From: a virus
Reading direction: 5' to 3' (one strand)
Length of the DNA: 33,434 bases
IMG/VR virus record: IMGVR_UViG_3300046822_000515
Location: 1 to 33,434 of that record
The notes beneath the pieces were generated by a model that saw nothing but the letters and a program-made list of their open reading frames with translations, made no database searches and was not told where the DNA came from. Position numbers and translations under genes: made by a program. This document shows positions 1 through 33,434 of the stretch, piece after piece; the stretch's first letter is position 1, and every line of letters begins with the position of its first letter.

Positions 1-660
1 ATGAATAGATTTTTAATCGCACTTTTGGGCTTGCTTTTGATTGGTGGATGTAAGGCTACCGACTCATTGGCAGGAGATAACGACCCACATACCCAGTGGT
101 GGAGTATTGATTTTCAAAGCCCCTCCTACATGGTCGGATGGGTTGAGAACAGCACCGTAGAGGATGTGAACGGAAGATTAATCAACAACCATAGTGGCGG
201 ATCATTAGGGACAAATACCCCAGAAGATGGCACGGAGTCAGCGAAGGGCTGGCACGGTGTTAGTGGGAACGTTATGCCTGTAACTGGTGCTGCATTGCCT
301 AAGCGTATTTTTGTTCGCTGGCAATCGATTGTCGAACCAAAAACCTACAAAGTCTGGGTGGATATTCCTGAAAGCGCACGGGAAGTAATGCACGCATCCA
401 CGAGCAAGAGGTGTCCTGAGACGCCAGCGAAATCTGCACCATATGGGGCTTCATTAATCTTAGGCTTAGCTCCCGGTGGGGTTGTGCAGGTGTGGTCTAG
501 AGATAGCTGCCAAAGGCCCGTTAAAGTTGCTCGAGCTCAAGCTGAAGTAGAGCCTTTGGGGCCAAGCCAAGGCAAAACAGAAGGCCGCTATGCCTATAAA
601 ATCAAAACCGAAATCCAACGTTATATTGATCGATACGGGATCCCGTACGGAAGCTGGTAG
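1..660 (+). CDS. DUF2931-type lipoprotein (prophage-end accessory gene)
   Basis: A 219-residue protein whose N-terminus is a short lipoprotein signal peptide: a hydrophobic run followed by a lipobox LIGGC with Cys17 as the lipidation site. The body has features I recall from the DUF2931 family of Pseudomonas lipoproteins: a tryptophan pair near residue 33, a VGWVE...DVNGR block at 45-60, and a RIFVRWQSIVEPKTYKVWVDIPE-type block around 102-124. The function of the family is not established. It is transcribed towards the phage late operon and shares a terminator with it, as expected for an independently expressed accessory gene at a prophage end. The start codon is the first base of the window, so its promoter cannot be seen. 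Its codon use is more A+T-rich than the neighbouring structural genes. An immunity or surface-modification role is possible but only inferred. Confidence 0.6.
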   Translation: MNRFLIALLGLLLIGGCKATDSLAGDNDPHTQWWSIDFQSPSYMVGWVENSTVEDVNGRLINNHSGGSLGTNTPEDGTESAKGWHGVSGNVMPVTGAALPKRIFVRWQSIVEPKTYKVWVDIPESAREVMHASTSKRCPETPAKSAPYGASLILGLAPGGVVQVWSRDSCQRPVKVARAQAEVEPLGPSQGKTEGRYAYKIKTEIQRYIDRYGIPYGSW

Positions 661-674
661 AACTGCCGTCGTAT

Positions 675-703
675 AAAAAAGTCCGCCAACTGGCGGACTT
701 TTG
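675..703. terminator. Bidirectional intrinsic terminator
   Basis: A perfect inverted repeat has arms AAAAGTCCGCCA (677-688) and TGGCGGACTTTT (691-702) with a 2-base spacer. A-runs on one side and T-runs on the other make it work as a terminator on both strands. It sits between the converging lipoprotein gene and the spike gene and should end the long late transcript. Confidence 0.85.
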
Positions 704-1678
704 CTATCCGGTAATGGGCTTAAGCTGGCCGGCCAATGCTGTCGCATTGGCGGAATAACCTGAAAAAGTCCCCGCGTTACTCGGTACAGGTGTTGGCCCG
801 TGGGTATGGGATGCCAGTTGGGCGTTCATTTGCTCAACCAGATCGATCACGTCACACAGCACTTTCAAAACGTTGACCCCTTCCGATCCTAACCAGGTCT
901 TCGGCGCCTGCAAGCGCTGGCTTTCTTCGGTCAGACTTTGGCGCATGCCCTTGATCCGCTCGATCATGTCCCCGCCAATCGCGGCGTTATGCTTCTGCCC
1001 GACCACCACATTCAGATCCCGTCCACTGGCCAGATGCATATCATCAACGCCGGCCAGACTGGCAGATCCTCCGGAAAGCAATTTCAGCGCGCCCAGGGCT
1101 TCTAAAGTTTTGGTGCCACCGACCGATTCCGTGCTGTGGTCGTCAATGTTGATCTGACTACTTTGATAACGCTCCTGGTTGTCCTGGGCGCTCACTTCGC
1201 GCTCGGTGGCCACGTCAGTGATCTTGGCGTCTGTTTGCCGCGTCCAGTTGCCTTCGGCGTCGGCGCGCTGCTGGACTGCCTCGCTGTGCTGCCACAGCTG
1301 GTCGCCCTTCGGCACGCTGGGCAGGCTCAGGCCGTGTGGCAGGATCTGTAAAATAAACGGCTTGTTGGGCATGCCGTAGGCAAAGCTCACCACAACCGTG
1401 GTGCCTTCCTGGGGAAAACCAAAAAATCCCGCTTGTTCACCGCCACCCGACGGCAGCGGCAAGGCCACGCCCAGCAGCAGCGGCAGATCCGGGTCAGGTT
1501 CGCCATCAGGGCTCAACACTTGCAGATCCACGGCATAACGCGGCCTGAAGTCGTCGCACAGCCCGGTGTCCGCCGGCGGATCCGCCACGGCCACCACGCT
1601 GGCGAAGCGCGGCAGGTGGTAATTGCCGGTGAGTTCCGGAAAGCGGCGCTCAACGATTCGGGTTACGGCCTTTTCCAT
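704..1678 (-). CDS. Baseplate spike protein (gp5/VgrG-like OB domain, gpV type)
   Basis: A 324-residue protein that should form the trimeric central spike at the tail tip, piercing the outer membrane. Residues about 20-115 form an OB-fold-like region ending in a GFFGFPQEGTTVVVSFAYG segment typical of gp5/VgrG N-domains. A middle repetitive polar region (about 150-260, containing SGRDLNVVVGQKHNAAIGGD) resembles a beta-helical spike shaft. An HTHG motif occurs near residue 292, and HxH motifs in P2 gpV-type spikes bind an iron ion near the tip. It overlaps the hub gene by 16 bases, and it is the last gene of the leftward late operon. Hub and spike are encoded separately rather than fused as in VgrG. 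Confidence 0.75.
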   Translation of the reverse strand: MEKAVTRIVERRFPELTGNYHLPRFASVVAVADPPADTGLCDDFRPRYAVDLQVLSPDGEPDPDLPLLLGVALPLPSGGGEQAGFFGFPQEGTTVVVSFAYGMPNKPFILQILPHGLSLPSVPKGDQLWQHSEAVQQRADAEGNWTRQTDAKITDVATEREVSAQDNQERYQSSQINIDDHSTESVGGTKTLEALGALKLLSGGSASLAGVDDMHLASGRDLNVVVGQKHNAAIGGDMIERIKGMRQSLTEESQRLQAPKTWLGSEGVNVLKVLCDVIDLVEQMNAQLASHTHGPTPVPSNAGTFSGYSANATALAGQLKPITG

Positions 1679-2355
1679 TGCAGGGTCATCTCGGTGCCGG
1701 CGAAAGCCACATGGGTGACGCGCTCGCCCTGGTTAATCGTTGCACCAGGACGCAACCCGGGAAGGGCTGCCACCGTGGCGCTGTTGTTGCTCTGATAGTT
1801 GTTCAGCAGCTCGATGGGCAATTGCAGAGGCGAACGATTGCCCCAGAAGCTGTCGGCCCAACTGCCGGCGTACACCTCACCATCACCCTGCTGGTGCCAG
1901 ACGAAGTCGGGAATGCTAAATACCTGGGCGAGGCTGTCCATGGTCTGGATGCCAGCGGCCAGGGAATAGAAATACGGCGCTTTGACCTTGGCGTAAGGAA
2001 CGTCCGGTACCCGAAAGCGCAAACCGGTTTTCTGGCTGACCTCGAGCAGCACTTCGCGCATGGTCACATGACGCAACCCCATGGGCAGCGGCTGAGTCAG
2101 TACCGCCGCCACTTCACGACAAAACAACACCTGTTGCTGGCTGTTGGCAGGCGTGCAGCGCTCGACGTAGCCGACAAAATGACGCTGTAGCGGTTTGTCG
2201 TTGTAACCCAGATCCAGCGTGACAAGGCCGCGCAGGGTGTGGTCGGCCTTCACCACAAAGTTGGCTCGCCCTGGGCTGCGTAGATCGAGCCGCACGTCCT
2301 CGCTGACCAGGTCATAGGGCTGGCCATTGATCCTCAATACTTTATTGAGCTTCAT
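1663..2355 (-). CDS. Baseplate hub-like tail protein
   Basis: A 230-residue protein beginning with a typical hub N-terminus (LRINGQPYDLVSEDVRLDLRSPG-type segment) and containing FVGYVERC and QVFSIPDFVWHQQGDGEVY blocks similar to gp27/gpD-type hub domains. It lacks the spike OB domain, which is supplied by the next gene. Its start overlaps the preceding gene by 4 bases (ATGA), a sign of translational coupling. It probably forms the ring joining the tail tube to the spike. The assignment rests on these blocks and on its position beside the spike gene. Confidence 0.6.
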   Translation of the reverse strand: MKLNKVLRINGQPYDLVSEDVRLDLRSPGRANFVVKADHTLRGLVTLDLGYNDKPLQRHFVGYVERCTPANSQQQVLFCREVAAVLTQPLPMGLRHVTMREVLLEVSQKTGLRFRVPDVPYAKVKAPYFYSLAAGIQTMDSLAQVFSIPDFVWHQQGDGEVYAGSWADSFWGNRSPLQLPIELLNNYQSNNSATVAALPGLRPGATINQGERVTHVAFAGTEMTLQWKRP

Positions 2356-2918
2356 TGCTCGGGCCCTATGTAGTCGTCCACCCGCTTGAGAACCGCTTCA
2401 AATCCGCTCAGTTCGGGCGCGCCAGGTGCTGCAGGCGCGCTTGGGTTTGCGCCGGTGCCGGCAACGGACGGATCCGCTACCACGGCGCCGGTGCCGCTTT
2501 GCTTTTGCACCGGGCTGGCGGGGCGGCGCGTCTCGACCCGCTCAGGGTTTGAGAGCTGTTCGGTGAGGGTGAACTGCACGCGCCAGGCTGAAAGTGTGTC
2601 GTCTTCGCGGGCGGTGAAAGTGTCGCTGAATTGCACCTGGCGCACGCCGAAAGCCTCGGCGGTGTCGTTGACCATTCGATAGATTTTGAGCTGGCCACCG
2701 GCGCCGGTGGCTTCGGCCAGACTCATCAAGGCAGTTAGGTGCGCGCTGTCGCGGTAAGCAATCATCAGCGACACCGTCAGCGCTTTGGGTTTAAACCCTG
2801 TGTGTGCGCTGTTGGTGTTGCTGGTCTGCCCCGACAGATCGTCACTGCCAATGCGAAGGTTTGCGGTCACCTTGAGAAACTTTCCGTTTACCTTCTTGCC
2901 ATCCAATAACAGCGTCAT
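2352..2918 (-). CDS. Putative baseplate protein, unknown family
   Basis: A 188-residue protein. I chose the internal ATG at 2918 because it overlaps the preceding stop as ATGA; the longer open frame to 2993 is an out-of-frame reading of the upstream gene. The first about 120 residues begin MTLLLDGKKVNGKFLKV and look like a compact beta-rich domain. A Pro/Ala/Gly-rich linker at about 130-165 is followed by a short C-terminal segment ending in VDDYIGPEQ. It lies between an unknown tail gene and the hub, so a baseplate role is likely. I do not recognise a characterised family. Confidence 0.5.
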   Translation of the reverse strand: MTLLLDGKKVNGKFLKVTANLRIGSDDLSGQTSNTNSAHTGFKPKALTVSLMIAYRDSAHLTALMSLAEATGAGGQLKIYRMVNDTAEAFGVRQVQFSDTFTAREDDTLSAWRVQFTLTEQLSNPERVETRRPASPVQKQSGTGAVVADPSVAGTGANPSAPAAPGAPELSGFEAVLKRVDDYIGPEQ

Positions 2919-3832
2919 AGGCCCACCAGTTCCTGGACAAAACTCAGTCCGGTAGGTGAACCCGTCAACATGACGCCGGCACACAGCACCCATTCATGCC
3001 CAGGCGCTGCCTCTGCCAACAATTGCCGGCGCAGATCCGCGCCGTTACCGGGGCCAATCTGACGCACGACCATCGACAGTTCCGGACTCGGGTTGGCGAA
3101 CTGGTCTTTCAAGGCGTTGAGTTGTGAGTCGCGGGCGGCGCTCTGTGCACCTTTGCGCTGCACCAGGGCTTGCAGATCCGCCATGGGCGAACTGTCGGCG
3201 GCGTAACCTTCCAGCACGGCCAATTGCCCGGACAACGCTTGCTGTGTGGCCTTGGTGATGGTGCAACGATCGAGCGGCAACTGGCCCCAGCTCGGCCCGG
3301 TGCCGGCACTTGGCAAAATCCACTTTTCCGACTCCAGCCGCGACAGATGGCGGGCGCGTTTTTCGGTGCGCAGAAGATCCGGTACCGGCAACAGCGCATT
3401 GAAGCGCGCCAAGCTGTTGGCCAACTGCTCAAAACCCGTCGAAAGAAACAGAATGACCAGTGCGTGTTGGTCGCTGGCCGTTGCCGCGCCGCCATCGAGC
3501 AACTTGTCGCCCAGCAGTTGCACCAGGTTGGGCGCAGACAGAAAGCGTTGATAACCACGGCCCTGACCGACGCCCGGTTGAAACGGTGTCACGACTAGAC
3601 ACGCCGGCACTTCGCCAAGCTGGCCCGCCAATGCGGCGCGGCCCGCCTCAACGGCAGCCTTGGCGACGTTGCCGACTGGCCCCGGCGCTGTGCTGGCCAA
3701 CCCGCTCAAACCCGCCAGACGGCTACCAGTGCTGGCCAGCTCGGTCGCGGCCAGTTGCTTAGCGGCATCAAGGCCGCTCGTCCACTGCATGGCCTGCGCT
3801 GGCCAGCGCAGGGTGACCGGTGTCCAGGTCAT
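2915..3832 (-). CDS. Hypothetical phage tail/baseplate protein
   Basis: A 305-residue protein rich in Ala, Leu and Gln. The start at 3832 is chosen over an in-frame ATG five codons upstream because it forms an ATGA overlap with the preceding gene. The first about 90 residues are Ala-rich and probably helical. A segment around 95-160 is more globular (CLVVTPFQPGVGQG...), and the C-terminus contains WVLCAGVMLTG. No catalytic motif is visible. Its place between the fibre-associated gene and hub-region genes is consistent with a baseplate or tail-tip role. I do not recognise the family; conservation in other HP1-like Pseudomonas prophages would be expected. Confidence 0.5.
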   Translation of the reverse strand: MTWTPVTLRWPAQAMQWTSGLDAAKQLAATELASTGSRLAGLSGLASTAPGPVGNVAKAAVEAGRAALAGQLGEVPACLVVTPFQPGVGQGRGYQRFLSAPNLVQLLGDKLLDGGAATASDQHALVILFLSTGFEQLANSLARFNALLPVPDLLRTEKRARHLSRLESEKWILPSAGTGPSWGQLPLDRCTITKATQQALSGQLAVLEGYAADSSPMADLQALVQRKGAQSAARDSQLNALKDQFANPSPELSMVVRQIGPGNGADLRRQLLAEAAPGHEWVLCAGVMLTGSPTGLSFVQELVGL

Positions 3833-4548
3833 TGCGGCGCATGCCATTCAATGGCTTTCATCGCGGCCAGATCCTTGTCGGCCAGCGCCTGATTCAGCGC
3901 CTTTTTCAGGGCGTCGGCCAGTTGCACGGCTTTCTGTTTGAATACCACCAGGTGCAAGCCGAGCTGCAGCAGTTGGGCGGCGCTGTGTTCCCGAAAGATT
4001 TTTTCGGGCGCCTCTTCGGCCAGGTCAAAACAAGGCCACGGTGACGGCAAACCACTCATAACCACGCCGGTGAGATTGACCTGGTCTTCCAGCGTGCTTT
4101 GGTAGCGGTGCGGCTCGCCTAGGGCGTTGGAGGTGAATCCGGACACGATCAGATCCGCACACCCGGTGTTTACGGCGTTCGTTTTGGCTGCGTGGATTTT
4201 GGCCAGTTGAGCGTTCAGGTCATCGACCCAACGGCCATTTTTCCACACCTGGTCTGGCCCCGGCCGCAGGGTGGTGTAGCCGTCCGGAATTGCTCCCGTC
4301 CCGGTCAGCGTCAGCGGCTCGCAGGTGGTCATGCTGTAAACAACCAGCCCCTCGAAATAGTCCACCAGTTGCCACGCTTTGCCGTTCCAGCACGCCGCTT
4401 TGAGTTCGGGAATGTGCACCGGTGGCGGCGATTCAACACAGCCTGCGGGAATCATAAAAACCCCCGGTTCCAGTGGCGACTCGTCAGCCTCTGCCGGGCC
4501 CACATACAGGCCCTGGGGATTGGTCTGGTAAACGGTTTTTGTGGTCAT
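3829..4548 (-). CDS. Tail-fibre-associated protein (DUF4376-like C-terminus)
   Basis: A 239-residue protein lying immediately downstream of the tail fibre gene, the usual place for fibre chaperones or accessory proteins. The N-terminal half contains short motifs (ACWNGKAWQLVD, GPDQVWKNGRWVDD) common in phage fibre-assembly proteins. The C-terminal half, from about residue 120, is helical and resembles DUF4376: KTNAVNTGCADLIVSGFTSNALGEPHRYQST, then DQVNLTG and a final AMKAIEW. A ribosome-binding site AAAGGAC lies upstream of the ATG. A role as fibre chaperone or as part of the adhesin is inferred from position and motifs. Confidence 0.6.
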   Translation of the reverse strand: MTTKTVYQTNPQGLYVGPAEADESPLEPGVFMIPAGCVESPPPVHIPELKAACWNGKAWQLVDYFEGLVVYSMTTCEPLTLTGTGAIPDGYTTLRPGPDQVWKNGRWVDDLNAQLAKIHAAKTNAVNTGCADLIVSGFTSNALGEPHRYQSTLEDQVNLTGVVMSGLPSPWPCFDLAEEAPEKIFREHSAAQLLQLGLHLVVFKQKAVQLADALKKALNQALADKDLAAMKAIEWHAPQ

Positions 4549-4580
4549 GGGTTTTGTCCTTTGCTCGCCGGTGCCGGCAA

Positions 4581-6251
4581 TCAGTATTTGATGCAGACCA
4601 GAAAGGCCACGTTCAAGGGGCGTGCTTCATTCCCCCCTTCGGCCCCGATGTAAATGGTGTGGGCGTGGGCGCCGTTGGCGTCGATACGCAGGCCGTGGGT
4701 GTGATTACCGTCACCGGCGATGTTCACCACGTGAGCGTGATCTCCCGAGCCTGAGCCGAATTCGCGCCAATAGGCCCCGCCAGAGCTGGATCCCATGACA
4801 GACCCAGCGGTGTTACCGCCGACCGCAATACCGTTGCCCCCCATCAATACTTGGGGCGCAAAGGCTCCCGCCCCCCCTGTCGATGCGCCGTGCCCGTGCC
4901 AGCCGCCGACGTCAATGCCGCCGCCGTGGCCGTGATAGCCATCCGCCGAACTGGATGCAGCGTGCACATGTGTAAGGTTCTGGCTGCCTTGTTCGCTGCC
5001 TAGGGCGCGCCATGCATCGACGCTGCTGCCGTCGCTCAAGCCGCGGATAAACTTGCCGCGCATGTCCTTCACGTTGAAAGTATTGACCCCGTCGCCTGCG
5101 CCGTAGCGCGTACCAATGATCGAGAACAAACGCGCATAGCTTGTGCGTGAGATAGCCGCGCCGTTGCACTTGATCCAGCCAGGCGGTGCGTTCGGCATGT
5201 CAAAAGTGGCGACCATGCCGGTCATGGAATCAGCCACGGACTGCTGCAGGCGGTTCAGCGCGGCGGTTGAGGCGATAATGGCGCTACTGTTCGTCGCGGG
5301 GTCATCGCTGATGGCGTTCGGCACATTGCCAAGATCAACGTCTTCTTTGGTCGTGGCGCGAGCGCGCAGGTGTTCGTAGTCACCGTCACGTGCTGCCCAG
5401 TAATCGACAAGCGCTTCCGGAAAGGGCTCAATCAGCCGCAAATCCACGATGTTTGATGAGGATTTGAATTCGGCCAGCACCACGCAGTAGTGGTCAACAC
5501 CGGCGCCGTCGGTGTAGTCGGCCCAGTCACCGAATCCTACTTTCCAAGTGGCCACACGGTCATTGCCATGACGCTGCAGACTGACGTCAATCCAGACCAT
5601 GCCCACGGGAATAACCCCCGGTACGGCCAGCGGTTCGATTAGCTCCACGCGCACGCCTTCGATGTAGGCAATGCCGGGGTGCAGTTGATAGCCGCTGCCG
5701 TTCTTTTCGAAGCGTAAGCCGTCGCTGAAAAAGCGGCGACGCCCGTACAGGCTGCGATTGCTTTGGCGCTCGCGCTCATCGATCCCGGCCAGACGCACCG
5801 TAAAATCATGCTGCCAGGTGTTGGCATCAATGGTGATGGCGGTCAGCGCCTTGGCGCCGTCGAACATCACCAGGAAGTTGCGGGTGACGTTGTTGCCGAT
5901 CTGTTGCGGCGGCATGTTGCGGCGCTTCTGTTGCACCGGCACGTAAGCCACCGACAGCAGCACGTTTTCTTCGGTCTCAAGGCCGATCCAGTTCCAGTCA
6001 AAATCGCCCTGGTCACTGCCCATCATCAGGCTGTAAACCACTTCGTTAGGATTCACAAAACCTTTCTGCGTGTATTCCTGCGTATGGACAACTTGCCCCG
6101 CCGGCGGCTTCAAACCGTCGCGATCCACCGGCGCATTCGGATCAAGGTCCGGCACCAGGGCGAGAACAAAACGCACCACGTTGAGGACTTCGCCGGCGGC
6201 GAGTTTCTGGGCGATCAGGCTTTCGCCGGCTTTGGTAATGGTTGCGGCCAC
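4581..6251 (-). CDS. Tail fibre protein with collar domain and HxH-rich tip
   Basis: A 556-residue receptor-binding fibre. The start is a GTG at 6251, preceded by a strong AGGAGG site five bases upstream. Residues 1 to about 160 match the phage tail-collar fibre N-terminal domain (DUF3751 type), which attaches the fibre to the baseplate. Residues about 345-405 form a tail-collar repeat (PPGWIKCNGAAISR ... FNVKDMRGKFIRG), and EARPLNVAF lies near the C-terminus as usual for collar domains. Between them is a Gly/His/Ser-rich stretch with six HxH motifs at about 428, 440, 452, 505, 517 and 529; such pairs bind iron in the T4 gp37 needle. The protein should determine host range. Confidence 0.85.
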   Translation of the reverse strand: MAATITKAGESLIAQKLAAGEVLNVVRFVLALVPDLDPNAPVDRDGLKPPAGQVVHTQEYTQKGFVNPNEVVYSLMMGSDQGDFDWNWIGLETEENVLLSVAYVPVQQKRRNMPPQQIGNNVTRNFLVMFDGAKALTAITIDANTWQHDFTVRLAGIDERERQSNRSLYGRRRFFSDGLRFEKNGSGYQLHPGIAYIEGVRVELIEPLAVPGVIPVGMVWIDVSLQRHGNDRVATWKVGFGDWADYTDGAGVDHYCVVLAEFKSSSNIVDLRLIEPFPEALVDYWAARDGDYEHLRARATTKEDVDLGNVPNAISDDPATNSSAIIASTAALNRLQQSVADSMTGMVATFDMPNAPPGWIKCNGAAISRTSYARLFSIIGTRYGAGDGVNTFNVKDMRGKFIRGLSDGSSVDAWRALGSEQGSQNLTHVHAASSSADGYHGHGGGIDVGGWHGHGASTGGAGAFAPQVLMGGNGIAVGGNTAGSVMGSSSGGAYWREFGSGSGDHAHVVNIAGDGNHTHGLRIDANGAHAHTIYIGAEGGNEARPLNVAFLVCIKY

Positions 6252-6260
6252 GAAAGCCTC

Positions 6261-6788
6261 CTAGAGCGTGGCGATCAGCGTTTGCTGGTCGTCGTTAAAG
6301 TCAGCCACCGCGACCAACAGAGTCACAGGGGTCAGGGTTACAAAGTCATACCGGCGGCACGTGCGTCCGTACTGCTGGACAATCACGCGCAACAGCTCGG
6401 GGTTGTTGGCCAGCTGTGAATCGGAAAGTTTGAGTAGCACCACGTCCCAATCACGATCCGGTAGGCGCTCCTCGATCTCGACATAGCCGACGCCCAGGCG
6501 CACCAGAATGCGCATCAGGCCAGCGGTTGAACCGGCATCCACCGAGTTGATGAAGGCAAACTTCACGCGCAGGCGGAACAGGTTTTCCGGCTCGCCACGA
6601 AAGCGCGTTATGTCGCGTTGCCAGGCCAACAGTTCAAGGATGGTCAGGTGGCAAGTTTCAGCGTCCATTTGCAGCAACGGCCATTGCAGCCAGCCCTCAA
6701 CCTTTGTCCACCAGGCATGCGCGGCGTCTTTGAGTTTTGACAGCTCGACGCCGCCGAGCCAGAACGGCAATTCAAGCTTGGGGATCAA
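6261..6788 (-). CDS. Baseplate/tail protein, gpI-like
   Basis: A 175-residue protein following the baseplate J gene and preceding the fibre gene, which is the standard position of P2 gpI. It has a Trp-rich N-terminus (LPFWLGGVELSKLKDAAHAWWTKVEGW) and a later VDAGSTAGLMRILVRLG segment, both reminiscent of gpI-type tail proteins that connect fibres to the wedge. It overlaps gene J by 17 bases. Identification depends mainly on gene order and size (P2 gpI is of similar length). Confidence 0.6.
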   Translation of the reverse strand: MIPKLELPFWLGGVELSKLKDAAHAWWTKVEGWLQWPLLQMDAETCHLTILELLAWQRDITRFRGEPENLFRLRVKFAFINSVDAGSTAGLMRILVRLGVGYVEIEERLPDRDWDVVLLKLSDSQLANNPELLRVIVQQYGRTCRRYDFVTLTPVTLLVAVADFNDDQQTLIATL

Positions 6789-7953
6789 GGATCACCTCCA
6801 AGCTACGAATGCGCGGGATGTTCAGCACCGAGAGGATGTCGGTGTTGGCAAAGTCCAAAGACTCGATGTGCGGAAACTGCTCGTGCAGTTCCTCGCCCAG
6901 GCGGGAGAACGAGAAGCGCGCCTGCGGCAATGTCAGCGTGGGCTGGTAATCGCTGGCCGAGCTTTCACGGAAAGCGGCACGCACGAATTGGGCGACTTGA
7001 TCCTGCAAGGTGGCGCGCTGCTGCTGGCTGAGATTGCTACGCGGCCAGACGCTCAGCGTGATGTCGTGCAGTGTCACCGGCATGACCATCACCAGCAGGT
7101 CATCACCGTGGCCATGGTTGCCTTCCTCACGGATAAAGCTGTTGATGGTGGCCAGATATTCGTCCGCCGGCACACCCGCTTCGAACAACACATAAGCGTT
7201 AGCGCTACCGGGGCCACGGGGCGCGCCATGCTCGAAAAACACGCCATCCGGATGCACGCCGGGAAAGCTGGTAATCATTGCCCGATAGACCGCATCGGTG
7301 TGGTACTGGTTGACCGCCGAGAACTGGTTACGGGTGCGCAGGCGCAATTGCTCGTTCGGTTCGCGATCATCACCGGGCTGGATCAACCAGCCGTCGACGT
7401 TCACCACCTGGATGATGCCCAGCACCGGTACCGGCAAGATTGCGTAGTAACCAGGCGCCAGATTAAAACCGCTGCCAGCTTCGACGGCCTTTACCGCAAT
7501 GCTCAGCTGCAATTCACCATCGGCAAAGATTCCCGGCTGCGTGGTGCGCAGTTCGTAGACGTGGCCATTGATCGCGGCGGACTGTACGCGGGTGCCGATG
7601 TCCACCTGCAACGTGCCGGCGGCAGAGGCTCGGGTGAACAGCAGCACGCCCTCGGCAAACGTGGCTTTTTTGCGCTCGACGTTGACCGCCCAGGCGAGCA
7701 TGTCCAGCCAGCCGTCCACGGCGGTTTTCACAAAAAAGTTAGGCAGCACGACGCCGGCGACAAATTCCAGCAGCCACATCACCGGCTTGGTGACCAAGGC
7801 GGTGATGACACGCCAGAACGGCGAATAGGCGCTGGTGTTGCTCAGCTTGCTACCTTGCTCGGCGACCTCCAGCTCCCACGCTGCTTTTAGCTCGGCCTCG
7901 GTCGTTGGAATGCCGGCGTCATGCAGGGCTTCTTTAAAATCTACGTCGCTCAC
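6772..7953 (-). CDS. Baseplate J-like protein
   Basis: A 393-residue baseplate wedge component. Features of the J family include the N-terminal helical part, followed by GVLLFTRASAAGTLQVDIGTRVQ around residues 103-125, where a non-integer polynomial-like beta domain begins. A GSGFNLAPG segment near 155 and a QLRLRTRNQFSAVNQYHTDAVYRAMI segment near 200-225 are also typical. It sits between the DUF2590/gpW-like gene (ATGA overlap) and the gpI-like gene, as in P2 and HP1. It should form part of the wedge ring that triggers sheath contraction. The identification is secure at family level. Confidence 0.85.
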   Translation of the reverse strand: MSDVDFKEALHDAGIPTTEAELKAAWELEVAEQGSKLSNTSAYSPFWRVITALVTKPVMWLLEFVAGVVLPNFFVKTAVDGWLDMLAWAVNVERKKATFAEGVLLFTRASAAGTLQVDIGTRVQSAAINGHVYELRTTQPGIFADGELQLSIAVKAVEAGSGFNLAPGYYAILPVPVLGIIQVVNVDGWLIQPGDDREPNEQLRLRTRNQFSAVNQYHTDAVYRAMITSFPGVHPDGVFFEHGAPRGPGSANAYVLFEAGVPADEYLATINSFIREEGNHGHGDDLLVMVMPVTLHDITLSVWPRSNLSQQQRATLQDQVAQFVRAAFRESSASDYQPTLTLPQARFSFSRLGEELHEQFPHIESLDFANTDILSVLNIPRIRSLEVILDPQA

Positions 7954-8276
7954 ACGGTCACCTTGATATCGCCAAATTTCACCGTGGTCGCGGTGACCAG
8001 GTATTTCCCAGGCTCAGCCGGATCCTGTTGTCGAATGCGCACCGTCCCCGGCACCAGACGCACGTCGGCTTCGGTCAACAGCTCCAGTTGCTGGATACAA
8101 TCGCGCTGTCTGAGTCGGTCGCGCTCGGCTACCAGAATCAGCAGCAGGCCGCTGTCGCGGATCATGTGCGCGATGTCCTGGGCAATGCTGGCTCGGTCGT
8201 CCACCAACAACGGCTGGTTGGACGGATCCAGCACCAGGTCGTTGTCGGCGATCAGCAGATCGATGTAATCACTCAT
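7950..8276 (-). CDS. DUF2590-type baseplate protein (gpW-like)
   Basis: A 108-residue protein with a MSDYIDLLIADNDLVLD start and an AQDIAHMIRDSGLL segment at about 32-45, characteristic of small wedge proteins of the gpW/gp25 class and of DUF2590 in HP1-type phages. It follows the tape-measure gene with an ATGA overlap and precedes J with another. It should pair with the J-like protein in the baseplate wedge. The final residues (TATTVKFGDIKVTV) look beta-stranded. Confidence 0.7.
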   Translation of the reverse strand: MSDYIDLLIADNDLVLDPSNQPLLVDDRASIAQDIAHMIRDSGLLLILVAERDRLRQRDCIQQLELLTEADVRLVPGTVRIRQQDPAEPGKYLVTATTVKFGDIKVTV

Positions 8277-10186
8277 CCGGCCAGCTCCAGCAGCCCTTGC
8301 AGGTCGTGGGCGGTCATCGGTTTGGTGGTGTTGTATTCAAATTTTTCGATGTGCGGCCCCTTGTTCTGGGTGCTGCTGTTTTGGATGTTGGTCAGCAGTC
8401 CGCCCGGTGGCACTGCTGAAGCGCGATTAGGCGACAGCGAAGGGATGGCCGCGTTGATGGTCTGTTGGGCTTTCTGCGCGGCGCTGGCCTGCTCGATGGC
8501 GCTCATGCTGACTTCGCCGCCTGGCACCTTGGGCAATGCCGGCAAGTCCGCAAAACTGGTGTCGATTTCAACACCGGGAATCAGGTTCAACAGGTCGATA
8601 ATGGCGCCCAGCGCCTTGCCTAGCAGGTTGAACGGTGACAGTTGGGCAAAGATCAGTAGAAGACTGTCCCAGCCCTTTGACACTTGGCCTGTGATGCCAA
8701 GCAATCCGCCCAGCCAGCCGAGAAATTGCGCTCCGATCGCCACCAGTTGCGTGACGGCGCGCCAGGTGAATTGCAGCACCGCCCAGAAGATTTTTATCAG
8801 CAGCACCACCGGCGTGATGAACACCAGCAGCGCCTGAAACCACGCGGTTTCCCCAAAGGCGGCTTTGAGTTTGTCCCACCAGAAGATGGCCGCACCCACG
8901 GCGACCACCAGGGCGATCAGGCCCAGGGCGATCAGCACAATGGGGCTGGCCAGAATCGACAGTACCGAGAACAGCCCGACCACTACGGTCAGCAATGAGG
9001 CGGCGGCAATCAGGCCCAGCACGCCGAGGGTGATGTAGCCCAGCCAGCGGCCCAGATTCGGGAACAGATCGATCCAGCGCTGAAAGATTGCGGTGCCATC
9101 GGCGAGGCGATCCAGCAACGGATTCAGCACCGGCAGCAGCAGTTGCCCAAAGCCAATGCGCAGGGCGGTGACGGCGCTGCCCACGCGCTGCCACGGATCA
9201 ACCATGGCCATGGCCATCTTGTTGGCCTTTTCCATGCCCTTGACCTTGCCCAGTTGATCCATGCTGTTAGCCAGGCCGGCGGTGTCATTCATCAAAAGCT
9301 TAATCAGGCCCACAGCCTCATCAGAGCCGAACGCCTTTTTCAGCACGTCGGAGTCGGCCACGGTGAGCGTGTCGCCGAACTTCACTTTGAGTTTGTCGAG
9401 GATGTCCAGCATGGGCAGCAGCCGGCCTTGGCTGTCGGTGAATTTCAGGCCGAGCTGGGTCTGGGCATTGCCCACACCCGATAGAAACGCCTTGTACTTG
9501 GTGCCGGCTTCGCCGCCGCTCATGGTGGCCTGCAGCGTGCCGAGAATGGCCACCTGTTCGGCCAACCCGACACCGGCGGCGGTGGCATTGGCACCGACAC
9601 CGGTAAACGCGGCGCTCATCTGCGCGCCGGTGGTCTTGAACATCTGTACCGCCAATGCGGTCGTGCCAGCGAGCTGTTCAACCCATTCAGCCTTGCCCAT
9701 GGCGTCGGCTTGAGTTTTGAAAATGCCGTACATGGTGCCGACGTAGTTGGTGATGGTCGCGGCGTCGGCTTTGGTCGCCTTGGCCAGCACGTTGGAGGCG
9801 TTGGTGAATGCAGCAAGCTGGGTGCCGGTGAGCCCGGCAATGGCGCTTTGAATGTCGTAGGCCGACTTCACAAAGGCCGTGGCGTTTTCACCGTAGGCCA
9901 CGCTAAAGCGCAATGACTTCTTGTTGAGCAAATCCAGCGCATCACCGGCCACGCCCAGACTTTTCACTTCGCCCAGGGCGCGCTGTTGTTCCAGTGCCGG
10001 CGCCATGGCTTGCTGCAAGGCGTAGCCAACACCGACGACACCGGCCAGCCCTGCGCCCATTTGCTGAATGCCGCGCTGGCCACGCTGACCCAGATCCGCG
10101 AAGCGGCTGGTGATGTTGCCCAGTGGCTGGCTGACCCGGTCAACCAGGCGCAGCACAAAATCCAGTTTGCTGGTGACCGATGTCAT
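8273..10186 (-). CDS. Tail tape-measure protein
   Basis: A 637-residue protein that sets tail length and leaves the tail during DNA ejection. The first about 330 residues are a TP901-type tape-measure domain (KSAYDIQSAIAGLTGTQLAAFTNASNVLAKATKADA and a following conserved GTMYGIFKTQADAMGKAEW segment). Residues about 375-520 contain several strongly hydrophobic segments (LGYITLGVLGLIAAASLLTVVVG and others), expected for a protein that enters the host inner membrane. The C-terminus is polar. It follows the frameshifted chaperone gene by 16 bases, the classical arrangement, and is translationally coupled to the next gene (ATGA). Confidence 0.9.
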   Translation of the reverse strand: MTSVTSKLDFVLRLVDRVSQPLGNITSRFADLGQRGQRGIQQMGAGLAGVVGVGYALQQAMAPALEQQRALGEVKSLGVAGDALDLLNKKSLRFSVAYGENATAFVKSAYDIQSAIAGLTGTQLAAFTNASNVLAKATKADAATITNYVGTMYGIFKTQADAMGKAEWVEQLAGTTALAVQMFKTTGAQMSAAFTGVGANATAAGVGLAEQVAILGTLQATMSGGEAGTKYKAFLSGVGNAQTQLGLKFTDSQGRLLPMLDILDKLKVKFGDTLTVADSDVLKKAFGSDEAVGLIKLLMNDTAGLANSMDQLGKVKGMEKANKMAMAMVDPWQRVGSAVTALRIGFGQLLLPVLNPLLDRLADGTAIFQRWIDLFPNLGRWLGYITLGVLGLIAAASLLTVVVGLFSVLSILASPIVLIALGLIALVVAVGAAIFWWDKLKAAFGETAWFQALLVFITPVVLLIKIFWAVLQFTWRAVTQLVAIGAQFLGWLGGLLGITGQVSKGWDSLLLIFAQLSPFNLLGKALGAIIDLLNLIPGVEIDTSFADLPALPKVPGGEVSMSAIEQASAAQKAQQTINAAIPSLSPNRASAVPPGGLLTNIQNSSTQNKGPHIEKFEYNTTKPMTAHDLQGLLELAG

Positions 10187-10202
10187 GTTCTAAACCTGTG
10201 CG

Positions 10203-10663
10203 TCATGAACCTTTGAGGGCGATGGCAATGCCATTGGCGACCGCCATTTCCATGCGTTTCCAGTGTTCGTCTTCCAACCACTTGGCGGTGCCCAGGTTGT
10301 CTGCCGTAGGTTCACAACCGGGAAGCCAGCGCTCGGCCAAAGCCATCAACTGGCCGAGGCCGTCGTCGCTCAGTCGGTCGGCGCGTTCGAGGGCTTTTTT
10401 ACGACGATTTCAACGTCCGGCGCGTATTCCTCCAACAGCGTGCCGGCCAGTTGCATGGTGGTCACCGGGTTGAGCAAATACGGGCGCAAAGTGGCCAGGT
10501 GTTTTTGCTTGACGGTGTTGGTCAACAGGTTGTTGGACGGCGCCACTTTGTTGTTGGGCGTGACGGCGTTGAAGTATTTGGTCACGTCCTGCGGGGTCAG
10601 GTTGAAGGTGATATCGGTTTCACCCAGGGTCAGGATAATTTCGCGTTGTTCAGTGCTGCTCAT
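10203..10663 (-). CDS. Tail assembly chaperone, -1 frameshift fusion (G-T/E-E' type)
   Basis: Reading 90 codons from 10663 to the heptamer AAAAAAG (minus-strand bases 10400-10394, frame A AAA AAG) and then slipping back one base opens a further 63-codon frame. That frame ends at a TGA at 10205-10203, giving a 153-residue fusion. The extension starts ALERADRLSDDGLG and contains an AERWLPG and EDEHWKRMEMAVA segment, and it stops 16 bases before the tape-measure start. No start codon is needed for this downstream frame, so it would be missed by standard gene calling. Programmed -1 frameshifting at exactly this place is conserved in long-tailed phages (lambda G/GT, P2 E/E'). The site is seen directly; its use is inferred. 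Confidence 0.75.
10370..10663 (-). CDS. Putative tail assembly chaperone (0-frame product)
   Basis: A 97-residue acidic/polar protein beginning MSSTEQREIILTLGETDITFNL and lying just before the tape-measure gene. The size, position and composition match the short form of the paired tail assembly chaperones (lambda gpG, P2 gpE). Its start overlaps the Rz stop as ATGA. Seven codons before its stop there is an A AAA AAG slippery heptamer (see the frameshift entry), so this is the shorter of two predicted products. It should bind and chaperone the tape-measure protein during tail assembly and be absent from the virion. Confidence 0.75.
   Translation of the reverse strand: MSSTEQREIILTLGETDITFNLTPQDVTKYFNAVTPNNKVAPSNNLLTNTVKQKHLATLRPYLLNPVTTMQLAGTLLEEYAPDVEIVVKKPSNAPTD
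10394..10400 (-). promoter_or_regulatory. Slippery heptamer for -1 frameshift
   Basis: On the minus strand this reads AAAAAAG, in the correct X XXY YYZ register with the upstream chaperone frame (GTA AAA AAG). It is one of the most efficient -1 slip sites in bacteria. The 0-frame stop lies 7 codons further on. Confidence 0.75.
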
Positions 10664-11187
10664 GGTTTTGATCCTTTAAATGGGCTTGATTGAAAGTCAG
10701 TAAGGCGTGACGGTGCGCGCTGGCAAATCGCGACGTACTGCTGCAGGCCGAGAATCATTTGTCGGCTTTTGGCGAGTTGATCGCGGAGGGCGAAATAATC
10801 CGGTCGAGCGTCTGCTGAGAGTTCGGCGGCGCCTGCATCAACCACGCGGGCGGTGGTGGCGGTGGCCGGCACAGATCCGGTGGCGGGACAGGTGGCTTTG
10901 ACGAACAGCCGCTGACGGCCATCGTCAACAGCACGGCGCAGGCGCTGGTTTTCATCGAGTGCATGGTTCAATTCCGTGGTGTTGCGTTGATCGATGGCGT
11001 CCCGCTCGGCGAGCATTTCACCGGTGATGCGGGCTGCTTCGCGCAGGCCTGCAACTTCGTTTCGCAAGGGGCGCAGTTCATTCACTGCGTCGTCCCGTTG
11101 ATCCACTACCCGGATAAACCAGTACAGCGGCACCAGGGCGCCGATCAGCATGGCGATCAGGGCCATCCGGAACGGTGAAAGACTCAT
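10660..11187 (-). CDS. Rz-like i-spanin (inner-membrane lysis protein)
   Basis: A 175-residue protein with one N-terminal membrane anchor (about residues 7-27, MALIAMLIGALVPLYWFIRVV) followed by a periplasmic, largely helical coiled-coil region (DQRDDAVNELRPLRNEVAGLRE...). This is the layout of i-spanins, which fuse the inner and outer membranes at the last step of lysis. The start at 11187 overlaps the lysozyme stop as ATGA; an in-frame ATG three codons upstream is less likely. A second, lipoprotein-coding frame is nested inside it (Rz1). It is part of the lysis cluster of holin, lysozyme and spanins. Confidence 0.75.
   Translation of the reverse strand: MSLSPFRMALIAMLIGALVPLYWFIRVVDQRDDAVNELRPLRNEVAGLREAARITGEMLAERDAIDQRNTTELNHALDENQRLRRAVDDGRQRLFVKATCPATGSVPATATTARVVDAGAAELSADARPDYFALRDQLAKSRQMILGLQQYVAICQRAPSRLTDFQSSPFKGSKP
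10755..10955 (-). CDS. Rz1-like o-spanin lipoprotein, nested in Rz
   Basis: A 66-residue protein read in a different frame wholly inside the Rz gene. It starts MKTSACAVLLTMAVSGC, a lipoprotein signal peptide with Cys17 as the lipidated residue. The mature part is Pro-rich (KPPVPPPDLCRPPPPPP), the hallmark of Rz1 proteins. It should be anchored in the outer membrane and pair with the Rz-like protein across the periplasm. An alternative ATG three codons upstream (10964) gives the same mature protein. Nesting of Rz1 within Rz is well known, and here both frames have the expected features. Confidence 0.8.
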   Translation of the reverse strand: MKTSACAVLLTMAVSGCSSKPPVPPPDLCRPPPPPPAWLMQAPPNSQQTLDRIISPSAINSPKADK

Positions 11188-11711
11188 TTCAGGCACAGCC
11201 CCATCTCGTCCAGGCGGCGGTAATGCAGCCCAGGCACGTATTGTTTTTGGCCCTTGGCATTGGTGACATACGCCCAGACCGGCGTTTTGCCGTCAGCAGC
11301 CCATGCCAGCGCCTTGCAGCCCTCGGCGATGTGTCCAGCGTTGATAAGGCCGACCGCCCGACTGGCGCAGGTGCTGGGCACGCCGACGTTGTGGCCGTGA
11401 CTGCTCAGGGCATCAAAGGTGTTCTGGCTCACGTCTTCATTGGTGATGCAGTCGGCCAGGCTTAATTGGCCTTTGCTGATAACCAACTGCTCGACTTCGG
11501 CGCACCGCTGCGGTGACCAGTAGTCACCGATCACCACGGGAAAAGGGCTGGTGTGACGGGTGATGCCCAGGCAGACGGTGGGCAAGTCGCCCGCCAGTTT
11601 GTCGGCGTACACCACGTTTTCGCCGGTGCCTTCCCACTTGCCCAGGATCGCGACCAGTCCGGCGCTGACCAGGGCAAGTGAGCCGGTGGCAATCCTGTTG
11701 CGCAGGCTCAT
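11184..11711 (-). CDS. Phage lysozyme with signal-anchor-release N-terminus
   Basis: A 175-residue muramidase of the phage lysozyme (GH24, P21/T4-like) family that cleaves peptidoglycan glycan strands. The N-terminus (residues about 8-25) is a weak hydrophobic stretch rich in Ala, Gly and Ser, typical of SAR endolysins that are exported and held inactive in the membrane. Candidate catalytic residues are Glu27 (WEG), Asp37 (YAD) and Thr45 (PTVCLG). The Glu-Asp spacing is one residue longer than in T4 lysozyme, so the exact assignment is uncertain. Several cysteines (47, and others downstream) could control activation. The start is chosen for its ATGA overlap with the holin gene. It is followed by the spanin genes. 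Confidence 0.8.
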   Translation of the reverse strand: MSLRNRIATGSLALVSAGLVAILGKWEGTGENVVYADKLAGDLPTVCLGITRHTSPFPVVIGDYWSPQRCAEVEQLVISKGQLSLADCITNEDVSQNTFDALSSHGHNVGVPSTCASRAVGLINAGHIAEGCKALAWAADGKTPVWAYVTNAKGQKQYVPGLHYRRLDEMGLCLK

Positions 11712-12004
11712 GGGAACCACACGCGCAGCAGAACCGGTGCCGCCAATTGCAGCGCAACACCCACAAAAGTGAGAATTGCGACCAGGCGCGTGACCTTCGA
11801 ACCGATGACGTTTATCGCGGCGGTCAGCGCTCGCTGCCCCTTGTTCAGCTCGGCCAATTCACCGGTGAAATATTCAAAGCCTTGTTCCAGTCGGCTGACG
11901 CGGGAAGGAACAGTTTCGTGCCGGTTCTCCAGCTCGCTCAGTCGGTGTTCGACGACGGCGATTTTTGATTCCATCGATCCAATGCGAGGGGTTTGTCTAT
12001 TCAT
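11708..12004 (-). CDS. XhlA-like holin/haemolysin-type protein
   Basis: A 98-residue protein with a heptad-patterned helical N-terminal two-thirds (SKIAVVEHRLSELENRHE...) and a single C-terminal membrane helix at about 70-95 (VTRLVAILTFVGVALQLAAPVLL). This layout matches the XhlA family, small membrane proteins associated with phage lysis cassettes. It precedes the lysozyme with an ATGA overlap and follows the zinc-finger gene with another. A holin role is inferred from topology and position. Confidence 0.65.
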   Translation of the reverse strand: MNRQTPRIGSMESKIAVVEHRLSELENRHETVPSRVSRLEQGFEYFTGELAELNKGQRALTAAINVIGSKVTRLVAILTFVGVALQLAAPVLLRVWFP

Positions 12005-12213
12005 CGACGACTACTCATTTCGAAGGCCGACTGGCACTGAAAGCAACGTGAGATGCCCCCCAGCGCTTGCCGGTCAGCGGGGATTTCTTCCTCGCAATCG
12101 AGGCAGTGAGTAAGGCTCGGCCCGGTCGGACGGGCTTTGAGCAATTGCGCCTTGATCGCGTCGCTACGCTCGCGCTGCTCCAGTGCCTGGGCGCGGTCTA
12201 ACCAGTCCGCCAT
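12001..12213 (-). CDS. TraR/DksA-type C4 zinc-finger protein
   Basis: A 70-residue protein with an N-terminal helix rich in charged residues (ADWLDRAQALEQRERSDAIKAQ) and a four-cysteine zinc finger CxxC-x17-CxxC (CLDC ... CFQC) in the C-terminal half. This is the TraR/DksA fold. Small family members act on the RNA polymerase secondary channel like DksA plus ppGpp, which could alter host or phage promoters. It is translated within the late operon between tail tube and holin, with a 1-base overlap to the tube stop. Its targets are unknown. Confidence 0.75.
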   Translation of the reverse strand: MADWLDRAQALEQRERSDAIKAQLLKARPTGPSLTHCLDCEEEIPADRQALGGISRCFQCQSAFEMSSRR

Positions 12214-12662
12214 CAGCTCAGCCCCTCGATTTCAGTGGCGTCGAGGTACGGCACGCCGTTGATGCGGATAAAGTCGGGACTGGTCACGTCGAACGGCACT
12301 TTGTGCGTGGACTTGCTTCCGCCCTTCGGATCGATGTCCAGCAGGCTGGCAATCTTGACCTTGCAGCCGAACGCTTCCACGCGCAGTTCATCGGTCGCGG
12401 TCTTGGCGAAAAACAGGGTGTCGAACGGTTCCAGCCGGCGAAACGAACCGGCGCGGCTGGCCGCTTCAATCAGCAGGTTAAAGTTCGAACTGTCGAGTTC
12501 AAACTCGCCGCTTGCCGCTACATCACCATCGACGTGACCGTCCGGAACTCCTTTGATCTGGGCCACGGCGCTGTTGTCGGTGATGTCGAGGGTGGCCTTT
12601 TCGATGTGGATCTGCAGGTCGCCCATCGTGACGTCAAAGTTCATTCCACTAATGCGAGCCAT
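12213..12662 (-). CDS. Tail tube protein (DUF2597 type)
   Basis: A 149-residue protein directly after the sheath gene, the usual place of the major tail tube protein. It starts ARISGMNFDVTMGDLQIHIEKATLDITDNSAVAQ and has GVPDGHVDGDVAASGEFELDSSNF, features I recall from the DUF2597 family found with DUF2586 sheaths in HP1-type phages. P2 gpFII is slightly longer (172 residues). It should polymerise into the inner tube through which DNA passes. Confidence 0.75.
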   Translation of the reverse strand: MARISGMNFDVTMGDLQIHIEKATLDITDNSAVAQIKGVPDGHVDGDVAASGEFELDSSNFNLLIEAASRAGSFRRLEPFDTLFFAKTATDELRVEAFGCKVKIASLLDIDPKGGSKSTHKVPFDVTSPDFIRINGVPYLDATEIEGLS

Positions 12663-12664
12663 GG

Positions 12665-13780
12665 CTATTTCTCATCCTCTAGAGACAGATCCAGCGCGAT
12701 GTTGGCGGTCAGATCCTTGGGGCAGTTGTAAGGGCGCAATTTGAGGTAGGCCTCGATCTGCGTGCGGGTCTTCCAGACCAGGACGATGTCGTCGTCCTTC
12801 GGCGGCTGGATGTCGCCGGGAAATTGCATGCCAGCAAAGGTCACCGAGCGCGACATTTCACGCAGGGGGCGCATCAGCTTTAACTTCGTGCTGGCCATGC
12901 TGTTGGGCGTGCTGTTGACGGTACGGTCAGCGACCAGGCGAATCAGCAGGATCCGGATCCGGCGAGCGGCCTTGTCGGTGATGCGCAGGTTTTCCACCAC
13001 AAGGAAGTCGCTGCCGGGGGCGTCCAGCATGTTGGCGTCCCCCCAGAACACACCCGGATAGTCCGGATAGGTCTGCGGCACCGACAGGCGCGCCTTGTCC
13101 AATTCGGTCAGGATCGCCGACGACAGCGGTAAGCCCTCCGCGTCTACGGGGGCAGCCCCCAAGCCGATCAGTGGCCCGGTGGCTACGCGCATCGGGCTAT
13201 CCGCCACGCTGACCTCGGCAGTTGCCAGCCGACCGGCCAGCACGCCCAGGTTGTTGCCATGCAATTGAGGCACGACCAGCACGCGGGGCGCGGCGAGCGC
13301 ATCAGTCAAATCGCGTTGTTCAATCAGGTACGCGGCCCAGTCCAGTTCGGCGGTGATACCTTCGCTGGCGGCCATCACAAACACTCGGCGCCCGTAACGG
13401 TTGTCCAACTCGACCGCCGCCGCGTGCATGGCTTCCAGTTCTGCCGGCGTTGCGACGGGTTTGGTAATCACCACGGCCTCGACGGCCACGTTTTCACATT
13501 GAGCCATATCCAGCGCGTCAGCCCAGGCACCGTCCAGACCTTGCGGTGCGGCCATGCAGGCCCAGCGGTCACCGCCGTTGGCACGGGCGGCAATGATCTG
13601 AGTTTTGAGGTCGGAATCGGCGGCGCCCAACTCGATGTCCAGATCGCTGTCGGTGTTCAACGCGATTAGTTTTCCGGTGTTTTTGGTCGCCTGTCCGATG
13701 AACAGAAAATAGCGCTCGATCTCCGTCACCGGGCCTTGCCCAAGGTTCTGGTTTCTGACGCTGACTTTGCCTTGTGCCAT
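12665..13780 (-). CDS. Contractile tail sheath protein (DUF2586 type)
   Basis: A 371-residue protein beginning AQGKVSVRNQNLGQGPVTEIERYFLFIGQ, characteristic of the DUF2586 sheath family found in HP1-like phages. A mid-protein block (ILTELDKARLSVPQTYPDYPGVFWGDANML) corresponds to the conserved sheath core, and the C-terminal region carries the conserved sheath closing domain (RILLIRLVADRTVNSTP ... ). The length is close to P2 gpFI (396). It is followed after 2 bases by the tube gene. Its presence makes the virion a contractile myovirus. Confidence 0.85.
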   Translation of the reverse strand: MAQGKVSVRNQNLGQGPVTEIERYFLFIGQATKNTGKLIALNTDSDLDIELGAADSDLKTQIIAARANGGDRWACMAAPQGLDGAWADALDMAQCENVAVEAVVITKPVATPAELEAMHAAAVELDNRYGRRVFVMAASEGITAELDWAAYLIEQRDLTDALAAPRVLVVPQLHGNNLGVLAGRLATAEVSVADSPMRVATGPLIGLGAAPVDAEGLPLSSAILTELDKARLSVPQTYPDYPGVFWGDANMLDAPGSDFLVVENLRITDKAARRIRILLIRLVADRTVNSTPNSMASTKLKLMRPLREMSRSVTFAGMQFPGDIQPPKDDDIVLVWKTRTQIEAYLKLRPYNCPKDLTANIALDLSLEDEK

Positions 13781-13791
13781 GGGTGGCCTCG

Positions 13792-14448
13792 TTATCGTGG
13801 AGCGTTAAGGGTTTGCTGCAGGACGGTGTGTAAAACGTCGCGCACGTCTTGAGCCTCTGCGCCCAGCACAGAGCGGGCGGGCAGATCGATCTGCCAGCTA
13901 CTTTTGGTTTTCGTGTCTTCCAGCTTTCTCAGAATCAACCCGGCCTGACCGTGGCTGAGGTTGGAAACGATCCAACTGAGGGGCGGGCGCTTCCAGCGCT
14001 TGTTCACGCGGATCTGGTAGCCGGCCTTGATCAATGCCTTGGCTTGGGCGCGAGAAGCGGCTCCCGCGTAGTCCGGGGTTTTGCCCAGACGGCGCAGACG
14101 TGCCGCTGTCATGGTTTCGCGCATGCCGTCCTGGTGTTCGCGGGCAATGCGTGAGGCGAAGCCGTTTTTCCAGCCCAGCACAGCCTCTTCCGAGGACAAC
14201 CTGGTCACGCGCAGATCCTTGGCCAGGCCGCGCATCATTTTGGTTTTCTTGCCACCTTGGCGAGGCGCGTACGCCGTGCCGTCGAGGTTGCGCTGCTGAC
14301 GCATGCGCTTGCGGTTTTTGGTGCGCAGACGCTTGGCGGTGGTGTTTAGCAGGCGCCGACGCTTCGATGCCGGCAACGCCAAAAGCTGCAGGTTTTCCTG
14401 TGCGCTGGCGAGACCGCGAATGTCAAAACTAAGGGGCTGGGCGGTCAT
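13792..14448 (-). CDS. Tail completion protein, gpS-like (virion morphogenesis)
   Basis: A 218-residue basic protein with an Arg/Lys-rich N-terminal third (KRRRLLNTTAKRLRTKNRKRMRQQRNLDG) followed by YAPRQGGKK, a signature I recall from the phage virion morphogenesis family (P2 gpS, Mu gpG). It overlaps the gpR-like gene by 20 bases and precedes the sheath gene, the P2 order R-S-FI. gpS acts with gpR in completing the tail and joining it to the head. Confidence 0.75.
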   Translation of the reverse strand: MTAQPLSFDIRGLASAQENLQLLALPASKRRRLLNTTAKRLRTKNRKRMRQQRNLDGTAYAPRQGGKKTKMMRGLAKDLRVTRLSSEEAVLGWKNGFASRIAREHQDGMRETMTAARLRRLGKTPDYAGAASRAQAKALIKAGYQIRVNKRWKRPPLSWIVSNLSHGQAGLILRKLEDTKTKSSWQIDLPARSVLGAEAQDVRDVLHTVLQQTLNAPR

Positions 14449-14884
14449 CGATCACGGCCCCCTGTTCAGCGATCCACAGATCGAACGGCACCAGATCCCA
14501 GCGCTTGCCAAAGGCTTCAAACTCGCCGGTGTCAGACTCGGCCAAGTATTGCGGCTCGATAAATTCCAGCTGCAATTCAACGTTTGCCAAATCCGGATCT
14601 ATTTGATCGACCTCGAAAACCGGCGGCGCGAGGTTGTCGTCTTCGCGGCCCGGATCGTTGGATTCCAGCCAGCAGCCGATCAGCGCCATCAGGCGTGCCG
14701 GGTTATCGGCGTAACGCTCCAGGCTAATCACGGCGCGATAGCGCATGTCAGCCATGTGCAAGCCTTTCACCGTAGGCTTCCAGTACAGCGGCAACGTGAC
14801 CTGCTCGGCCCAGCTATCAAGCTGTTCAGCCAGCACCAGGCGGCGCTCGATCAGAAAGGTGGTCAAGGCTCTGAGCTTTTCCAT
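14429..14884 (-). CDS. Tail completion protein, gpR-like
   Basis: A 151-residue protein starting MEKLRALTTFLIERRLVLAEQLDSW, which resembles the N-terminus of P2 gpR (a tail-completion or connector protein). The true start is the ATG at 14884 overlapping the gpL stop as TGATG; the longer open frame to 15055 is the shadow of the head-completion gene. The C-terminal half is acidic (DDNLAPPVFEVDQIDPDLANVELQLEF). Position between head completion and gpS supports the call. Confidence 0.7.
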   Translation of the reverse strand: MEKLRALTTFLIERRLVLAEQLDSWAEQVTLPLYWKPTVKGLHMADMRYRAVISLERYADNPARLMALIGCWLESNDPGREDDNLAPPVFEVDQIDPDLANVELQLEFIEPQYLAESDTGEFEAFGKRWDLVPFDLWIAEQGAVIDDRPAP

Positions 14885-15345
14885 CAGATCAGCTGCGCCG
14901 TGATACGGCCTCGGCCTTGGATCAGGCGCACGGCCTGCTGGCTCAAGGTCAGAAAGCGCTCTTCGGTGTCGGGTGATTCCTTGGCGAGGTTCTGCGCCGA
15001 ATCGCGGCGAACGACCGTGGCGAACTGGCCCAGCGCAAACGCCTTGGCGCGGCAATAAACAGCACGTTTGTAGCTGCGTGTCATGGCGGCAACGTTGCGA
15101 ACAATCAGTGGGTCTGCGGTGGTCAGGCTGTTAACGCCTTTGGCCTGCCAACAGGCTTTCCGCTGCTCAAGATCGACGTTGACCTCGTCCATCGCCTGGC
15201 TGATTCCGTCCACGACCAACTCGACCAGGTACTCCGCCGGCAACCGATAGCCGCGCTGGAATTCAGCCACATTCAAGTCAGGCCAGAAGCCGTCGTTGGT
15301 GACCGGCTGCTCGATCAGGTGGGTGGGTTTGCCGGAAAAGCTCAT
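14884..15345 (-). CDS. Head completion protein, gpL-like
   Basis: A 153-residue protein with the P2 gpL pattern: a helical VAEFQRGYRLPAEYLVELVVDGISQAMDEVN region and a C-terminal RLIQGRGRITAQLI end like that of gpL. gpL forms the head-tail connector and stabilises packaged DNA. I chose the ATG at 15345; a GTG six codons upstream (15363) is possible, and neither has a strong ribosome-binding site. It is separated from the terminase gene by the only large gap in the late operon. Confidence 0.75.
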   Translation of the reverse strand: MSFSGKPTHLIEQPVTNDGFWPDLNVAEFQRGYRLPAEYLVELVVDGISQAMDEVNVDLEQRKACWQAKGVNSLTTADPLIVRNVAAMTRSYKRAVYCRAKAFALGQFATVVRRDSAQNLAKESPDTEERFLTLSQQAVRLIQGRGRITAQLI

Positions 15346-15362
15346 GGCTGGTCGCTCGCACA

Positions 15363-15461
15363 CGTTTAAAAATAGGGCGGGGAAACGGTTTCAGGTTGTG
15401 AACGTTCATTACGAACGAATAGCCATCACCGTTCCCCGCTGGGGGGGGAAGTCTTTACGGG
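15363..15461. promoter_or_regulatory. Gap with interrupted inverted repeat: terminator, attenuator or cos candidate
   Basis: This non-coding gap interrupts an otherwise tightly packed operon. It holds arms GCGGGGAAACGGT (15377-15389) and ACCGTTCCCCGC (15428-15439), complementary apart from one bulged A, around a 38-base centre that itself contains small palindromes (GAACGTTC). Read on the minus strand, the second arm is followed by CCCTATTTTTAAA, as in a terminator or attenuator. The segment GGCGGGGAAA also equals part of the P2-type cos core as I recall it. Which of these it is cannot be decided by eye. Confidence 0.5.
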
Positions 15462-16244
15462 TTAATTGGTGTTGCTCGCTTCGGCTTCCGCTCGGACTTG
15501 TGCTTCGGCGTAGGCTTCGATTTCAGCTCGGGCTAACGCTTCGGCTTCTTCTTCGGCTTCTTCCTTGCGCAATGCCTTGCTGGCTTCTTTCATTCGGGTG
15601 TTTACGCCGATTTCCGGATACAGCTCAGCGGCGCGATAAAAGTGGCGGCAAGCCGTGTCCCAATGCTCGGATTCCATGGCGAGAATGCCGAGCAGCTTGT
15701 GGTAGCGAGCGGGGATTTTTTCGAACAACTCCCATTCACCATCGACGCGGGGCAACAGTTGCGACAGGTACGGCTCAGGGCTGCGCCCGGCTTTGTGTTC
15801 ACCCTCGGCCCACTCGACCATGGCGTCCCCGACGAAGGTCGGAATGTCGCGCCGGAATCGCTCGGGCATGGATTGCTTTTGCGCCATGGCGAAGTCGGCC
15901 AGTTCCAGCGCCTGTTCGAATTGCTCTGTGTCGAACAGCCAGACCATGACCTGCATCATCAAAGGGTTGGAATGGTTCAGACCCGACTCGCGGTAGCGCT
16001 GGACATACCCCAGGTACTTGGGCAGCAGTTCGTCACGTTTGAGGCGTTGCTTGGCCTCATGTGAATTCAGATCCGACAACCTGGCGCAGTCGTCAGCTAG
16101 GGATGCGGTCATCAGTGCCAGATGTTTTTGTGCATTGGCGGGCCCCGCCAGCGCACTGCCGTGGGTGTAGGTTTCCGCTACGCCGGCGCGGGCAGTAACG
16201 CCTTGCGCCAGGGTGCGTTTCTTGTGGTCAAGGGCGAGGCTCAT
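15462..16244 (-). CDS. Terminase small subunit/endonuclease, gpM-like
   Basis: A 260-residue protein, close to P2 gpM (247). It is a mainly helical protein with a conserved YRESGLNHSNPLMMQVMVWLFD segment around 85-110 and VGDAMVEWAEGEH around 145-157, as in the gpM family that cuts phage DNA at cos together with the ATPase subunit. The C-terminal about 35 residues are a highly charged Ala/Glu repeat-like tail (EEAEEEAEALARAEIEAYAEAQ) that looks like an appended coiled segment. It overlaps the capsid stop as ATGA. Confidence 0.8.
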   Translation of the reverse strand: MSLALDHKKRTLAQGVTARAGVAETYTHGSALAGPANAQKHLALMTASLADDCARLSDLNSHEAKQRLKRDELLPKYLGYVQRYRESGLNHSNPLMMQVMVWLFDTEQFEQALELADFAMAQKQSMPERFRRDIPTFVGDAMVEWAEGEHKAGRSPEPYLSQLLPRVDGEWELFEKIPARYHKLLGILAMESEHWDTACRHFYRAAELYPEIGVNTRMKEASKALRKEEAEEEAEALARAEIEAYAEAQVRAEAEASNTN

Positions 16245-17290
16245 GGCGCAGGCTCTACAGGCACTGCATCACCCACAAACTCGACGTTGTCCGCTTCAAT
16301 AGCCGCGAATTTGCCGAGCTGTTCAACCACATAACCCTCGTTCCGGCTGTTGTAATCCTCGGTGCGCGAGCGTTTAGGATTTTCCAGCAGGTAACGGCGC
16401 CACGAAGTGTCTTGGAAGTAGATCGACAGGTTGTCGAACGACGTGACCACGATGCCTTTGGATGGAAAGTGTGGGCAGGTGTACGACGGCAGACCGCCGT
16501 AGGTCGCAACCACCTGGGCCAGCTCGGTTCGCTCTTTCTCGGTCGGGGTGTGACCTTGGGCGGCGTACAGTTTGCCTTTATCCTGGGCCAGCAGGTCGCG
16601 GCCAATGATCGCGATCAGGTCGCCGCCGTCGCGAAACTCCTCGTCGATCAGCAGGGACACGTCGAACACCAGCGCGTCGAGGTTGGCGTAATCGCCCAAG
16701 CCACCGATCTGGATCTTTCCGGCAACCTTGCCCTCGGTGAGGATCTGTTGCGGTGCCTGGTCGCGAACGATCTGGAGCCAGCCTTTGTTCACGTCCTGCA
16801 ACAACGGATAGGAGTCGCGGTCGGTGTCGGCAGCGGCATGGGTGCCATGCCAGCCGATCATGATGCGATCCAGCCCCATTTGACGCAGCACCGCCGCCGC
16901 ATAACGCTTGGCAAAGTCCTTGAACTTGGCCCAGGCATCAATCGTGGCAAATTTCAGCGTGACATCGCTGTGCGTTTCAAACAGTTCGTAGTCTTTGCCG
17001 TCAAGGCCCAGTGCGCTGCGTGGCTCACGGTCGTTTTTGTCAGTGTCGGTACGCCCGGTGACCGTACCGTTGACGCCCATCATGACCTTCTGGCCTTTGA
17101 TTTCGGTCACGCCGATGACGTTGATGCGTTGCAAAAAGCTGGAGCTGAGGGTGATTTTATCGTTCAGCGTCTGGGCCAGCGACGGCTCTACGGCGAACTC
17201 TTCGCGGGCGGTGGTGACGCCGTAGGTCTTGGCAATTTTGTCTTGCAGCGAGTGGTAAATCTGGCGCGCTTTGGCGCTGAGTTTACTCAT
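16241..17290 (-). CDS. Major capsid protein, gpN-like
   Basis: A 349-residue protein (P2 gpN 357) with the family features QRINVIGVTEIKGQKVMMGVNGTVTGRTDT near residues 53-82 and a middle block LDRIMIGWHGTHAAADTD around 139-156. It should form the HK97-fold shell assembled on the gpO-like scaffold, with which its start overlaps by one base (TAATG). The C-terminal residues (NVEFVGDAVPVEPAP) are typical of the family. Identification is firm. Confidence 0.9.
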   Translation of the reverse strand: MSKLSAKARQIYHSLQDKIAKTYGVTTAREEFAVEPSLAQTLNDKITLSSSFLQRINVIGVTEIKGQKVMMGVNGTVTGRTDTDKNDREPRSALGLDGKDYELFETHSDVTLKFATIDAWAKFKDFAKRYAAAVLRQMGLDRIMIGWHGTHAAADTDRDSYPLLQDVNKGWLQIVRDQAPQQILTEGKVAGKIQIGGLGDYANLDALVFDVSLLIDEEFRDGGDLIAIIGRDLLAQDKGKLYAAQGHTPTEKERTELAQVVATYGGLPSYTCPHFPSKGIVVTSFDNLSIYFQDTSWRRYLLENPKRSRTEDYNSRNEGYVVEQLGKFAAIEADNVEFVGDAVPVEPAP

Positions 17291-18168
17291 TAGTAAACCT
17301 CCTCTTCGGCATCGCCAGCACCGGTCACAGGCGGCACGGTTTTACCCTTGCCCTGATTCACCGCCGTATTGAAGTTCTCGGTCAGCTTGTCCAGGGAGCC
17401 TTTCAGCTCGTTGAACTGTTCCGCAGAGATGGCCGGGACTGATTCGGTTTTCGTCGGTTTTTCCGACGCGGCCGGCTTTTCAGTCTCAGTTTTTACCGGA
17501 GGCTTTTGTGCTGCAAAGGTGGTCGCGCTGGCTTCGAGGCTGGTCGCCAGGGTGCCGAGTTTTTCCACGGCCGCAGTGAAGGCCGCAGCGGTTTTGGGAT
17601 CCATAGATGTGGTCTCAGGTTCGGGGAGGGGAAGGTCTGCGGGGGCAGTTGGTACGAGGGCGTTAAACAGGCGAGTGAAAAAGGACCGCGCTGATTCATC
17701 CGGGGCTTCGGTCGGGATCAGGTCGTCCAGGGGCTCAAGGGAACCGAAGTGGTTGCCGTGCTTGGCACGGTGTGAGAAATGCAACGCTTCGGTGCCAATG
17801 CTGGCCGGCTCATCCGTAACCGCGAGACCTCCAAGGTACGCTTTGCCGGTACCCGCAAAATCGGGTTCGATTTCGATGCTGCCGAAAAGCTTCTGCGCCT
17901 CTTTGTTCAATTGCAGCAGCTTGTCGTTGGGTTTCAGCTTGGCGAACAGCGTCACCTTGCCACTGGCGACATCCTCGGCTTTCACTTCGGCCACGGTGCC
18001 AAAATTGCCCATGTAGCGGATGTGTTCAAACCAGATAACCGCCGTGTAAAACTCGGGGTCGTAGGACTCGGCCATGTCGCGCAGATCCTGCGCATCGATG
18101 GTGCGACCGTCTTTGGTTTTTCCGCTGGTGGCGACACGCTTCCAATCTGTAACAAGGGTGCGGGGCAT
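17290..18168 (-). CDS. Capsid scaffold and maturation protease, gpO-like
   Basis: A 292-residue protein of the P2 gpO family, which directs capsid assembly and then cleaves capsid, connector and itself. The N-terminal serine protease is aligned by eye with P2 gpO: candidate triad Asp20 (in KDGR), His49 (in FEHIR) and Ser97 (in FGSIEIEP). The conserved YLGGLAVTDEPASIGTEAL block follows at 111-129. A linker rich in Ala, Thr and Pro leads to a C-terminal helical scaffold core (EQFNELKGSLDKLTENFNTA). It is the first gene of the leftward late operon and diverges from the terminase ATPase gene. Confidence 0.9.
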   Translation of the reverse strand: MPRTLVTDWKRVATSGKTKDGRTIDAQDLRDMAESYDPEFYTAVIWFEHIRYMGNFGTVAEVKAEDVASGKVTLFAKLKPNDKLLQLNKEAQKLFGSIEIEPDFAGTGKAYLGGLAVTDEPASIGTEALHFSHRAKHGNHFGSLEPLDDLIPTEAPDESARSFFTRLFNALVPTAPADLPLPEPETTSMDPKTAAAFTAAVEKLGTLATSLEASATTFAAQKPPVKTETEKPAASEKPTKTESVPAISAEQFNELKGSLDKLTENFNTAVNQGKGKTVPPVTGAGDAEEEVY

Positions 18169-18332
18169 GGGGTGATTCGCTCGGGGGGCAGGTGCAATTG
18201 CTGCCCACGATAGGCACCTGAAAGCGCCCGAACAATCGGCGCAAATCCTTGTTATTCCTATATTTACTCGATAGGTGAAACACGAAATTAATGCGCGGGT
18301 TTATGGGTCTTTCGCTGCATAGACTGCGATCC
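18169..18332. promoter_or_regulatory. Divergent head-gene promoter region (Ogr-type activation likely)
   Basis: This space separates the leftward scaffold operon from the rightward terminase-portal operon. It contains an inverted repeat CAGGTGC (18189-18195) and GCACCTG (18214-18220) with 18 bases between, two copies of CGATAGG (18208-18214 and 18269-18275), and an A+T-rich block TTATTCCTATATTTA around 18251-18265 that could serve as -10 for either direction. In P2 the equivalent space holds the Ogr-activated late promoters. I did not find an exact TGT-N12-ACA site of the P2 type. Confidence 0.5.
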
Positions 18333-20375
18333 ATGCCCTACTTGCCCGAAGTCAAAGACGCCGCTAAACGCCTGTATTTACGCCGCTACAAGCCGCGAGA
18401 AATTCAGGCGCAACTCAACCTGCCCAATCCCCGGATCGTCTATTACTGGATCGCCAAGGGCGGCTGGGATGATCTGCTGACGGACGAAGAACCGTTGTCG
18501 GCCATCAGTCGGCGAATCACCCTGATATTGGAAAAGAAAGAGGCGCTGGCCAAAGAGGATTTAAATGAACTCGACCGCCTCATTCAAGCCAAGGGGCGAT
18601 TGCAGCAGCAGGCCAACGAACTCAGCACGCCGACGCTAAACGCGCCACCAGAAGGCGCCCAGCCCGACCAGCGCCGTGACCGCAATAACGACCGCCGAAA
18701 CCGCGATCCGGACAGCCGTAAAAAAGAAAAAAAGAAAACCGTAAAGAATGATATCGGCCACCTGACCGAAGTTGATTTTGTCGAGAAATTCACCAGCAAG
18801 CTTTTCGGTTATCAGAAAGAACTGTTTGCAGCCAAACAAAACCCGCTGACTCGACGCACTCGCAACATCCTCAAATGCCGGCAAGCGGGGTTGACCTACT
18901 ACTTCGCCGGCGAAGCGTTCATGGATGCGGTGCTGACCGGTGACAACCAGATGTTCCTGTCAGCCAGTCGGGCGCAGTCGGAAATTTTCCGCAACTACAT
19001 CATCAAGTTTGCCCGCGAGTGGTTCGATATTGAGCTGACCGGCAACCCGATCATGTTGAGCAATGGCGCGGAACTGCGCTTTCTGAGCAACAACAGCAGC
19101 ACCGCCCAAGGGCCCAGCGGGCATGTCTATATCGACGAATATTTCTGGATTCGTGACTTCGACAAACTGAAGACATTGGCCAGTGCGATGGCCACGCATC
19201 ACAAGTGGCGCAGAACCTATTTTTCGACCCCCTCGGCAGTCAGTCACCAGGCGTATCCGTTTTGGACGGGCGACACGTTCAAACGGGGCAAACACAAAAA
19301 AGCGAGCATGCCGTTCCCTAGCGAGGCAGAACTCACTCAGGGCGTGCTGTGTCCGGACGGGCAGTGGCGCAAGACCATCACCATTCATGACGCCATTGCT
19401 GGTGGCTGCAACCTCTTCGACCTGCAAGAGTTAAAGCTTGAGAACTCCGACGATCAGTTCGATCAGTTGTATCTGTGCAAATTCATTGACAGCACTCAGA
19501 GCGCTTTCAGCCTGGCGGATCTGGAACGGTGCTATTCAGACCTGTCGCTGTGGACGGATTACGACTCCGACCCGAAAGCCACCAGACCATTCGGTAACGC
19601 TCCGGTGTGGGTGGGTTACGACCCGAGCCGAACTCGCGACGATGCGTCATGCGTGGTGGTGGCTCCGCCGCTGGAAAAGGGCGGCAAGTTCCGCATTCTG
19701 GAAAAGTATTCCTGGCGCGGTCAGTCGTTCACCTTCCAGGCTGCCCAGATCAAAAAAATTTGCGAGCGCTTCAACGTCCAGCATATCGGCATCGATATCA
19801 CCGGCATTGGTTACGGGGTCATCGATCTTGTGCGTGACTTCTTCCCGCGTGTTACGCCGATTCACTACAGCCTCGAAACCAAAAACCTGTTGGTACTCAA
19901 GGCGCAGGACACCATCCAGGCGCGCCGAATCGAATGGGACGCTGGCTGGAATGACATTGCGTCGGCCTTCCTGACGATCAAGCGCGGCGCCACCGGTAGC
20001 GGCCAGATCACTTACAGCGCCTCACGTACTGACGCCACCGGCCATGCCGATATCGCCTGGGCGGTGATGCACGCCCTGCACAACGAACCCCTCAATATCA
20101 ACAAACGACGGAAAAGCCGTTGGTCAACAGTAGAAGGCAGCCATGCGCGATCCCAAGCAAGCAGCACCCAACAAACGCAAAGTGCAGGCGTTCAGCTTCG
20201 GCGATCCCGAATCGGTTCTGGCCAACAACATCAGCGATTACCTGGGCGTATTCACCAGCGACGACGGACGCATCTACACGCCGCCGGTGTCACGCAAGGG
20301 ACTGGCCAAAATGCTGCGCGCCAACGCGCACCACGGCACCATTCCAAAGTTCAAGCGCAACCTCTTGCTGCGTGA
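18333..20375 (+). CDS. Terminase ATPase subunit, gpP-like, with out-of-frame C-terminal extension
   Basis: A 680-residue frame from the ATG at 18333 (upstream ATGs at 18291 and 18303 are possible). Residues 1-50 hold a helix-turn-helix (PREIQAQLNLPNPRIVYYWI), and about 105-138 is a highly charged linker. The ATPase motor has a Walker A-like KCRQAGLTYYFAGEA near 181-195 and Walker B VYIDEYFW at 265-272. GYDPSRTRDDASCVVV begins the nuclease-like domain. The frame overlaps the portal gene by 233 bases, and the last about 77 residues have a low-complexity Gln/Arg/His composition typical of an out-of-frame read. P2 gpP is about 590 residues. A TAG in the next frame at 20131-20133, just before the portal start, suggests a one-base frameshift near the end. 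Confidence 0.85.
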   Translation: MPYLPEVKDAAKRLYLRRYKPREIQAQLNLPNPRIVYYWIAKGGWDDLLTDEEPLSAISRRITLILEKKEALAKEDLNELDRLIQAKGRLQQQANELSTPTLNAPPEGAQPDQRRDRNNDRRNRDPDSRKKEKKKTVKNDIGHLTEVDFVEKFTSKLFGYQKELFAAKQNPLTRRTRNILKCRQAGLTYYFAGEAFMDAVLTGDNQMFLSASRAQSEIFRNYIIKFAREWFDIELTGNPIMLSNGAELRFLSNNSSTAQGPSGHVYIDEYFWIRDFDKLKTLASAMATHHKWRRTYFSTPSAVSHQAYPFWTGDTFKRGKHKKASMPFPSEAELTQGVLCPDGQWRKTITIHDAIAGGCNLFDLQELKLENSDDQFDQLYLCKFIDSTQSAFSLADLERCYSDLSLWTDYDSDPKATRPFGNAPVWVGYDPSRTRDDASCVVVAPPLEKGGKFRILEKYSWRGQSFTFQAAQIKKICERFNVQHIGIDITGIGYGVIDLVRDFFPRVTPIHYSLETKNLLVLKAQDTIQARRIEWDAGWNDIASAFLTIKRGATGSGQITYSASRTDATGHADIAWAVMHALHNEPLNINKRRKSRWSTVEGSHARSQASSTQQTQSAGVQLRRSRIGSGQQHQRLPGRIHQRRRTHLHAAGVTQGTGQNAARQRAPRHHSKVQAQPLAA

Positions 20376-21141
20376 CTTTATCGCCTCGCCTGGGGTTAGC
20401 GCGCAGACCCTGAGATGCGCGGCATTGGATTTCATGGTGTTTGGCGAGGCGTATTTTCAGCGCATGTATAACGTGATTGGCCAGGTGCTGGAGTTACAGC
20501 ACCTGCCGGCCATCAACATGCGCCGCAAGGTGGGGGGCGGCTTTGCGTTGCTGTTGGCTAACGGGCAGCAGTTGCACTTCGAAGAAGACCAGGTTGAACA
20601 CGTCATGGACTACGACGTGGAACAGAACATTTATGGCGTTCCGGACTACTTGGGCGGGATGCACGCGCTGTTGCTCAATGAGTCGGCGACGTTGTTCCGT
20701 CGTCGCTACTACAACAACGGCGCACACGCGGGCTTCATTTTTTACACCAATGATGCCGACCTGACTGAAGAGGACGAAAAAAAGCTGAAGGCGCAAATCG
20801 CCGGGAGTAAAGGCGTTGGCAATTTCCAATCGATGTTCGTCAACATTCCAGGTGGCAGCGAGAAGGCCATTCAGATTATTCCGATTGGGGATATCGCGAC
20901 CAAGGATGAATTCGAGCGGGTGAAGAACATCACCCGAAATGACGTGATTGCAGCCTGGCGAATGAACCCGGCCCTTGCCGGTGTGATGCCTGAGAACGCG
21001 GCAGGCTTTGGCGATATCGAAAAGATTGACCGGGTTTACACGAACAACGAGATTCGACCTATCAGCCAACTGTTTCTGCAGGTGAATGAAGTACTACGAA
21101 GAGATCGACGGATAGCGTTTCGGGATTCGCAAGTAGGGTAG
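20143..21141 (+). CDS. Portal protein, gpQ-like
   Basis: A 332-residue protein of the P2 gpQ/PBSX portal family, the dodecameric ring at the packaging vertex. Typical features are SFGDPESVLANNISDYLGVF near the N-terminus, LDFMVFGEAYFQR in the middle, and the block YGVPDYLGGMHALLLNESATLFRRRYYNNGAHAGFIFY around 162-200. EDEKKLKAQIAGSKGVGNFQSMFV follows. A GAAGG ribosome-binding site lies before the ATG. It is transcribed with the terminase ATPase, opposite to the rest of the head genes, exactly as in P2. Confidence 0.9.
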   Translation: MRDPKQAAPNKRKVQAFSFGDPESVLANNISDYLGVFTSDDGRIYTPPVSRKGLAKMLRANAHHGTIPKFKRNLLLRDFIASPGVSAQTLRCAALDFMVFGEAYFQRMYNVIGQVLELQHLPAINMRRKVGGGFALLLANGQQLHFEEDQVEHVMDYDVEQNIYGVPDYLGGMHALLLNESATLFRRRYYNNGAHAGFIFYTNDADLTEEDEKKLKAQIAGSKGVGNFQSMFVNIPGGSEKAIQIIPIGDIATKDEFERVKNITRNDVIAAWRMNPALAGVMPENAAGFGDIEKIDRVYTNNEIRPISQLFLQVNEVLRRDRRIAFRDSQVG

Positions 21142-21173
21142 GTTGGTTGCGTTTGTGTCAAAATAGAAACCGT

Positions 21174-21458
21174 ATGAGTACTTCTGGGGCGAAGGCTACG
21201 GTGAAAATTTCATGTCAGGAATGCAATGGGAAAGCGCGTATTGGTTCGCGGGATGAATTGTCTCTGAAATTCTCCAAGCTCTACTGCCAATGCCTGGACG
21301 TGAATTGCGGGCATACATTTGTGATGAATTTGACGTTTTCACATTCTCTCAGGCCGGGAGGCGGAGCCATCGATCAATTGCTGTTCGATAGACTCCGCAA
21401 ACTGCCTAAAGCTGACCGGCGGCAGCTAATGGATCAACTCGACTTTCTACCGGATTGA
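21174..21458 (+). CDS. Ogr/Delta-type zinc-finger late transcription activator
   Basis: A 94-residue protein with cysteines spaced as in Ogr/Delta: CQEC near the N-terminus and CQCLDVNCGHTF some 25 residues later. P2 Ogr has the same C-x2-C ... C-x4-C layout (QCQNVNCSATF). Ogr binds RNA polymerase alpha and switches on the phage late promoters. The start is taken as the ATG at 21174; a TTG at 21147 would add nine residues. It lies 32 bases after the portal gene and ends overlapping a convergent gene by 25 bases. The C-terminal third (FDRLRKLPKADRRQLMDQLDF) is a helical extension. Confidence 0.8.
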   Translation: MSTSGAKATVKISCQECNGKARIGSRDELSLKFSKLYCQCLDVNCGHTFVMNLTFSHSLRPGGGAIDQLLFDRLRKLPKADRRQLMDQLDFLPD

Positions 21459-21640
21459 TTCAAAACGTCCTGCAGGATTGCAGCGGTATCATTTAGGCGT
21501 TGCTCTACCATATTGCAAATCAACTTTCGACCTAGCTCGACTGGCTCATCTGAGCTGGACTCCCCCAAATAAGCCATGATTAGTGCCAAGTCTTGATTGG
21601 CGTCCAATGCCTCGCTTACTAATGAGAATATTTCGTTCAT
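21434..21640 (-). CDS. Small hypothetical protein
   Basis: A 68-residue acidic protein beginning MNEIFSLVSEALDANQDLALIMAYLGE. The ATG at 21640 is favoured because it has a good AAAGGAG site 9 bases upstream; the longer frame to 21694 lacks one. It is predicted to be mostly helical, with no membrane segment or known motif. Its 3' end overlaps the 3' end of the zinc-finger activator gene by 25 bases on the opposite strand. It may belong with the cargo genes to its right or be a small phage regulator. Unrecognised. Confidence 0.5.
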   Translation of the reverse strand: MNEIFSLVSEALDANQDLALIMAYLGESSSDEPVELGRKLICNMVEQRLNDTAAILQDVLNQSGRKSS

Positions 21641-21690
21641 TTGCAGATACTCCTTTATTCTGATGGTATTGCTAATTTCCCGCGCTTTAT

Positions 21691-22899
21691 TCAACTAAAG
21701 GCATTTATGAACCAAGTGATAAGTGGGAGCGCCACCAGATCTATGAGTACAGCGCCACAAAGAGGAACTATGATAAATGCCTTGTGGGAGAAAGTTTTAT
21801 AGTGGTCGCAAACCGCACCCATGTTTGCCACTGCGTTCGGCGTTGCGCCTAGGCCATGCCCCATAAATCCCGCGCAAAGTACGGCTGCGTCGTAGTTTTT
21901 GCCGAAGGCGCGAAATAGTACGAATACACACAGCAATATCATGATTGCTACCTGAACAACGAGAATCACCAAAAGTGGTAAGCCAAGTTTTTCGAGTTCC
22001 CAAAACTTCAAGCTCATCATTGCCATTGTTAGGAAAATTCCCAGCGTGACGTCACCTATCGTGCTGACCGAGCTGTCGGGCAGCGACACGAACTTGATAC
22101 GATCATTCGTATTTCGAAATACAATCGCAACGAACATGGCGCCTACATAGCTTGGGAGGACAATTCCCAAATGTTCCTTGAGCGAATCTCCAAGCCAAAA
22201 TCCCAGAACCATTACTAATACAATGCAAGTGAGCAAGCGTAGCAAGGTCGCGCTATCGAGTACCGCTATCGGTTGCTTTGCCTCCCCGGCTAGGGATTTC
22301 AGGTCATTGCTCTGATCCGATTGTATGACGAGCTTATTCCGGTCGATCAGCCAGCGGGCCAGTGGGCTACCCAGTAATCCGCCAGCGATCATTCCAAAAG
22401 TGGCCGCTGAAAGTGCTGCGGTTGTCGCCCCCACTGCGCCAAGGTTTTCGGCAATTGGGCCAAAAGCCGCAGCAGCACCAAATCCCCCCTCAAGGGATAC
22501 AGCCCCAGCCATGACTCCCAACAGCGAATTAATACCCAGCACTTTAGCTAGGCTGACGCCAACGACGTTCTGAATCAAACCCAAGGCCCAGCACGCGCCT
22601 AAGTAAATGAAGAGAGTCTTCCCACCTTTTCGCAATAGACCAAGACTTCCGCCAAGTCCGATTGTTGTGAAGAACGCAACCATTAGTGGACTCTGAAGAC
22701 TTGTATCGAATTTGATGGTGAGTAGTTGTTGGCTTTGTAAAAACCACGCGATTAATGCAAAGCCAAATCCGCCAATAACGGGGGCGGGTACGCAGAGTTG
22801 GCGCAGCCAGTGACTATGCTTTTTCATTTGAGAGCCTGCGCCGAGTAACAGTAGTGCAAGGGCAAGCGTGCTTAACGCGTTAAGTTCGAGAGTTGGCAT
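21691..22899 (-). CDS. gltS: GltS-like sodium/glutamate (dicarboxylate) symporter
   Basis: A 402-residue inner-membrane protein with about ten or more hydrophobic segments and two inverted halves, colinear with E. coli GltS (401). Shared blocks include a DTSLQSPLMVAFFTTIGLGG-type segment at 65-84, GVMAGAVSLEGG at 128-139 and FGKNYDAAVLCAGFMGHGLGATPNAVANM near the C-terminus, which is almost identical to GltS. The first re-entrant loop reads EGGFGAAAAFG where E. coli has SGGHGTGAAWS, so the substrate may not be glutamate. The start is the ATG at 22899; the longer frame lacks a site. It is 86 bases downstream of an IclR-type regulator and within prophage DNA, with visibly lower G+C than phage structural genes. 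Confidence 0.8.
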   Translation of the reverse strand: MPTLELNALSTLALALLLLGAGSQMKKHSHWLRQLCVPAPVIGGFGFALIAWFLQSQQLLTIKFDTSLQSPLMVAFFTTIGLGGSLGLLRKGGKTLFIYLGACWALGLIQNVVGVSLAKVLGINSLLGVMAGAVSLEGGFGAAAAFGPIAENLGAVGATTAALSAATFGMIAGGLLGSPLARWLIDRNKLVIQSDQSNDLKSLAGEAKQPIAVLDSATLLRLLTCIVLVMVLGFWLGDSLKEHLGIVLPSYVGAMFVAIVFRNTNDRIKFVSLPDSSVSTIGDVTLGIFLTMAMMSLKFWELEKLGLPLLVILVVQVAIMILLCVFVLFRAFGKNYDAAVLCAGFMGHGLGATPNAVANMGAVCDHYKTFSHKAFIIVPLCGAVLIDLVALPLITWFINAFS

Positions 22900-22985
22900 T
22901 TTTGTTTTCTCATTGGAATGTGGTGCGTTGAAAAAATTGCACAATGCAGCGTCAACCTGGCCAGGTCTTTTATAATTTCAAAGTT
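22900..22985. promoter_or_regulatory. Putative regulator-controlled promoter region of the symporter
   Basis: This gap between the IclR-type regulator and the symporter holds a perfect 12-base palindrome ACCTGGCCAGGT (22955-22966) and a TGCACAATGCA element (22938-22948). It also has a minus-strand TTGACG hexamer directly after the palindrome and an A+T-rich TTATAAAAG. These would suit a promoter with an IclR-type operator, but no element is proven. Confidence 0.4.
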
Positions 22986-23711
22986 TTATTCGAGTTGTGC
23001 GCTAACTCGCATTGCAGATTCGCGTGCTTGTCGAATGAGGCGTTCACCAAAAAGCTCAGCCCGGGAAACTGGAGCCATTAGACTGATTGCACCGTGTAAC
23101 TTGTTGCGACTATCCAGTAGGGGAGCGCTTATCCCCCAGATTCCATCATCTATTACGCTTTGGCTAATGGAAAATCCGGCCTCTCGAATTTCGGCAAAAC
23201 CAATTAAGTAATCCTCAATGTTTCGCTCCCCGACGTTGTGTTCTTCCAGTACGGATCGACTTAGGGCCGGATCCATATAGGCAAGCATCACTCGGGCTGA
23301 AGCCCCGAACAGTAGCGGTTGTGCTAATCCTTTTTGATAACAGCAACGCAATGGTTGGGGGCTGTCGTAAAGCTCGACGCAAATTGCTTGGCCATTGCTC
23401 GGCACCATGAGCGCAACACTTTCTTTGCTTAATTCGGCCAAACGCTTCAGTTCAGGCCTTGCCAGCGTCAGGAGGGCAGCCTCGCGATCAAATTTTTTCG
23501 CCAATTGAATTGAGGCAGGCCCTGGTAGATAGCGACTATTGCCGTTCTCTTCTGCGAGCCCCCAACGCAATAACGTCTTGATGTGTCGGTATGTGCTGCT
23601 TAATGGCTGTGCTAAGCGCTCAGACAATTCCTTTGCAGAGATCGCGTCCTCTGATTGCCCGAGAGAAACGAGAATTTGAAGCAGACGATCTGTTGGCGTT
23701 TTGTAATTCAT
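22986..23711 (-). CDS. IclR-family transcriptional regulator
   Basis: A 241-residue protein with the IclR two-domain layout. Residues about 5-65 form a winged helix-turn-helix (TDRLLQILVSLG ... ISAKELSERLAQPLSSTYRHIKTLLRWGLAEEN). The C-terminal GAF-like effector domain runs from about 80, with ELKRLAELSKESVALMV, GASARVMLAYMD, and GIWGISAPLLDSRNKLHGAISLMAPVSR near the end. A GGAGG site precedes the ATG by five bases. IclR proteins usually control an adjacent transport or catabolic gene in response to a small carboxylic acid or aromatic ligand, so it most likely controls the neighbouring symporter. It is host-type metabolic cargo in a prophage. Confidence 0.85.
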   Translation of the reverse strand: MNYKTPTDRLLQILVSLGQSEDAISAKELSERLAQPLSSTYRHIKTLLRWGLAEENGNSRYLPGPASIQLAKKFDREAALLTLARPELKRLAELSKESVALMVPSNGQAICVELYDSPQPLRCCYQKGLAQPLLFGASARVMLAYMDPALSRSVLEEHNVGERNIEDYLIGFAEIREAGFSISQSVIDDGIWGISAPLLDSRNKLHGAISLMAPVSRAELFGERLIRQARESAMRVSAQLE

Positions 23712-23832
23712 TGTGGCCTCCGTGTCTTATCCACATGTTGCACCGGGTTTCTCCTGAGAGAAAATCAGATTCCCACTGAGCGGGAATGCCTGACATAAAG
23801 AGCGACAGATGGATGTGAGTCGGGTTTGTTAC

Positions 23833-24084
23833 TCAAATCTGCTGAAAGAGCGTTGCGGTGAATATCGGAGTCCACTCGCAACGAACTTCAAATACCCCCA
23901 GATCGCGGCCTTCTACGTTCTCAATGTGAACAACAGTGATCGGGGTGGGGCGATCTTCTGGATGGTCGCGCCAATGTGCAGCGGCTGCGATCTCCGCCAG
24001 CTCTTCCGCTGTACGGTCGTATACGTAGAGCGTTGGAAGGCTCAGGCGTCCTGGCAGCATATTTGCGACATAGCGAATTTCCAT
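23833..24084 (-). CDS. Small hypothetical phage protein
   Basis: An 83-residue protein with a strong GGAGG site upstream. It starts MEIRYVANMLPGRLSLPTLYVYDRTAEELAEIAAAAHW and continues with a beta-rich acidic section (PITVVHIENVEGRDLGVFEVRCEWTPIF). I recognise no family. It lies 24 bases after the next small gene and before the cargo genes, in the early region, so it is probably an early phage accessory protein. Confidence 0.55.
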   Translation of the reverse strand: MEIRYVANMLPGRLSLPTLYVYDRTAEELAEIAAAAHWRDHPEDRPTPITVVHIENVEGRDLGVFEVRCEWTPIFTATLFQQI

Positions 24085-24108
24085 GGTGTGTTCCTCCGTT
24101 TTCGTTTT

Positions 24109-24390
24109 TTAGGCTTGGCGCACCAGGTGCAGGATAAAGTCCGATGGAATACCCGAATAAATCCCCTTGCTTCTCAGATCCATGACGGCGCGTATCTGAA
24201 ATTGAGTGCAGTCGTCGGCCAGGAAATGCTTGTCGCCAGCGATGGCCCGTTCAGCTATCTGGTTAAGAAAGTAGGGTGTTGTCCAACGATCCCCGACAAT
24301 GATTGGCGCCTCAATTCCTTGCTCTTTCAGTTCGGTCTGGATTTCGCGCAATTTCTCAGTGCCGTGGGCGGTGATGATCTGTAATTGCAT
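24109..24390 (-). CDS. Small hypothetical phage protein
   Basis: A 93-residue protein starting MQLQIITAHGTEKLREIQTELKEQGIEAPIIVGDRWTTPYFLNQIAERAIAGD, with an AAGGAAAG site before the ATG. It has an alternating alpha/beta look and no obvious catalytic motif. It is the first gene after the repeat region that follows the primase, and it runs in the same direction as the primase and the 83-residue gene. Its function is unknown; a role in replication or early takeover is possible from position only. Confidence 0.55.
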   Translation of the reverse strand: MQLQIITAHGTEKLREIQTELKEQGIEAPIIVGDRWTTPYFLNQIAERAIAGDKHFLADDCTQFQIRAVMDLRSKGIYSGIPSDFILHLVRQA

Positions 24391-24859
24391 GGTTGTCTTT
24401 CCTTCTGCGGGTTGAGTGTTTAAGCGGAAAAATCAAAAAGGGGCGTGTACCCCTTTACATGGCGGAACATCCGGAACAGAAAGGCGCAGATTCCCGCTAG
24501 CCCACGGAATACGTGGCTTTCAGGGGGCAGGCTGTTTTGACTCCGTAGCCGGAACACAGCGGAACAAGTTTTTTGGCGGAATCGCTGTAAGCCTTGATCT
24601 ACAAGGGTTTGCGTGGTGTTGGCTAAATTCGGCTTGCCGGAACACATTTGGAACAGCATTTGAAAAGTTGTTCCGGTGCGTTCCACTGTGTTCCGGTCTG
24701 GTGTGATTGAGTGATGCTTGTTATCTATCTGTTTCTTATAGATATATTTCTTATAATTATTAATGTTCTGGATGTTCCAGCAGTTCAATGGCAACCCACA
24801 GATTTGGTCTAAACCACGGGTTTCGTCCCCTACACGAGTTTTTACCCCCACGACGTTAA
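24391..24859. other. Repeat-rich non-coding region, candidate phage replication origin
   Basis: No convincing gene lies in this stretch. It contains many copies of GGAACA in direct orientation (starting at 24464, 24473, 24551, 24561, 24639, 24650). These are followed by the inverted form TGTTCC, or one-base variants of it, at 24669, 24679, 24689, 24764 and 24773. Members of each group are 9-11 bases apart, about one helical turn, and the three direct pairs begin 87-88 bases apart. An A+T-rich block (24719-24766) lies between the inverted groups. Iterons plus an easily melted block next to a primase/helicase gene suggest an origin. A GTG-started frame (24863-24420) spans it but looks fortuitous. 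Confidence 0.55.
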
Positions 24860-27541
24860 TCACGATTTGTCCCCTTTCCGGAACACCCAGCAGTTCAGCG
24901 AGCGCTTCTCAATGACCGACCGGACTTTGCGAGTACCAAGGAAGCTGTGGGTGCTGCTGAGAGGTAGTGCTCGATGCAGTTGGGTAGCGTGAATGACTTC
25001 TTGGCCAGCAAGGCGGCAGGCGTTGTGGAAGTGTTCGATGTTGATCGCGATCTGACATTTGTCAGCGCTGTGGTTGAGCGTTTCGTGAAAGTCGTCACGA
25101 CTTCCTGTGCTGTCGGTGTGCGTTACCACCCGCTCGTTTAGGTAGTGATAGATCTGCCAGAAACGCGCCGCCGTTGGGTTCTCAGTGCTTACGCGTTGTT
25201 GCCGATCGATGGCGCGTGATTCGATGTGCTTTAGAACCTGTTCGAGCGCATCGTCGCTCCAGTCCGGGAACAGCGCCTGAGTCGCTTTGGCGGCCGCCAT
25301 CATTTGGGCGTGACACAGCACGATCCGTTGATGCTGGATCACCGTGTGCGCCTGCAGACGTTGTTCGTATTGTGGGAATGCTTCGAAGTAACGGGTCAGC
25401 CAAGCTGATTCCTGTCCGATGCAATGGCCGAGGTAACCGGATAGCTGTTCGACCGGTATTGCATTGAGCCCGACAGCCAGCACCTTCAAAGCGGGCGTGT
25501 GGTGTGCCCTGGTCGCGTGGTAGTGACTGATGCGGGTCAGGATCGCCTCTGAGCCGTCAACCGTCGCATTCTGGGCAATGCAGAGCGCTGCGAGGAAAAG
25601 GAGACTGTCCGTGTCGTTGCTTGAGGACTTCACCCCGACCGTGCGAAGTGTGGCGTTATGGTCAAACAGCGCTTTCCACTTTTCCCAGTTGTATTGGGTG
25701 ATTACCGCCCGACCCTGGGCATCGACGTTTTGACTGTCGGATTCAATCAACACCACAGGCAGGTTGCTGACTTGCGACAGTGCGCGAACGAGGCCGATGG
25801 CACTGGCGCCCTGGTCGCTCGGCTTGATGCCTTCGAAGTTGGAGCGCCCGACCAGACGCCACAGGAAGCGCAGCAAACTGGATTTACCTGCACCGGCGTC
25901 ACCGGTCAGTTCTAGGAATGGCCACGACTCTTGCTGGGTGCGGATCTGCTGTACAAACATAGTGGCCGTCCACCAGGACAATGCCGCCAGTCCGTTCATT
26001 TGGTGCACGGCGACGAAGTCAGAAAACCAGCTCGGATCGAAGGCCGCACCACGGGCGATTTGCAGGCTATTGAGTGAGGTTTTCAGGCCAGTTTTACCAA
26101 TCTCCAAATAGCCATGGTCGTTGGCCAGGTATTCGCGCCCGTTGTGATAACCAAACTTTTGAAAGCAATACGCCTTGCTTACAGCGTCGTAGCCAACGAA
26201 GGGTAATGAGCGGACGGTCAGGACATTGGCTAGCCACTTCTTGCGCAGCATGGACAACACTTTTTCGCCGCCTTCGAAGTTACCGCCCGGTGTGCGCTCC
26301 AGTAGCGATTTGGCAAAGCTGCGGGGGTCACCAATCGAATTAGGCGCCAAAGGCTCCTTGCAGTTTTGCGCCTCGTTGGGGAAGTTGAATTGAAAAAAGA
26401 ACTGCTGGTCACCGCTGAGCGCATCGCGCTGGATGTATTCGAAGTGCGGTACACAGTTGGCTACCTGGACGATGTCGCAGTGTTTTTCAAAGATGGCCTG
26501 GTTGCCGTTTACCGTCTCGCCATCCAACGCCTCGTTTAGATCGGTGATTTTGACCTTCGCCGAGTAGAGCTGGTTTTGAAAGTCGAGAAGGAAGAAACCG
26601 TGCTGCCGTTTCAGGTAGAGCAAATAAGCCTTATGCAGAGGGCTTGTGGCGACAAATAACCGACCTTGATAGCAAGCCTCTTGCAGGAATTCGTCATCCA
26701 GTTGGCCATCGCGGAACACGTCGTCCCAATCGCGATCTGCACCGGCTAACGCCACCCATGCTTTTTCTTTCATGGCGTGCAATTGCTTGCGATATTTCGG
26801 AATGACGGCATGGCCCGCTTTGTCGTCATCAAGGCCAATGATCCAGCGGATTTTTTTTCCTTTGTTTGCCTCGATTACTTCCCAAGGAAAGTTGCTGGCC
26901 GATATTGAAGCAATGGCCTTGTAGCCAGCGAGGAAGAAGGCGATAGCGTGGAATATTCCCTCGACCACGTAAACGTCGTCGCCTTCCTCGATGGTCATCC
27001 CCGGTGGCGTCCAGCCTTTACCCTGATAATCCGTTCCGTATTTGATTTGGGCTTTCTTGCCCTTGTTCAGCGCGACCGCTGTTGAATCGATCAAGCGATC
27101 CCAGTGTCCGTTGCATAGAGGAAAGCGAACGGTGTCCGCCCAGGTGTCGTCTTGCAGCTTGCGCTTGCCTTGGGTGTAACACCCCGACAGCTTGCTGATA
27201 TCAAAACCGCGGTTGCGTTGCAGATATGCATCTGCCGTCGCGTTCGGGTTTTCCTCCGTTTGCGGGAATCGCTCGCTCAGGTTTTCGAACAGGTGGCTGT
27301 AACGTTCGCGGGTTTTTCCCTCAAATTGGCATTCATTCAGGCGATTGCATTTGAGAACAAATGGCTTGTCTGTACTGACAAATAATTCTCGCTGGCCGCA
27401 GTTTGGGCAAACGCCCTGCTGCATGTATTTCGCAGTGATTTTTTTGAAGTCCAGATCCCTGTCGTTCTCCAAAGCATCGACAACGTCCTGGAGATAGATC
27501 TCGTCGAAGTCAGACTGTTTGAGGGGCGCACGCTTAGCCAT
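24860..27541 (-). CDS. Phage DNA primase/helicase (zinc finger, TOPRIM, ATPase)
   Basis: An 893-residue replication protein. Four cysteines (45, 48, 65, 71) form a primase-type zinc ribbon. A TOPRIM domain has the acidic Glu194 in VVEGIFHAI and the DDD at 238-240 in GLDDDKAG, the metal-binding residues for primer synthesis. A P-loop ATPase follows with Walker A GDAGAGKS at about 547-554, so it probably also unwinds DNA, like the bifunctional P4 alpha-type and DUF927-type phage proteins. It overlaps the Cox-like stop by one base (TGATG) and is followed by a repeat array that may be its origin. It replaces the A/B rolling-circle functions of P2. Confidence 0.85.
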   Translation of the reverse strand: MAKRAPLKQSDFDEIYLQDVVDALENDRDLDFKKITAKYMQQGVCPNCGQRELFVSTDKPFVLKCNRLNECQFEGKTRERYSHLFENLSERFPQTEENPNATADAYLQRNRGFDISKLSGCYTQGKRKLQDDTWADTVRFPLCNGHWDRLIDSTAVALNKGKKAQIKYGTDYQGKGWTPPGMTIEEGDDVYVVEGIFHAIAFFLAGYKAIASISASNFPWEVIEANKGKKIRWIIGLDDDKAGHAVIPKYRKQLHAMKEKAWVALAGADRDWDDVFRDGQLDDEFLQEACYQGRLFVATSPLHKAYLLYLKRQHGFFLLDFQNQLYSAKVKITDLNEALDGETVNGNQAIFEKHCDIVQVANCVPHFEYIQRDALSGDQQFFFQFNFPNEAQNCKEPLAPNSIGDPRSFAKSLLERTPGGNFEGGEKVLSMLRKKWLANVLTVRSLPFVGYDAVSKAYCFQKFGYHNGREYLANDHGYLEIGKTGLKTSLNSLQIARGAAFDPSWFSDFVAVHQMNGLAALSWWTATMFVQQIRTQQESWPFLELTGDAGAGKSSLLRFLWRLVGRSNFEGIKPSDQGASAIGLVRALSQVSNLPVVLIESDSQNVDAQGRAVITQYNWEKWKALFDHNATLRTVGVKSSSNDTDSLLFLAALCIAQNATVDGSEAILTRISHYHATRAHHTPALKVLAVGLNAIPVEQLSGYLGHCIGQESAWLTRYFEAFPQYEQRLQAHTVIQHQRIVLCHAQMMAAAKATQALFPDWSDDALEQVLKHIESRAIDRQQRVSTENPTAARFWQIYHYLNERVVTHTDSTGSRDDFHETLNHSADKCQIAINIEHFHNACRLAGQEVIHATQLHRALPLSSTHSFLGTRKVRSVIEKRSLNCWVFRKGDKS

Positions 27542-27768
27542 CAGCGCGCTCCCGACTCTTTACTTAGCGGGGCTTCTACTCGACTGGCCTGCTCCGCTGA
27601 AAACTTTGTCATGGCAACCATGTTGACGAGTACTGCCTCCTTGCCGGCCTTTTCAAGGATGAGAATTCGGCCCTGACGGATGAACGCTCGGACAGTGCTT
27701 TCAGCCAATCCTGTTCTGCGGGCGTACTCGGCTACGGTCACGTAAGGAGTGTCGATCTCGATATTCAT
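27541..27768 (-). CDS. Cox/excisionase-like DNA-binding protein
   Basis: A 75-residue protein with an N-terminal MerR-like helix-turn-helix (YVTVAEYARRTGLAESTVRAFIRQGRILILEKAGKEAVLVN), the layout of Cox and excisionases. The ATG at 27768 has an AGGAG site 8 bases upstream; the longer frame to 27843 runs through the operator region. It is the first gene of the leftward early operon and faces the C-type repressor, as Cox does in P2. It would repress the repressor promoter and favour excision. Confidence 0.7.
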   Translation of the reverse strand: MNIEIDTPYVTVAEYARRTGLAESTVRAFIRQGRILILEKAGKEAVLVNMVAMTKFSAEQASRVEAPLSKESGAR

Positions 27769-27852
27769 TTGGTAAGCTCCTGTAGTCATATGGCTATATA
27801 TGTAGCCATATGTATTCTTCAGGTATACATATGTGTATGTCAAGGGGCAGGA
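27769..27852. promoter_or_regulatory. Repressor/Cox operator-promoter switch region
   Basis: The divergent space holds three CATATG units at 27787, 27807 and 27828, about 20-21 bases apart, as direct repeats on one helix face. The first is also part of an inverted repeat with 10-base arms CATATGGCTA (27787-27796) and TAGCCATATG (27803-27812). P2 C binds direct repeats about two turns apart beside its early promoter. Several TATA-like hexamers lie among the repeats. It probably holds both the early and the repressor promoters. Confidence 0.65.
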
Positions 27853-28092
27853 ATGGAACTCAGCGAAAAACTCAAGCTGATGCGGACGCGAGAGCGTCTA
27901 ACTCAGCGTCAAATGGCAGATGAAGTAGGTGTGTACCTGGGAAGCTACAAGAACTATGAGTTAGGGCTGCGCAAAGAAATGAGCTCGTTGGCGCTCCTAA
28001 AAATTACGAACCATCCCCGGTTTACTAAGTACACGCTGTGGTTGATGTGTGATGAGTTTCCGGTGGCTTGTGAGCAAGTGAGCCCGGTCTGA
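27853..28092 (+). CDS. P2 C-type immunity repressor
   Basis: A 79-residue protein with an N-terminal helix-turn-helix (LMRTRERLTQRQMADEVGVYLGSYKNYELG) and a C-terminal block HPRFTKYTLWLMCDEFPVACEQVSP. That block closely matches P2 C (PQFTKYTLWFMTNQIAPESGQIAP as I recall it). P2 C is a 99-residue dimeric repressor that keeps the early promoter off and maintains lysogeny. The ATG at 27853 follows an AGGGG-type site. It is directly followed by the integrase after 3 bases, as in P2, where C and int are co-transcribed. Confidence 0.85.
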   Translation: MELSEKLKLMRTRERLTQRQMADEVGVYLGSYKNYELGLRKEMSSLALLKITNHPRFTKYTLWLMCDEFPVACEQVSPV

Positions 28093-28095
28093 CGC

Positions 28096-29193
28096 ATGTC
28101 AATCAAGAAGCTTGCTGACGGCAGATACGAAGTTGATTGTCGTCCGAATGGGCGGAGTGGCGTTCGCATACGCCGAATTTTCCGTACCAAAAATGAAGCC
28201 CTGTATTACCAGAACCGTGTGATGGGAGAGGGGGCAATTGGCTCGTTTGAGAAGGCGCCAAGAAATGATCCGCGAAGTCTTCTGGATCTTGCCGAACGTT
28301 GGTATGTGATACATGGCCAAACGCTCAAAACCGGCGAGCAGCGTCTGGCATTACTGCGGAATATGATTGAACGAATGGGCAACCCAAAGGCCACGGTATT
28401 CAATGCCACCGACTTTGCCCAATACCGTGCCGACCGCGCAGAAGGGAAGCATTCGCGAAAAACGCCAGGGCGAGGATTTACGAAAGACGGCGAGGGCCCA
28501 AAACCGATCAGCGCCAACATGCTCAACCATGAACTCTCTTATCTGCGGGCTGTGTTCAATGAGCTTGAGCGTTTGGGTGAATGGGAGCTGGGTAACCCGT
28601 TAGTCCATGTCCGTAAGCTCAAATTCGATGAAGCGGAAATGGTCTATCTGTTGCCCGAGCAGATCTCGTTGCTACTGGCGGATCTTTCCACAAGGGATTC
28701 CGATGCGGCGTTAATTTCCGAAGTCTGTCTGGCGACCGGTGCGCGTTGGGGAGAAGCGGAGGGTTTGTTACCCCGGCAAGTTCGCAATGGCCTTATCAGT
28801 TACAGCAGAACGAAGTCCAGCAAGAATCGTACGGTGCCTATTTCCGACGAGCTGGAAGAAAAGCTGAAAGTAAGGCTCCCGTTCACGCCCGCCTATAACA
28901 CCTTTAAACGTTCAGTTGAGGCGGTTGGTTTGGAGTTGCCAGAAGGGCAAATGACGCACGTATTGCGCCACACCTTCGCAAGCCATTACATGATGAGCGG
29001 TGGGGACATCCTGACGCTGCAGCGGGTGTTGGGACATGCAACGTTAGCAATGACACAGAAATATGCCCACTTTAGCCCTGGGCACATGGCGGAAGTCACC
29101 GCGTTAAATCCGATTGCAGCGCTGAAAGCCAGAGCACAATGCGCTGAAAGTACCGCCCATTATGCGGTTGAGCATGTGGTCGATTTGGTCTGA
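28096..29193 (+). CDS. int: Tyrosine integrase, P2 Int type
   Basis: A 365-residue site-specific recombinase that inserts and excises the prophage. The N-terminus ([26 protein letters not shown]) matches the P2 Int arm-binding domain. The catalytic domain has Arg217 (TGARWGEA), a lysine near 240 ([13 protein letters not shown]), His288 and Arg291 (THVLRHTF), His314 (LGHAT) and Tyr323 (QKYAHFSP), all intact. It ends 123 bases before the 3' end of the tRNA, the usual geometry for tRNA-targeted integrases. Transcribed with the C repressor. Confidence 0.9.
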
Positions 29194-29215
29194 TTTTGCC
29201 GCGAGGATTTTGGAC

Positions 29216-29234
29216 TGTGGACGATTTGTGGACG
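29216..29234. promoter_or_regulatory. Arm-type integrase binding sites (two TGTGGACG repeats)
   Basis: Two copies of TGTGGACG at 29216-29223 and 29227-29234, 11 bases apart, lie between int and the tRNA. The P2 Int arm-site consensus, as I recall it, is TGTGGACA-like. They would be one arm of the attachment site. Confidence 0.6.
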
Positions 29235-29288
29235 CTCTGAAGTTTTTCAACCCTGCTGAGTTTATTTTCAGCTACGCCAGAAACGACG

Positions 29289-29311
29289 AAAGCCGCGCAA
29301 TGCGCGGCTTT
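29289..29311. terminator. Intrinsic terminator beside the tRNA
   Basis: A stem has arms AAAGCCGCGC and GCGCGGCTTT around an AATG-like tip, with T runs on both sides. It lies just past the 3' end of the leftward tRNA and beyond the rightward int, so it may end both transcripts. Confidence 0.65.
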
Positions 29312-29316
29312 GAGTA

Positions 29317-29345
29317 TGGTGGGCCCACACGGACTTGAACCGTGG
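29317..29345. other. Probable attachment core (att) at tRNA 3' end
   Basis: The integrase gene points at the tRNA 3' end, so the crossover core probably lies inside the 3' part of the tRNA gene. I searched the window by eye for a second copy of this end (for example GGACTTGAACCGTGG) and found none, so the other attachment site should be outside, left of base 1. The extent of the core cannot be defined from this end alone. Confidence 0.5.
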
Positions 29346-29393
29346 ACCAAAGGATTATGAGTCCTCTGCTCTAACCAACTGAGCTATAGGCCC
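29317..29393 (-). tRNA. tRNA with CAU anticodon (Met, or Ile2)
   Basis: A 77-base tRNA on the minus strand. The acceptor arms GGGCCTA and TGGGCCC pair (one G-T), followed by the discriminator A and an encoded CCA. The D-loop region is AGCTCAGTTGGTTAGAGC, the anticodon loop CTCATAA gives CAU, and the T-loop is TTCAAGT. Elongator Met and lysidine-modified Ile2 tRNAs share this anticodon; identity cannot be settled by eye. Its intact 3' end faces the prophage integrase, so it is the probable attB, restored by phage DNA or left intact by integration. Confidence 0.9.
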
Positions 29394-29408
29394 TCAGTAG
29401 GCCGCGGA

Positions 29409-32400
29409 TTATAGCGATGGTTTCTCGGCTGTGCTATCCGAAAAATCCGATACCGTTACACGCAGAAACGTTGCGGCGAATTCTTCCGGCGGCAGCGGCA
29501 GGCTGACGATGTAGCCCTGGATCTGTTCGCAGCCCTCGGCGGCGAGGAATTGTTGCTGCGCCTGGGTTTCCACGCCCTCGGCGATGACGGTGAATTGCAT
29601 GCTTCGCCCCAGTGCGATGATGGCGCGCACAATCGCCGCGTCGTGGGGGTCGTCGGGCAGTCCGCGGACAAAGGACTGGTCGATTTTGAGGATGTCCAGT
29701 GGCAGGCGTTTGAGGTAGCTGAGCGAGGAATATCCGGTGCCGAAGTCGTCGATCGCCAGTTGCACGCCGAGGTGTTTGAGTTGGTGCAGCACGGCCAGCG
29801 CCTCTTCGGCCTGACTCATGATGAAATTCTCGGTAATTTCCAGTTGCAGTAAATCCGGCATCAGGCCGTTTTCGTTGAGCAGTTGCTCGATGCGCCCGAG
29901 CAGGTTCGGCTGGCGCAGTTGCGCGCCGGCAAGGTTGACCGATAACGGGCCGAGGCTGTCGTAGACCTGATTCCACTCGAACATCTGCCGGCACGCGGTC
30001 TCCAGCACCCAGTCGCCGATCTGCAGAATCATGCCGTTCTCTTCGGCCAACGGAATGAAGTGCTCCGGCGGCACATCGCCAAAGGTCGGGTGGCGCCAGC
30101 GAATCAACGCTTCGGCACCGACCAGACGATGGTCGTCGAGGCTGATTTTTGGCTGGTAGTAGAGGTGCAATTCATTGCGCTCGATGGCCCGGCGCAGTTC
30201 GTGTTCCAGCGCGATACGCTCGCTGGCCTGCGCGGTGAGGTCGCGGGTGTAGCTTTCGACGCGGTTGCGGCCCTTGGCTTTGGAGCGGTACATCGCCGCG
30301 TCGGCGTTTTTTACCAGTGTGGCGACGTCGCAGCCGTCGCGCGGATAGAGGCTGGTGCCGATGCTGGCGCTGATGAAGAACTCATGTTCGCCAGCCTGAA
30401 ACGGCGCGCCGAAGCAGTTGAGCAGTTTGGTGGCGATGTTGTCCGCGTCGCTGGCCTGTTGCAGGCCGGGCAGCAGGATGATGAATTCATCACCGCCCAA
30501 CCGTGCCACGGTGTCGATATCGCGCAGTTGCTCTTTGAGGCGCACGGCGATGCCCTTGAGCAGCAGGTCGCCGACCGGGTGGCCGAGGCTGTCGTTGATG
30601 TGTTTGAAACGGTCAAGATCGAGGAACAGCACGGCGCCCTGACCGCCGTTTTCCTGTTGCGTGGTCAGCGCAGTGAGCAGACGACTTTCGAACAGCGTGC
30701 GATTTGGCAGGCCGGTGAGCGGGTCGTGGTGCGCCTGATAATCGAGTTTCGCCTGCGCGTGTTTGAGACTGGAGATGTCGGCAAACACAGCGACAAAGTG
30801 CGTGATGAATTTGTCGCGGTTGCGCACGGCGCTGATGGTCAGCCAGCTCGGGTAGAGCTCGCCGTTTTTACGCCGGTTGGAGATCTCGCCTTGCCAGTGA
30901 CCTTCGTCGGTCAACTGGTGCCACATCGCCGCATAAAACGCGCTGTCGTGCAGACCGGAGGCGAGCAGGCGCGGGGTGTGGCCAAGGGCTTCGCTTTCGC
31001 TGTAACCGGTGATTTCCGTGAAGGCGCGGTTGACTGCGCTGATGTGCTGCTGCGTATCGGTGATCAATACGCCTTCGGCGGTGCTCTCGAACACGGTCGC
31101 AGCCTGTTGCAGTTTTTCCTGCATCAGATGACGTTCAGTAATGTCGCGGGCGATGGTCAGCATGCAATCTTCGTCACCGATCGGCAGTGGTCGGCTGGAC
31201 ACTTCGCACAGACGAATCTGACCATCGCTGCGGCGGATATGGCAGGTGAAATCACGCACAAAGCCGTCGCGGTGCAGCAGGTCGAGCATCTGTTTGCGCT
31301 CGTTGAGATTGACCCAGATCCCCAGATCCAGCGCCGAACGATCAACCGACATCGCGCTGTTGAATCCGGTGATGCGGCTGAACCCTTCGTTGACCTCCAG
31401 CAGCAGGCCATCGCTCTGCCGCGACAACAACAATCCGTCCGGCGAGGCGTGGAAAGCCTTGGCGAATTTCTCTTCGGAGGTTTGCAATTGCTGCTGGGTT
31501 TCTTTGAGCTGGGTAATGTCGCGCACCACGACCACCAGCGCCGGCGTGGTGTCGAGGTCGAACGGCTCGGCGGAAATCAGGCCGGTGAACACTTGGCCGT
31601 TGTTGCGGCGGAAGGGCATTTCCAGGTTGCGGATGCTGCCGGCCTGCAAACGCTGGAGCAAACCGGGGCCAACACCGGGAATACCCCAGATATTCAGATC
31701 CGTGGCGGTCTGGCCGATGACTTCTTCGGCCTTGAGTCCAATCTGTTCCTCGAAGGCTTCGTTGACCTCCAGCAAACAGCCGTCGGACAGTCGTGCAATC
31801 ACCAGAATGTCCGGGCATTGCTGGAAGACCGAGGCGAATTTCTGCTCGGACAGACGCAACGCCTCTTCTGTGCGCTTGGTTTCGCTGATATCAATCATCA
31901 GCCCGCGCATCACCGGTTCATGGCCGTGTTCGATCAGGCTGACGATGTCGCGCACCCACAGGCAGCGGCCATCGGCGGTAATCACTCGGTAATCGAGGCT
32001 GTGATCGCGTCCGGCCAGCACCTCGTGATCACAAAAACTCTGGGCGCGAGTGAGGTCGGCCGGATGAATGATGTTGCGCCAGAACCCCGGAATCAGCCAA
32101 TGCGACAGTGGATAACCGAGCAAGTCTTCGGCGTGCGGCGACACATAGCTGTAGGTGAAGTCGCTCATGCGCGCTTCCCAAGCGATCGCCGACAAACTCT
32201 CGACCAGCCCACGGTAGTGATATTCGCTGCTGCGCAGCTCCTGTTCGAGGTCGATGCGCCGGGCGATTTCCGAGCTGAGGCGGCGGTTGATGCGGATCAC
32301 CACGGCCAGCACGATCATCAGCAATAACAGGCCGGGCAAGCCGTAAACCAGCAGGTCTGACCAGAATGTCCGGTGATCGAGGACGTTGCCGACCCAGTGT

Positions 32401-33155
32401 TCCTGAATGGCGCTGATTTCGGCGGGGCTCATGTCGGCGAGGACTTTGTCGAGAATCCCCACCAGCACTTTGTTTTCGCGCGGCACGCCCATCGCCAGTT
32501 GATATCGATACGGGGTTTCGCCGCTGACGTAGAGGCCGTCGAGTTTGAGCTGACGCAGGCTCCAGACGCTGGAGGCGAGATCGCCCACCACGGCGTCAAC
32601 TTCGTCGGTCGCCAGCGCCTGCAACGCCGAACTGACGTTGGGCATGGCCACCAGATTCAGATCCGGGTGGTGGGTGCGCAGAAGTTCGTGCGGCGCATAG
32701 TTTTCCACCACGGCGATTTTTAATCCGTACAGATCATCGAGTTTACGCGGTTGCGCGCCGCCGACGTGGGCGAGGATGACAATCGGGAAGTCGAGGTAGG
32801 GCCGGGTGAATGACAGATAGTTCTGCCGTTCCGGAGTGGACATGATCCCCGGCAGCAGATCGATCTTGCCGGTTTTGACCTGATCCAGCACTTCCGTCCA
32901 ACTGATGGGCTCAATCGGCGTGAGTTTGATCGCCAGACGCTGGCGAATCACGTCGATGTAATCAGCCGCCAAGCCCTGATAACGGCTCTGGTCGTCACGA
33001 AACTCAAACGGTGGCCACGATGCATCGACACCCAGGCGCAAGTCCGGGTGAGCCGCCAGCCAGCCACGTTCTTCATCGGTCAGAGTCAGCGCGTTAGCCG
33101 TTGCGGTCCAAATCATCAGTGACAGCACGAAAAGCACGGGCGCCAGTCTGGGCAT
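29409..33155 (-). CDS. rmcA: RmcA-like cyclic-di-GMP phosphodiesterase/cyclase with periplasmic sensor
   Basis: A 1,248-residue inner-membrane signalling protein (P. aeruginosa RmcA, PA0575, about 1,245) that adjusts c-di-GMP and so matrix and biofilm behaviour. A signal peptide (1-22) leads to a periplasmic solute-binding (SBP_bac_3) domain at about 28-255 and a membrane helix at about 270-291. Four PAS domains start at about 308, 435, 560 and 685. The GGDEF motif is intact at 887-891 with an inhibitory-site RxxD (878-881) before it, and the EAL domain has EAL at 1015-1017 and DDFGTG at 1136-1141, so both activities look possible. The ATG at 33155 is chosen because it starts the signal peptide. 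It ends 15 bases before the tRNA and lies directly downstream of rpoD. Confidence 0.9.
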   Translation of the reverse strand: MPRLAPVLFVLSLMIWTATANALTLTDEERGWLAAHPDLRLGVDASWPPFEFRDDQSRYQGLAADYIDVIRQRLAIKLTPIEPISWTEVLDQVKTGKIDLLPGIMSTPERQNYLSFTRPYLDFPIVILAHVGGAQPRKLDDLYGLKIAVVENYAPHELLRTHHPDLNLVAMPNVSSALQALATDEVDAVVGDLASSVWSLRQLKLDGLYVSGETPYRYQLAMGVPRENKVLVGILDKVLADMSPAEISAIQEHWVGNVLDHRTFWSDLLVYGLPGLLLLMIVLAVVIRINRRLSSEIARRIDLEQELRSSEYHYRGLVESLSAIAWEARMSDFTYSYVSPHAEDLLGYPLSHWLIPGFWRNIIHPADLTRAQSFCDHEVLAGRDHSLDYRVITADGRCLWVRDIVSLIEHGHEPVMRGLMIDISETKRTEEALRLSEQKFASVFQQCPDILVIARLSDGCLLEVNEAFEEQIGLKAEEVIGQTATDLNIWGIPGVGPGLLQRLQAGSIRNLEMPFRRNNGQVFTGLISAEPFDLDTTPALVVVVRDITQLKETQQQLQTSEEKFAKAFHASPDGLLLSRQSDGLLLEVNEGFSRITGFNSAMSVDRSALDLGIWVNLNERKQMLDLLHRDGFVRDFTCHIRRSDGQIRLCEVSSRPLPIGDEDCMLTIARDITERHLMQEKLQQAATVFESTAEGVLITDTQQHISAVNRAFTEITGYSESEALGHTPRLLASGLHDSAFYAAMWHQLTDEGHWQGEISNRRKNGELYPSWLTISAVRNRDKFITHFVAVFADISSLKHAQAKLDYQAHHDPLTGLPNRTLFESRLLTALTTQQENGGQGAVLFLDLDRFKHINDSLGHPVGDLLLKGIAVRLKEQLRDIDTVARLGGDEFIILLPGLQQASDADNIATKLLNCFGAPFQAGEHEFFISASIGTSLYPRDGCDVATLVKNADAAMYRSKAKGRNRVESYTRDLTAQASERIALEHELRRAIERNELHLYYQPKISLDDHRLVGAEALIRWRHPTFGDVPPEHFIPLAEENGMILQIGDWVLETACRQMFEWNQVYDSLGPLSVNLAGAQLRQPNLLGRIEQLLNENGLMPDLLQLEITENFIMSQAEEALAVLHQLKHLGVQLAIDDFGTGYSSLSYLKRLPLDILKIDQSFVRGLPDDPHDAAIVRAIIALGRSMQFTVIAEGVETQAQQQFLAAEGCEQIQGYIVSLPLPPEEFAATFLRVTVSDFSDSTAEKPSL

Positions 33156-33245
33156 AACGCTCTCGTTATGGCTCGGGGGTGATTGTTTCGAGTGTAGACG
33201 CGGACTGCAGCGGGGAGGGTGGTGCGAGGAATTTAATCTGCCTAA

Positions 33246-33275
33246 AAACAAAACCCCCGGCCTGGGCCGGGGGTT
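33246..33275 (-). terminator. rpoD intrinsic terminator
   Basis: Arms AACCCCCGGCC (33252-33262) and GGCCGGGGGTT (33265-33275) form a G+C-rich stem, followed on the minus strand by TTTTGTTTTTAGG. It lies 7 bases after the rpoD stop and separates rpoD from rmcA. Confidence 0.85.
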
Positions 33276-33281
33276 CTGGTA

Positions 33282-33434
33282 TCACTCGTCGAGGAAGGAG
33301 CGCAGATGCTCGCTTCGCGTCGGGTGGCGCAGCTTGCGCAGCGCCTTGGCTTCGATCTGACGGATCCGCTCACGCGTTACGTCAAACTGTTTGCCCACTA
33401 CTTCGAGTGTGTGGTCGGTGTTCATGTCGATACC
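33282..33434 (-). CDS. rpoD: RNA polymerase sigma-70 factor RpoD, C-terminal end (partial)
   Basis: The last 50 codons of the housekeeping sigma factor, cut by the window edge. The protein ends in the universal region 4.2 helix-turn-helix: [39 protein letters not shown]. Region 4.2 contacts the -35 promoter element. This sequence is characteristic of gammaproteobacterial RpoD and anchors the window to the host chromosome. Confidence 0.95.

Follow-up and report, generated by a model that had tools for sequence, protein, structure and literature searches.

In lambdoid phages, the initiator O and the iterons of ori are adjacent and are exchanged together between relatives. In P4, the alpha protein carries a DNA-binding C-terminus, and in P2 the origin served by gpA is located, in gene order, between Cox/C/int and the portal gene Q. 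The C-terminal domain of SaPI Rep was found to recognise the origin iterons, which lie directly downstream of the rep gene (PMC7581432). Similarly, PICI origins were described as an A+T-rich region flanked by iteron sets, and a pri-rep-ori segment maintains a plasmid (PMC6092414). The locus considered here is an array of short repeats beside a primase-helicase gene, and it is very probably the replication origin of the prophage that carries it, bound by the adjacent primase-helicase through its C-terminal domain and used for theta replication. A literature search, which covered mainly papers outside subscription journals, found no description of this origin.

The array and its prophage setting

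The window, which is the whole stretch of DNA analysed (33,434 nucleotides), corresponds to a complete virus record and represents a P2-type prophage, with portal, terminase, capsid, tail, Ogr, Cox, C-like repressor and integrase genes of P2 type. The presence of all the P2-type portal, terminase, capsid, Ogr, Cox and C/int genes assigned it to the Peduoviridae, the family in which the named relatives phi3 and PaBSM-2607-JFK are classified. The suggestion that this phage lacks the P2 A gene was borne out, as the gpA domain (Phage_GPA, PF05840) was not found in the window, with a positive result in the control genome, and the place of gene A was found to be occupied by an 893-aa phrog_1139 protein. 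The phage is best read as a P2-type Pseudomonas prophage without P2 gpA. Between the Ogr/portal genes and the array (21691-24390), a sodium/glutamate symporter gene (GltS) and an IclR-type regulator occupy the tin/old position of P2 and are metabolic cargo of the prophage. At 29317-33251, a tRNA-Met directly beyond the integrase is followed by a 1280-aa PAS-GGDEF-EAL gene, and this stretch is probably the attachment site and host flank.

The array extends over about 315 bp directly 3' of the TOPRIM-primase/AAA+ helicase gene and contains nine exact copies of GGAACA/TGTTCC, with GGAACA on the + strand starting at 24464, 24473, 24551, 24561, 24639 and 24650 and TGTTCC, on the - strand, at 24669, 24689 and 24773. 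Two one-mismatch copies (24679 and 24764) complete the eleven of the original prediction. The + strand copies form three iteron pairs with periods of 9 bp (GGAACA-tcc-GGAACA, 24464..24478), 10 bp (24551..24566) and 11 bp (24639..24655), the latter two also supported by the relatives, and the spacing of their starts (87 and 88 bp) agrees with that first described. They are followed on the - strand by an inverted triplet with a 10 bp period (24669..24694), whose middle copy is the variant CGTTCC, and by an inverted pair with a 9 bp period (24764..24778), formed by the variant TGTTCT and TGTTCC. The A+T-rich block expected between these inverted groups was found between 24694 and 24764, and the proposed melting check placed the least stable 60 bp of the window within the array, at 24717..24776 in the nearest-neighbour profile, as a candidate unwinding element. 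The iteron groups are distributed around this block with a single pair on one side and several groups on the other. A further GGAACA, also anticipated, is present inside the primase 3' end (24880..24885, + strand), and was retained in many relatives, not all. Immediately beyond the array in the direction of the primase strand, a terminator-like hairpin with a T-rich tail (24437..24456, - strand) was weakly indicated by two overlapping consensus-scan hits, against 0.8 expected. Neither a DnaA box nor an IHF site was found in the array, and the GC skew showed no switch there.

The maximum number of exact copies per 320 bp was nine, compared with four in the best of 300 dinucleotide shuffles. Over the whole window, 28 copies were counted against 18.3 expected, which marks the enrichment as local, and the same count revealed no second GGAACA cluster. 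Clustering alone is weak, non-decisive evidence, because the hexamer CTGGCC likewise peaks at nine per 320 bp elsewhere in the window; conservation is decisive. The similar local count of CTGGCC, together with the arrays formed in viral contigs by the arbitrary hexamer GGACAA, could be taken to mean that the repeats arose by chance or through codon usage, or are passive and have no protein partner, but this is contradicted by the conserved layout after the gene, by coordinated changes of the copies and by covariation with one protein domain, and such an origin of the repeats has next to no probability.

When viral sequences were scanned for GGAACA, many arrays were detected, of which at least ten directly follow the gene of an unrelated primase-helicase. 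Dense mixed-orientation GGAACA/TGTTCC arrays were seen at ten loci (L160, L161, L179, L182, L192, L197, L200, L210, L218 and L223), immediately 3' of Prim-Pol/AAA_25, DUF5906/D5_N, VapE and DUF927 primase-helicases, and no homology of the C-termini of those other primase-helicases to that of the window protein was detected. Among the matches listed, dense two-orientation arrays were present at 47 of 120 loci for GGAACA and at 22 of 120 for the control GGACAA (L265-L384). The idea of GGAACA as a privileged iteron across phages was therefore abandoned, since the control hexamer gives arrays too, and its 22 loci imply that iteron arrays built on other words are common and uncharted.

Conservation and coordinated change of the iterons

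All of the first 30 relatives (30/30, primase identity of 66-81%) contained 8-14 TGTTCC/GGAACA copies within 500 bp after the primase match and about zero in the neighbouring 500-bp bins. The checks proposed for motif enrichment and for related prophages thus gave an uneven density, concentrated in the array, and an array that the closer relatives retain in the corresponding position. Read along the primase strand, the groups in the relatives follow the order 9-bp pair, A+T block, 10-bp triplet, inverted 11-bp pair, single copy, inverted 10-bp pair and closing inverted 9-bp pair. Compared with this layout, the window array lacks the single copy and carries one-base variants of two other copies. 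The inverted triplet has all three copies exact in many relatives, the inverted pair is exact in most, and the pair corresponding to 24464..24478 closes the array in most, while the sequence of the A+T block is strongly conserved in the window's clade. For Smp131-type primases (about 30% identity), neither exact k-mers nor inspection by eye revealed an array 3' of the gene, so the arrangement does not extend to the whole family. In one relative (L031) the primase reading frame is broken and in another (L464) the primase C-terminus is out of frame, with the array still present in both; in PaBSM-2607-JFK (L032, 7078-7501) two short coding genes, probably spurious, are annotated across it.

One claim of the original prediction was not upheld. 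A string, TGAACTGCTGG, had been considered to link the array with the primase end, and both minus-strand copies do exist, but at 24888 the string is coding sequence for the conserved LNCW of the primase C-terminus, and most relatives have not kept the other copy, so that the string links nothing and its recurrence looks coincidental.

In some relatives, the iterons were found to have changed together from GGAACA to GGAAGG, GGAATG, GGTATG or AGTAACA with the layout kept; PaBSM-2607-JFK, for example, presents GGAAGG iterons in the same layout, and L479 presents AGTAACA; phi3 belongs to the GGAACA type. The simultaneous switch of all copies with an intact layout points to one sequence-reading protein. 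Five of the GGAATG-type arrays (L429, L430, L434, L437 and L447) have four exact copies in addition to TAGTTCA/GAACTA repeats, which are a possible second repeat.

The primase C-terminus and residue 874

The TOPRIM primase fused to an AAA+ initiator-type helicase (phrog_1139, 893 aa; 24860..27541, - strand) displays zinc-ribbon-like cysteines, a TOPRIM domain and a Walker motif. Its predicted full-length fold best matched SCCmec Cch (E 8e-12) and SaPIBov1 Rep, and also the DnaG catalytic core; the Cch/Rep-type AAA+ helicase match has a TM to target of about 0.5, with low-confidence stretches in the helicase core. The earlier description of the protein as a primase/helicase of the P4 alpha type held for the TOPRIM part and failed for the helicase half, as the P4 alpha profile aligned over residues 133-313 (TOPRIM) only and no Pfam match to D5_N, the SF3 helicase domain found in alpha, was obtained in the window protein. 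The C-terminal domain (residues 821-893; 24863..25081, - strand) probably binds the iterons, judging from the sequence association and cassette swaps discussed below. Its predicted order of elements is helix-helix-strand-wing-strand (model pLDDT 84.6); the model gave no significant fold match in the PDB, and a winged-helix assignment by fold match was dropped, leaving the element order. Among the primase-helicases beside the other GGAACA arrays and P4 alpha (L144), many were noticed by eye to have a basic K-x-R-like stretch just before the last strand, at the place where residue 874 sits in the window protein; sequence similarity could not be shown.

The association between iteron type and primase position was strongest at residues 821-880 and reached its maximum at residue 874, an arginine at the end of the predicted first wing strand (codon 24920..24922, - strand), which covaries with iteron bases 5-6. 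Across 96 genomes, the combinations of residue and iteron were R/GGAACA (70), H/GGAAGG (12), Y/GGAATG (12), W/GGTATG (1) and R/AGTAACA (1). Column 874 was the only primase column that fully determined bases 5-6 in these genomes, with a normalised mutual information with iteron type of 0.967 versus 0.774 for the next column, 879, which falls in the same predicted wing. The four-type rule was derived from 51 sequences, in which only column 874 separated the four first iteron types, and was obeyed by 44 of the 45 rows added afterwards. The exception, L479, combines a new iteron with R, the arginine and AACA being kept and the first half of the iteron changed, which means that other residues matter too; this single case is consistent with residue 874 and other positions dividing the task between them. 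The 96-genome counts are not independent events, because the sequences are related: the tree contains six iteron changes and five residue-874 changes, giving two to three independent pairs, for which a sign test was not significant. The Y/GGAATG pairing was nevertheless found in two separate well-supported clades.

Two natural recombinants (L050 and L479) were identified in which only the primase C-terminus and the array have been replaced. The primases of L050 and L048 differ at 11 residues, eight of them within the last 45, and DNA identity between L050 and L048/L049 is reduced to 73-91% solely in the interval -200 to +400 around the primase stop, with more than 2 kb upstream at 92-100% and the downstream flank mostly at 89-95%. 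In the comparison with L048, the dip spans the C-terminal codons through to the end of the array. An equivalent dip (-300 to +500, 54-88%) was observed in another clade for L479 against L475/L426, whereas L426 and L475, which have one and the same iteron, display uniform identity across this region. It is slightly favoured that residue 874 may act as a near one-letter specificity key (R for ..CA, H for ..GG and Y/W for ..TG), with the C-terminal domain and the array as an exchangeable replication-specificity cassette. If true, co-resident prophages of this lineage could hold mutually blind origins.

The same comparisons bear on whether another phage or host protein, such as Cox, the C repressor or the product of a downstream small ORF, uses the array as its operator or partition site. 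Cox and C are P2-type DNA binders and repeat arrays do serve as operators and partition sites, but the upstream Cox/C regions diverge between L048 and L049 and between L426 and L475 while the iteron is constant, which indicates that the iteron is not set by Cox or C. Nor does the sequence downstream of the array vary with iteron type; only the primase C-terminus does so, and an operator or partition function is accordingly very unlikely. Taken together, the association, the swaps and the divergence of Cox/C identify the primase C-terminal domain as the likely reader of the array.

Proposed initiation and comparison with described systems

The proposal of a candidate origin was supported by what was observed here, namely the array, its position, conservation and low duplex stability, the C-terminal covariation and the swapping as a unit, the covariation with the primase C-terminus being evidence beyond that originally put forward. 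After induction, the primase-helicase would use its C-terminal domain (about residues 821-893) to bind the GGAACA iterons, as suggested by the covariation, with residue 874 probably reading bases 5-6 of each iteron. By analogy, copies of the protein would form helicase rings on the iteron groups flanking the A+T block, the assembled rings would melt the block and the fused TOPRIM primase would prime synthesis, resulting in circle-based (theta) replication in place of the gpA rolling-circle mode of P2.

P4 offers another way of viewing the array, as a replication-control (copy-number/incompatibility) or auxiliary primase-bound locus similar to crr, with initiation taking place elsewhere. The ori and crr of P4 are distinct sites, each carrying type I iterons, and its crr lies just 3' of alpha, as the array does here. 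In P4, however, ori forms a second cluster about 4.7 kb from crr, whereas the window has no second GGAACA cluster and holds the A+T block inside the array, so that a control locus is unlikely. The reading as an origin supplies, for a lineage of P2-type phages without the known mechanism of P2, a concrete origin and initiator, and places a satellite-type origin in a full phage. The matched protein and iteron variants form a natural series in which initiator-origin recognition is testable without designed mutants, and they suggest a way for related prophages and satellites that share a cell to keep their replication apart, or to steal it.

Phages commonly carry arrays after primase-helicase genes, P4 crr being one such case already described, so this kind of system is not in itself new; the novelty lies in this variant, in its presence in a complete P2-type phage and in the correspondence between residue and iteron. 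As in the SaPI/PICI systems (SaPIBov1 Rep, SCCmec Cch and EcCICFT073 pri-rep-ori), short iterons lie directly after the initiator helicase gene and iteron sets surround an A+T-rich region; this position immediately 3' of the gene is observed in the window, and the origin role is the probable reading of it. SaPIs and PICIs are satellites without capsid and tail genes of their own, whereas the window phage is complete (portal, terminase, capsid and tail present), and its protein differs from their helicases in the fusion of a DnaG-like TOPRIM primase to the Cch/SaPIBov1-Rep-like helicase. P4 crr resembles the array in its location immediately 3' of alpha and in its iteron pairs 9 bp apart in both orientations, and alpha is likewise a TOPRIM primase fused to a helicase, although its helicase half has no detectable kinship with that of the window protein. 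The P4 iteron TGTTCACC and TGTTCC have TGTTC in common, but the type I iterons of P4 occur in both ori and crr, while TGTTCC forms one cluster. The array occupies the same gene-order place as the P2 gpA origin; in P2 the nick site is inside gpA, whereas the window phage has an iteron array and no gpA domain was found in it. Finally, adjacent initiator and iterons and their joint exchange are shared with lambdoid O/ori, but in lambda the iterons are inside the O gene and O loads the host DnaB, whereas here the array lies 3' of a self-contained primase-helicase.
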